Assembly (NCBI GenBank): GCA_029204225.1
Contig: CM055112.1
Span: 23,934,872 to 23,998,871 of the forward strand
DNA length: 64,000 bases
Origin: Diphasiastrum complanatum
Lineage: Eukaryota; Streptophyta; Lycopodiopsida; Lycopodiales; Lycopodiaceae
Reading direction: 5' to 3'
Under the pieces are notes generated by a model. That model was given only the letters and a program-made list of their open reading frames with translations. It made no database searches and was not told the origin of the DNA. Made by a program: the position numbers and the translations under genes. Positions 1 to 64,000 of the stretch are shown here, in pieces; within the stretch, counting starts at the first letter, position 1; every line of letters starts with the position of its first letter.

Positions 1-786
1 TTGTTAAAAAATGTAAAGGTGACACTTGGAGATTAGGCTCATTTCAGCCCTTCATTTTGAAAGTTGGTGTCCCATATGAGAATTTTTGTTTTTGCTTTGA
101 AATTTGAGCAACAAACACTTTCGTACAAATGATTTAAAGAAGTATTTTTGTTACACGAGCTTGGCTTGCCAAGTTTGCTTGGCCTTCGAAGCTTGTCACG
201 ACAGTGATGCATGTGCTCGCCAAGTTTCATCAACATCCATCTAATATTAAACACAACCGCAAGGAACTAAAGCAAAAACAAAAGGATTGAAGGTGACATG
301 AAAATGAGACATCAAAACACTATAAGGGCCCAAAAAGAGAATTTTGAATTGAGCATTGATGGGCGATGGAAATATGATGCTATAAATGTTGCAGATGACG
401 GATAACTATCGCTAATTTTAACAACAATTTTTTATTAATAACAATGTTCAGTGAAATTTTTGGCTTAAAATAATATATATAATGGGGTACAACATGGACT
501 ATCAAGGACATTACCTTTTTTTAAGTAGAAATGTATTTATGTTTTTATTGGAGACGAGAGAGTAGAGTAGGCCCACCACTTACCCCCAAATCTCCAAAAA
601 GTGAAATGTACTACCAAAAGGTACAATGAAAAATGGGTTCTTTTTTTGTACCACTAAACCATGCTTTTAGCCTAATGTCATTTTAACAAATGAGATTGTA
701 GGTGTCATTATGTTGAAGTATAACAAGATATAAAAGGAAATATTAACTTGATCACTTATGTGTAGTGGTTGTAAAAAATGCTATCC
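1..786. other. AT-rich intergenic DNA, no gene seen
   Basis: No reading frame here looks like a protein I recognise. Short open frames lack motifs and introns cannot be inferred. The stretch ends at the target-site duplication of the SINE copy that follows. Confidence 0.5.
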
Positions 787-795
787 CATTTGAGA

Positions 796-881
796 ACCCA
801 ACAGGGTTGGCTTAGCTGGTTAGCTTGGCATCCAAAGTTTCTTTGGTCCCAGGTTCGAGCCTCCTCTTGGAAACCAAGAAG
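796..881 (+). mobile_element. 86-bp tRNA-like SINE, copy 1
   Basis: The unit has a pol III A-box (TGGCTTAGCTGG) and a B-box (GGTTCGAGCC) at tRNA-like spacing. It is flanked by a perfect 9-bp direct repeat, CATTTGAGA, at 787-795 and 882-890. A second copy of exactly the same 86-bp length lies reversed at 11541-11626. The two differ at five positions, all transitions. There is no LINE-like body and no A or T tail; the 3' end is a small hairpin (TTGG-AAA-CCAA). It does not fold as a proper tRNA because the acceptor and T stems pair poorly. I infer a very short tRNA-derived retroposon; a tRNA pseudogene is less likely because both copies end at the same base. Confidence 0.75.
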
Positions 882-890
882 CATTTGAGA

Positions 891-1640
891 CATGATAGCT
901 ACTAGCTGAGCATCTAAATATGCTTTCACTTTTATCAATGAGCCTTTTGTCTCTCTTGCATGTATGTTTATACGTGAATTATGAATGACAACTTGTATGC
1001 ATTAGAGGAGTTTTGAGCTCCAAAAAGACCCTTTAGAAATTCGTGCAAGATGTAGTTTATATAATTAAAATATTATAACACTAATCCTTTTGACTTGCCA
1101 TAGCTCAAAAGTATGTCATCTAACATATCATTTGAAAGCCCTTGTCGAGCGCTTTCCAATGCATCAAACTCCGCTAAATTCGGACTTACCACTCAAAAGG
1201 TATGTCATCATTTTTAGTGTGGAATCAAAATGTGGACTCAAAAAGTTACGTTACGTCGATTTCAAATTTGAGTGTTTTGATTGGTCCATTTGTAACAAAA
1301 AAATTGAGAAAAAATATAAAAAGAATCTTTACATAGGGTCTTTTTTGGATTTAGAACTCCTCTAATGAGGCATAAAGTTTTTCATGAATCTTGCATGAAT
1401 TAGATGGTTTTAAACATAATGGTAAAAGCTCACTCAAGTTTTTTTCAATTTTCTTGCCTTGTAAGAGTCGGATTGTTAGGAGTCTTGCAGGCAGCAAGTA
1501 TAACCCCTGCCCAATGGGAGTTTCGAAATGTACAAAAATATTACCGGAAAACTCCAAATTTTTCAGACCGACAGACAATGTTACATTCCTTCACAAGTGT
1601 AAAAACTTTGTTGGGCTACATGTACATTGAATAGTTGAAT
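891..1640. other. non-coding repeat-like DNA
   Basis: This stretch contains phrases common in plant LTR/leader sequence (for example GAGCGCTTTCCAAT at about 1147) but no LTR pair can be placed. Short open frames on both strands overlap each other and lack motifs. The segment 1650-1695 is a diverged copy of 19942-19985 (shared core CTTGACAAAAGG), so at least its right part is dispersed repeat. Confidence 0.4.
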
Positions 1641-1672
1641 AGTCAATAAAAGTATCTTGACAAAAGGCCCTT

Positions 1673-2860
1673 TTGGTGCTCAAACTTCCTCTAATGGCAA
1701 AACATTTTTTCATTCAAGATGGATTGTTATTTCAGAATAGAAAAGTTTGTGTACTTGGGGATGATGAGCTCAAACACAAGACCTTGTTTGAATGCCATGA
1801 CATACCCTGTGTAGGACATCTCGGTATACACAAGTCTCTTGACTTGGTCAGAAGAGAGTTTTATTGGCCAGTTTTTCAAGCCATATGTCGAGTTATATGT
1901 GATTAAGTGCAAGCCCTATCAACTAGCTAAGGCTGAACTCCTTAAGGCTAGTGGTTTGTTACATCCATTGGATATTCCTCATAAAAGATGAAAAAATATA
2001 TCGATGGACTTTCTAGTTGGACGACAAAATGATTCTATTTGGGTTGTAGTGGACAGATTAACTAAGCTAGTTGCGTTCATACCAGTTAAGTCAAGTATCA
2101 AGGCATCTGAGTTAGCCTAGATCTTTGTTGAGAGATTATTGTAGGTATATACTACCGAGTGACATTGTTAGTAATAGAGATCCTAAGTTCACGTGTCACT
2201 TCTGGTCATCAGTATTCCATAAACTAGAAACTTCTCTTAGTTTTAGTTCTTCTGATCATTCTGAATCAGATGGCCAGACTGAATAGGCTAATCAGAGTAT
2301 GAGGACATACATTTCTCAAGGCAATCTCAGTGGAAAGATTACATTCATCTAATTGAGTTTGATAGTAAAATGTTGCAAGTGGCTAAGGATAGTATCCATA
2401 GTGCTCAACATAGTGCTAAGCACTATGCCAATCTTAAGAGATCTCTCGAAGATTTTAAAGTTGATGACTAGGTATATCTTAGAATTCCAAAAGATTCTAG
2501 GACGTACGTACCGGAAAACATTATAAATTGTCTACCAGATTTTGTGGACCATTCATGATTGTATGAAAAATTGGCTTACGAATTGGATCTTCAAGGCAAA
2601 TTTACTGCATACCCAATATCTTATGTGAGTAGGTTAAAATTAAGTTTACATGAAGTTGATATAGTTGGATCTGGTGAGGATTTCCCATATGAAAGATTTA
2701 TTGCTTAGTGTACCTTTGGAACCCTAGAAAGTACTCAAAATCAAAGATAGACAATTGAGAAATAGTTCTATCTTTGAGTGCTTAATATGGTGGAAGCGTC
2801 ACAGACTGAGACTGATGATTTGTGAGAAAGAGTTGATAGCATAAAAAATAATTTTCTTAA
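1673..2860 (+). mobile_element. Ty3/gypsy fragment: integrase region, broken
   Basis: The first part encodes an H2C2 integrase zinc-binding region (phrases HKTLFECHD, GHLGIHKSLDLV and REFYWP). It is followed by integrase-core phrases (WVVVDRLTKL, SDGQTE) and a C-terminal region ending near 2650. Gag, protease and reverse transcriptase are absent upstream, so this is a 3' part of an element. It carries several breaks and looks old. Its 3' non-coding tail (2640-2860) aligns in order with 56820-57080, which links the two loci to one gypsy lineage. Confidence 0.8.
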
Positions 2861-2914
2861 GTTCCGCTTCTAAGGACATGAGTAGTTCAAGGGAAACATC
2901 CACGTCTTGCATAT

Positions 2915-3490
<576 letters not shown>

Positions 3491-3768
3491 TGACTTCTAA
3501 GTAGGATCTTGAGGAGCTTTCTTTTACAAAGTGTTTTGGATCAAATATCTAACACCATAGGTACTGTCCCACCTCAGTTATTTTCCATCCAAAAGTCTTT
3601 CAGCCATGCATGATATGGATGTTGGCCAGAGTCCCCTTTTCCTAGGATAGATGATAATTTCTAATATAGTCATCAAACCTGTCAGCTCTCAACTAGCCTT
3701 CAAATTTCGAATGTCGGCCTAAGCTTTTATATCCACAGGAAATTCCTCCAGATAGTTAAGTTACACTC

Positions 3769-4077
3769 ATGGTATATGGGATTTCTAAGTGCAGTTGGGG
3801 TGATTGGCATGCTTTATGTAGACATTATTGGAGGGATGCACATATATGGTTTACATTCAAATGCATGCTCCATAAAAAAGAGAGAGAAGAGATGGGCGAG
3901 ATAGTCATGGGACATGGAAAGTACACATACATTGATGGAAGACCACACAAGTTTGGGAGCATAGCAAAATTTATGAATAGTTCTTATGGTTTTCCTAGTA
4001 TAAAAAATTGTATTTTTAAAGATCATAACAATGTCATGGAACATTGTTCTACTAGATTTGTTAAAGTACATATGTGA
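3769..4077 (+). pseudogene. SET-domain-like gene fragment (tentative)
   Basis: An open frame of 102 codons. Its second half (residues about 49-102) reads GKYTYIDG, then GSIAKFMNSS, NCIFKDHNNV and STRFVKV. This order resembles the part of SET-type methyltransferase domains where a small glycine/asparagine motif precedes the substrate-pocket strands (family pattern GSxAxFxNxS then NC). The N-terminal half shows nothing recognisable. The final NHxC/ELxxDY part of a SET domain is not found downstream, so this would be a partial copy or one exon. No neighbouring exon is visible. It could be an exon captured by a transposon. Recognition rests on short motifs only. Confidence 0.35.
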
Positions 4078-6050
4078 TGGTTTGTGCATGTAAATCATTG
4101 CAAGCTGGAGACAATTATCTATGATCATAATCATCTTTTGCCATCCATTATACAAAATGTAATGAACTTTACTTCATAATTGAATGACATAATTTTTTTC
4201 TATTCAATGTATTTGAAGATGCACTTATTATATCACTCGTGTTCTTGGTAAAGGAATTATCTATGATATTTAGTAATAAAACTGTGGCCATGAGTTTTTT
4301 TTTTTTTTTGCCATGAGTTGTATGACCATGCATCGTTTTTACCGTAATTTATAATCATGCATATTGTGTTTTTATTTTAGCATGCATTATCTGTTATATA
4401 AAATTTTCATTGTTTATAGTATTAAGGAGATCAAGAGGATTTTGGAGGGCATGGAGTTGTTGCATTTTCTAGACAACCTAGGAAAACTGTTAAAAAAATG
4501 GAACAAGCATTGATGGAGTATCTTTGTTGAAGATCAACGAGTGCACGAATTGACATTTCAAATCATGAACACAATCATCATTTGGAAGAGGAAGATGATA
4601 TACTACAAGATTCAATATATTTAAGACAATGTGTGTTCCGAAGGGTGAAATAAGAATTAAGAATAAAGATACAACTCCTTTATACAAAGGAAATTTTTTT
4701 TTCTTCTAAACTATCACTCATCTTAAATCTTCAAGTTGTGTACATAAAAAATTCCAAGTGTCAATGCATTGTTCAAGTGACTTTTCATACAACTATGATA
4801 TTTTTTGTTTCAATTTAACACTAATTAGCTGGTAGAGTTTGTAACATTATTGAAAACTTCTAAATACATTGTTACATTCAGTATTACCCAAGGGCAATAC
4901 AATTCCAATTTTTGGTATTTGCAAATATAGTGCGGTTGTTCTAGCCTTCTCGTTAATTACTATTCTAATTAACCTATATTTAGCACTACCTATTGAGCAC
5001 ATGGGCTAATTACATTCAATATGTATTACGATCGTCAAGTGAAGATGTAGTCATGCTAAAATTCTCAAACTTTGCATGCTTCCACTAGTACATTAAGACA
5101 CATAGCGTCGTCCTATTTTAGCAACCAAAATATTTTGGGTAAATGTGAATATAAACGTCATTGTTGACATTTGACTTACCATCACTAGTGTATAGTCGAA
5201 ATGCAACATTTATAACGATGTAACAATGAAATTGAATTTCATACCAAAGCTTGTGACAATAATGTGACACTATAACGTTGTCAAATCACCGTTTTGCATT
5301 GCTTAGTTGCATCGCTCAAACTGACGCCCATTGTCACGTTTACACATTTCAAATAGTTGGAGTCAGAGGGATGTTTATTTATTCATCACTTAGCAATGCG
5401 TATGTCTTTGGCTACGCCTTTCAAGTACAAAATCTAAGAAAAACCACAATGTCATTTGTAGCAACTTGAAAGTGATGCTCAATAATGTGTAAAAAAAAAA
5501 GGCATCCTCGTTGGGCAATGGATAGATTGGTTTCAATTTTTTTTTGGGACTACGAGGCTTTCCCAACACATGTACATCCCTTTTATTTTGACTTTTGATA
5601 GTACATTGATAGAAGGGTGAGCATTGTTGAAAACTGCTCTCCCTATTTTAGATCAAGTAAATGTAGGCAAAATGTTTTCAAGAAGCAATGTGTACTAGAC
5701 TATTACTAACAATATTTACACTCCTAATCATTACATACACCATTTTCATTATGTAGGCTTAGTTTTCACTGGAGAAGATACATACCTCTGCCTTCATCAA
5801 CATCTTTAGTACCGCCACCTACAATGCCCAAACTTGCTTCCAGTGCAAGGTCTTGGTCTATTTGCTCCTCTTGCAATTCATCATTTTGCAAATACAATCA
5901 CAAAAATATTTAGTTCACATGTTGATGCTTTGAATGATATATAGTCTTAATGTTTGTGCAATGCATTGTTATTAATGATAGTAATAATGAAGCAATGCAA
6001 TGTTACTTCATATGATAGTTAGAATTGGATGAATGATGTTTTAGAGCAAC
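4078..6050. other. AT-rich intergenic DNA
   Basis: No gene seen. Short frames lack recognisable motifs, and no LTR, inverted repeat or tandem array of note was found. Confidence 0.4.
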
Positions 6051-6059
6051 TGATAATCA

Positions 6060-6392
6060 ATGGCAATACTATGGACTTTTGAGACTTCCATCATTCATCA
6101 ATTGATTTTGACCAAAATCTTCTATAGTTATCCAATTCCACAAGACACTCATTTAATGAACAAACTATGGCGAGCTTCCTCATTTAGATATATTCAAAAT
6201 TGCAATATCCCCCTCATTAGCCAAGACGAGAGAGATCATAGTGTGTTTTGCATGACCACGTTTTACACATCACATGGTCCTCCACTACATGATATGGAAA
6301 ACATGGCATACCATCTCCGTCTCTCGCAACTACATCTACTACTCAACAAAATCAAACTTTTGTCACTGATTTTGAAGCATGTCTTTGAATGA
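6060..6392 (+). other. unrecognised 110-codon open frame
   Basis: This is the longest unexplained frame in the first 8 kb. The translation has no domain I know, no signal peptide, and no ordered similarity to anything else in the window. The surrounding DNA is AT-rich, where frames of this size occur by chance. Probably not a gene; listed for completeness. Confidence 0.15.
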
Positions 6393-6618
6393 ATGTTATC
6401 AGCTAGTTCTTCATAGTGACTTAGTTGATTAAAGACGTCAGCATGTCAGGTTACATTGACTCTCTAGACCACATACTATAACATGCCTTGCAAGGCTAGG
6501 CTATAGACAAGCATGCCTTTGAACATTGAGCTATTTCACAAACACTATACAGGATGTTGCTGCCTTGAGAAAGTAGAGCAGCAAGAGCTAATCATTTTCA
6601 CTACAACTCCCAATGAGA

Positions 6619-7050
6619 TTCCACTCATTTCCCCTTGAACTGGCTCTATAGTGTTCTATTTTAGCAGCTGATCTAAAATCAAAGTATAAATTACCCAGAG
6701 AGTGAGTGATGCTGGTACATTGGAATGAGAAGACAACAATATTTAAAAACTCTCAGTATCATGCGATCCTTCTGTAAGGGACCCATTCAGTTCTTCATCA
6801 TGCGAACAGCTTCCGTGAACAAAACACAAAAAATGAATGATCAAAACCAGTTCTGATCAGTTTGATCAATTGCAGTATGCTGCTCTTCTTGGCTATTGTG
6901 CATCGAGCTCTGTATCGATCAACATAATCATCATCACAAATCCTACCGTTCTCTCATCTGCTTGCGCTCTGCATTTATTGAACTATATCTCAACAAAAAG
7001 GTTAAACCGGGACTTTTGTCATGCGCATCTGCCCACCCATGGGTGGAGAA
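6619..7050 (-). repeat. duplicated flanks of the IDA-like locus, coding part missing
   Basis: Bases 6619-6804 match the downstream flank of the peptide gene (14823-14996) and 6805-about 7050 match its upstream flank (15472-about 15690). In the other copy 475 bp lie between these flanks, including the entire peptide ORF; here they are joined at the shared octamer-like sequence ATCATGCG. Similarity is obvious but diverged, so the duplication is not recent. Confidence 0.75.
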
Positions 7051-7179
7051 GCCGCAAGCAGCCCATCAAAAGACTTGACAATTACAATTTCCATGATATA
7101 AAACAAGGTCAAAAACACGGTTACATAATATTTATTATATTTTGTTACAAATCACAAGTCAAAGAGAGGCAAAAAGTTT

Positions 7180-7860
7180 GCTAATGTTTTGTTTATGAAT
7201 TGTGCCTCACCTTCCAAAGTCAAGCATACATCCTTGAATCCCCAAATTGAAATTTAATTTCTAATTTCAGTCGGCCGTCTTTGAAAGTTATAGGCCTTGA
7301 ATGTTATAGGCCTAGGGAGTACACACTAACAATAAAGAAATAAGCATATGGCCATCTTTAAATATCATAGTTATAGAAGAGGTGAGGAAGAGGAAAGGTG
7401 TTGAGGCACCCTATGTGTGCCTATTGGGAGCTTGGTTTAGCTTTTTTGTGGGGGTATGGGCAGTGTTTGGGAAAGCCAACAAAGTATAGGAATGAAATGT
7501 ACATCTTTTTTCAAAATCACCATCATGAATTTTTTTTTTTCGTATAGGCAAATAAACCCTTCTATGAGTAATAGTCCTTAAAAAATGAAGAAGCTTAAGA
7601 TAATGCAAGTTTTAAGAGGCAAAGCATTTACCCTTATTATTTAAGACATTGATGTTAATGTTGACTTTTACATAACTACATTGACCAACTTGAACACATA
7701 GTATTATTGACTTTTGCAAGGCAATGCCAAAAAATACATGTGAAATATGACACTACAATATTAATCCATGTGCCTTTAACAATAAAGGGAGTGTAAAAAA
7801 GATCACACATAACAAGTAACACTTCCTTAGTGCATAATCCAATTATGGGGTAGAAACATA
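7180..7860. other. intergenic DNA, nothing recognised
   Basis: No gene, RNA or repeat boundary could be supported in this stretch. Confidence 0.4.
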
Positions 7861-8231
7861 TTACAAGTGAATACCTGAGGAGAGGAGACAAACTAACAAC
7901 CAAGAGCCAAAAGCTTATAATGGAGGAGGGCGTGTCCCTACCCATATACATAGGAGTAGGAAGCTTGTGCATGCATCCATGCAACCTCCCATACAGTCCA
8001 TCTAAACATAGGTCACATATCACATGCTAGCCTCATGCATACAACCGTCACAAGCCATGCACTGCTCCACATGTCTCAATAGGAGTGTTTGGGTCCTCGC
8101 AAGTTTATTAGTTACAAACTGGCCTTGACATGGAATTAAATTGAGGCATAACTAACAATCTCGAATATCGGAGGGCTGGTCTACCATATTAGAACTATAC
8201 TAAAAACCCTTAGCTGAATATGAACGCAACA
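7860..8231 (-). mobile_element. LTR of gypsy lineage, reverse
   Basis: Read on the minus strand it begins TGTTGCGTTC at 8231. It shares ordered phrases with the LTRs at 48540-48967 (reverse) and 57092-57540 (forward), such as the reverse form of CCTTGACATGGAATTAAA. Immediately outside it, 8232-8245, is a purine-rich tract on the minus strand followed by sequence resembling the coding 3' end of gypsy elements, so it is best read as a 3' LTR. It is diverged from its relatives. Confidence 0.65.
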
Positions 8232-8790
8232 TTCTTCCTCCCTTAAACAGGTTCTGTCCTCATAACAAGAAAGAAAAAAATCTAGGATACGATTTTTGAA
8301 CTTTTAACTTTTTCTCAAGAATCATTATCCTCGGTCTGATTTTCTTTATCTAAGCTAATACTCAAAGATATTGTCTTTACACAGGAGTATTAATTCAGAA
8401 TCAAGAAAATACACCAAGCGATAAATCGTGAGATTGGGTTGATCTTTTCCAAATAAAAGAAATCACCTTCATGTAATCTTAATTACATGAACCACTAGGT
8501 GAATCAACTCTTTATTTCAGAGATCAACTCCAAAAGTTAAAGAAAATCCATTTTAATCATAGTCTAAAATCTTTCCACAATTTCTTGTAGATAATAATGC
8601 TTCTTGGTAAGAATATTCTTAGAATATCCAAATATTCAAAGGTACAACGATTCAATCAACCAAAATTTCTAGAAGATCTATCAAGTCTCAAATAATTATA
8701 CTACAACTACTCAAAAAAGCTCTAAACAGTTCGCAACAAATTAAAAATCGACGCAAAGTCAAGAGCAATTATTAAATCCACAGTCAAAGA
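8232..8790 (-). mobile_element. decayed gypsy 3' internal remnant
   Basis: The first 60 bases next to the LTR resemble the matching place at 50067-50130 (phrase TCTGTCCTCA versus TCTATCCTCA). Beyond that the signal fades. The right edge is set only by the start of the forward copia piece. Confidence 0.35.
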
Positions 8791-8795
8791 AGAAG

Positions 8796-10120
8796 ATGTT
8801 TTGTAAGTATTGCAAACGCACTAATCATGTGATCCAAGATTGTAGGGTATTAAAAGAAAAGAATACCAGCAAACAACCAAATCAACAGACGAATGCAGTC
8901 ATAGCATCTCCCGAACTCAACATGGATGAAGGAGTGTTTATGGTCAAAGACCAAAAGGCACTATTCGATAATTCTTGGTTTTTAGATTTGGAGCTACTCA
9001 ACATATGACCAGTCATTGTGAGCATTTTCACTCTTATACGCCTTACAATACAAAGAAATACATTCATCTTGGCGATGATAACACACACACTATCGAAGCT
9101 GAAGGCACTGTAAGATTGAAGTTCTTGCATGATCAATTCAAACTACTATCAAATGTTTTGTATGTACCTAAACTCTCTACAAATATGTTATCAATAAGTA
9201 GAATCGTTGATTTAGGTCACAAGGTAGAGTTTGAGTCTGATCAACGTCGAATTATAGATAGGGCAAATAAGATCCTTGCACTCAGCAAGAGGCATGGATA
9301 GTTATATAGACTGGCACATTGTCATTCTAACACCAGTCAAGCCATGAAAACCTATGTTCTTTTCAATAAAGCATTACAATACCTAGCACTTGATCTTGAC
9401 TATCCAACCAACAAAGTTGACCTCTTGTCTGTCATAACTGCATTCTTGGAAAACAAACTAGGATTCCTTTTAGATTGAGTCATAGGCATGCAACAAAAGA
9501 TGTTCTAGATATTGTTCATTCATATGTGGTCCAATGCAAACTCCGTCGTTGCTTGATGCAAAGTGTTTCATTACCTTCATTGACGAATATTCCAGAAGAA
9601 TAGCTATTTATTTATTAAGCAAAAATTGGAGATTTTTAAAATCTTTTGACAATTCAAAGAGCGTGCAAAAAATGAAACTGGTAAAAGAATTAAAGCACTG
9701 AGGTCTGATAATGGGGGAGAATACATCTCTATCTAATTCAAGGAGTATTGCCTTAAAAATGACATTGAGCAACAATACATTACCTCAATCAAATGGACTT
9801 GATGAGAGAAAGAACAGAACCTTAGTCTAATCGACCAAGTATATGCTTGCTCATGCGAGTTCTTTTGGGCTGAAGTTGTTTCCACTACAACTTATATTCA
9901 GAACAGATCTCCGTCGACTAAAGGTCTCTCAGACAAAACACCATACGATGTGTCACTTATGCACAAATACTGCAAGATCTTAGGAAGAAGCTCAACTTCC
10001 AGAGTATTAAACTATGTCAGAAGCAAAGTTCTCGACAAAGAGGTAAACTTGTAGTACTGTCGAATGCAAGATATGACAATGGATATTTACACTAAAGCAT
10101 TAAGCTTGGATGCACACAGA
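8796..10120 (+). mobile_element. Ty1/copia fragment B: gag zinc knuckle, pre-integrase, integrase; broken
   Basis: The segment opens with a CCHC zinc knuckle (CKYCKRTNHVIQDC). The protease neighbourhood follows, then the pre-integrase phrases LSNVLYVPKLSTNML and integrase-core phrases (FITFIDEYSRR, PQSNGLDERKNRT). Reverse transcriptase is not recognisable. A close relative of its protease/pre-integrase part is at 12860-13086, sharing MDEG-FMVKD and YTP--KK--HLGD. It carries several breaks. Confidence 0.85.
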
Positions 10121-10177
10121 AATTTTTGTGCATAGCTAAGTTTGAAGATCAAAGCATTCATGGATTCAGATGCACAA

Positions 10178-10675
10178 TGTTAGGTGACATGCAAAGTTAG
10201 GTAGTATGTAACTAGCAAAATTCTACACGTCTAGAAAAAGATATGCAATTCTTGCCACATCATGCATGTACTTTGAGATGTGGATCTATGATAGTAGAGT
10301 TAACTAAAAGATGTGGATCAACCTTTGGACACTTGGAAATCTGCCAAGGAACTCGCGCCTCATGATGAGAGGTTTTTTGTATAGCATTCCACATTGTGAA
10401 TTTTGATGAGTAAAGTGGATTCTCTCTCTAAAACTGTGTTTTTTGGTTGTACATTCTCTCTCTACTTGAGAGCAAGCTGAATTCTCCATAGTAAGCACTT
10501 AGAAGATATTCTGATGCTTATATCTCATTGTGAATGCTTAGTTCTTTGAGCCAGTGATATGCTATTGTGTGCTCTTGTCTTGAATTGTCAAGTACTCTGT
10601 TCTTTGATCATTCATGTGCAATCACAACACCTCATAAGATCCTTGTAAGGTGTGTTGGGAATTTCAAACATGCCA
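10178..10675 (+). mobile_element. probable 5' LTR of copia A
   Basis: It begins TGTTAGGTGA and ends ...TTTCAAACA shortly before a primer-binding site. The boundaries fit the TG...CA rule but no partner LTR was found in the window, so they are inferred. Confidence 0.5.
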
Positions 10676-10684
10676 AAACTTCAC

Positions 10685-10699
10685 ATGGTATCTGAGCCT
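10685..10699 (+). promoter_or_regulatory. primer-binding site, initiator Met-tRNA type
   Basis: The sequence TGGTATCTGAGCC is one base from the complement of the 3' end of plant initiator methionine tRNA (TGGTATCAGAGC), the usual copia primer. It sits just downstream of the probable 5' LTR and about 775 bp before the copia gag start. Confidence 0.6.
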
Positions 10700-11459
10700 T
10701 GCTGAGGTTAGTGTGCATTCATAGCTTGCTAAGTTTTCTTGAGAGGAGTTGCTTGCAGGAACTCGAATTTTGGAGAAGAATACAATCTTGATTGTAATCA
10801 AACCAAATTTGGACCATAGGTGGATCAAATAAAGCCTGATTTGAATCAAAACAGCTTGTATGGACCTATAATTCCACACGCGTGATATCAGCCTATTTCA
10901 ATTGGGTAGTATACCTCAAGGATTGATCTATTTTTTGTGTTTGATAGCTTGTTAGAGAGGTAGTGAAGTGTAGATTGTGGTGCTTGTGTTTTTAATCCAA
11001 TTTGATTTGAGTTTAGAAAGCTATAGGCAATAGAGATAGGGAGTGTACCCATCTTGTGGGATTTGCCAAAGAGAGCACACATCTATTCAATCTCATCAAA
11101 CTTTCATTTTGTGTTGTCAATCATAGATAGAATTGATCTGGATGAGTTTTTTGAGGTCATACCCACATCATGTCACACAAATGTGTTGTGTTTGAGTTGT
11201 ATGTGAGATCCTAGAGTGTTTTCATCTTTTGAAACTTGAGGTAGAAGTTGACATCAAAACTTGTTTGTGCTTCATCTCTAGATAGAGGCAAGATCTAGAT
11301 TCAAGTTGATTGATTTCTATTGTGAGCTAGATCTCACATACCTAGTTACAAGATTTCAATAGGTTGGATCAACATTCCAAGTTAGATCCTAGATTGAGAG
11401 AGTAGCAACATATTCAGTTCCACTTTTTTTGTCATTACTAGAAATCTCTCAAAGAGAAC

Positions 11460-12750
11460 ATGTCCTCCTTAGGATCAATACTTTCGGAACATCATGAGAA
11501 GTTAACATCTTCCAATTATGCTATTTGGAAGATAAGAATGCTTCTTGGTTTCCAAGGGGAGGCTCGAACCTGGGACCAAAGAAACTTTGGATGCCAAGCC
11601 AACCAACTGAGCCAACCCCGTTGGGTGGAAGATAAGAATGGAATCATTATTGGTTCTACAAGATGTAATGGACATTGTGTCTGGAGTTAAAGTTGAACCT
11701 GAAGCTCCTAATCAAGCTCAAGAGTTCAAGAAGAGCTCCAAAATTGCTCTTCATGTTATAAAAATGAATGTGTCTAATGAAGTGTTAAAAAAATTAGTTC
11801 TTGCACCACATCCAAGGAGGCTTGGGATATTCTTAAAACAATTTATGAAGCAAAGAACACATCAAGATTGCTCACACTTAGAAATCAGATATTTCTAATC
11901 TATTAGAGAGTTGATGAGAGTGCTTCAAATTATGTCATGAGAGTTAAAGATCTTCGCAACGAGTTAGCATTTTATGCTATTAGGGAGGAGCTACCAACAT
12001 TGAAAGCTCTTCAAGGAGTTCTAATTGCTGAAAAAACAAGGCAAGAGAACAAGATGCTGAGGATCAACACACTCTCATTGAAGGATGGTGGATATGACAA
12101 AGTACTCTTCACCAAGGACAAGTCAAGAAGCAAGGGCAAAGGACAACAACACTTCAAGAAGGACAAGGAAATAGCCAAAGAAGGTGGTGAGGATCAATTC
12201 CCACAAGCTATAACATCTACTGGCAAGAAGAAGATGTCAAGAATCAAATGCTTTTTATGTGGCAAGAAATGCCACTATGCATCAAATTGTTTCAAGAAAA
12301 AGAACCAGTTCAAGCAAGCTAACCTTACTAATGAGGAAGAGTGTGAGGGTAATGAGAGTGATAGGGAGGATTCTTTAGTGATGTCAAGTTTTTCATCTTT
12401 CTCTCTCAAAAGTGAAAAAGTATGGTGGATAGATAGTGGGGCTAGTTCCCATATGTCTAGTTCTAGGAATTCTTTCACAAGTCTTATGCCTTATGTAGGT
12501 ACAAATTGAAGGGATCGGTAGTATTCCATTATATGGATCATCATCAAAAACTTTGTGTTTGCATGATGTACTTTATGTACCTAAACTAACCAAGAACCTC
12601 ATTGATGTAGGACAATTGTTTGATAGTGGTTTGGATGTCAAATTTCATGTTGACAAATGTGTAATCTCGAGGGAGAATGAGGTGATAGCTATAGGGCCTA
12701 GATTTGGAAAGCTTTACAAATTAGAGCCTAGACATAATGCTATTATGTGA
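11460..12750 (+). mobile_element. Ty1/copia A: gag, zinc knuckle, protease start; broken
   Basis: Gag begins at 11460 with phrases such as LTSSNYAIWKIRM and continues with HVIKMNVSNE. A zinc knuckle (CFLCGKKCHYASNC) is followed by the protease motif WWIDSGASSHM at about 12424 and the pre-integrase phrase HDVLYVPKLTKNL. Reverse transcriptase and the 3' LTR are absent. The reverse element at 30297-31885 has the same order and similar phrases, so the two are one family. It has several breaks and a SINE insertion at 11541-11626. Confidence 0.9.
11541..11626 (-). mobile_element. 86-bp tRNA-like SINE, copy 2, inside copia gag
   Basis: This is the reverse-oriented partner of 796-881, with the same 86-bp length and 81 of 86 bases equal. 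Its A-box (TGGCTCAGTTGG) is a perfect pol III consensus and its B-box is GGTTCGAGCC. It is flanked by a perfect 14-bp direct repeat (GGAAGATAAGAATG) at 11527-11540 and 11627-11640. That fixes both ends and shows insertion by target-primed retroposition into the older copia element. Confidence 0.9.
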
Positions 12751-12779
12751 TGTTGCTTATGAGACCAAGGTTCATCAAG

Positions 12780-13086
12780 AAACAAATAATTAGACATGAA
12801 GAACGTAGCCAAGAAACCTGATCAACAAGAAAACACAGTCTCATCACCTCCCTAGGTCGAAGTGGACGAAGGCGCATTCATGGTCAAAGATCACAACGCA
12901 TTTTTGGATGATTCATGGGTTCTCGATTCTGGAGCAACTCAACACATGAACAATCAACGTGAGATCTTCAACTCCTACACTCCTTCCAGCATGAAGAAAT
13001 TTGTTCATCTTGGTGACAATAGTACCCACACTATTGAAGGTGAAGGTACTGTAAGATTGCGGTTCCAGCATGATCAATTCAAATTA
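12780..13086 (+). mobile_element. Ty1/copia fragment C (protease/pre-integrase)
   Basis: The phrases MDEGAFMVKDH and WVLDSGATQHM (protease active region) and YTPSSMKKFVHLGD match copia B at 8920-9100. The piece ends abruptly where a reverse gypsy RNase H segment begins. Its left edge abuts copia A. Confidence 0.8.
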
Positions 13087-13420
13087 CTACATCATCAACT
13101 TCAATATTAACTGGTGATGTTTGCATCCTTGAGATGTGATCGACAAGATAATGTTGTTTGCCTTTTCGAACCACAACTCGAAAATCAAATTCAGTCAATA
13201 AAAGTAACCATCTTGCAATGCGTCCTGTATTGCATGTCTTGTTTACCAAATAAAGCAAAGGTTGATGATCAGTATAAAAAACAAATGCATAGCCATCAAA
13301 TAATGTCGAAACATTTTTACTAAAAACACCATAGTCAACGCTTCTCATTGGACAATTTGACATCACACGATACACATCCTGCTCGATCACTGTCCTTGTC
13401 ATGACATCACCATCAGCCAA
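13087..13420 (-). mobile_element. Ty3/gypsy fragment, RNase H domain, reverse
   Basis: Read on the minus strand the frame gives FYTDHQPLLYL and a later HISRM, typical of the end of gypsy RNase H (family forms TDHxxL and ADxLSR). No reverse transcriptase or integrase is attached. It joins a forward copia piece head-on at about 13087. Confidence 0.8.
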
Positions 13421-14440
13421 TAAAATAATATGAGATAGTAAGTAGAGTTAGAGATAGACTCGTTTAGTTTGGCTGATTTGTCGCATGATCACAGTGTAAG
13501 AAATGATATCAACGACATCAATGCAATAGCAAATGATGAATAAATTATAGAAAATATTGATGTAATGCAAATTACTATACTACTAATTTATTAATTGTTG
13601 CATGACAGAAACATATGTTATGTGTGATAATGAGTAAATTTTCTTATTATATTGTTATACAATATCTTATCACATTTTTGTTTTCACTTGTATATATGGT
13701 CCCCTATTGTTGATAGAAAATCAAACTCCATGTGTTTATAAGCAAATATTCATGAAAATCTAATAAGAATCAAATCTGAAGTATACCAAGGCTTATACTG
13801 AGGGCTGCAATTTTCATCAATGATGATACATACATCAAAATATTCACTAAAAAAACATGCTTATTACATAGATTATAGAAAAATAATTCTGAAGTATATA
13901 CCGTCATCGGTCAGTGCACTAAAGCCTCGCATCGCTGACCACCCTCGTGCCCATTTTTTTGGATATCTTTTTCAAAAGTGCTCCAAAATAGTGTTGAAAA
14001 GCCTCCACTTTCTTGTAGACTTTAAGTTGTGTTACATATAGTAGGTTAGTAGGTAGAAAAAGTGAATATGATTAACGATAGATTCAATTTAAATAAAGAT
14101 GTCAATGATGTCAAGTTGCGTTGACTAGTAGCCCATATGGTGTAAAATGCATATTTTAACTTTGACCTACCTCACAAACTACACACTCTTGCCTTGTGAA
14201 AGGCAATGCAAAAAGTATTCATCACTTTTACACTAATAAGTAGAGTTGACTCTTGACTTTGCTTACATGTGATAGTTCTCATAAAAAACTTATCATTGTT
14301 GAATGTTCTGGATTACTACTAATATGCATTAATTGCAAAAATGTGCTTAGTTGCAAATTTGACATGTCAAAATATGCCTCTACAACAAGTATGTTGGATA
14401 AGAGTAGCTTTTGTGTCTAGCTTGACAGAGGCTCAAATTC
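13421..14440. other. AT-rich intergenic DNA
   Basis: No supported gene or repeat boundary seen. Confidence 0.4.
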
Positions 14441-14507
14441 AAGATGCTACAATATAAGGATATCTACAAGCCTTGTGCTCCAAAGCTAGCCTTCCAATGG
14501 ATGAGAG

Positions 14508-14596
14508 AGTGTAAATATTGTGCATTACATGATACCATGCTAGCCTTTGTGTGGATGTGACATCAGTGTAAATATTGTGCATTAAATGATACCATG
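14508..14596. repeat. 58-bp spaced direct repeat
   Basis: The 31-base phrase beginning GTGTAAATATTGTGCATT occurs at 14508 and again at 14566 with one mismatch, which indicates a short tandem duplication. Confidence 0.8.
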
Positions 14597-15121
14597 GCAA
14601 ATCAAGTAATGATCGATGTAACACATAGTTGGCGGATTTAATCTACAAAAATTTAGAATGACAGGATTTAGAAGGCAACATTTTTTGAAAAACCCACAAA
14701 TAATAAGTCACGATCTTCAGTTGTTGGAGGCTCACGCATCTCTTTTGGGTAGGCACTCATTTGCAATCTCCGTTTTGTTTTGGACAAATCAAATGCTGCT
14801 GGCAGCTGCAATGTTTTTGAGGTTTCACTCATTTCCCCTCGAACTGGCTCTTATACCTCTAGCAACTCTACATTCACAGTATTATTATCCAGAAAGCGCA
14901 TGATGATGGTTCGTTGGAATGAAAAGAAAGCATTACGGAAACTCTCACAGTTAAGCGAGCCTTTGCAAGGGATTCGTTCAGTTCTTGATCATGCGCCGAA
15001 CAATTATCTCTGAAAACGACTGTACATTGTTCACAAGATTGATCAGCTTGGGTTGCATTCTCGATACCTTTCCTGCACCTGTGATATTTTTTTCAGAATA
15101 GAATTCCTCGAACATGCTATT

Positions 15122-15397
15122 TTACGTTGGTTTTGCCTTGTGAGTCTTGGAAGGCCCAGGTGGGACGCTGATTCCCTTAGGCAGGTAACTTGCAGTAAAC
15201 CCAAGATGCTTGAGATTCATGGAATGCATTCTGACTACATCTTTGGCAAAACTCAGCTTCCTTAACTGAGAATTTTGGCATGCGAGCTTCGAGTTGCAGT
15301 GGTGACGAGTCCTTCCGCACAAAGTAAACGGCGTGAAACGCAGGAGTAAGGTGACAAATATAATGAAACAGAAAAGTCGTAAGCCTTTGACAACCAT
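15122..15397 (-). CDS. IDA-like (IDL) secreted signalling peptide precursor
   Basis: The single-exon frame encodes 91 residues. Residues 1-27 form a hydrophobic signal peptide (MVVKGLRLFCFIIF...). Near the C-terminus, residues 71-86 read YLPKGISVPPGPSKTH. This closely follows the extended PIP motif of Arabidopsis IDA (YLPKGVPIPPSAPSKRHN), the ligand of HAESA-type receptor kinases in abscission and related cell separation. Length and layout (signal peptide, variable middle, motif close to the end) fit the family. Odd points: one residue is missing inside the PP-(S)-xPSK part, and the highly conserved RH is TH, so activity is uncertain and it may be a diverged paralogue or a recent pseudogene. 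ATG at 15397 was chosen because the signal peptide begins there. A diverged duplicate of its flanks at 6619-7050 lacks this ORF. Confidence 0.75.
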   Translation of the reverse strand: MVVKGLRLFCFIIFVTLLLRFTPFTLCGRTRHHCNSKLACQNSQLRKLSFAKDVVRMHSMNLKHLGFTASYLPKGISVPPGPSKTHKAKPT

Positions 15398-15760
15398 TCT
15401 TTGGTGAAATGATTGCTTCTACTACCGTTATCCTTCGCTTTCAAATTCCTGCACCTTTCAATTGATCTGCGAACAGCTTCTGTGAACAAAACAAAGAAAA
15501 TGAACGATCAAAGCTAGTTCTGATCAGGTTCTTCAAATCAAAATCAAATGCAGTATGCTACTCTTATGGGCTGTTGTACATCGAGCTCTAATTCGATCAA
15601 CATGATTCATCATCATCATCATCATCATCACAGATTTCAAAGTTGTCTTTCCTTCCATAATCTGATGTTCACCTTCTGCATTTATCCAATAATTCAACTA
15701 TTGCAAAAGACTTTTTAAATAATAAAACGTGCCTATTCCTTGAGGGTATCCACCCAAGCG
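15398..15760 (-). promoter_or_regulatory. upstream region of the IDA-like gene
   Basis: This holds a TATTTAAA-like box on the minus strand at 15714-15721, about 320 bp from the ATG, and an imperfect CAT/ATC triplet run at 15608-15630. It is conserved in the duplicate at 6805-7050. No transcription start can be fixed from sequence. Confidence 0.35.
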
Positions 15761-16039
15761 TGGGCAGAATGTTGACCTTGGGTGGCAAGCACGTTGTCAC
15801 TGTTCAAAATATGTGCTTGCCACTGATCAAATTAAAGTTTCCATAATGTATTAATGTAATACAAGGAAAATTCAAAAGGGTTTTCAATTACTATCTGAAT
15901 CATGCCACAACTACAAGTCAAATGGACAGCCTCCAGCCACCAAATTACTTTGAAACCATATCTATAATACATAAAGCCATGCCTCCTTCAAAGTTGACCT
16001 TTGGATGACATCAAGCATGTCATTTCTTAATAGGGTGAT

Positions 16040-16100
16040 TTGTGTCCTCCAATCAAGGGTGGTAATTTGGGTCCTCCAATAAGGGTGGCTAGCCTAATCC
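16040..16100. repeat. short tandem duplication
   Basis: The phrase GTCCTCCAATCAAGGGTGG and a near-identical copy lacking one base follow each other. Confidence 0.7.
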
Positions 16101-16353
16101 AGATTAGTGTGAAAAAAGAATCACATGGCAACTTTGAATTGGGTTCAAAATATTTATTTGTAAAGATCAAAAGCCACCTTTCCAAGTGTCTCTTGATATT
16201 TACCTGGAGTCAAGAGGTGTCTCATCTAGAAACGAACATGTGGCAAAGTCAAGGGATGCTTTAAATCAAAGGAATGATTTAGGAGATGATTGAGAGATAT
16301 TTGAGAGGTGATGGCTCAAGGTAGACCTGGACACAATCTCTATTCACCGTAAT

Positions 16354-16690
16354 AGAGAGGTACCTCAAGCCCCATATAAAGTGAAACGCTAAATTGCCAC
16401 TAAGTTTTTAGTATTCTTAACATTTTTGCAAATTTTGCCATTAGTTCAATCTTATGATCTATATTATATCGTGGGCCCTTTTAGTAGCTTTCAATACATG
16501 TCAATACTTGGTTGTAATAATCTACATATTCACTACAAAAGAGAGGTACCTCAAGTCTCATTTCAAGTGAAATGCAAAAGTAGCACAAGGTTCTATAGTA
16601 GTCTTAACATTTTGGTAATTTGCCATCACTTCAATTTTATGGTACGTAATTGATCTTTGATCCTCTAGTAGTTTTCAATACATGTCCACA
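16354..16690. repeat. 186-bp tandem duplication, two units
   Basis: AGAGAGGTACCTCAAG occurs at 16354 and again at 16540. The downstream sequence of each unit matches in order (AAGTGAAA-GC, CTTAACATTTT, AGTAG-TTTCAATACATGTC). The copies are clearly diverged, so the duplication is old. Confidence 0.8.
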
Positions 16691-16699
16691 TGTAATTGT

Positions 16700-17990
16700 C
16701 AATCATATTGATGCTCTTTTCACTTTCTATGGATGAATTTGATACACTTATATTTTAGAGTTAAATTCTTCACTGTTTTATAACATCTAAGTTGCTGTGA
16801 AAAATTGGAGGAAGAAGTTGTGGATTGTCATTATCATTGAATCAACCCCTCTTCTTTTGACTTTCACAATTGGTACACTCTTACTCGACTTTTGAAGTTG
16901 CATTCCACTGTGTTAGAATTTTCATTCAGAGTCTACCCAAGGTTTTATTATAAACTTCAATGTATCTTGCATCAAACAAGCACATATAAGAGAACACATA
17001 TCTTGTGATTTGGAGATTGGGATAGTATTTAAATTAACTTTGGGTCATCACTTAACAATCTAGAAAGTTTGCCTCTCGTGAATCCCCAAACATAGTAATT
17101 GTAATTCTCAAGACATTATTTAATTTAGGTCACAACTAGTACACCAAAGTGGATAATGTTGACAATTTTTTATTGCAATGTAAAAACATTTATCAAAATT
17201 ATGTATGTGGACATTTTTACCACTTTCAGAAGAATATTGTATTTATTTAAAAATGATTGTCTCTTGAAAATAATTTCTAATTTTTTTTGGTATTATTTTA
17301 AGTTTATTAATGATTTATATTAGTTAGATAAACAAATTTTGCATTTGTAACAATTTTTTAAATGATAAAATATTAGCATGATACAAGCTTTTGAAATTAT
17401 ATAAAAAATATCTAGATTGAATTTTTTTAAAAAAATTGAAAACTTTTTTAATTTAAATTCACCTAATTTAGCAATTATTATTCATAATAGCAACTTGCAC
17501 ACGATAAATGTTTGTATTTATGGCAATTTAAATGTAAGATTTTTAAAATATCTTTCATCACTTAGTCCAAATTTTAAAATATTTGCAAAATGCAGCATCT
17601 TTCAAATACGACCCGAATACTCCTTTGCTGCCCGTATTGTACACTTGAGGTTAATTTGGATTCAATATTCATGAACTATAATTAACTAATCCCTATAGTT
17701 TAGGAACTTCTTGTCATTCTTAGGTATACCTCTCCGTTCTTGTGACCTGTCTGATTGATCGTTGGATGAGAGAGAATCATGATTGATAGGGGAGAGAGAA
17801 TGTACATTGTAGATTTAGGGAGAGAGTGTGAATGATGAGAGATGAGGGCATTGTGGTGGTGGATTTCCCTAGCAGCTTGCTTGCATTGGGACCTTGCTAG
17901 AATGAAGGTGAGCAGTTTACTTGGTGTGAGCCATTCGCTGTCCTAGTATCGGATCACCACGTGTGTGTACAGACCAGCAGTGAGGCAATA
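16700..17990. other. very AT-rich intergenic DNA
   Basis: No gene seen. Base composition is close to 75-80% AT around 17100-17700. The short frames there are poor in informative residues. Confidence 0.4.
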
Positions 17991-17998
17991 TAGGAGGT

Positions 17999-18642
17999 GC
18001 GCACTAAACCAATATCTCGAGAATGAAAGTCGACAATCAATAGCGGATCAACGCGTAGGTGAGCATATTGAGATTGAAGTGTGTAGGTGACGCACATTGA
18101 AGCGATATCCGAGTCGTGTGTGCGATGAATTCGATAGCAGAAGGTAAAGTTTTTTTTAAGTACATGTTTGTGCTTATATAGAGTTGGAGTTAATAGTGTT
18201 TGGAGTTGCATGCGAGTAGCAAAAACAGTGCATCTTGTGACAGTGATCTTGGCATTCTTGTGTGGCTTTTGTGTAGCAAAGAAGTGTTTGCTTAGCCTTT
18301 GGGAGTAGCAAAGTTTTTGCCTAGGCCCATTGTTCATTGTGTCAAGTCTTTGGATTGAATCATACTTTTCACATTACTGATCTTTGTTTTCTGGACGATC
18401 ATACACTTCTAAATTGGAGGCGGCGTAGCTGCTGTGTTGAAGTGGAGAATCTAGAATATTCCTTTTAGTCTTCATCTTATCCATACTAATATTAGTTCAG
18501 CGCGTGAAAGCCCAAGTCATTCTAAGAGGTTGTACATCTGCGTGCCGAATTGATATTGCATGTTGTCCGTACATTTGTAATCAACGCGCAAACAACCAAG
18601 TCAAGGACTAGGAGTCATTCCTATGCGCGCTAAACCAATATC
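17999..18642. repeat. array 2 of an 18-bp GCGC...ATATC motif
   Basis: Four copies of a motif are seen: 17999-18016 (GCGCACTAAACCAATATC), 18091-18109, 18540-18558 and 18625-18642 (GCGCGCTAAACCAATATC). The motif shares 13 of 18 positions with the array at 25525-26213. The copies at 17999 and 18625 are each followed within about 200 bp by a T-run and the phrase CATGTTTGTGCTTA, so they also belong to a larger duplicated segment. Function unknown. Confidence 0.6.
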
Positions 18643-19069
18643 TGACATGAAATTCGAACGTAACATGAAGGTAGTTTTTTTTTTTTATGGTCATGTTTGT
18701 GCTTAGCGGAGCTTATGTTTGTGCTTATGTGGAGCGGAGCTTAAAAAATGATTGCCCTCATGAGTTTCCGCGAACGTATTGTATCTGTAGGAATTCGGTG
18801 GCCAGTAGGCTTCAATGATATACCATTCATTACTTTTCGGTGCGGGTACCGTGTTGTAATACTATTATTGGTGGACATTTACAGCCCCATACTATATGAC
18901 AAACACTTGGCCATATCATTTGTCGACACATGTCAATGGCACACACATGTGGAGTTTTTGAACTACAAAAGCCAGATTTTCGTTCATTTTTGGATTTTTT
19001 AAAATCAAAATTCATGTACATCGCCACGGCGAGGGACCAGTCGTCTTATATGTTGAAAATCTTGCTCTG

Positions 19070-19250
19070 TTGCATCGGTGCGATATCTCAGGCTCATATC
19101 ACTACCATACGTAAGAACTTTCACTCTTGATCTCCAAGCTTTCCATTTCGCATTGTTGTGATATCCCGAGACCATATCGCCATCATGCGTTGGAGGTTGT
19201 GTTCTTCATCCGAAAGGCTCTCATCTCACATTGCTGATATATTTGGCCTT
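19070..19250. repeat. diverged repeat of GATATC...CATATC segments
   Basis: The phrase TGCGATATCTCAGGCTCATATCAC at 19079 recurs in diverged form at 19157 (TGTGATATCCCGAGACCATATC). A third weaker version follows near 19235. It may belong with the nearby motif array. Confidence 0.4.
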
Positions 19251-19409
19251 CTAATGGCCCATACAAAGTAGAAGACAAGGCTCAATATATTCGTTCCTCC
19301 ATCTCGTGGGCCTCCTCCTCCTCCTCCACCCAAGGGTTCCACGTCAAGGGTTGCAGATCAGCTAGGTAGCCTAATAACCCCCCCCTTGATACTTAAGCCA
19401 AAGTCCTCC

Positions 19410-19660
19410 ATCTCAATATTCGACTGATTTGAATGCTATTGTAGATAATGTAGATTCTTTTTCAAATATCAGAGAGTTTTATAAAAGTTTATGTATTAGA
19501 TTTATTGTTAGTCCTAAGGACACACTCTTATATTTTGTAAAGTATGTTGCTTTTGATGAGTACATAGCCAAAGCCATCACAAAGTTAACAAAGGATAAAT
19601 AGCGAAATTTGAAACTAGAAGTGAATTGCCAACTTGAAGAAAATAAAATCAATTTTCAAT
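19410..19660 (+). other. possible exon, unknown protein
   Basis: The plus strand reads through phrases such as DSFSNIREFYKSL and KYVAFDEYIAKAITKLTKD with residue composition typical of coding sequence. It lies just right of motif array 2. That mirrors the way genes flank array 1, but I see no clear similarity to families A or C. No start or splice sites assigned. Confidence 0.25.
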
Positions 19661-20455
19661 GAATGTTGACCCTCTTCCCTAGACCACATAAGTTAGTTTA
19701 ACTATGGTTAGTTCAAAATAGACCTACATTAACCGTAAGTGTTAAGACTTGGGCCTTGGGAGACTCGTGCGTAGCAAGTATGGTAGAATCACAAGCCAAG
19801 AACCTACTCGGGTGGGAGTTTTATATTGCATAAAAAACATAATCTAAAATCTCCAAAAAATTATGACCTGCAAATAACGATGTAAATTTATAATTGGGCC
19901 ATGTGTACATGGCATATTTGAAAAGTCAAAAACAACATCTTGACAAAAGGTCCTTTTGTTGCTCAAACTACCTCTTGTGAAAAATATGGCAAAATCTAGC
20001 TTTTTTATGTGAAAAACTCACACGTGTGGAACATGTTCCCACGTTTGGAAAATAGACAAAAATATCTTAGTCATGTTGAGTTAGGGGTACATAAACTTTA
20101 GAGACATCTATCCATTGAGTGTAAGTAGGTGATTTTTTGGCATTAGAGGCAAAATAGGCAAGTACACATGTCAAAGCATGATAAGGCCTAAAGTAGGTTA
20201 TGATGTAGCTCGAGTCAAGTTAGGCTTATGGTGGACTTGTGCTGCTTGTAGAGTTCGATGTTGCACAGAGACAACTTCTTCAAGTTAAAACACTAATCTT
20301 GAATGGTTACAATCATAGGCTATACGTGACCACAGTTACAAACTAGTTTATAATAGTAACCACATTTGTTGAACAATGTGATCACAATAATCTTGCATGG
20401 TTACAATTAACGACAGAGTGTGAATGAATTCAATACATTATCAAATTTCTTAGAG

Positions 20456-20571
<116 letters not shown>

Positions 20572-20577
20572 AAAACA

Positions 20578-21080
20578 TGGCATCAAGGAGACGTAGATCC
20601 ACAATAGACTCTGTCATTCTTCACAATGAAAATGATGAAGCAAAAATTGGATACCAAAAAAATATGCTAAAAACACTTAGGTATTGATGCATATATTATC
20701 AAAAGGAACGCTTCGAAAAAAAAATCCAAGTTATCTTTCAGGTCCTATTGGAAAGCTAGGATTTTTTATTTTAGAGCATCCATTTAGAAGTGTTAGTTCA
20801 ACATGTTTATATGCATTCCGAGTTGAGTATTCAATTTTTCAATCTAAATAATTATAAAAAATAAAATTGTAAGTATCTAAATAATTGTAGTTTTACTTTA
20901 ATTTATCCATCTAAATTTAAATATATATTTAGAACCTCATACTCTAATCTATCATGCAGATTTACTTTTATTTATCCGACTAATTTTAAATATATATTTA
21001 GAATATCATATTTTATTTTATCATGTAGATTTATATCCATCAAATATAAATTAACCCACACAATTATTTATAGGCATAGT
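20578..21080 (+). pseudogene. unknown gene family C, copy 1 (5' part)
   Basis: The first exon begins MASRRRRSTIDSVIL at 20578 and matches the first exon of the reverse copy at 29771 (MAPSRKPCSSIDSVLL). The following non-coding sequence (20740-20900) matches 59860-60000 in order, so introns are related too. The remainder of the gene is missing where a reverse copia element begins near 21080. Function unknown: no domain recognised; the N-terminus is basic. Confidence 0.55.
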
Positions 21081-22940
21081 GGATGTCATTCATTGATTAT
21101 CACAAAATAATGTCGTCGGAGCATATTGATTGAGACCGATATTTGAGAGTAAGTTCCTCAACCAAATTGCTTCCTTTTGTAGCTTGAGAGGCTGCGATAT
21201 ACTCTGATTCAGTGGAAGATAGAGCTATCGAAGATTTTTTGCAACTGTTCCAGGAAATTAGATCATTGTTGAGGAAGAATGTAAATGTGGAAGTGGATTT
21301 ATGAGTGTCTATATCTCCAGCCCAACTTGCATCTGTGTAACCACTGAGTAAATTGAGTTTGTTGTTGCCAACTGCTCCATAACAAATGCAAAAGTCCATA
21401 GTAGCTCAAAGATATCTCATGACTCTGATAAGAGCCTTCCAATGTGTTACACCATGGTTAGTTATACACTGACTGAGAGAGCTGACTGCAAAAGCTATGT
21501 ACAGATCATGGCGTATATAAGAAATCCTATAATAGAATGGTAAGGATACTCACGCATCTGCTGTTTCTTATGAATTGTTTGTAGACACTGGTCCTTTGAC
21601 AATTTGAGTCCTGGTTCCATTGGTGAGAGAGCTAACTTGCAATTAATCAGATTATATCTGACTAACATGTTGTAGATGTATCTCTGTTGTGTTATGTAAA
21701 CCAATTTCTGTTTTGTCTCTGTGGATTTGTATACCAAGGCAGAAATGAGCTTCGCCCAGATCGGTCATGTTGAATTCGGAAGATAGCATTGTCTTGGCCT
21801 CTTTTATCAAATCAGTATTGTTGCTGAAAAGCAATGTATCATCCACGTATAAAGTGATAATGATAAAAGACTGTTGCACTGCTTTGAAGTAAACGTTTGA
21901 ATATGAAGAGCTAGGTGTGTAGCCGTGATCAATAAGAAAAGTATTGATTCTTTGAAACCATGCTCGATTAGATTGCTTCAAGCCATAAAGTGCCTTATGG
22001 AGTTTACACACATGATTGTGTTTACCCTCGATAGTAAATGTCTTCTTCGATAACTCCATTGAGATATGCTGTCTGTACATCCATTTGATGTATTCCCAAA
22101 TCTGCTGCAGTGGCAAATAATAACAAAAGTCTAATAGAAGAATGCTTGACTACTACACTGAAGGTCTCAGTGTAATCGACGTTGTATACGTGAGAAAATC
22201 CTCTAGCTACAAATCGGGCCTTTCTCCTATTGATGCTTTTATTTGCATTGTACTTGACTTTGAAAATCCATTTGCAATCAACTACGTTTTTGCTGGCAAG
22301 TAATTCGACAATTGTCTATGTCTGGTTCTTAATAAGAGATGAATACTCTTTATCCATGGCTTCTTTCCAGATCTGAATCAGGCTGACTGAGTGTCTCTTG
22401 GACAGACGTCGGTTCCTGAACAAGATAGGCTGCAGACATGTTGATATACCTCTCAAGTGGTCTACTATTCCTTGATGATCTTTTGGGTAATACAGGAGTC
22501 GATCATTTTCATCATGTTGTAGTTGTTGATCTGCAACATCATCATCTTATGATTTGTTGTTCGTCAAAAGTAGAAGAGCTTGGACCTTCAATGAGAATAT
22601 TCGACTGAGGAATTGGAAAGCTCAAAGCGTCAGGAGAATCTGATAGGTTGGCTACATGGGGACTACCCTTTCCTTTGACGTCTTGAAACTGATCTTTGAT
22701 GAAGATGACATCCCGGCTAGTGAACATTTTCGACTCGATGGGATCAAACAACTTGTAGGCTTGATCTGAAGTAGTGTAGCTGATGAAAACACATTTGATA
22801 CTCTAGAAGTCAAGCTTCTTCCTGAGATCACGAGGAATCTGCACAAAAGCAGTACATCCAAAAACTCGTAAGTTTGATAAAGAAGGTTTGTTACCGGTCC
22901 AAACTTCGAATGGTGTTTGTCTGAGAGGCCTTTAGTAGGA
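21080..22940 (-). mobile_element. Ty1/copia fragment D: integrase end, reverse transcriptase, RNase H; reverse, broken
   Basis: On the minus strand, in order: the integrase C-terminal region (22861-22540), reverse transcriptase (22116-21500, with LHKALYGLKQSNRAWFQ and the catalytic YVDDTLLF), and RNase H (21399-21100, with GYTDASWAGD and SSTESEYIAASQA). Gag and LTRs are not seen, so it is a 3' two-thirds. There are several breaks. Confidence 0.92.
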
Positions 22941-22946
22941 CATTTG

Positions 22947-22948
<2 letters not shown>

Positions 22949-23025
<77 letters not shown>
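22949..23025. repeat. (AT)n microsatellite
   Basis: Uninterrupted AT dinucleotides between the copia remnant and the GC-rich palindromic repeat. Confidence 0.97.
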
Positions 23026-23027
<2 letters not shown>

Positions 23028-23295
23028 GGAGGCCCCACTCGTCGCGACAGGTAAATCCTCCAAAAAAAATTTAAAAAATCCAAAATAAATTTTTTTATGG
23101 AGGCTCCACCCGCCGCGGATGGAGCCTGCAATTTTTTTTTTTTTTCATGGAGGCCCCACCCATCGTGGCGAGTGGAGCCCCCAATTTTTTTTATATTTTT
23201 ATGGAGGCCCCACCCGCCACGGCGGGTGAAACCCCCAATTTTGTTTTTTTTTAATGGAGGCTCCACCCGCCGTGGTAGGTGGAGCTCCCAACCTT
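23026..23295. repeat. palindromic GGAGGC minisatellite, five units
   Basis: Units start at 23026, 23097, 23147, 23201 and 23254. Each begins ATGGAGGC and holds an inverted repeat of the form GGCTCCACCCGCCG then CGGCGGGTGGAGCC, followed by a run of A or T. The units vary in how well the two arms match. The GC-rich hairpin arms alternate with T-rich spacers, unlike the AT-rich surroundings. Confidence 0.85.
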
Positions 23296-23347
23296 AAACC
23301 CTTGATCCTTGGTCCTTGGACCTTAACTCTTAGCCCTTGAATTCCAT

Positions 23348-24760
23348 TTGGTCAATGAGATTTCAATTGGAAACTCACTAGGCTCTATCTTGACTTCTAA
23401 ATCTATGAAATCAATGTTAAATAATAACAAAATGAAAAAGATTAAGGCTTCAATTACTGATAGCATTATGGATGAAGTTGGAAAAATATTGGACACTACA
23501 TTGCTTCAGGGGGCATGTGACTTTTCTAACATCAGTAGGGAATCATATGCAACAATGTTTAAGATGATAAAGGAGGCATTTGCACAGGTAAATATTAAAA
23601 AGTTTCCAATCCCACGACCATTTCATCTTTAAAAAAAAAAAGACATGTTAAACCACGGTATGCAGACAATAGTTGGTAATTTATCTCATATCAATGAAGT
23701 GTATTGCTCGAAACAAGAAAGTCTAGCATATAACAATTCCAACAATTTATTTATTGACATTAATCAATTATTAACATTCATCATAAATTTTTACGGTATT
23801 ACAAATGAGAATGTCAATAACAAGTTGATAGTTGTTCTCAAGTTAGATGAGTCTGAAATTATAAAAGGACAAAATTTGGAAAGAGTCAGTCTCACAATCA
23901 TGAATGGAGTACTTTTAAATGCAAAAGACTCAGAAGGCCTCAATTTCAGTGTTCAATCAAAAAATGATATCTGGTGGTTGGCAGCATTTCAAATATAGCA
24001 GTTCCTTTGCATAATAAATAGAATATGGATTTCATATCTAAAATCTTCTCTATGTTAATATTATGAGGCTAATCACGTTTTTGTATTCTCTTATAGGTGC
24101 TGAAAGAAGACCATAACATTCTCTCATGGATATTTAGTAGAACATCATATCCTGCCACCATAAAAAATCACATGGAGGGAGTTCCACTCAATATTTCTAG
24201 AGTTGGCACTTTCAACATTGAATGGCATTTAACAGGAGATCTGAAGACATTAAAATGTATGTTCAATGTATCTCATGGCACTAACTCTAAACACCCTTGT
24301 TTGTACTACATGAAAACAACAAAAGACATGACAAGGAGTACATAAATATCAAGAGATCGAGAAGATCCTAATTGAAAACCTATACTACCGATTCCTCTAC
24401 GAAATGTTCATATATGTACATTGCATGTGTATTACAGAAAAAATAATATATCTTCACATCTTGTTTGCATGGAATTCTGAGCCAGAGGCCTTTGCGAAGG
24501 AAGCTATTTCCAGATTAGATGATGTGTTGTCCAAACCAGGCTTACATAAAGGCCACGTTAAAATAAAAAAAGATGACAAGCTATCAAGTAACACAGGAAA
24601 TATTCCATGCAAGTCGAGCATTGGAGGATCTAAAGCTCAAAGATTTTTATCAAATTATTCTGGCAAACAATCTAAGGTTCAATACATGGTTTGGAAAGAA
24701 ATTATTGTAGCAACTCAAGATTTCAGAAGGTTTTACTCGTATACACAGCATTAAAACCAA
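23348..24760 (+). pseudogene. transposase-like gene of unknown family, decayed
   Basis: Coding-like segments follow one another at 23348-23632, 23645-23998 and 24097-24345, then weaker to 24754. Telling phrases are VVLKLDESEII, GDLKTLKCMFNV, then SKHPCLYY, and later NVHICTLHA and GLHKGHVKIKKDD. A GD-x-K ... PCxxC-like stretch followed by a histidine-rich helix recalls RNase H-fold transposases with a cysteine-pair insertion. I cannot name the superfamily. A splice acceptor is plausible before 24097 (TCTTATAG). The gene carries several interruptions. Its 3' end overlaps the 3' end of the convergent family A gene. Confidence 0.4.
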
Positions 24761-25492
24761 TTATATCTGAAAATTCATCAAGCTCTTTGCTCAAAATGCA
24801 AAGAGTCTCAACGTCAGTGAAGTCAAAAAGATCCGATATATCTGATATTGTCAAAAAGAAATTATTATCTATATTATAAATAGGCAAAGTGATCAAAAAT
24901 TTATCAGAAAGAGAAAGGGTAGTGGGTGTTCTAGGGCCTATAAAAGTAGCCCTATTTCGAGCAGGATCAAAATCAGAACAATCATCTAAATTAACACTCG
25001 TATCAATAAAAAAAGTATCTATATCAACAATCTTTGACTTTTCAGACTTTGTACCACTAGAAAAAACTACTTCAGATGTGGAGGGCACAGCCTCCGAATC
25101 GTCAGAAATATTTAACAAAAGGAAAAATCAAAAGCAGACTGAAAATCAACAAATCTACATTTATTATTATGAATTGGGCACTCATCTACAGACTTGAAAT
25201 CATTATATAACTTGGTGAACATTCTGTCAAGCTTAGCTTTATAGATATGCTTGTCGAGTGCCACCAGGTCCTGATAATGAATCATGTCCTTATTCTAAGA
25301 TCTGAATAGAGGAGTACTGAGCAGGGACTTAAATCTGAAATATATTTCAGAAAATGCCTCCACACTAAGGCCCTCAGTTATAGAAGGTAGAATAAAAAGA
25401 AAATGAGAAAAAAGAGATTTGAAATAGTCCAACCTATTAGTAATACCAATTTCATTAAAAAGAAAAAACAAACTGGATTCAAAATTAGACAT
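24750..25492 (-). pseudogene. unknown gene family A, copy 1
   Basis: ATG at 25492 opens MSNFESSLFFLFNEIG, and the frame reads to 25295. Related coding sequence continues to about 24750 with MFTKLYNDFKSVDECP, CRFVDFQSAFDF and a Ser/Asp-rich tail starting LNISDDSEAV. The copy at 31886-32355 aligns over the whole stretch (EFGISENLDYFHSLF, MYTKLFEQFRS, YRFVEYKTGF, HISDDEEF). Conservation of this order in two diverged copies argues for real past coding. No domain is recognised. A consensus TATA box lies at 25709-25717 on this strand, about 215 bp before the ATG. The gene is divergent from the H3-like ORF and convergent with the transposase-like gene. Confidence 0.5.
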
Positions 25493-25708
25493 TTTAAACA
25501 AAAATAACAGAACTAAAGTTCCAAATATCGCTCTCAAGCGCAAACCGCAGGTCATGCGAAGCGCGCTTGAATGCGATACCGAACGATGTAGTATTGGATT
25601 AAGACACATAATAGTCAATGAAAGGTAATGAGAGTAAGCGATGCGCTTGAAATCGATATCAGAAAAAGCAATCGTAAATTTGCATGAAAATCCGAGCCGA
25701 AAAAGACC

Positions 25709-25717
25709 TATTTATAA
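25709..25717 (-). promoter_or_regulatory. TATA box for family A copy 1
   Basis: Minus strand TATAAATAG matches the plant TATA consensus and lies about 215 bp upstream of the family A ATG. Confidence 0.5.
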
Positions 25718-25728
25718 AAAAAAATTCG

Positions 25729-25944
25729 CACGTGTGGAGGAGTGTCGAAGGAACACGTGTCAAATTGTGATTGGTTAAAATAAATGCGCCGTACCTAGAA
25801 TTTTTGATCTGACATCTGTCACGTGCGAGAATGACACGCGTCGATATCGGATTCGCGCACGTGTCTCAACCCACGTGGCCTCATAATAGGGTCATCATTG
25901 TCAGTACAGACATTCCACGTGGATTAATAATCTAACGACACGTG
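25729..25944. promoter_or_regulatory. cluster of seven CACGTG (G-box) sites
   Basis: CACGTG occurs at 25729, 25754, 25820, 25858, 25872, 25916 and 25939. Three of them are the longer ACACGTGT or GCACGTGT forms recognised by plant bZIP/bHLH factors. Chance would give far fewer than one in 216 bp. Two CACGCGT variants lie nearby. Confidence 0.8.
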
Positions 25945-26292
25945 TCTTCGTCATCTTTTCACGCGTGCAAAAATTTTTATATGTAAGTCCTCGGAATATT
26001 CATTTTTTTTCGCAAAATTTTCGCTTTTAGCTCCCGATATCGCTCTCAAACGTGCTCTTTCACCATTCAAGCTTCTGCCTCTCACAATGCGCTTGAGTTC
26101 GATACCGCTGGTTGTTCAATATCACTTTCGAACGCGCATATCTTTTTATCGAATAATCTATCTAGATCTTGCGCTCGAAATCGGTATTCAGTTTTGGTAT
26201 CGATCTCAAGCGCCCTTTCATCGCAAATTTTTTTGTTTTCATCCACTTTTGTTTTGTTCAAACTTCTTTTTGTTAATTTTCTTCTTCTGAGA

Positions 26293-26928
26293 ATGATGAC
26301 CAAGACCAAATCCACCGCCCGTGCCATCACCACTGTACAGCCATCCCATTCTCGTGTTCCCCCTGATACTGGTCGTAGGCGTGGCAGAAAGCAGGTTTGG
26401 CTAAGGGAAGTTAGAAAACTCCAGAGATCAACTGAATTGTTGATTTCTAGAGCTCCTTTCGGCCGATCTGTTCGGAATGTCACTCTGTCACTTGGACTAA
26501 ATGTTCGTTTTGCCGTGACAGCCATGCAGGCCTTACATGGTGCTGTAGAAGATTTTCTGTCCCAGTTTTTTGAGGATACTTGTCTTTTGACAGTGCATGG
26601 TAAGCGTGTCACCATCATGTCAAAGGATTTCGTCATTCTCAAAAGGCTTCGGGACAGATATTCTGGTATGCATGTTGATAATGTCAACACCTCCGTAGAC
26701 TTGCCTTTGGATAGAACCAACATGTCTACTACCTCTAGGAGGAAGAGAAAACAGCCTGTTCCCAAGAAGGCTGGATCTCGAAGGCCAGCTGCTTTCCTTC
26801 CTCCTAGACGTATCCCGGCCAAGAGAACCCGTGTCTTTCTGAGCTCTGAGTCAAATGCTGGAGAATCTGACTCAGATCGAGAATTTTCACCCCTTCCTCC
26901 TCTTGTTAATCGTCTAGCTCCTCAGTAG
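26293..26928 (+). CDS. divergent histone H3-like protein with long C-terminal extension
   Basis: This open frame of 211 codons starts MMTKTKSTARA, echoing the H3 tail ARTKQTARK. Residues 38-122 follow the H3 histone fold throughout: LREVRKLQRSTELLI (alphaN/alpha1), APFGRSVRN, VRFAVTAMQALHGAVEDFL (alpha2), then FEDTCLLTVHGKRVTIMSKDF and LKRLRDR (alpha3). Loop 1 has canonical length, so it lacks the usual CENH3 insertion, though APF and KDF recall CENH3. Residues 123-211 are an extension found in no H3 I know: basic (SRRKRKQPVPKK, RRIPAKRTR) then acidic/serine-rich (SSESNAGESDSDRE). The frame continues in the same register beyond the stop into a Ulp1-like region. The first ATG was chosen because it restores the H3-like tail. 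It is more GC-rich than its surroundings. It could be a captured, rapidly evolving H3. Confidence 0.7.
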   Translation: MMTKTKSTARAITTVQPSHSRVPPDTGRRRGRKQVWLREVRKLQRSTELLISRAPFGRSVRNVTLSLGLNVRFAVTAMQALHGAVEDFLSQFFEDTCLLTVHGKRVTIMSKDFVILKRLRDRYSGMHVDNVNTSVDLPLDRTNMSTTSRRKRKQPVPKKAGSRRPAAFLPPRRIPAKRTRVFLSSESNAGESDSDREFSPLPPLVNRLAPQ

Positions 26929-28215
26929 GTTTCATCACCAAAAGTGTTGATTACCCAAGAGGAGCTACACAAAATAATAGAAAAATCTGTAAATATTGTT
27001 TCCACTTATGTCTCTGCTCCTGTACATAATCTTTTTGTGAGAATTCCATACGATTCAGCCCAAGTTTTTTTTTATTCTGACCATTATAATCAATACGAGA
27101 CCTACTTAGCTAACAAAAATGATCTTCTTGAAACTTTTTTGATTTTTTTCTTTTAGATACACGTAGAAGCTTTAGATTAGGTCCCAAATTTTCTGTCGAG
27201 CTACAAGATAAGACCTCAGAAATTTCATATGCAATAGTAGAGGCCGGAGTTTCTTTTTTGTAGAATAGTATTAGTTTCGATTCCCATGGTACAATTTTTG
27301 TAGTTATTCCATTTTTCATGGGAGCGATAAAGACGAAAGAAGCCAATTTCGAGAAGGCTATCTATTTCATCGAGTGCAGTCCTATGGCGAAATTCTATTT
27401 GATTCCATATAAAAATAAGTAAGGATTGCTCTTTTGTTTTTGTTGCTTTAATTTGGATTGTTGCGTGTTCATTGCTTTAATAAGAACAATTTTTTTTTAT
27501 AAATATGAATTTATCGATATTTGTATTTTGGTTCTTGCAGTCGGCATTGGAGCCTAAACATTCTTTTTGTAAAGATAAATAAGGAGGGAGTATCAAATTT
27601 TCTATGTGTAAAATTAAACTCAGCTACAAATACACATAGAGAATTTGATTCTCTACTTCATGATGTCGTTCGGAAAATACCGACAACGACAATTTCAATT
27701 CGAGAGATAACCATTAAATCTCTCAAGGTATATTCAATTTATCTCTGATATACATGTATTCCTTTTTTAATTCAAATGTATCGTCATAGCATAAATAAAA
27801 TTTCTATCATTATATTACTAATTTTCGTTCTATATATGCAGTGTGTACAACAACAAGACGCTTTTAGTTGTGCATGGTTTCCTGTACAATACGAAGCTAT
27901 TTTTTGAATGGTATAGTTTACAAATGGATGTAGATATTGAAAAGATAATATTCTATTCATTTGTAGTCCATTTCATTCTGATTCATATTTTATTACTATC
28001 ATTGTTTATAATTTGCTGATTCTCATATTTTGTGATGACAGTTCACTCTTGAGCCGTATACTCCTGATGATGTATATAGATTTTGGCAAGAGTTGATCAG
28101 AACCTATGCCCAGTACGGTGTAAGCGTTGCACTTGCAATCGAGGGCCCTCAAAAGGAAGCTGCTCCAACCTTAACAACCTTTCAGCTTGTTCAGGATGCA
28201 GATCTTATTTTATAA
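26929..28215 (+). pseudogene. Ulp1-like (C48) cysteine protease region, multi-exon, decayed
   Basis: Candidate exons with good splice signals are 27157-27418 (ends at GTAAGG), 27541-27727 (TTGCAG before, GTATAT after), 27842-27910 and 28042-28215. The phrases KFYLIP, then RHWSLN across the first junction, DSLLHDV, and QQQDAFSCAWF give the H-W ... Q-x(n)-S-C order of SUMO-protease-like C48 peptidases. The usual catalytic Asp is not obvious, and the Gly after the Cys is Ala. The last exon ends LVQDADLIL. C48 proteases are common passengers in plant DNA transposons. Reading frame 26929-27156 continues directly from the H3-like ORF. Some interruptions exist; activity is doubtful. Confidence 0.45.
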
Positions 28216-28400
28216 GCTCAAAAAAGAATAAAAGTCCTTCCTAATACAGAGGAAGACAATTTTGTAACAGATATTCCTCTTGCCTTAAAAGGCATTGAGA
28301 CCCTTCCCGAAACAGAGGAGGGTGAGATTATAAAAGGAGATGGTGCCTTATCAGTTTCTAATACTGATATAAAAAATATAAAAAAATTGATTGAATAGAG
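28216..28400 (+). other. acidic open segment downstream of the Ulp1-like exons
   Basis: The plus strand continues for about 60 codons with Glu/Asp-rich phrases (LPNTEEDNF, LPETEEGEIIKGD). It may be a former 3' exon or coding tail. No domain. Confidence 0.25.
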
Positions 28401-28760
28401 ATCTATTCGAAAAAAAAAGATACAATCATTTTACTTGTAAACAATCCGTTTATGAGTTTTTTTTTATTGATATCACAATAGATGCTTACAATCAGCTTGT
28501 GTCCATAGTCTAATACTGGAATGCAAGTTTTTTATAATGATAAAAAGACATGATGATTGGCATGTATTTGCTGATAGTGAATTTCAATGTTCTTCCATAA
28601 GTTGGATTGTTTTGCCAATATCTCTGCATTTGATCTCGAGCTCATGTCTTTTACGTACCGCATAAAACTAATACAAAGTTAGTTAGAATTAGTACAGAGT
28701 TTGTATTAGAAAGTTTTGATTGAAAATATTCATAAAAGATTGAGTGTTTACAGTTATGAG

Positions 28761-29771
28761 TTAACCATTGAAAATGAATCTGAAGTCTAAAAGTACATCA
28801 TCTTGTAGGAGCAGTAGTTCCCGCCAGATGTAGTTTAGACTCCAATCTTCTTCCACCTCAACACATGTCAAAACAGCATCATTGTATATAATTTCAATAT
28901 TTTTTCGTTTTGAATGTCCACTGGCTTCCAAGTGTTGATCGAGTGGCATCCATTTACCTTTATTTTTTTTTTCCATCTTTGATAATGGAAGCATAAGCTC
29001 AACATTTATTTTTCAATTTGATAACGGAAGCACATGGAAGACATTTTAATTCTGCATTCTATTTCTCCATCTGATCTTTTGTCCCAGCCTTCATCCATAA
29101 GTTCAGATAATAAACTATTTGATAAATTTTTGCATACAAACATCGTTGGGATTTTGTCTACATTGACACTTGAAAAGAAATCCACAAATATATTCAAGGA
29201 AATAAACCAACTCAATCTGACTGTTTTTTATCTTGTGCTCATTTTTAATGGATTTTTTACATCATTATATATCTTGCAACGAAATGATTATGAAACTGTA
29301 GCATCTGGTGCAATCCATTCATCACTTTCAAAACTAGGTAATGAAATTGGTACTATTTGTCCAAAATTTTCTTTTGTATCAGGAATGTATATTGATTCAT
29401 AAAAAAAGATCCCACTATCAACTAGATCTTTTGCAGTTCTACCTCGATATTGCAGTTGTCCAATATCAGTGTGAATAACATCTAACACACTTGCTAAAGA
29501 TCCACTCGGCTCTCATTCATTTATGTTGGATGGATATAAATCTGAAAGAAAAAAATGATCAGATTGGCAAGTTTACTATTAGATATTTATGAATGAATCG
29601 AAATGATAGTTTTGACTTTTTTCTTTTTTGAAATGCTCCTCTTGATGATGGATGCATCAAAACCCAAGAGTTTTTCGAATTATTTCTTGGCACCCATAAT
29701 CCATTATCATCTGTCTCGTTGAATAAAAGCACAGAGTCGATTGAGGAGCACGGCTTCCTTGATGGCGCCAT
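28761..29771 (-). pseudogene. unknown gene family C, copy 2 (most complete)
   Basis: The first exon starts MAPSRKPCSSIDSVLL at 29771 and ends near 29582 at a GTAAAC donor. A second exon starts at 29488 after GTGTTAG and contains HTDIGQLQYRGRTAKDLV. Further coding at 29215-29006 has PTMFVCKNLSNSLLSELMDEGWD, and 28994-28761 has VEVEEDWSLNYIWRELLLL. The same blocks in the same order occur at 59700-60830 on the plus strand (VGKLHYRGRTPKGL, PILFVCKDLLDDILSDLMDQGWD, IEVEEHWSLHYI). Conservation of protein blocks rather than DNA suggests past selection. No known domain recognised. It faces the H3/Ulp1-like gene tail to tail. Confidence 0.55.
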
Positions 29772-29899
29772 TCATAATTTGCGTGCAAAAATCTGAAACA
29801 ACGAATTATGAATCTGAAAATTTGCGTAGACAAAAAGCCATGAATCTGAGAAAAAGTGTTGGCAAAAATTTGAAATACTAATCTATTTGGTGCCACAAA

Positions 29900-30296
29900 T
29901 TAACTCTAGTTAACCTTGTTTTACCATGGTTTGACAATGCATATGCATTAATGGTACATCGATTTTCTCATCTCAACCATCTGTCATATTCATTTCCAAT
30001 ATTTTTGGGTCTCTTTGGGCAGTGATGTGCTGGAAGGACAGGCCTCATCAACCAATAGCATTTCCACATCCTGCCCAACGAAACAACAATATATTTAAAA
30101 AAAAATTATTTTATTTATATTTGAAAAATTCTACGTTACGTAGAACCCTGAAGCTAAGGTTTCAATTGGTCCACATGGCAACGAAAATAAGAAAAAAAAT
30201 AAAAACCAATTTAAACAATCTTCCATGTTTAAATCCCTTTGCAATGCTAACATCATTCTTCAAAATGAAACAAACACCATTTTTAAAGTGGACATC
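29900..30296. other. AT-rich spacer
   Basis: Nothing recognised between family C copy 2 and the reverse copia element. Confidence 0.4.
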
Positions 30297-31885
30297 CTAA
30301 CCACTTTCTAAGAGTAGACCAACACTAAGCATATTCTTGGTGATTGCTAGTACATAAAGGACATTTTCTAGATGCATACTTATTGAGGATTCTAGATACA
30401 AAGAGATGGTACCAACACCATCTATCCTACACTCTTCATCACTTGCAGTAAAAAGAAATTTTTTACCATCATTGAATGAGTGTAAGGTTGAGAAAAAGTC
30501 CTTTTCACAAGACATGTGAGAGCTAGCCCCACTATCAATCCACCATGTATCTCTTGAATTGCCATTGCTTGTTGGTGAGGATGTAGATGCCAGCAAGGAT
30601 ACATCAACTTCATCCTCCTCCTCCTCATGTGCAAGGCTTCCTTGTTTGTCCTCCTCTTGTGCTCTTAGCCTCTTGTAGCATTCGAATGCATAATGCCCCT
30701 TCTTTCCACAAAAGAAGCATTTTTGCTTTGACTTGTCCTTTGAGCTTGATGTGTCATCCTCTTCTTTGGCCTCCTTTGGATGCTTCTTCTTTCCATTGGT
30801 CTTCTTTTTTCCCTTGAATGAGAAATTGGCTTTCTCGTCTCCATCCTACAAAGACATTGAACTCATTCTTGCTTTATAGTTGGCAAAGTGTCTTGAATGG
30901 CAAAACTTTGGACCAAATTTGCAAAGTCATCTCCTAGACCATTAAGAACAATTTGTACAAGCTCTCCATCATGAATCTTCTCTCCAATGGAAGCCAACTC
31001 CCTATTTAGAGACTTGATTCTAAGCACATAATCCTGTGCACTCTCCTCACTTCTTCTCATGCTTTGCAAAATCTGATTTCTAAGCATGAGGACTCTAGAA
31101 GTGTTGCTAGATTCATAGATTGAATTTAAAGACTCCCAATCCTCTTTAGCACTAGTACATCTTGGTACTTCTCTCAACAAATCATTGCTTACATTCATCT
31201 TCACACAATGAAGTGCAAGCCTAGATCTCTTCTTGTATTTAGCTGACTCTTGTGCACCTAGAGGTTCATCTTCATCCTCAATCAAGAAATCATAAAGGTC
31301 TTGAAGCACCATGAGTGACTCCATCCTAACCTTCCAAATAACATAATTAGTAGAATTCAATCTCTCACTAGCTTCTAGAAGCTATGCTCCAAAAGATCCC
31401 ATCTTACTAGTGAATTCTACACACAAGAAATTGATTTGATTGATTTGAAACTCACAAAGGTCTCACACTTGTAGTGTTTCACTCAAATTTGATTTCTAAT
31501 TCAACAAATGAATTTATAATCACAGTTCTATCACTCCCTTACAAAGTTGGAATGAAGATAGGATGATGTGAAATTTACTTACAATCAAATCTTGCCAATT
31601 TTTCACTCTATTGACTACTCTTGAGAAAATCAATGAACACAAAGTAGATTGAAATTCTTGACCCTCCCTAAGTTCTTTTCCAGAATTTTCCCACTAGAAA
31701 CTTACTTGAAATGCACAAAGATTCAAGTAACAAGATCCCCTTGATATTGATTCAAAAGAACTTTTTGGAAGGATCCTACAAAACAATGCTCAAGAAAATT
31801 GGTTTTGATTTGGACCTAGAAACTCACAAAGGTTTCACTTTGTCGTGATTACCTCAAATTTGACCCTCAATGCATTTATGAGTTT
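30297..31885 (-). mobile_element. Ty1/copia fragment E: leader, gag, protease start; reverse, broken
   Basis: Minus strand, in order: a leader (31885-31420) containing a diverged direct repeat of its own (ACTCACAAAGG at 31449 and 31822), then gag (31360-30863, with TNYVIWKVRMESLM and NDLLREVPRC). A protease/pre-integrase part follows (30596-30297, with WWIDSGASSHMS and ENVLYV). Same family as copia A. Reverse transcriptase and LTRs are not identified. Its right edge cuts into the beginning of family A copy 2. Confidence 0.88.
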
Positions 31886-32648
31886 GGAATTTCTGAGAAC
31901 TTAGACTACTTTCATTCCCTATTTCGCCCTTTTCTAGATGGTTTTAAAACTGTGCAACCCAAGGTTGAAGTTTTTTATGACCACTATGTTAGATTCAGGG
32001 ATATAGTCAGTAGACTTGTTATCCCCATAGGTCCTCTCTTCTTCATGCATTTTACTGATCTTGTCCATTTCTTCCCGCAGTTCAAGCAGAGACTGGAGAG
32101 GATGTATACTAAATTGTTTGAACAATTTAGAAGCACTACTATGTGTGTTTTATGTAAGAGAAAATATCGTTTCGTTGAATACAAGACTGGGTTCATATTT
32201 TTTCGTTTAGTTCATATCTCGGATGATGAGGAATTTGTAGATTCGGATCCTCAGATCGTCTCATCCTTAGTTCCATCATCCTTAAAAGATATGAGTCACT
32301 TCCTTATCGACACCCCTGATAAGGATAATGATTTCTTGATGTTGATACTGACGTGATTCGGGATTGTTTCATTGACTCAAATATTATTGTTGATGAATCA
32401 ATGTCTGAATGTTTTTCATTTTGCGTGTGTATTATGTAAGTATATATTAATACAGCGGATTTGTGTAAGTTATTGTAGAATTTGAAACCAAAGACTTGGT
32501 GCCTGGAATTGATTATGATGATGAGGATGGACTTCTGACGGGTGAACAATGTCTGACGAAAGCTTTGTCGGATTTTGTTGATCATGGACGAAGCATGCCA
32601 TCTAAAGAAGAATTCATGGCAATTCAATCCTGGCCATGTAATGTGTAA
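31886..32648 (+). pseudogene. unknown gene family A, copy 2
   Basis: The coding-like stretch 31886-32355 begins within the gene (GISENLDYFHSLF) because the copia element occupies its 5' side. It continues with FYDHYVRFRDIVSRL, MYTKLFEQFRSTTMCVLCKRKYRFVEY and an acidic region (ISDDEEFVDSDP). A probable second exon, 32476-32648, follows a TATTGTAG acceptor and reads KDLVPGIDYDDEDGLLTGEQCLTKALSDF to a stop. It is the diverged counterpart of 24750-25492. No known domain. Confidence 0.5.
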
Positions 32649-32659
32649 TGTAATCCTTG

Positions 32660-35600
32660 GCCCAACAGTCTCTTACGAATTTGACAAATGCAATGCAATG
32701 GTTTTGTAAGTTATTGATATTTGTAGCTGATAAATTATCTTTTCTAATAACACCTATCAGTACGTCAAAGTTTTTCCAAACTTCTACTTTTTTTTTTATC
32801 TATGTAGCTCCCCTTTTCTCAAAATCTTATGATTAAATAGAGATCTTACGAAGATTTAAAATATTTTTTACAACCATTATACTTAATGGGCTTATTCTAG
32901 ACCCTAAGGGAGTACTTCACATTAGGGCCTAAGTTTTTTGAACCCAAACCATTAGTTGATACATAAGCTTGTATAGTTACCAACAAATAGGACTCTTTGG
33001 ATGGTTAGTCATTTAAGCCTAGGTGATTTCAACCCTAAGTCTTAACTTCCAAAAATTCTCCTAGGGCATGTAGAGTATTAACTAGCAAATGAGCATGATT
33101 GGTAGATTTCTCTGATTTCCAACTTTAATAACAAGCTGAATACCGCTAGTACTTTAAGGAGATTTTTTATTTTAAAATTTATTTGTGAGTGATGCCAAAG
33201 TATTAAGAGCAAGTGCAAATGCACATAGACCCAAGATTCTTGGTCTCAGATAGAACTGTTGGTTTAAATCTTACAAAATATTTATTAAACATGCTTTTGA
33301 GAGCATTATGATAAAAAAAAAAATCAAGAATAGAATGTACAATGAGTTTATATAGCAATACAATCTCAACAAAATAGCCATTGAAGGCAACAATGTGCAT
33401 CAAGCATACCAATCTATTATTCTTGATCATGTATCTACTCATACAAAGACATTCTTACAAAGTGTAAATTTTGATTACATAGAGATCCTTTCCATAGAGG
33501 CCAACACTAGAAATTCTAAGACATAGTCCCATGTTCAATCAATAAGTCAACAATTATAAAGCTATAAACGCCCCATTTTCATTTAAGTGGGATGCAAAAC
33601 ATCCTTTATGCATGTAGGAGATCATTTTTTAAACTTCATTTCCTCTACCCCTCTATCCTTGTGTTCTTTCTTTTTTTCCCCTTTTGTTTGTGATTGTCTT
33701 CTACAATTATAAGACAACTACTTGCAAAAAGTACATTTGATAAAGTAAACTTGATACATGGCACACATACACAAATTGATATAAGGTCTCATTTTTTTCT
33801 TTCTTTCAAGTAGTCTTGCTCTTGGTTGCAGTTTTGAAATATGTTTTGAGTTTTTGATGGAGTGCTCTCTTGTTGATGAATCTTACGCTTAGGATGATGT
33901 TATTTTAAGAGATCTTCTAAGACTCGATTTGATAAACCTTGTTGCAATTAAACATTACCTTAATCATTTTGTTGTCAATGATAAAGCATGACGATAGCTA
34001 AGAAGATTATAAAACAAGTTTGATTATGTTAGTCATTAAATGTTGCAATCATATTAAGTTGCCTCCTTTGCACTTCATCAATCAACCTCCTCATAGGTCT
34101 TGCTAGTAGTTTTTCATCCTCATTGTGTCCTCATTGTCAACAACAAAATTTCAAAATTGTATGTATTATAACTATGTTCATTTCAATTCTAGTGTTGACA
34201 AACTCAAAAAAATAGTTTGGCTCATAGTTCATTCCTTCTTGATGCTTTATTCAACTTTGTACAACTAGTGCATATATGCATATGCTTCGTCCATGCAGAT
34301 GCACTCAATTTTTAACAATTCCCCTTTCTAATTCGTATCATTATCCAATAATGTCCTCAAACAAAATAAGAGATAGATTATGCTAGAAAATATTGTTGAC
34401 TTGGGAGATTTGTAAACAATTCACTTAGCCTCTAGCTACTATCATGATGCCTCTCATGAGAATTTGTTTTTGCATGAACTTTTAAATGTATTGCTCGTAG
34501 TATTACAAAAATGCAATAAATTAATATTTATAGGCTTCAACATGGTTCTATACAAATTTAAATGGACCACCTTGACCATTAAACATATGTTACTCTTATC
34601 CTATATGTCCATGTGTGCATTAAGTGAAATCAAACTCCAAACCTTGCAACAACTAGAATTGTCAATTAACAATCCACTTATTCGTGGGTGTCATAAAATA
34701 TCCATGTCAAGTCTAGGATAGTAACCGGCATCACAAAGGAGACTTGCAATCTTCAATCAACTTAGCAGAGTCCATCCACAAAGTTCTAGATCAAGAGCTC
34801 TATCGTGCATTGCATAGACTAAATGTTACAACACGAGAACTCTGTACTCATGTCATCAATGCCCAAGATTTACTGAAAGTCATCCACGAATATACATTCA
34901 CATTATTAGCTTCATATATTATTACACAAACTAGCATATTAAGTATCTCACACTTTTTCGGCATAATAAGGAAATCATAGAATAATAAGAAAATCTGATA
35001 ATTCATTTATTTATCTTGCTCACCTATTGGGCAGAATACACCATAAAATCTAGAAATAGCAATAGCTAGTTGGCTGCAACTTGGACGAAAATTTCTGATA
35101 ACTTATAAGCCTAGTGTCACACGCATGAGATTTTAAGAATGGACTTCCCCAAGATATGATAGACATAAATGCAGGTGGACTCGATCTTATTTTGGATAAT
35201 GTAGTAATCAATCTTATTGAGCATATGGAACTACGGTCTCTCACCACTTATTGAGATGTAAGTGAAATACCACAGGACCTCCCCTGGGAAGTGGACTTAA
35301 CCTCATTCTGGCATCATTTCTTGCCACATAGGATGCAGCATGTTAGGTCTTACCTTATCTGAGGTGGGAAGACCACTTCAAGTGGCCCCAACCAATAGGA
35401 GGAGAGAATTTTGGCCTTCTACCACTTATCGGGCTCCTATGTAAAACCACCCTAGTCAACTTAATAGAGTTTCATCACTTGAACAAAGGGTGGTGTTCTA
35501 GCAACAACATAAACATGTGTCGCACATTGCAACAACATATGAAATCCCAGCATGCATCGATAGACCAATAGAACAGCAAATTTTAGTCACACGAATTTTG

Positions 35601-36000
35601 TAGATGTTTTCATGTATTGAAGCATAAAGTTTGTCCTTGACCACATCAGATATGCAAAGCACTCTACAAGAAAACTAGTTAAGAAGCTGGTAATACTGCA
35701 ATATCAATAAAAACATTAAGTTTTCCACAAACAAAAGTAATCTATGGAATAATCAGTGTGCATAGGTGAATTGTGATTCTTTTACAAATAAAAAATCTCA
35801 AGTAGTCTGGTTACCGGTAGAGTTCCCAACAATTCCTTACAAATGAAGCTTTTGCATAAGCATTTAAAATCACAGTCAATCTGAAAGTTCTAGATCAAAG
35901 TATCTATGCCAAAGATGTTCCTTGACACATGCAGTATGTACAATAAGTATGTAAATGCATTCAAGTTCGTGTTTGATAGTTAAGGAATTTTAACGAGTGT
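32660..36000. other. intergenic DNA, no gene supported
   Basis: AT-rich with scattered short frames. I looked for reverse transcriptase, integrase and transposase motifs on both strands and saw none. The last part (35240-36000) is the downstream flank of the TRAF-type gene. Confidence 0.4.
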
Positions 36001-36006
36001 TATGAT

Positions 36007-36195
36007 TTACTTTTTCAAGCTACGGACTTCTTCACGCAATTGAGTTACTTCTCCAGAGACATTGGCTGCTTTAAGATCACGCCGCAGCTTAGCAATCTCC
36101 TGTTCAAGCTTCTTCATTTTCGCTTCCTGCTCTTTGACAGTCAGCTGAACCGAACCGATGTCGACTGCCTCTGATCTTTGAGCAAGTGAAAATGC
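36007..36195 (-). CDS. TRAF-type zinc-finger gene, last exon (coiled coil)
   Basis: The exon starts at 36195 after a CTGCAG acceptor and encodes 62 residues plus stop. It reads AFSLAQRSEAVD, then QLTVKEQEAKMKKLEQEIAKL with a heptad pattern typical of a coiled coil, and ends LREEVRSLKK. Phase 0 matches the phase 0 donor at 42651, giving ...LMLLEK-AFSLAQ across the junction. Plant homologues of this family also end in such a coiled coil. The joined protein would be 372 residues. Confidence 0.8.
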   Translation of the reverse strand, partial: AFSLAQRSEAVDIGSVQLTVKEQEAKMKKLEQEIAKLRRDLKAANVSGEVTQLREEVRSLKK

Positions 36196-36833
36196 CTGCA
36201 GATTATAATTGACTAAGTCTCTGTCGGAAGCATCACTCACAGTAGGCAAAAGCATTATGTATGCCAGGTTGACCAAGCATCATTATAAAAAAGACAAACA
36301 AGGGGCTCATAATACATAAATAGAATAACAATTAAAATCTGTGAAGATGGGTAAGTATAATTTTATAGACAGAATAATATGCATAAGGGATGACAGACTA
36401 CTGCAGTCTTCTGATGCATACTAGTGCTATTTCACCTACACAGAAATAAATTAATATCAATTTTCATCATCATTGCTTACTAGTTATCAATCAGTAGCAG
36501 TAGGTCCTTTTACATTGGCTGCTCTAGATGACTTAAGCCCTTTTAAAACATATTTCAAGTTCACCCAGCAATAAAACAACGAGGGGAGCTGGAAAATAGA
36601 AATTCAAAGGTGTTGAATCAACATACTCCAGCGTTGGGTAGACTTGAGTACAAGTAAGCTGGCTATGTTTAAACTACTTGATCTTATAATAATTGATCAA
36701 TAGCAAGCTCTCTCACTCTCTCTCAACTTGGTACAGAAGAATTTCAAGTGGGAAAAAGTCAACACCAATATTTTTCAGGGATACTTTTTAACTCATAGAG
36801 AGAGCTCTTATAGTTGCTACTGTTTTAAAGCAG

Positions 36834-37251
36834 AGGATGAGGGTGAGCATGAGGGGGGGGGGAGACATGCAACACCTATTCATAGACCCCGATGCCGAGA
36901 CACAGGAGGAGCCAGCCGTTCCGGGGAGGGGGGGGGGGGGGGGGTCTGGGGGCCTTGTTTGTAGAGAGGACTGGAGTTTCACAGGCAGTTGAGGGCCAAG
37001 TCGGCTCTGAGTTTATAGGGCCTTCCCAGAGTACGAGATCACAGTTGAGAGGGCGACCTGGAGGGAGTAGCAGAGGAGGAGCAGTTGGAGCCAGCCAGGA
37101 GGGGGCAGGAGGGAGAGAGAGAGGGAGAGGGAGAGGTAGGGGACAGGGAAGAGGCAGAGGCGGACGCAGAGGCAGAGGCAGAGGCAGAGGCTCACCACGA
37201 CACATGATACCCTCAGCGTCATCTACAGATTCCTTGTTTGGCAGTTCCTAG
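36834..37251 (+). other. GC-rich island encoding an RGG/RG-rich stretch, with a G-run
   Basis: An open frame from 36892 reads GGGGGGG then GRERGRGRGRGQGRGRGG, ending SSTDSLFGSS. A different frame at its left edge gives an acidic phrase. Glycine/arginine-rich tails like this occur at the C-terminus of some plant transposases and RNA-binding proteins; I cannot tell which. The run of 17 consecutive G at 36928-36944, with further G-runs beside it, could form a G-quadruplex. Composition is strikingly unlike the flanks. It lies in the intron, on the strand opposite the host gene. Confidence 0.5.
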
Positions 37252-37478
37252 GACACTGAAGACTTAGACTTTGAGTTAGAGGACGATTGTTAGTTGTTAG
37301 TGTTATGAGACATTATTTATCGGACGTCACTATATTTTTTTTTTGGCCTTGAGCACGACATTATATATTTTCACGTTTTTACATTGTGTCCTATCGGTTT
37401 GTGTTTCGATATGATTTTTTTCCAGCATGATCTATTTCAGTAGGTAATTCGATATGGTTTTTTTCCAACATGGTCTAC

Positions 37479-37481
<3 letters not shown>

Positions 37482-37548
<67 letters not shown>
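37482..37548. repeat. (GA)n microsatellite
   Basis: About 33 GA units within the TRAF-type gene intron. Confidence 0.97.
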
Positions 37549-37549
<1 letters not shown>

Positions 37550-37550
<1 letters not shown>

Positions 37551-38480
37551 CAATATGCTTTCAATGCTTTGCTATGCATATGATTTCATTTCACACAATA
37601 CTGGTAACTGTAGAAAATGATATAATAGTGAAAAATAAGTTAACGGACGACACTGGTCCTGAAATTGATGGCAAACTTGATAAATGAACTGCCCTTGAAA
37701 AAACCTTCCATTTGATACCCATATTGGTATTAAAAATATTTAAAAAAAAAAAAAAACGTTCCGGAAAACCCTAATGGAAATTTCCGGAACGCGATCCAGA
37801 ACGAGTTCCGGAACGCGGCCTGCAACCTTGGTTGCAATATAGAGGCTAGAGACAGATCATCAACAGCTGTTTGGACACTTAAGACTTCAGGTTTATGAGC
37901 TACCAGTTGGGTACTCGAACAATCCCACAACTTATAAAATCATCCCTAGAGTGCCTCTTATAATATCCCCAAGTAGTTACCCAGAAGCCTCTAAACAGAG
38001 ACATGAGCCTCATTAGAAGGCAGGTGATATTCAAAAGCTGAGCATATTTAGAATAGTCAGAAACACCTCCTGTCATAGATCTGAAAGCTCTTCAGATTAA
38101 GCTCTCTTTCTCTAGTACATAGATCATGGAGAGTGCCTCCTTTTCTATTGTCGAATATCACTTTAGCGGTTTATATTGCTATGTTGGGTTAATACACAAC
38201 CCACCTGTGAAGAGTCAGCATGAATATGGAAAGGCTTACCCCATCTAAAGGTGCAAATTGTGATAGACTTGATCAATATCTAAGAAATCTTTCCTTTCAG
38301 CTAAAGAGTGCCCTTTTGTAGGAAATTATGTAATGGCTTTGTTATTCTACAATAATTTGAATGTCTCATCCAGTCATGCCTAAAGTGCTCTTGTCCCCGT
38401 ATATCCATCCAAAAAGATCATTTCTGAAATGCTTTTAGTTTTTGCTAGGTGGTTACAAAATCCAAGTGATACTACTTGCA
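37550..38480. other. intronic DNA, nothing recognised
   Basis: A small inverted or repeated GTTCCGGAA motif occurs three times at 37759-37813. Otherwise no gene or element is supported. Confidence 0.4.
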
Positions 38481-39330
38481 TTGGAGGATTCAAGCCACGC
38501 ACAATGCGGCTGTTTGCGTGAAGGCACCAAAAGAGTGCATTGTCCCATAAGCAATTGAGGCTCTGAGAATCGCCTCCATATAGGCTCATAGTAGACAACA
38601 TTTCCTTGTCCTTTGGTACCAGCCCTTTTGGGGTTAAAGGGATGGGCGGGTGGCTAGGGGGTGGGGATGGGATACCACGTGCGGCCCGTGGGTGCTCATT
38701 GTCTGCAGTGTCCTTCACCCTGTGCTCGTTTGCGTGGGGGTGTTGGAGGATTCAAGCCACACACTGTGTGACTGTCGACATGAAGGCACTAGAAGAGTGT
38801 ATTGTCCCATAAGCAATTGAGGTCTAAAGAATTGCCTCCATATAAGCTCATAGTAGACAACATTCCCTTCTCCCCTGGTACCAGCCCTTTGGCACGTGTA
38901 TAGGTGATGGGGATGGGATCCCACATGCGTAGGTGCGCATTGTGCACGATGTTGTCTACTTGGACCCAAATCATGCTATTTCCCACTGTTGACAAACTCT
39001 AACATGGTATCAAAGCCAAGTGCCCCAGGGTCCTTCGCCATGTGCTTGCTTAAGTTGGGTGTGAAGGACTCAAGCCACGAGCAGTGCAGCTGTCTGCGTG
39101 AAGGCACCAGAAAAGTGCATTGTCCCATAAGCAAATGGAGCCCGAAGAACCATCTCCATATAAGCTCATAGTAAACAACATTCTCTTGTCCCCTAGTACC
39201 AGCACTTTTGGTGTCAAAGGGAAGGGCGGGTGGCTAGGCAGTGGGCTGGGATCCCACGTGCAGCCCATAGGTGCACATGTGCACGACGTAGTCTATTGGG
39301 CCAGTTGTGCTGCTTCCTGTTGGAAAGAGG
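38481..39330 (+). mobile_element. TRIM-like array, three LTR-like units
   Basis: Units begin at 38481, 38741 and 39060 with TTGGAGGATTCAAGCC or a close variant. The middle unit is 264 bp, begins TGTTGGAGG and ends CTCTAACA. It is followed by a methionine-tRNA primer site (TGGTATCAAAGCC, 39005-39017) and only about 55 bp of internal sequence before the next unit. Units share CCAGC-CTTTTGG and GGCGGGTGGCTAGG with the array at 47159-47953, so both are one TRIM superfamily. The first and last units are partial. No coding capacity. Confidence 0.75.
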
Positions 39331-39649
39331 TGTGTAAAAGATAGATCGACAAGAATCGAATAAAAAGAATTCGAAAGACAAGAATTAGAACTTATCGTGC
39401 GCAGCGGAATAAACTATCTTTCTCTTTCTCTATGCATGACTACGCCTGATAGAAATCACGTTCAATCTTATAGTAACTAACTTTGAAATCATTAGTACTA
39501 CAGTGATTACGTAGCGAAACATTTAGCATTGAATTATCAGACAAATAATTTGTCACGAAGAATTACAGAAAAGCATACATTCAAAGACAAACTTGAACGC
39601 AATAAGAAGGATAATATTGATTCAGTATGAAACAAAACAGAAATGAGTA

Positions 39650-41208
39650 CATCAAGTTTGCGGATCGAAGCCGTGTACTCATGACTTTAAGGTGATGCCC
39701 TTTGGACTCACCAATGCTCCGGCGACTTTTATGACCTTGATGAACAGTGTTCTTCGGCCATATTTAGCAAAATTTGTGGTAGTTTTTCTAGATGATATCA
39801 TAGTCTACAGTCAAACTAAGAAAGAGCATTTGGCTCACCGCAGAAAGGTGTTCCGTTTACTCAGAAAGCATAAGCTATTCGCAAAGACACCTAAATGTGA
39901 GTTTTTTGCCGAAGAAATAGCATATTGGGGCCATATTATCTCCAAAGATGGGATCAAAATGGATCCAAATAAGGTCAAAGCCATATTCAGTTGGTCTAGA
40001 CCAAACAACATTACAGACCTTCAGGTCTTTCTTGGACTTTTAGGATACTACATACAATTTGTCAAGGATTATGCTCAGATAGCAGTTCCCATGACAAATC
40101 TTCCTAAGGGGAAGGGAAAGGAGTTCGTCTGGGGGCCAGAGCAACAGGAGAGTTCTGATGCTCTCAAAGCAGCCTTAGTTACAGCACCAATATTGAAAGT
40201 CGTAGACCCGAATCAGCCTTTTGTGGTCGAAACGTATGCTAGCGACTTTGCAGTAGGTGCAGTGTTAAACCAAAAGGGACGACCAATAGCGTTCAAAACA
40301 AATGAGATATAGTGCTTATGATAAGGAACTTTTTCTATTATTCATGCTCTTAAGACTTGGCGGCATTATTTGTATGGTGCTAGCTTTGAGATCCTGACTG
40401 ACCATGAAAGCCTTAGATGCTTGTGCAATCAGCCTGAGCTTAGGGGTTGGAAAGCTCGGTGGGATGAGCTAATGCAGGAATTTGACTTGTCTATTACACA
40501 TAAACGAGGAAAGTTCAATACAGTGGCAAATGCTCTTAGCAGAATGCCAATGGTAAACGAGTTGAGTACTACAAACCGTCCAAAGACGGACTGTCAAACA
40601 GAAAGAGTAAATCGGGCACTAGAGGATATGCTTCGTGCATACGTCAGCAAAAAGCAGACTAATTGGGACGAATATCTTCCGATATTAGAGTTTGCTTATA
40701 ACAGTGCCAAACATTCAGCTACGGGATACATTCATGATGATGTATGGTTTTCAGCCACGCTCACCCAAAGCAGTAGCGTTTAAACAAGATCGAGCTACGC
40801 AATATGCAGATCTGCACAGATGGGATGTTCAGTTCTTCCCAGGTGAGAAAGTCTTTCTTCGAGTCTCAGATGACTCTAAAACCCTCAAAACAGGAGTGTG
40901 TGCTAAGTTGTCTCCTAGGTATTGTGGTCCATTTACCATTATTAGGAGAATAAGCGAAGTTTCCTAAGAGCTAGAACTCTCGACCAGTACTAAAGTCCAT
41001 CCAGTTTTTCATGTTAGTCGGTTACGAAGGGCTTTAACTAGATCAGATAATCTAGTCAGGGACAGTGTTCTAGTTCCCCTCGAGGATTCTCAACACCTTC
41101 CACATGAATCAGAAAGTATTCTCAGTGTTAGGGAGACACGGACTCGTCATATCCAATATCAAAAATTCTTTGTCTTAGAGGATCAAGACAGCTCTTAAGA
41201 GGGAGGGA
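39650..41208 (+). mobile_element. Ty3/gypsy: reverse transcriptase (partial), RNase H, integrase end; broken
   Basis: The element opens inside reverse transcriptase (MPFGLTNAPATFM and the catalytic FLDDIIVYS). RNase H follows (DFAVGAVLNQ, LTDHESLRCL, ending ANALSRM). The integrase N-terminal part is missing; only its end is seen (ERVNRALEDMLRAY, KLSPRYCGPFTI), followed by a tail with HPVFHVSRLRRAL. A polypurine tract (AAGAGGGAGGGAG) at 41196-41208 precedes the LTR. It has a few breaks and one internal loss. It is the best preserved gypsy here and lies in the intron, opposite to the gene. Confidence 0.93.
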
Positions 41209-41395
41209 GTGTTACGAGACTGTAACAGCACCGACCCAACGATACATCTGGGAATAGCATGCATGCATACCATGCAGTTGGTATGACGTCCAGTAATGCT
41301 CATGTGGACACATGCATGACAGTCAGGGGCCATGCAATCCATCAGTGCGGGATGGGACCCACATGCAACAATAATCTAGTGCATGCAGTGGACTT
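41209..41395 (+). mobile_element. gypsy LTR start (partial)
   Basis: Starts TGTTACGAGAC directly after the polypurine tract and lasts about 185 bp before a reverse transcriptase segment begins, so only part of the LTR remains or the next piece interrupts it. Confidence 0.6.
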
Positions 41396-41860
41396 AGATC
41401 AGGAGCAAATAGAGAAGAATAAGATATTGTCTGAATTCAAAGATGTTTTTCCAGTTGAATTACCTCATGGAATACCACCATCTAGGTCGGTAGACCACAT
41501 GATTGAGTTAGTCACCTTTTCTCTAAACAACCATACCGGTTTTCTCAGAAAGAAGAGATAGAGATTACTAATTAAATTGAAAATTATCTTAAGATGGGTC
41601 ATATTCAGCCAAGTAAGTCACCATGGGGTGCTCTTGTTCTTCTGAAAGTGAAGAAAGATGGAGGCTTCCGGATGTGTGTTGACTGGGTGGATCAGACTAG
41701 CTTTGCCTTCGACGTGGTTATCTTGTTAATACGAGCTACACTCAATAATATGAGATTCCACATCATTGTTACTCTTTATGAAAATGTTTACCTTTATTTT
41801 GGCATCAAGGTTAGTGCGGATTGGTCTCGCACTAACGAAACTCTCATACTACCGGATTTT
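41395..41860 (+). mobile_element. Ty3/gypsy N-terminal reverse transcriptase fragment
   Basis: The phrases LSEFKDVFPVELPHGIPPSR and HIQPSKSPWGALVLLKVKKDGGFRMCVD are the entry of gypsy reverse transcriptase, which is the very part missing from the left of the element at 39650. The pieces are therefore out of the normal order. Broken. Confidence 0.85.
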
Positions 41861-41869
41861 TAAATGCCA

Positions 41870-42650
41870 AAAGACAGAAATGACTTACCATACATAGGTG
41901 GCAAACTCTCGTAACATTTTCATATCACAAATGGCAAAAAACACTAATTAGATAAAGAATTTCATCCATAAATTTAGAGTAGTCTAACAATCCAAGAATG
42001 AAAGCCACAGCAACATTCACAAAAGAGAAATGTGCACGACTATGATCATTCAATCAAGTGCAATTTATCTAATGCATTCTGAAATGAACACCAGTTCTTT
42101 GTTGCCTATAAAATAAAAAGCACGATATGGGAAGTGCCTCACATTTTAAAAAGAGACCTCAACGTGCCAACTACAAGTGGGACAGGCTGACCTGGGAAAG
42201 TACATGAATGAAGGTTTGCGGTAAATCTAGCTTAGTCCATAATGTGGTGGGGAGAATCTATCTTTCAATGGAAGAAGAAAGCTTATAAAGAACTAATCCA
42301 TGAATGCCTTATCCTGTTGCCATCTCCAGGCTTTTAACTTCTGAAGATAATTTTTGGTTTTTATAAGCATTTTCGTATGTGTCTTCAGGTGAGATGCGTT
42401 TCTTTTTGGGGGGAAATCACTTTAAGCTTTCAAAACATTTCAAGGTGCAAACTGATAGCTTGAGGAGCACATTTTAACTATGAAAACATATGAAAACACA
42501 CGAGTAGCACCCAGAATCAACAGCCAGGTACTGCTGTTGCTAGAACGTGGCAAGGAGCTCGTTTGATGGCTGAAATTTAACTGATCATTGAAAGGCCAAA
42601 AATGTATGTGAAAGTTATCAGCGTCAAATAGACAAAAGATGAGTACTTTA
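41870..42650 (-). other. intron sequence near the TRAF-gene donor
   Basis: No repeat or gene recognised. It probably represents original host intron. Confidence 0.4.
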
Positions 42651-42651
42651 C

Positions 42652-43581
42652 CTTCTCCAGTAGCATAAGCCGTTCGCCTTGGCTTTCAACCGCTCCCTCT
42701 TGGCTCTGGAATGCATGAAGAAGGTACAGCAAATGGGGACCCATCAAAGTAGAGCAATGTTGCTCTAAAGTGCCCTGAGGGATCACATGCGTGCAGCCAA
42801 CAGTGCTAAAAGGGCAATTCACCATCTTCATGGGGCAAACACTACCACAGTGAGCAATCATCTCACTTCGCATAATTTTGGCGTCACATTCCTGCTTGCA
42901 AGGCAGCAACTTGAAAGGGCATGATGCATCATGTTCTGCTCCTTGCCTGACAGAAAACACACTTTCACAGCCCTGGTTTTCGCATATCACTGGCCTCAAG
43001 GAGCATTTGCTTTTGTGCAAACCAAGCTCTTCAGCAGACAACAGATTAACCTCACAATGATAAGTTTTGCTCTTGTCCAATTTCCTGACTAGGGTTTTGG
43101 CAAATGTCTCACGTTGCCCGATCATCCAGACTCCGGCACGATCAAGCTCAGACACAACCTCCTCGATCTTCTCATCCGACTTCTCCATGAACATAATTTT
43201 ACTGGAGACAAATCCGAAAAGATTTCTTTTCGATCGCACGAAGCCGTCCAGAAACTCATTCACAATCTTTGAAGGCATTACCATGGTTCGCCTGATCTCT
43301 GAGCTATAGGACTCTGTCTGCTGCCGCAGATAGTCTATCATCTCACGCTTTACATCCGCAGCAACAGACATGGGGCGCTTGAACATATCCCCTGTTGTCT
43401 TTTCCATGCATGCTGCAGCCAGAGTACGCAGCAATGCCCACTCAATTGTCTGCACCTGATCAACATCAACATACCCACATTCTGAAGGTGCAGATGGAGA
43501 CCCAATTGCTTCCAGCATGTCTGCGTTGCCACCAACCTCTTCGCCCCCTCTGGTTCTGCTTCCTAAATCTACCTTCAGCAT
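42652..43581 (-). CDS. TRAF-type zinc-finger protein, first coding exon
   Basis: The exon encodes 310 residues from ATG at 43581; an in-frame stop lies just upstream. Residues 45-160 match the uncharacterised N-terminal region of a plant TRAF-type zinc-finger family (ACMEKTTGDMFKRP, SVAADVKREMIDYL, FVRSKRNLF). Zinc-finger ligands follow in TRAF order: C200, C205, H217, C221; then C228, C232, H244, C249; then C256, C263, H275. The exon ends LMLLEK at a GTAAAG donor, phase 0, and joins the coiled-coil exon at 36195. TRAF-type fingers mediate protein contacts, often with ubiquitin machinery; this plant subfamily's exact role is not known to me. The sequence is uninterrupted and looks functional, the clearest host gene here. 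Confidence 0.9.
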
Positions 43582-43599
43582 ACCCACTCACCACACCAC

Positions 43600-45078
43600 A
43601 CACTAATCTTATTCAGTTAGCCCAAGTGCATGAAAGCAATTATTTACCTTAAGAAACTACTCTTATTCAGTCAGGTCAACTGCAAGAAAGAAATTACTTC
43701 TCTTGGAACATCAACCAAAACAAGAAGAATTAATCCCTCATCACATTTCAGGGTTTGATAATACTCCAGGGCATCATTGCCCATGGAAAGCTCCGGGAAA
43801 GGCATGATTGAAGAGATTGAGAGCTGGGTTTGTTCAGAGATTGCAAATGAATCCCAAAAATATAAACCCTTCTTCTGCATCTGCCTTGACGTAAGAATTG
43901 GGAATTGCAAATGCAATCAAGCCATTAGATCATAGATGCATTTTTTTTATGGCAATCAAACAACAAGAATGGGATGACTAGCTTGCAAGCAAATTCTAAA
44001 ATTTGTGTTCAAATTCGCAAGCAAAATCAAAGCACTGATCTAGAAATGAATGCAAAATTTTCTTCAAAATTAACAAGCAAAATAATTAAAAAAAAGCACT
44101 GATCTAGAAATTAATGCGCTTTCTTAAATATATTTTCTCTTTTTTTTTGAGGGTACAGGGTTCCTGGATTCCCTTACCAGCTCTTATGAAACAACATATG
44201 TTTGAAGAAAGGCTGTGCTTGTCACATCATCACAAGACTTTAGGATAGTGGGCATGACATCTTGCCACATGTCCCCATCCCTCCTTACATGGAAGACACT
44301 TGTTGATGGGATAAAGTGATGAGGCACATTTGGTAGGCCACCTAATAAAGTCATCACTCTTTGTGCATGTGAGTTTCTTTTCTTTAGTCGTTTTAAATTG
44401 CAATTGCTCTCTTTTATCAACTACTTGACTGATTCTTTTAAGTTGGTGTCTGACAAAGCCATGTTTTGAAAGCTTTTGTTAGGTAATCCTTAAAAAACCT
44501 ACATTTTTCTAAGCTCCTCGGTTTTCTAAGGAGAATATAGTCAAAAATTTTATGATATCGATTTTTAAGAAATAATGTCGATTTCATTCCTATGCTTTGC
44601 TAGCTTTCTTGAACACCGACTTGGGTTGCTTCCCTACCTCGTCTTTGCCATATCGATGTGTTATGTTCACATTGATTTTGTGTGTGTTATGGATATCAAC
44701 TAGCATCCAAGAGTCAAAGCACTTGCAGTTTCAAAATCCATACTTGTTGTGCAATAAGAATTGCAAGACTTAGGGCAATTTTAGATTTAGCAGTAGCCAA
44801 GTGCAGTGACTTATTATGCATCTCAGCATGATGTCTATGTTCAAATTCAATTTCATGCTTTCTCTCCTACATCGAGGTGATATCCTCTCCACCTTTCATC
44901 TCTCCTCCATTCCATTGTTTTAAATTTGATCATATCTCTTCTTATTAGCTTGTTGGAGTTGAGTGTGAGTGGCAACTCAACAAAATGGCTCAAGTTGTTC
45001 CTATGTGGCAAAGGGTCCTAACAATCTCATGAGCCAAATGGTGGGGACTCAAGGTGGATCTCAAGACTAGCCTCAAGT
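43600..45078. other. 5' flank of the TRAF-type gene and intergenic DNA
   Basis: Minus-strand frame 43916-43671 includes a mildly coding-like phrase (GNDALEYYQTLKCDEGLILLVLV) and could be an untranslated leader or non-coding. No other feature is supported. Confidence 0.4.
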
Positions 45079-45396
45079 CTAGTGGGTTTCTTTCCTTGCC
45101 TATCCTCAACCCAAGATCTAATCAATCTAGCATCATGCCTCCCTAATTATTCAAATTTAAAAAAGAGTGGGAACCATCCAAAATTGGAGGGAAACCCAAT
45201 TTTATTCACTAACTTGACATTTAGGCCTTGCGACATTAAAAGTCCCACAAAAAGACCTAATGTCCTTTTATTGACTTTCTAATTAATCAAATAATTGTGT
45301 GATCATTGGGTTGGACTTACATAGGTACGGTGTCAAATCTCTCTCACTTATTAACTAGGATTAGAGTTGCCTTGGGATCTGCAAACCCTCCAATAG
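45079..45396 (-). mobile_element. LTR of protease-bearing gypsy-related family, reverse (short form)
   Basis: Read on the minus strand it begins TATTGGAGGGTTTGC and ends AAACCCACTAG. It aligns along its length with 63114-63868, sharing GTCAATAAAAGGAC and GGGACTTTTAATGTCGCAAG. The middle third present in the other copy (including its TATA region) is missing. A polypurine tract (GGTGGGGGA on the minus strand) sits just before it, so it is the 3' LTR. Confidence 0.8.
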
Positions 45397-47158
45397 TATC
45401 CCCCACCAAAACTGGTGGCAGTCCCATGACACCTGCAAAATGCAGTTACTGTGGGCTTTTATTTGCATCTCGGCGAATCTTTATTAAATGATATTGCACC
45501 TTCTCCATGAAATCGAGTCGGGCAGTGTTGAAATCTAGGTTGTCCGGCGATCCATTTTGAAGTCGTCCAGGCTATAAATCGAGATTCCCAGGAGCCTCCC
45601 ATCATTGCAGCATGGAAATATAATCTGGCCATCGGCAGCTGATCCATAATACTATCTGACGCCATTGGCTTATTCGGATCAAATTCCAAAGTAGGAAGGC
45701 AATCATCCCATTGCATTGCAACGGACGCCAATAGAGTGAGATCTTTTGAGAACAGCGCCGATTGCTTGACTGTGGGATTAGGAGAGTGGATATACTCCCG
45801 CTGGTATGCTTGTAGGGCTTGATGGAAGTCTACTGAGATCTCCCAGTTATACTGAACTTCATCTGCTTGTTCTTTGTCAAAAGGATTTGTCTTGGATCTT
45901 CGCTTAGCCTTCTTAACAAGAATTGATCGTGGAGGTGATGACTTCCGAAAAGATAAACTCTTCTTCGAAGGTGAAGATTTCCTAGACGGTGATGTCTTGC
46001 TAGAACTCTGACTTGAGGAATCTTCGTCAACTTTTCATTTGCCTTTATCAAGTAAGAGTGGCACTTTCTTTGAATCAATCTTTTGAGGAGGATTTTTCCA
46101 TTTCAGGACCGTATCATAATGTTGTTTGGCTTGTTTCTTCGTCATTGACTCTATGATCTTGTCTTCCTTCAATATAACTGCTTTTGGCGGTCCTAGTGAT
46201 GGTTCATCAGGAATATTACGCACTCCAAATCTGGTCAGATCCATATGATTTAGAATCTGCTCATCTGTAAGTGTTGCATCGTCATCATAAGTCAAGGCAT
46301 GACTCACATGAATGAGTTCATCTTCAATCGGATCTGGTATAGGCTCCGTTGCTATCCAAGCTACATTCAACACATTCAAAGGAAAAGTGATCGGTGTATC
46401 TAAAGTTCGATCCAATAATGAAATCTTGCTCAAATCTGATTGATTATCTTGTTGACACATATATCATGCTGTACAGTCAATCGTTGCAAGAGCTTGATTC
46501 CAGTTGACAGTATCGGTTTGAGAGTCGTAATGAACTCCCCAATTTTTTACTGGTCGGTCACATGTATGATCTGTTGTTGATGAATCATCATCCTCTTTTT
46601 GAGCCAATGGTTTGATAGTCCAAGTTATAGTATCAACCTGCATATTCACGATTTTCAAAAGTGATTTTTCCAGTACCCCAGTTATGAACTACTTGCGCAA
46701 CTCATAACCATGGGCGTCCCAATAGGACTCGGTAGACATTTGGTGCTTCTGGTAAGTCCATTACTACAAAAGTAATGAAAAACTGTACTCCGGCAATTTT
46801 GACAAGTATATCTTCAACCATTCCTCGGGAACGAACTGTAGTTTGATCAGCTAGCTTAATGGCAAAAGCCCCACTTTGCACATACCTTTGTAGTAATTAG
46901 GTTAACTCTCGAATCACCATCTATCACAATTGCTTCTTTAGAAAATTGATTGTGTTGTATCGGCAAGGTGATATTTTTTTGCTCACTTTCCCAAGTTGCT
47001 CCGACATGGAGTACTTCATTAGATTTTTCAAATCCAACACAAAAAAGTGGCTCTTGATGGACTTCTGGTTCAGCTTGAGTTTGTTGAGAGTCGAGCGGTG
47101 CTCTGATACGAATGATGAGAATCGTGAGAAACCTTCTTATAGAAGCGACTGCCAAAGA
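45397..47158 (-). mobile_element. gypsy-related element with protease and unknown 3' ORF, no RT seen; reverse, broken
   Basis: Minus strand, in order: aspartic-protease region (47060-46700, with AIVIDGDSRVNLITTKV and, further on, MDLPEAPNVYRVLLG), then an acidic unknown segment (46460-46035, with TPITFPLNVLNVAWI). A Ser/Lys-rich linker follows, then a 3' segment (45731-45459) with LPMARLYFHAAMMGGSWESRF and a 3' LTR. Neither reverse transcriptase nor integrase motifs are seen between protease and LTR. The 3' segment recurs at 62760-62960 next to the same LTR. I infer a non-autonomous lineage. A TRIM array cuts off its 5' side. A few breaks. Confidence 0.7.
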
Positions 47159-47953
47159 TGTTGAGGAATGTATGTTGCAAGCCACGCACAAGAAAGTGCC
47201 GCGGGCTTGAGTGCCTAGTGAAGGCCTTGAGAAATCTCAATATCCCATAAGTAACTGCTTGCCTTGAAACTCTCCCATATATTAGTTGGGGCTTCACTAT
47301 ATCCTCTATCCCCTTGTACCAGCCCTTTTGGAGGCTAGACGGATGGCGGGTGGCTAGGCGACTGGGGTTGGGATTCCAGTACGCAGCTCGCATGGGTACG
47401 TGTGTGTCCATGGCCATGAGGCCCAAATTTTTTACATGGTATCAGAGCCAGTGGGGGTTCCTTTGCCTGTGCTTGCTTGAGTGGGGATGTTGCGAAATGT
47501 ATGTTGCAAGCCACGCACAAGAAAGTGCCATGGGCTTGAGCGCCTAGTGAAGGCCTTGAGAATTCTCAATATCCCATAAGTAACTGCTTGCCTTGAAACT
47601 CTCCCATATATTAGTTGGGGCTTTACTATATCCTCTATCCCCTGCTACCAGCCATTTTGGGGGCTAGATGGATGGCGGGTGGCTAGGCGACTGCGGTTGG
47701 GATCCCAGTACACGGCTCGTGTGGGTACGTGTGTGTGCGTGGCCCTAAGACCCAAATTCTTTACATGGTATCAGAGCCAGTGGGAGGTTCCTTTGCCTGT
47801 GCTTTCTTAAGTGGGGGTGTTGAGGAATGTATGTTGCAAGCCACACATAGAAAAGTGTCGTGGGCTTGAGCGCCTAGTGAAGGCCTTGAGAATTCTCAAT
47901 ATCCCATAAGTAACTGCTTGCCTTGAAACTCTCCCATATATTAGTTGGGGCTA
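47159..47953 (+). mobile_element. tandem TRIM array: LTR-PBS-LTR-PBS-partial LTR
   Basis: LTR 1 is 47159-47436 and LTR 2 is 47488-47765, both exactly 278 bp, beginning TGTTG and ending TTACA. Each is followed at once by a perfect methionine-tRNA primer site TGGTATCAGAGCC and only 51-52 bp of internal DNA ending in a purine tract (GAGTGGGGA type). A third LTR (47818-47953) is cut short. High similarity between units suggests the array is younger than its surroundings. There is no coding capacity, as is typical for TRIMs. It is inserted in or beside the reverse gypsy-related element. Confidence 0.9.
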
Positions 47954-48540
47954 GACCAGTATTCTGCTCAACCAATAATTAGGACAACAACTGCCATCAA
48001 CGTTCTTGAAACATGCAGGTTAACAAGAGGATACTAGCAAAAGCACTATTTATCACATGCATTTACTGGAATCATGTTTAATTATTAACAATCCATACAA
48101 GTTGGATAAATTGATTTGATTCAATCTATCTATGAATAAAACTAGGAACACGATTCAGAACCTTATAGATTATGCTTGCATCCCAATTACTAACCAAATA
48201 GAATATAGCCATGAAACAAGCAACTGGATCCATTCAACAGATCCTTCTACATCACTTGAAAGCTTCATCAAGAAAATTGAAAATACTAATGAATTCATAC
48301 TAATTCTTAGCATATCTAACGAAATCATTCCCATAAAAGAGCTTACTATCAACAATTCCAAAGAACTAGGCTTCAAAACTAAAATTAGTGAATCCATAAC
48401 CACACTTCTCTTGAGAATTCAGCACTCCAAAATCCGGGATGTAAATCCAAGTGCTTCCACCTTCCAAGTCCGATGTAGAGCTTGCTTCCACTCCTATCCA
48501 AGGCCGCATCTTAGCCAGGCTATTATAAAACGTTTGCGTT
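47954..48540. other. spacer with a 136-codon open frame
   Basis: The plus frame 48132-48542 reads phrases such as NKTRNTIQNLIDYACIPI and SISNEIIPIKELTIN. The minus strand is also open over part of it. No domain recognised; its right end runs into the neighbouring LTR, so chance is likely. Confidence 0.25.
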
Positions 48541-48967
48541 GAGATGAGGATAGGAGAACACAATAAGAGAGACTATGGAGCCAAACCGCGCAACCAATCC
48601 TAGATCAAAACTGGATCTAGCCCCCAAACCATGCCATGTGAACCAAGAGGAGAAGAGAGACACTAGTAACCTAAACCCAATATGTCGATGGGAGAATCCC
48701 CACCTCATTATATAGAGAGTAGAGTCCTGTGCATAAAACCATGCAACCCCCATGCAGGTCAACCATAAATAGATCACATCTCTTCATGCAGTCCTCCTGC
48801 CTATATTCGTCACATAGACATGCAATACTCCATATGTCTCAATTAGAGTGTCTGGGTCCTCTGAAGGTAATTAGTCACAAACAGGCCTTGACATGGAATT
48901 AAATCATGGCGTGTCGGTCTGCCATATTAGGACTATTCCAGGTCCTTAACCGAATATGGCCATAACA
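48540..48967 (-). mobile_element. LTR, reverse, same family as 57092-57540
   Basis: It starts on the minus strand TGTTATGGCCATATTCGG at 48967. It shares long stretches with the forward LTR at 57092, for example CTTGACATGGAATTAAAT and the reverse of CATGGTTTTATGCAC. No internal element of its own adjoins on a clear side; it could be a solo LTR. Confidence 0.75.
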
Positions 48968-49009
48968 TCCATACAAACGTCTCTAAGTATGCCATAGGGA
49001 GTGTTATGA

Positions 49010-49265
49010 AATAGCTTGAGGAGTACAAGAAGGATTACCTGATTTATTTCGCCAGTAGGTAGTTGATTTCTGTGGAGATGAACTACACAACCACCGAGCG
49101 AGACGTGCTAGCCATGGTATATAGCGTGAATAAATTCTGCCATTACCTACTAGCCAATCCATTTGTCTTGATTTCCGCAGAGATGAATTACACAATCACC
49201 GAGCGAACGTGCTAGCCATGGTATATAGCGTGAAAAAATTCTGCCATTACCTACTAGCCAATCCA
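49010..49265 (+). mobile_element. Ty3/gypsy RNase H fragment with internal duplication
   Basis: The plus strand contains EMNYTTTERDVLAMVYSV and CHYLLANPFV, the core of gypsy RNase H. About 115 bp later a second, shorter copy of the same part follows directly. Broken. Confidence 0.75.
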
Positions 49266-49430
49266 TTTGTCTAGTGTAGACTAGCTTAGATTAGTGTAGA
49301 CTAGCCAATCCATTTGTCTAGTGTAGACTAGCCAATCCATTTGTCTAGTGTAGACTAGCTTAGATTAGTGTAGACTAGCCAATTCATCTGTCTAGTGTAG
49401 ACTAGTTTAGATCAGTCTAGAGTTGACAAT
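49250..49430. repeat. tandem CTAGTGTAGACTAGC minisatellite
   Basis: The phrases CCAATCCATTTGTCTAGTG and TAGACTAGCTTAGATTAG alternate in about five imperfect units. The first half-unit is the end of the RNase H duplication, so the array grew from element sequence. Confidence 0.85.
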
Positions 49431-49599
49431 CTACATAAGTTAGGTAATTTAGGTTAGATTTACTTGTACATTGACCGAGTAAATTAGGAAGCTTCCCCTT
49501 AGAGGAGATAAGTCATAGTTTTGGAATAGGTAGGAACTGGCTAGGTAGGTTAGAAAGTATCAATGGAACCCTGTTGTTGTGGGCATTTCTTGTACAATA

Positions 49600-50066
49600 A
49601 TAAATTAGTGGGTCCCACCACTAAAACTGTTGTTGGCCAAGCCTTAATAAGTGGGCCCCACCACAGTACAGTAGAGCAATAAGTGTGAGGCACTGGCGTC
49701 TTGCGTGTATAAGCCCCAACCAGCCACCAATGTGCATGTTAATTAAATAGTCTAAGTTGAGCATACACTAGTGACAGCCCAATAGGTATACTTATACCCT
49801 CCAAGGCCCATACACCACTAGTAGTGCACTGTGACACCTCACTAGACAGCTCTACAGTCTATATGGGCCACATCATCCAGCTCCTTAATGACTCACTGAA
49901 AGACCCATACCAACTCCACCACCATGTGTTTAGGCCTACAACCAATAATTATGACCATGTACACATAATGGCCCCAATTACCTTATAGTCACAATTAACT
50001 TATGGGTTGTTGGTCTACCAATCTCTAGTATGGACACGCTGTCTGAGACCAGTTATGGGCATGACA
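49600..50066 (-). mobile_element. 3' LTR of reverse gypsy
   Basis: It starts on the minus strand TGTCATGCCCATAACTGG at 50066, just after a purine tract (AAGGGGGGAAGAA on that strand). The left end is approximate. Confidence 0.6.
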
Positions 50067-51300
50067 TTCTTCCCCCCTTATTCAAGTTCTATCCTCAGAA
50101 CTTAAAACTAGGGAAATTCCTCCTTAAGCTTTCTTCATGTTCCCAAGAATCATCATTGTCTTCCCTTCCATCGAACCAGATGCTTGTAACTATACGATTT
50201 CTCAACCGTTTAGTTTTTGTATCCAAAGTCTTTTCGGGTTGAAGTTGAGACACACCCGATGATTCATCCAACAAGTCCAATTGATTGCCAGATCCAAGAT
50301 GCTCTCCTTCACATAGACTCTTCTTGAGTCGGCTTACGTGAAATATCAGATGCACTTGAGATCCTTTCGTACCCAATCTCTCACTTGAAAGTCTCTCGGT
50401 GATTGTTTCATATTTGCATGATGTCGGTCCCTATCATGGGCACACTGAACATTTTCACGTGCAATCCGTAGCATTTCCTGCATATCATGTAGGAAATCCG
50501 CGACCTTCTAAAACTTGATCGTTCGAGTCTCTACTGCCATGGGTGACCTAGGCTCAAAACCGTACATAAGCATAAACGGGCTATAACTGGCAACTGAATG
50601 CTTACTACTATTATAGGCAAACTCGATCAATAGAAGATACTTCTCCCAATTAGATTCTCATTGGGAAACATATGCTCAAAGCATTTGTTCCATCGTATGA
50701 TTTGTTTAGATTTCCATCTATCTCAAGATGATCAGAAGAACTCAAGCTCAAAGTCATCTCTAGTTTAGCAACCATGGCCAACCAAAAGTGACCGGTGAAC
50801 TTTGGATCGCGATCGCTCACCATATCACTAAGTAGTCCGTAAAGTCTAAACAGACGCTCTACAAATGTCTGAGCTAAATCAGATGCCTTCCTGGTGGTCT
50901 TTACCGGAATAAACGTAGCCAATTTGGTAAGATGGTTGACCACAACCCAAGTTGCATCATGCTGTTTATTCGTCCGCGGTAACCCAACCACGAAATCCAT
51001 GGAAATACTATCCCATCTCTTATTCGGGATATCCAATGGATGCAACAATCCGCCAGCCTTATGGCGTTCAACTTTATTCAATTAGCATTGGTCACACTTG
51101 ACCACATAAGATTCTACAAGGGGTTTGAGTTTTGGCCAATAAAAGTCCCTTCATACCAAATCTAATGTACAATGTATGCCGGGATGTCCTGCGCATGGTG
51201 AGTCATGACATTCATAAAGAATTTAATTTTTAATAGCATCCACATCAAGCACACAAACCTTCCCTAGTCCATTACAGATAGAGAAGTCATCAGTATATAT
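50067..51300 (-). mobile_element. Ty3/gypsy 3' part: integrase and C-terminal domain; reverse, broken
   Basis: Minus strand: integrase core (51081-50700) with HPLDIPNKRWDSISMDFVVG, VVVNHLTKLATFIP and SDRDPKFTGHFW. Then a C-terminal region near 50376-50095 with HLIFHVSRLKKSL and TSIWFDG, the latter typical of chromodomain-bearing gypsy elements. An HPLDIP phrase also occurs in the fragment at 1673-2860, which is the same lineage. A few breaks; 5' parts are absent. Confidence 0.88.
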
Positions 51301-51497
51301 TTTTATCCTGCAAAAGACAGTAGTAGGATAGGCCTAAAGCTTCCTGCATTCATTTGAATAAACAAACTTTAAGTTAATGACGGATTTGGCTGCCAGTAAT
51401 GCGCCTATCTGCACCCTCCAAGAATGCCATGTATGCACATATAATTAAAGGAAGGAGGCAGTATTAGCGCACCTCCTATGAACTCCTTTGTCGCCAT

Positions 51498-51666
<169 letters not shown>

Positions 51667-51669
51667 AGG

Positions 51670-53300
51670 ATGTTCCATCTTAAACAATATATTTAACCCC
51701 TCGATCCATAGACGGTCTTGCTACTCAAATTCGAAAATACAAAACCAGCTTCTTCAAGTTGGTGAGAAATTTCTTGATTTATAAAAACCGATATTCTGAA
51801 GAAGAAAAAAAATTCTTGGAGAAAATAAGGCTAAGAAGTAAATTAATTTGCGAAATAAAGCATTTTTACAAGCCACTCAAGACCAAGGACATTGACGGCA
51901 TTCACGGGGATGAAAACTGAGCCATAGCCTCTAGAAGTATCTAAGAACCTGAATTGAAATAAGAGCATGATATCTGCGGATCGTTATCGATATTTGCGGA
52001 TTGTTAACTAAATGTTGTACCCATATTAATGCATCTTTCACACATTTTTCATAGTGAATATGTGGGGTTACATGTATTCTACACATAGAATGGCTTTACA
52101 TGTTTGTACGCATAAATAGCTCAAAGTGGCTAATCTTTTGAAGTTTGCATTGCATGTGATTATAAACCACATATTAAAATTTTGAAATTCAGAGCATGGT
52201 CTTCTGAAACGTACATACATTCTCACACGTACACATATATATACACACATTCTCACACATACGCATACATGTACACATTGCACATGCACATGCATGTGCA
52301 GACACATACATGTACACATGCACGCACATGCACACTCTCACTCATACATACACGCATGCATAGATATATGCACTATCATGAATACACACACGTACATACG
52401 CATGTTCTATTGATACCAATTGAATGTATCATTCTTGTTTGAAACAGACGGAAAGCTTAAGAGCATGAAAACTTATGACTATCATGTCTTCATGCAACAA
52501 ATACTTCCAGTGGCTGTATGTTGTGACATATCTGACATAGCACAAGCTGGCATTTTAATGATTAGTCATTTTTTTAGAATGATATGTGCACGAACTATAG
52601 ACCCATTAAAACTGTAGAAGTATCTGTGAAAGATTACTGATGGATGGCCGCTATTTGGTGACTAATTCAATGGATCCTCCTTCCCTCCCTTTGCTAGATT
52701 GATTGTCAGCGAGGAAGTCCGTCATCCTATGGATGGATGAAGCCGCTTAAGGTGGATAGCAGATCAGCCATGTGTAGAACGAGCTATGGCTAACCATCCT
52801 TGCTAATTCCTGACAGCGGATGAGTGCCTGGATGTTTCCTTTAGTGAAGAGAGGAGGGGCACACAACTTGTTTTGTGAAGAACTCGAACTGCCATCGCGA
52901 CCGTAGCCGCCAGAGAGATGGAATCAAACTTTGTTTGTTTGAAGAGACACACTTTTTTGGGCTTTTGGCATGGTGGGCAAGGTGACTAAAGTCGTTCTGA
53001 TGTGTAGTGAGTGGTCGACAATTCAAAGAATTGGGTGACTATCTACATCAGTGCTAATGCATGCCTGTTGATCAAGGCTTGGAAAATTTTTTGGACATTT
53101 GGTAACTTTGAGTTGGATTGGAATCGGTTTTGTAGAACGACTCTGGAAATTGAAGTTACTGACACCCAATTAAGAAATTTCAGTTTCTTGGTGTTTGATT
53201 GTCAAATTTTAGCCTTGGATTTTGTATTGTTTCTTGTAACGGGAGTTGAAGAAATTTGGATTTCCTTTCTCTAGGAACAATACACATGTTTTCGGACTTT
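51670..53300. other. intergenic DNA with a CA/CATG-rich stretch
   Basis: 52210-52405 is an imperfect CACACATACACATG-type tract with Z-DNA-prone purine-pyrimidine alternation. No gene is supported in the rest. Confidence 0.5.
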
Positions 53301-53889
53301 CTCACTTTAACATTTTTGCCAGTTTATTTTGGGAACTTTAGTATTGTTGGACCTTTGGTTAAGCTATAATAATCGGTTTTGGATATGAATTTTTTTAAGT
53401 TGATCTTGACGTAGAAGGAAGAATGGTATGGTTCGCAGGCATATACCTAGTTTAGAAATTCGATTCCTTGGTACGATGCTAGTTAAACCAATTAACTCTG
53501 GAGTATTGGTACTCCCAATAAATGGAGTTAAATTGTATTTTTTTCAGTTTTCTTTTTTTCAAATCGGTGGAACACCGATCAGTTGGTTATTGTGATTTTA
53601 ATTTGGTCATTAAAATTGAACAAACCAAAGCTTTTGAGATACTTGTTAAATAATTAATGGAGAAAAATCTGTGGTACTTGGAGGTAATTCTTTATTCGAC
53701 AAAATTATTTGGAGTGAATACAATGTAGAAAGTATCCGAATCTAAATGTTATTTTTCATTAATCATAACTTATATCTTTGTAACCATTGAGTTATCTGCA
53801 GTTTTGGATGTCAATTGTGATGTTAGAAGTAAAATCTGATATATGGATTACATTGGATCTGTTAATTGATAGAAGTTTGTCCCTAGAGT

Positions 53890-56800
53890 TAATGCTCTTG
53901 GATCCTGGGGGATTTGAAGCTTATCATTAACCTGTAAGGATCGGAATATAGTCTTGAACCATGTTAATTCTTCTGTCTAAATCATAAAATCAGGTGTGGA
54001 TTTGTCGTATCCATCTGATGGGCATGCCAGTCATCCGAAAATAAATGGATTCTCCAATGTTTGTGAACAAGAGATAATATCCTATAGTGATTATAGGACA
54101 ACTAGATGATCTGTGGATCTCTAGAATATCAGATAAGGTGGTTAAGGGTTTTATGGAAGGAAAAGCTGATGGTATGGGACATCAGTAATTTTGAAAAGGA
54201 AATTCTAGGATTGTAAAAGTCTGAAGATCAATGGTGTGTTTTAGTACCTAGTCGCGATATGAGAAAAAGAAAACCATTCGATCAAATGTGGGGTATTTTG
54301 GGAAATTTTGAGATTTAATCTAGATCCCAATGTGGTATCTCATTATGTATAAAATTAAAAGCCCTCAAATCTATTTCTCGCTTTCTTAATTAATCCTTTA
54401 CTTCTTAGTAATTTCTCAATTATAAGACATCAGATTGATTTATATGATTCTTTCCAGCATGAAGTTATTATTCTAAAAGACTGTTATGTCATATAAATTA
54501 CTACTTGTGTAAATAGACTTGGAAGTCAGATAAATTCTGAAGTCAAAGTGGTTCAATGTCTTAAACCAAGGATATCTCTTTGTGCATAAATGGATTTCGA
54601 TGGAATGGAAATATTTGAAGAAAAAGTCATGATTGTAATAGAGTGAATCCTTTAGTGGAAGCACTTATTACTAACTTTTCTTGAATTTGGATATTTTCAT
54701 ATATCATCTTTACAGTTAACTTTTATGGAAATTGATAATTTCCTCAAAAGGAGAGGTGAAGTGATGAGATAATATTCTATCTAGGAATCTGTTGGTTGCA
54801 TAGCTTTCGGAAGAGAACCACTTGTGGTATAGAAATGAGATTTGGTCTGAAAGTGATTTCGAATAAAAGAGTAAGATACTTGATTGGAACTTTTCGAATA
54901 AGAGGAATTCTCTAGGGATTATGTGGACAATCTGGAACTAGAACAAGTTTGATATTTGAATCATTATCTATAAGTAGTACAGTGAAAGGTCAAAGGTTAC
55001 TAACTCCATTTTGATTGGAATAGAAGTAAGTTTGATCAAAATTTAAGTCTGAAAGTTCTGTATTGGATCAATCTAATCTTAATTTTAGTACTAGGATCAG
55101 TGAGGGGTTGTTAAGTAGAAGAAATTATGCTATTAGAAGAAATTGGATTGGAAAACTGCTGAGAATGAATTTTATTCGTCTCAGAGATTTCTGGATATGT
55201 TATTTACTCATGAGAAATGGAAAATATTTTGTAGCTGAGTTAAAAAATCCTAGTGAGATATGTGAGTAACATATGTGGGTTCTAGAAGAATCTGCCAGCT
55301 AATATTGTGTTTATATACTGGGTCATAGTGAGATTATTCACATATGTGACAACTAATCTCGTATGAATCAACTATGTATTCCTGGTTACTAGAGTTATTT
55401 GGTGCACTTAACCTAATCGGTGAACATGATATGATCAAGTATTGTTTTGACAGATACTTGCTGAGTTAACAAATCTTTGTGTGGAAGATTTATGGATTAA
55501 CTTATAAATGATTCGGGTAAGGATCTAAATGTGGTGTCATACTAGTATAATTGAATTCTTCACCTAGACATTTGAGATTTCTGAATCATTGGCAATTAAC
55601 TTGAGTAGTTGATTACTCCAGGATGAAGTTAATTGGTAAAACGATCAGCGTGAGGAGAATTCACCAGGAACTAATGATTTTTTTGTTTATTTATACTACT
55701 TGTAAGACTCATGATTAGTGAATCATCATGATTCATCAGTTAAAATTATGTGCATTGGATATATAGTATTCTTGGAATAGAATATTCCTCAGTTAAGGAA
55801 TAGACTCAGCTCATTAGTGATTGTATCCCACAGAGCTCACTTGGATAGCAAATCATAATGAATCCGAGAATAATATTTGAATTGATATTCAGCAGGACTT
55901 TGGGTATCTAGATTTGATTCTAGATTGTAATCTAAATTTTTTTTTGTAGTTGAAGATGATTGTCATTTCGGTATGCATTCAGTCTTTAATTACCAGCGGT
56001 TTATAGAACTTGAAATCTTGCACTTCAGTTAAAGAATCATGTTTGAAAAATATTCCTAAATGCAGTATTTTCTTAGTGGAAAGATGTTGGAATGATTCTT
56101 ACTTTTTCCTGAGTTATGTTGGACATATACTCAAGTATCCTGTAAATGATTATGATTTTGGATTCTAGAAAATTATGATTGACGAATCATAGAATCTAAA
56201 TATTTATGATTGACGAATCATAAATAGATACTTAATTATTATCATAGGATTTAAAGAAATGGTGATGATTCTTAAGTGTGACGATTAAGTCTTGGTCTAT
56301 TAATTGAGTAAGAATTCAGATCAGTGTTTTGAATCTCTTTACTCCAATATTATTGAGAACCTATGGATCTCACAAACATTCTCACATGATAAGTATTTTA
56401 CTTGTGGAGAAATTATTTATCTAGTGGATGCTATTCTACTACAGTTTATGGTCTGCAGATGCTTGAGTATAGTTCTTCATTTAATTGGATCTCAATTATC
56501 ATAGGAGATAGACAAGTCTATTAAGATGGAATGTTATTTTCTTGCATTTGGTGTTAGAAACATGAGCATTTAACTCAAAAGAGTATCTGAGATACTCAGA
56601 GATGAGTTTTAATCATTCTATATCTTGATGATTCTCCTAGATATTTAGTTAAATGAATTATCATATCTTAGAATTGGATTCTAAGGATAGTTGTACTTGG
56701 AAGCTTTTTACCTAATTGTTTGCCAGAGTTTGTGGATAATTTTAGACTATAATTATTATTATTATTTTTTAATTTTAATCTCCTAAGTTAGGGAATATCT

Positions 56801-57091
56801 CACTCAGTGGTTCATGTAAGTGTTTTACATGAAGGTGATGTTACTAACTTGTGTTGAGTGTAACCTAGTTGAGAAATTTATCGCTTAGTATATTTTTCAA
56901 ACTTGAGTTGTACTCCAAAATAGAGATTAACAATTGGAAAATTGATTACCTCTGAGTGCTTGTTTGATATGAAAGTCAAACTAAAGATAATGATTTCCTA
57001 GGATAATATTGAAAGTTAAAGGAACTGTTCTTGTAATTCTTTTCTGTCCTGAGGAGCTTCTAAGGATAGAAGCAGTTTAAGGAGGGAAGAA
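53890..57091 (+). mobile_element. extremely decayed Ty3/gypsy internal region
   Basis: The right end (56820-57080) follows the 3' region of 2640-2860 block by block (TTTACATGAAG-TGAT, TTTAT-GCTTAGT, CAATTG-AAA, TGAGTGCTT). It ends in a polypurine tract AAGGAGGGAAGAA before an LTR. A possible reverse-transcriptase trace is at about 56050-56130. Farther left only scattered coding-like phrases remain. The segment is poor in CG dinucleotides, consistent with long methylation decay. Very old, many breaks. Confidence 0.45.
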
Positions 57092-57540
57092 TGTTAGGAC
57101 TTGGAATAGTCCTAATATGGTAGACTGGCCCTCCAGTGTTTGAGATTATTGGTCACGCCATGATTTAATTTCATGTCAAGGCCTATTTGTGACTAATTAT
57201 CTTCAAAGGACCTAGACACTCTAATTGAGAAATACAGAGTATTGTATGTCTGTGTGACGAATATAGGCAGGAGGACTGCATGAAGAGATGTGATCTATTT
57301 TTAGTTGACCTGCATGGGGGTTGCATGGTTTCATGCACAAGACTCTATTCTCTATATAATGAGTTGGGGATTCTCCTGTCGACATATTGGGTTTATGTTA
57401 CCAGTTTTTCTCTTCTCCTCTTGCTTCACATGGCATGGCTTGGGGGCTAGATCCAGCTTTGATCTAGGATTGGTTGGGCGGTTTGGCTCCATAGTCTCTC
57501 TTATTTTGTTCTCCTATCCTCATCTTAGAGGCAATCCTTT
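57092..57540 (+). mobile_element. 3' LTR of the decayed gypsy
   Basis: Starts TGTTAGGACTTGG after the polypurine tract. The reverse LTR at 48540-48967 matches it closely over almost its whole length, so the LTR is much better preserved in family comparison than the internal region. Confidence 0.75.
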
Positions 57541-58300
57541 GGGGTCATTATAATGGACATGGAATTATATGTTCCAGATAGGGGGTCAAAGGATTGGTGC
57601 GGTAACTAAGGCCTTATTGAGTTTGTGGAAAGTCTCAGTGGCTTCAACTATAAAGCCCTACTTCTAAGATCCAACTCTAAGCATGCCAAACAAAGCAACA
57701 ACAAAGGGAACGGGTGGTGGATAAACCAACCCAACCAAATCTAGATCAGACGGATCTAGCCCCCAAGCTATGGATCAATCACAGTCATGGAAAGAGGAAT
57801 CACACTAGCAGCATGTAGCTACCAATCACATAAGTGTTTTAGTGACTTGGGCCCTATTTGCAAATAAAATACGTTAAAGGCCAAAGTCTAAGTTACAAGT
57901 TTGAGTCAAAGTTAAATGGTGGTAGGTGGGGTGTGTTTCTTTTGTACATCGATCTTTTGTGTTTCTTTGAAAGGCTAGGATTGCAATCCATGCCACTTCA
58001 AGTAGCCAGTAGGATAAATGGGGCAAGGGCCTCCCCAAGAATAAAAGAGCACCATTTGTACCCATTTGACATTCTCAATCCAAGGAGAAAACTTTGTTGG
58101 TTTCTCCATCTCCATGTAATTTGTAGAGACGAATTGCCCCAAAGAAATAAGAACTTTCCCATCTCCCATCTTCACAAAGACTTTGATGACATAAAACTAC
58201 CAATGACCATTATTCTTTTTGGATATTGTATGAATTTATTGCTTCAATAATTTGAGTGTGCATGTATTACTACCTGTAGAACTAAGACCCTTCTATAAGC
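57541..58300. other. intergenic DNA, nothing recognised
   Basis: A plus-strand frame at 57858-58250 is open for 130 codons but shows no motif; overlapping minus frames are equally open, so it is probably chance. Confidence 0.35.
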
Positions 58301-58320
58301 CATGTCTGATGGTATGAAAA

Positions 58321-58740
58321 CTGACTCTTCTTTGAGGGTATGTGCAGGTAATTATGAAAGTGCCCAAAGAACAAGAACAAGAATAAGAAGCATTGTGGGC
58401 TTAAGAACTGACCTTACTTTGAAGGTGTGTGCAGGTACTCATGAAAGTGCCTGAAGGACCAGAACAGGAACAAGAAGCTTTCAAAGCTAAAGACTGTTTA
58501 CAAGAAGAAGGCTTATTTCTAAGTCTATAATGAAGGCTCAAAGGAGTCTAAAAGGAAGGCTTATTACTAAGCCTATAATAAAGGCTCATAAGAGTCTATA
58601 AAGAACAGGACAAGGCCAAGGGTCTGATCACCCTATTGACCCTTTTCCACCATGATTGAGGATGTGCAACCTCTAGAATAAAGTGCCAATGACCATGATT
58701 GAGGATGGGCAACCTCTAGAATTAAGTGCCAATGAATGAC
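58321..58740. repeat. three neighbouring short tandem duplications
   Basis: Duplication 1 has a period of about 88 bp (CTGACTCTTCTTTGA at 58321, CTGACCTTACTTTGA at 58409). Duplication 2 has a period of about 49 bp (AAGGCTTATTTCTAAG at 58507, AAGGCTTATTACTAAG at 58556). Duplication 3 has a period of about 43 bp (CCATGATTGAGGATG at 58651 and 58694). Each has two diverged units, and the three sets do not resemble each other. Confidence 0.85.
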
Positions 58741-59569
58741 TATTATGCAAAACAACATGGGCATATACTTTGGCCTTTTCCCTAGGAAGATTGCACTTGG
58801 GTAAATTCCCAAGTTGTGACAATGAAAAACTATATGTAAATAAAGATCAAGATTAAACCTTGTACCACCTACCTCCCACCTACTTTGCCACATGCATTCT
58901 AGGCTATTTGACACCTAGAATGGGGCGCCCTCCTACACTCCTACTTCTCCATGGTAGCTCAATTTAATCTCTCTCCCAAACTTGTACACCTCACCAATTC
59001 ACCCTCTCTAACTAATACACCTCATTCATGCACTCCACTTCACCTATAGTCCAAATGGAGTCTTTCCCACACCTCATGCACTTGAACTTGACACCTCAAG
59101 CAAAAAAAAATTCCTAAATTTTCTTGGTATTTTCTGATATATTCGACTTTGTTTTGGGCCATGGCGGCCAGTGCTCCTAAGATCATAGAAGCAATGCTGC
59201 AAAGAAAGAAGAGTGGTTGCCATGTTGGAGTAGGGTGGGCAGAAGAAAGAAGGGGCCTTCCTCCAAACCGTACTTGCGCGTTTCCTCGCATATGGCTCTC
59301 TGGGGCGTTCACATATCTGACAGATGCTTGTAAAGGACGGTTGGTTCAGAGGATGTGTGTCATGATTCATCTAAGCTGAGCTTGGGCCGTTCATGGGAAA
59401 TTTGGTGAGTGTTGACAAAAAGGCTTATTCGCTTTTTCTTCATTGCAATTAGATTGAATGCTGGCTTTTGAAATGCTAACGCTGGCAATCGGGACAGAAC
59501 ATTCTGCTCGTCATCGTTGGCAATTGGGACAGAACATTATACTCGTCATCCACTATTACTTCACCATGG

Positions 59570-60830
59570 CCATTGCTCAAGAAAATGGCGTGATAGAGGT
59601 TGGGGTGAGTCATCCTATGTCGTTTTCATCCAATTTGTTTTCTGTTGTTTTTCGTGGCCGAAAGGCAGATCTGGGTAGGGGCAAGAGCTTCACAATGAGA
59701 AAGATGAAGCTGATAAGTGAAAACCAACAAAATATATGAAAAATTCATGGGTGTTGTTGCATCCATCATCAAAGGGAAATTTGCAACAGAATAAAAGGGC
59801 AAAGATGACATACAAAATATTTCTGGAAAGCAAAAAATTTGGAGTTTAAGACAACTTCCGGAGGTCACTCTATATCAAATTTATTAGTACAACATATTTG
59901 TATGCATTCGGAATTAAAAGTACAAGATGTAAATCTTCATGATCATCGAAAATGTAACTGTAAGTATATTAAAAGGTATGCACTTTATTAAAATCATAGG
60001 TGTTTTTTGATTGAAGCTCTTGAGATTATGATTTAAATTATCAAAAGTGTTTCTTATTTCAAATTTATATCTATCAAACATAAGTGAATAGGAGCCAACA
60101 CAGTCACTTGTAGGTATATTGAATGCGATTCACTCTGATGTTGGAAAGTTGCATTATAGAGGAAGAACTCCAAAGGGGCTTGCAGTCTTTATGTATTCCA
60201 CAAATGGATGGGAGTTTCGGTAAGCTTGAAGCAATTCCATTGCCAAGTTTTTAGAGTGATGAGTGGCCTACTCTTGACAGTATTGTTTTTGAATCCTTCA
60301 GATGCAAGCTACTCTTAGATGTTAAAATTGCCATGAAGATAACTATCGGATCGAAAATTGTTCATCTAAGTTGGTTTCTCTTAGTACATACATTTGCTGA
60401 TTTTTTTCAACTGCAAGTGTTTGAAGGACACCAATTCTATTTGTTTGTAAAGATTTATTAGATGATATTTTGTCGGATCTTATGGATCAAGGCTGGGATA
60501 GTAAGACAAACAAAGATATAGAATGTAGGAAAAAAAAAGTCATCAGTGTTTTTTCATTATCATATCAAAAAACAAATGCTCAATCTCACATTCAGCTATT
60601 AGAGATTCAAGAAAACTAATGGTACTTGGCTAGGTCACTAGATCAAGACTTTCAAATGGATGGTCACATAGACCTAAAAGAGATAAACATCATACACAAT
60701 ATATAATTTCTAACTATGATTGAGGTGGAAGAGCATTGGAGCCTTCATTATATTAGAGCAAAACTCATCCTATTACAAACCAATCTACCCACTTATTTCA
60801 GATTCATCATCAACAAAAGACTTATAAGTA
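59570..60830 (+). pseudogene. unknown gene family C, copy 3
   Basis: Blocks shared with the reverse copy at 28761-29771, in the same order: HSDVGKLHYRGRTPKGL (about 60140), PILFVCKDLLDDILSDLMDQGWD (about 60435) and IEVEEHWSLHYIRAKLILL (about 60720). The intron-like stretch 59870-60000 also matches copy 1 at 20750-20880. The first exon is not clear. Interrupted; function unknown. Confidence 0.5.
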
Positions 60831-61151
60831 CTCTACATTTATCGCATGTTCATAATATTAGACACAAAATGAAAATGACATAGTCAGCAATGATACATTC
60901 ACTAATATTTGTCTTGTTACAATTACGAAAAAGATAAGAGCTGATAACATGCTGCAAAGATCTATCTACAACAATCACTATTGTGGAAGAGCAATAGATT
61001 CAAATGTAGTTTTGTAAATTCTATGTATAGACTCTTTAATTCAATAAAAGAAATCCCAAGTTGGGCATCCGTACATCTGTACAAAGAGTGCAATGCTCTT
61101 TTTTCAAATCTTGTATAGGCTCCCAATTTCAATAAAATGGCGCTGAATTTG

Positions 61152-61153
61152 AC

Positions 61154-61198
<45 letters not shown>
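61152..61198. repeat. short (CT)n-(AT)n microsatellite
   Basis: About 9 CT then 14 AT units, the same CT-to-AT order as at 3213-3384. Confidence 0.95.
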
Positions 61199-61200
<2 letters not shown>

Positions 61201-61376
61201 TAAACTTACGTACAGTTTTGCGCATGTGTATGGGTGCGCCCATGCAACCTCCTCCTCTCACCCATGCATACACACTTTTTGAACTAAAACGTTGGGAGGA
61301 GGATGCATGTATGGAGAAAAGGATGCATGGCCCTCCTCCCCATGCATGCATGCATATTGGCCACCTTCAATGCTGC

Positions 61377-61617
61377 AGATTGAAGGGCAAATGCCTGTCC
61401 TAGGACTTTTGCCCTTCAAATGTGAAATGAAAAAAAATGGGCATTCATTCAATTTTAAGGGAAACCTTTAGAAAGATAGTGTGTATAATCATGGTTTAAT
61501 TTAAAAATACTGTTTTTTTATATATTACTTATTTAGTCAGTGTATGATTTGAAGGGTGAAACTGGGTTATACCATTCAAAGTATATTTTTCTTAAAGGTA
61601 GAGTTGCCCTTCAATCT
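61377..61617. mobile_element. MITE-like element with 14-bp perfect terminal inverted repeats
   Basis: AGATTGAAGGGCAA (61377-61390) and its exact reverse complement TTGCCCTTCAATCT (61604-61617) bound 241 bp of non-coding AT-rich DNA. A further inverted copy of the core, TTTTGCCCTTCAAA, is at 61408-61421, and a diverged direct copy is at about 61548. A clean target duplication was not found, though GGCCACCTT occurs on both outer sides (61359 and 61635). Confidence 0.55.
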
Positions 61618-61724
61618 ACTGTACTGTACACCACTGGCCACCTTTATTAACAACATTTATTGGCCACCTTTCTTAATAATGACTAACAAGCCAATTCTTA
61701 TTCATATCTCTTTATCATGATGTG

Positions 61725-61886
<162 letters not shown>

Positions 61887-61899
61887 AAGCTTAAGATAA

Positions 61900-63113
61900 G
61901 AAATGAGTTTTCAACTGCAGCCACATGCGCACCATCAGATAAGAAACCAGTCATCAACTACAGCCCAAGGAATCCAAGAACAAGCATCAAGAAGCACCCG
62001 CCTCATCCCAAACTTATACCATAAACCGGTCCTAAATAAATGTCACCAAGACTACGTCCAAACAACAGTGATGGAAAAGAGCAAGATGTTGGAAAAGCGA
62101 AATTGGATTTTGAAGCTGAGTATGTGCGAGTTGCACGTGAGAAGCTAGCAACACGGTTGGAAGAGAAGTGGTCACCTCCTAATCTACCTCCATTGGCAAC
62201 GAACGCCATGTCCGGTTCGTGAGAGAGGATCAGAGAAATCGCTAGCACCATCGTCGCAGGCTTTTGCACAAACTTTATCCATTCAATCAACGTGTCTATT
62301 ATGCTTTCCTGCTCTACTCGATTTCTCACGCTCGCAATGCCTTCCTCATCCTTCCGAAATCAAAAGTTTTTGCACCAATACCTGCATGAGTCCTCGCGTG
62401 GTGGTTGGGTCATAAAGTTCAAAACCTTAGAGATTGAGGCCGGGAAAGAAATTGATAAGCTACCAGCTTTGGGAGAGCAACCGGCCTGAAGAGTTACAGT
62501 TTTTGAGAAAGCTGTCCTCGCCAACTATGAGTGGATCCATTCTATGTGTCGATGCCACGTCGTGATAAGTGGAAAGATCTGGGGGTGGCCATGGATAAAA
62601 TCATGATCTATACACTGAATTGGCCAGTTATCCACCAATATTTCAACTGAACCATTTTAGTGGATTTCCACAGAGCGCTACAAGCATACAAGCAGGAGTA
62701 CATATTTTCTCCTGATCCCCGACGGTTAGGCAATTGGCGCTTTTCGCAAAAGGCTTGACTATGTTGGCGTCCGTTGCTACTCAATAGACTGATTGCCTTC
62801 CTACATTGGCATTCGATCCAAATACACCAATGGCGTCCGACAATGTTAAAGATCAGCTACCCTTAGCAAGATTGTACTTTTGTGCTGCGATGATGGGTGG
62901 CTCCTGGGAATCAAGATTTATAGCTTGTACAACGTTAAAGTGGATTTTCGAAGCGCATAAATGTTTTTAACGCACAATTTGGATTTGAACACTACCTGAC
63001 TTGACTTCATGGAGAAGGTGCAACATCATTTAATAAAAGTTCGTAATCAAGGCCCAAAATGAATAAATTTCGCGAGGTGTCATGGGACCGCCACCAATTT
63101 TGGTGGGGGATAT
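61900..63113 (+). mobile_element. gypsy-related element, protease family, 3' part; forward, broken
   Basis: The segment 62760-62960 matches the 3' segment of the reverse element at 45459-45731 (DCLPTL-FDPN-PMASD, LARLYF-AAMMGGSWESRF). The tail CATGGGACCGCCACCA and the purine tract GGTGGGGGA lead into the same LTR. Upstream coding-like phrases (KLDFEAEYVRVAREKLATRLEEKW) at 62090-62160 may belong to it. No protease or reverse transcriptase is seen in this truncated copy. Confidence 0.65.
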
Positions 63114-63868
63114 TGTTGGAGGGTTTGCCGATTCCAAGGTAGACCCTGAGAATAACTAATAAGTGAGAGGGATTTGGCACCCTGCGTGTGTAAGTCCAAC
63201 CTGATGATCACATAGTTATTTGATAATTACAAAGTCAATAAAAGGACTTTAGGTCTTTTTGCGGGACTTTTAATGTCGCAAGCCTATATGCCAAGTTAGT
63301 GATTAAAATTGGGGCTCCCACAAAATTTCGATTTCAAATTGGTTCCCTCCAATTATTGAATGGGTTCCCACTCTTTTTAAAATTTGAATAGTTAGGGAGG
63401 TAGAAATGGGACAATAGGATTTTGAAGCCAAGGCCCTCCTCTCCACTATAAATAGGGGCAAACTCGAGTTGCTCCTCATGTTCAAATCTTCATTTCAATA
63501 CAAGCAGATTGGTTCTCTTATGGAATGGACTTATGAATGTCCTTGCTCTCTATCTCTATTCCTCCATCTCTCATGCTTTTGTTGTATTTGCTAATTGTTG
63601 GATCTGAATATTATTGAAATTGCTATTTCTTATACTTTTTGTGAGAGAGAAAGGGAGAGAGAGAGAGAGAGAAAGAATAAGCTATTATCATTGTGAATCT
63701 TAGTGTTAATGGATGTTAAAGTTAGATGTGATCTTCCACACATGCTGAATTTTAAGATATGCTATTGCTCTCACAGGATAACCTCTGCATGATGACTACC
63801 TTCATCTCCTTGATGCTTGTGTGCTTGGATCTTGGGTTGAGGATAGGATAGGAAATAAACCCGCTACA
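63114..63868 (+). mobile_element. 3' LTR of the protease-bearing family (long form)
   Basis: It starts TGTTGGAGGGTTTGCC and ends AAACCCGCTACA, about 755 bp. A promoter-like CTATAAATAG lies at 63446-63455, and a GA-rich stretch at 63645-63674. The reverse copy at 45079-45396 lacks the central part with the TATA box. Confidence 0.75.
63446..63455 (+). promoter_or_regulatory. LTR TATA box
   Basis: CTATAAATAG fits the plant TATA consensus at the expected place inside the LTR. Confidence 0.6.
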
Positions 63869-64000
63869 AAATTATTTGAAGCTTTTGATTCAATGCAATT
63901 AGTAGTTCTATTAGTTAGTTCCACTTACTTATTTGCATGGTGATTGACTGCTTTTGATATAGAATAGGAGATTGGGGCTTATGTATCTTCTAATTTCTTG

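Follow-up and report, generated by a model that had tools for sequence, protein, structure and literature searches.

The window analysed here, a stretch of 64,000 nucleotides from Diphasiastrum complanatum, contains a copy of a repeated unit in which an open reading frame (ORF) with a histone H3-like domain is followed by exons that resemble those of Ulp1-type proteases. Judged from its inverted ends, the unrelated sequence that flanks it and its many copies, this H3-Ulp1-like unit is a DNA element with terminal inverted repeats (TIRs), and comparison among the copies supports a single reading frame shared by the H3-like domain and the Ulp1-like region in copies other than that of the window. 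Kinship of the downstream exons to Ulp1, and with it a putative protease, is suggested by motifs that lie in the order seen in that family. The joining of an H3-like domain to a SUMO-protease-like region suggests that the element may make a chromatin protein of its own.

A multicopy element with inverted ends

The 1.74-Gb source genome was searched with the H3-like ORF, which returned 7,705 first-look candidates; when the best 150 of these were scored, 149 besides that of the window matched at 77-94% identity, with E values of at most 4.1e-99. Twenty copies, including that of the window, were fetched with their flanks, each having been picked as stop-free over the H3 part, and most of them share kilobases of common sequence on both sides of that part, with less shared in L012 and L028. 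The complete copy L020 measures 9,920 bp between the ends CATTAGAGAAA…TTTCTCTAATG, which are inverted repeats of one another at 25 of 31 bases. The right end (...CTCTAAGTTTCTCTAATG) is followed by unrelated flanks in nine fetched copies, sister copies among them. The left end (CATTAGAGAAAATATGGGCCC...) was located in L020, and the flanks beyond it are unrelated in the fetched matches, except in the second assembly copy of the L020 locus. In the wider genome, 39 of the 40 scored left-end matches begin at base 1, and 38 of the 40 scored right-end matches reach the last base of the query. Five complete copies (L020, L024 and another three inspected by eye) showed no target site duplication at their edges; in L020, a 4-bp match that lies two bases away from the boundary on either side was taken as chance. 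The original prediction that the histone rides on a mobile or duplicating unit is thus borne out by a high-copy repeat with inverted ends and unrelated flanks.

Alignment of L020 to the window by blastn gave four collinear blocks of 89-92% identity and placed the window copy at 23337..30205 on the plus strand. This copy is truncated at both ends, and compared with L020 it lacks 1,360 bp at the start, 46 bp at the end and 1,351 bp in the interior. Besides the H3 gene, it holds the multi-exon remnant of gene 1 (23456..24751, plus strand), which is homologous to plus-strand ORFs of L020 and has no Pfam match above cut-off; the decayed gene 2 (24723..25711, minus strand), recognised from its ORFs as divergent to the H3 gene, with no Pfam family, a paralogue at 31820-32353 and an open counterpart of 242 aa in L020; and the decayed gene 4 (28764..29771, minus strand), likewise with no Pfam family and with a diverged relative at 59724-60732. 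Six-frame Pfam scans, which would miss undescribed or decayed domains, found no MULE, CACTA or hAT transposase domain in the 20.5-35.5 kb part of the window (E<=0.01) or in L020 (E<=1). Three pieces of gene 1 in L020, located some 3.8-2.8 kb upstream of the start of the H3 part (LDES..., GDLKTLKYMF and ITHYM), are what we take to be echoes of DDE transposases.

Sequence related to parts of the element was also observed elsewhere in the window. A relative of genes 2 and 1 lies in inverse orientation at 31820-32799, beside a Copia remnant. The gene 2-like ORF at 31820 returned 5,653 first-look candidates in the genome, the best 150 of which were scored at 58% or more identity, and on account of these matches a large and diverse group of related elements seems to exist; the same ORF had no relative in the protein database, a collection that is seemingly thin in plants. 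The segment at 59724-60732 is 64% identical to the gene 4 region, and the plus strand at 20574-20684 resembles the start of gene 4 (43% over 28 residues), inverted with respect to 29562-29771. A stop-to-stop frame of 336 codons on the minus strand at 42577-43587 presumably bears a likeness to a TRAF-type zinc finger protein.

The H3-like domain and its reading frame

The H3-like domain and its C-terminal extension occupy 26293..26928 on the plus strand, comprising 211 codons with a likely start at 26296 and a TAG at 26926-26928. An H3 fold had been predicted at residues 38-122, and searches of family and structure databases agree: Pfam Histone matches residues 5-116 (E 2.5e-23, 83.1 bits, cut-off 26.4), and the best PDB matches are solved H3 chains, with E values of about 1e-19. 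Aligned with Arabidopsis H3.3, the fold is identical at 42 of 88 positions and has no gap, and in the same alignment the K27/K36 segment of H3 has no clear counterpart in the window ORF. Structure prediction added no support to these matches, as the AlphaFold model of the window ORF, made without an alignment, had a very low confidence (mean pLDDT 42.5) and was discarded as evidence for the fold and not used for fold searches.

The predicted echo of the H3 tail is likewise present: from the second ATG (26296), MTKTKSTARA aligns with the MARTKQTARK of H3. Tail residues were counted in 22 copies, namely the 20 fetched copies with L003 and L006 added; L007 and L008 were left out as look-alikes of L006, and L001, L002, L004 and L005 as lying at the same places. 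MA is read at this tail start in 19 of the 22 copies. The residue equivalent to H3K4 is Lys in 21 of 22, that equivalent to H3K9 is Ala in 20, Lys in 1 and Val in 1, and Arg occupies the K56 site in 20 of 22. The N-tail as a whole is shorter than that of H3. At the other end of the ORF, the C-terminal extension is basic and then rich in Ser, Asp and Glu, as had been described, but it is not unique to this ORF, being shared by the other aligned copies.

An 18-row tree (91 columns, with only 2 of 15 inner branches firm) placed the H3-like element family on a single long branch of its own (100/100), separate from H3, from CENH3 and from a second H3-like family. This second family (L039-L043) combines a proline-rich N-terminus with an H3 fold whose aligned part is 53-55% identical to H3.3, and no Ulp1-like region was recognised downstream by eye at any of its five fetched loci. 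Among the genome matches listed, there are many more H3-like rows at 44-55% identity, none of which was seen among the best 150 element matches, and at least 13 full-length H3 rows, 97-99% identical to H3.3, are carried elsewhere in the genome. A protein database search with the H3-like ORF returned two H3 proteins only, the collection being seemingly thin in plants, and pattern scans of viral contigs and of prokaryote genome contigs found no close relatives.

The original prediction held that the same frame continues into protease exons, which fails for the window copy and stands for others. In the window, the TAG at 26926-26928 closes the H3-like ORF, after which its frame is open to 27156, spanning the linker (26929..27155, plus strand); exon B (27156..27418, plus strand), which contains a TAG at 27261-27263 in the window copy, and the H3 ORF are in different frames there and in the same frame in L020. 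In the alignment of the copies to L020, codon 212 reads Gln in 14 of 20 copies, His in one and a stop in five, and because of this Gln majority we read the TAG that ends the window ORF as a lesion. Two of the five stop copies are the window copy and its sister L010, and those with TAG amount to at most three lineages (L009/L010, L019/L021 and L015). In L011, L013 and L020 (three of the 20 copies, with L011 and L013 near copies of each other), a single frame of 372 codons runs without a stop from the H3 start through the linker to the end of exon B.

Three further exons follow on the plus strand: exon C (27541..27727), which bears the His motif HWSL; exon D (27842..27910), which bears the Gln/Cys motif QQxDxFSC; and exon E (28042..28212), predicted as a downstream part of the same gene and matched in other copies. 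The GT/AG sites of exons C and D recur in other copies, and in the window copy and L010, its sister, exon D has an end that reads differently from that of most copies. Exons C, D and E were matched in 17, 16 and 15 of the 20 copies, respectively, some of them incomplete, and the letters of their splice sites are mostly identical. The two halves of the gene also keep company across the genome, contrary to the outcome that had been named as refuting the fusion, namely that they never occur together. When 12 Ulp1-exon loci outside the H3 match list were sampled by 321 bp each at the expected place, 8 had an H3 fold and 4 did not, and the best-150 lists for the H3 part and for the Ulp1 exons have at least 26 loci in common at a spacing of 1.0-1.3 kb (counted by eye, and including a few duplicate assembly copies). 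The fused H3-Ulp1-like reading had no relative in the protein database, again in a collection seemingly thin in plants.

The Ulp1-like region and substitution patterns

The exons downstream of the H3 part had been predicted to show a C48-like order of motifs, and in the window copy HWSLN and QQQDAFSC indeed stand about 70 residues apart (counted by eye), amid further stops. An assignment to Ulp1 from the window copy alone was rejected, as its protease reading has no Pfam match at E<=10 and its exons, taken singly, do not outscore randomised DNA. Spliced, the window reading scored 9.3 bits on a profile of five Ulp1/SENP sequences vs at most 8.0 bits in shuffles, in a test of 2000 shuffles, 1,558 of which were given a score, and with exons chosen with the motifs in mind. 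The reading of L020, in which an X was placed at that copy's own stop, matched Peptidase_C48 (PF02902) across exons B-D, His and Cys motifs included, with an E value of 0.0027 and 18.0 bits, below the curated cut-off of 20.7. Peptidase_C48 was matched in five of eight copies, which are not independent of one another, and no other family was matched at E<=1; the E value of L020 is like those of two matches to gene 1 pieces that were dismissed as chance (BLYB, E 0.003, and RGI1, E 0.0026). A profile of the eight copies found no Ulp1 in the PDB at E<=10, and profile-profile comparison with Ulp1 returned a probability of 17% over 22 columns.

The downstream exons share with the Ulp1/SENP proteases the HW.L, QQ....C order and a sub-threshold Pfam match. 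His, Gln and Cys are present in order, and the Asp site has no clear alignment. The downstream exons differ from these proteases in scoring below the cut-off and in probable changes at two usually conserved active-site positions: the Asp may be Asn, and Ala stands after the Cys (read by eye). We consider kinship to Ulp1 likely, since the motifs had been predicted in advance and occur in the proper order; the recurring splice sites and the Peptidase_C48 matches in five of eight copies speak for the C48-like assignment, and the failure of these matches to reach the Pfam cut-off speaks against it.

Pooled pairwise dN/dS was calculated from 17 copies, with L009, L013 and L021 left out as near copies. 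The H3 fold gave 0.45 (codon bootstrap 0.29-0.71; 0.425 in a run with 19 copies), the extension 1.00, the linker 0.70, exon B 0.57 and exon C 0.83. Read out of frame, the H3 fold gave 0.42 (+1) and 0.92 (+2), and pairwise dN/dS was rejected as proof of selection on the strength of the +1 control. Since 526 of the 763 changes among copies are C>T or G>A, as in methylated copies, transversions alone were counted. The non-synonymous to synonymous ratio of transversions in the H3 fold was 0.52 in frame vs 1.04 and 1.09 in the other frames (one-sided Fisher p = 0.064); it was 0.34 in the tail (5 synonymous and 5 non-synonymous changes), 1.21 in the extension (0.89 and, in frame +2, 0.61), 0.80 in exon B (other frames 0.86 and 1.50) and 1.12 in exon C (1.04 in frame +1). 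Ratios like that of the H3 fold can arise by chance, given the 0.61 of the extension in frame +2. Neutral simulations of the divergence of the H3 fold remained stop-free in 130 of 3000 runs. These figures suggest constraint on the H3 fold, and exon C looks neutral by its dN/dS and its transversion ratio.

Promoter array, known systems and possible function

The divergent promoter at 25524..26213, in which a motif scan found the 18-bp motif GCGCTTGARATCGATAYC in both orientations, lies upstream of the H3 gene. Scanned as GCGCTTGAGAGCGATATC, the motif has no site in the window outside this interval at <=3 mismatches. In all 20 copies, 3-8 sites (<=4 mismatches) lie within the 800 bp upstream of the H3 gene, and none lies elsewhere in the 7,950 bp searched per locus. 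The promoter of the window copy also has 7 CACGTG boxes at 25729-25944, and 19 copies have 3-8 such boxes, with 0 in L027. A promoter segment of about 0.5-0.6 kb is duplicated in tandem in L016, L018, L019 and L026. In the parts of the VANDAL literature that were covered, VANC is described as binding arrays of short motifs in the elements' non-coding sequence, with loss of silencing (PMC5735166, PMC10398659), and its target regions also form tandem repeats (PMC10398659); the arrays there have one orientation, in contrast to the H3-Ulp1-like element, where the motif occurs in both.

The suggested novelty of a histone on a mobile unit did not hold. H3-like genes occur in hAT elements of the fungi Pyrenophora tritici-repentis (PMC3538342) and Pseudocercospora fijiensis (PMC6710886), where, as in the present case, a multicopy DNA element encloses the H3-like gene within its inverted ends. 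The fungal elements have a hAT transposase and, in P. fijiensis, an 8-bp target site duplication, and no protease fusion is seen in the covered parts of the two papers (PMC3538342, PMC6710886), whereas the present element has no hAT domain that was found and no target site duplication that was seen, carries H3 in frame with a Ulp1-like region and resides in a plant-like genome. Ulp1-like genes, for their part, are known from plant MULEs (VANDAL; PMC13317346) and CACTA elements (PMC2528002), so far as the covered portions of these sources go, and the KIU/VANDAL MULEs and CACTA-ULP elements are, like the present one, plant DNA elements with a Ulp1-like gene. The Ulp1-bearing KIU genes are placed in the anti-silencing setting of VANDAL by a review (PMC13317346), and VANC/KIU proteins are tied to silencing loss at motif arrays outside the coding sequence of the elements (PMC13317346, PMC2528002); the word 'histone' is absent from the main text, as covered, of both papers, and the present element differs from those they describe in that no MULE or CACTA transposase was found in it. 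Transposon-borne H3 in fungi and transposon-borne Ulp1 in plants are each already known, and no H3-Ulp1 fusion was recognised in the literature, as covered by titles and abstracts and by open-licence PMC text.

Our preferred reading, at a little under an even chance, is that the fusion protein serves the element as an accessory chromatin factor and reduces silencing of the element's own copies. The fusion could instead be a passenger, the element having captured an H3 gene by transduplication along with a Ulp1-like fragment, with little or no function in the resulting ORF. We regard this as a real if minority possibility, to which the like-scoring BLYB and RGI1 matches and the 0.61 frame control moved weight from the chromatin factor. 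In favour of a passenger, exon C and the extension show the ratios of neutral sequence, the evidence for constraint on the H3 fold falls short of significance (Fisher p 0.064), the copies have decayed (526 of 763 changes C>T or G>A), and the H3 copies of the P. fijiensis hAT are, in the covered part of that paper, all inactivated save the original gene (PMC6710886). Such a passenger is harder to reconcile with an H3 frame and K4 context that are kept though around half of the fold positions depart from H3, with the 130 stop-free runs in 3000 neutral simulations and with the transversion ratio of 0.52 in the H3 fold.

The remaining readings carry little weight. That two separate genes are involved, the H3-like ORF stopping at its TAG and the Ulp1-like exons lying on another transcript, is quite improbable: the window and four other copies of the 20 do have a stop at codon 212, but the TAG copies are at most three lineages, the codon is Gln in 14/20 and His in 1/20, and the frame is open through exon B in L011, L013 and L020. 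Plant CENH3 and H3 variants resemble the H3-like ORF in joining an H3 fold to a divergent tail, and its LIPxAPF and AxEDF echo plant CENH3. An origin from CENH3 was nevertheless not supported, given the family's own branch (100/100) and the want of a loop-1 insertion, which follows from the gapless alignment of the fold to H3.3. It is extremely improbable that the ORF is an H3 variant of the host, with a centromeric or gamete-specific role, and only happens to sit among repeats, as it is mobile, stands in high copy inside a bounded TIR element, is fused to a C-terminal region and forms a separate long branch in the small tree, and the genome has its at least 13 full-length H3 rows, 97-99% to H3.3, elsewhere. 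Large DNA viruses carry histone genes and Ulp1-like protease genes, and in a virus-like element the two products would serve packaging or maturation. This reading is very improbable in view of the introns with recurring splice sites, of the six-frame scans of the window part and of L020, which found no Pfam capsid, polymerase or ATPase (besides Copia in the window), and of the pattern scan of viral contigs, which found no close relative.

Plants silence transposons largely via H3K9 methylation and DNA methylation. As an accessory chromatin factor, the fusion protein would be encoded by a TIR element of about 10 kb and would consist of an H3-like fold, a basic/acidic tail, a linker and the Ulp1-like protease region, its gene being divergent to a second element gene across the promoter with the 18-bp motif array. 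Its H3 domain would put the protein into nucleosomes, or dock it on nucleosomes or on H3-H4 chaperones, and the Ulp1-like region would act there on silencing proteins, taking off or binding their SUMO-type modifiers. The element's own copies would consequently be less silenced, as VANC/KIU proteins achieve for VANDAL elements, and it is on this analogy that the proposed mechanism is based; we infer that the gene is expressed, that its protein is active and anti-silencing, and that the protein is linked to the motif array. A more specific version, which we consider unlikely, is that of a self-encoded anti-silencing nucleosome, in which an H3 mimic that keeps the ART-K4 end, is without the K9 and K27 sites and is fused to a SUMO-protease-like region would be recruited via the 18-bp array, replace or dilute silenceable H3 and strip off SUMO-dependent silencing factors.

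If the anti-silencing role is true, an H3-like domain of the element's own that lacks the K9 site, together with a deSUMOylase-like region, would constitute a counter-measure at the level of the nucleosome. The H3 partner would point to chromatin as the substrate and would make testable why transposons repeatedly gain Ulp1-like domains. The element also indicates that transposon-borne histone genes are not restricted to fungi.
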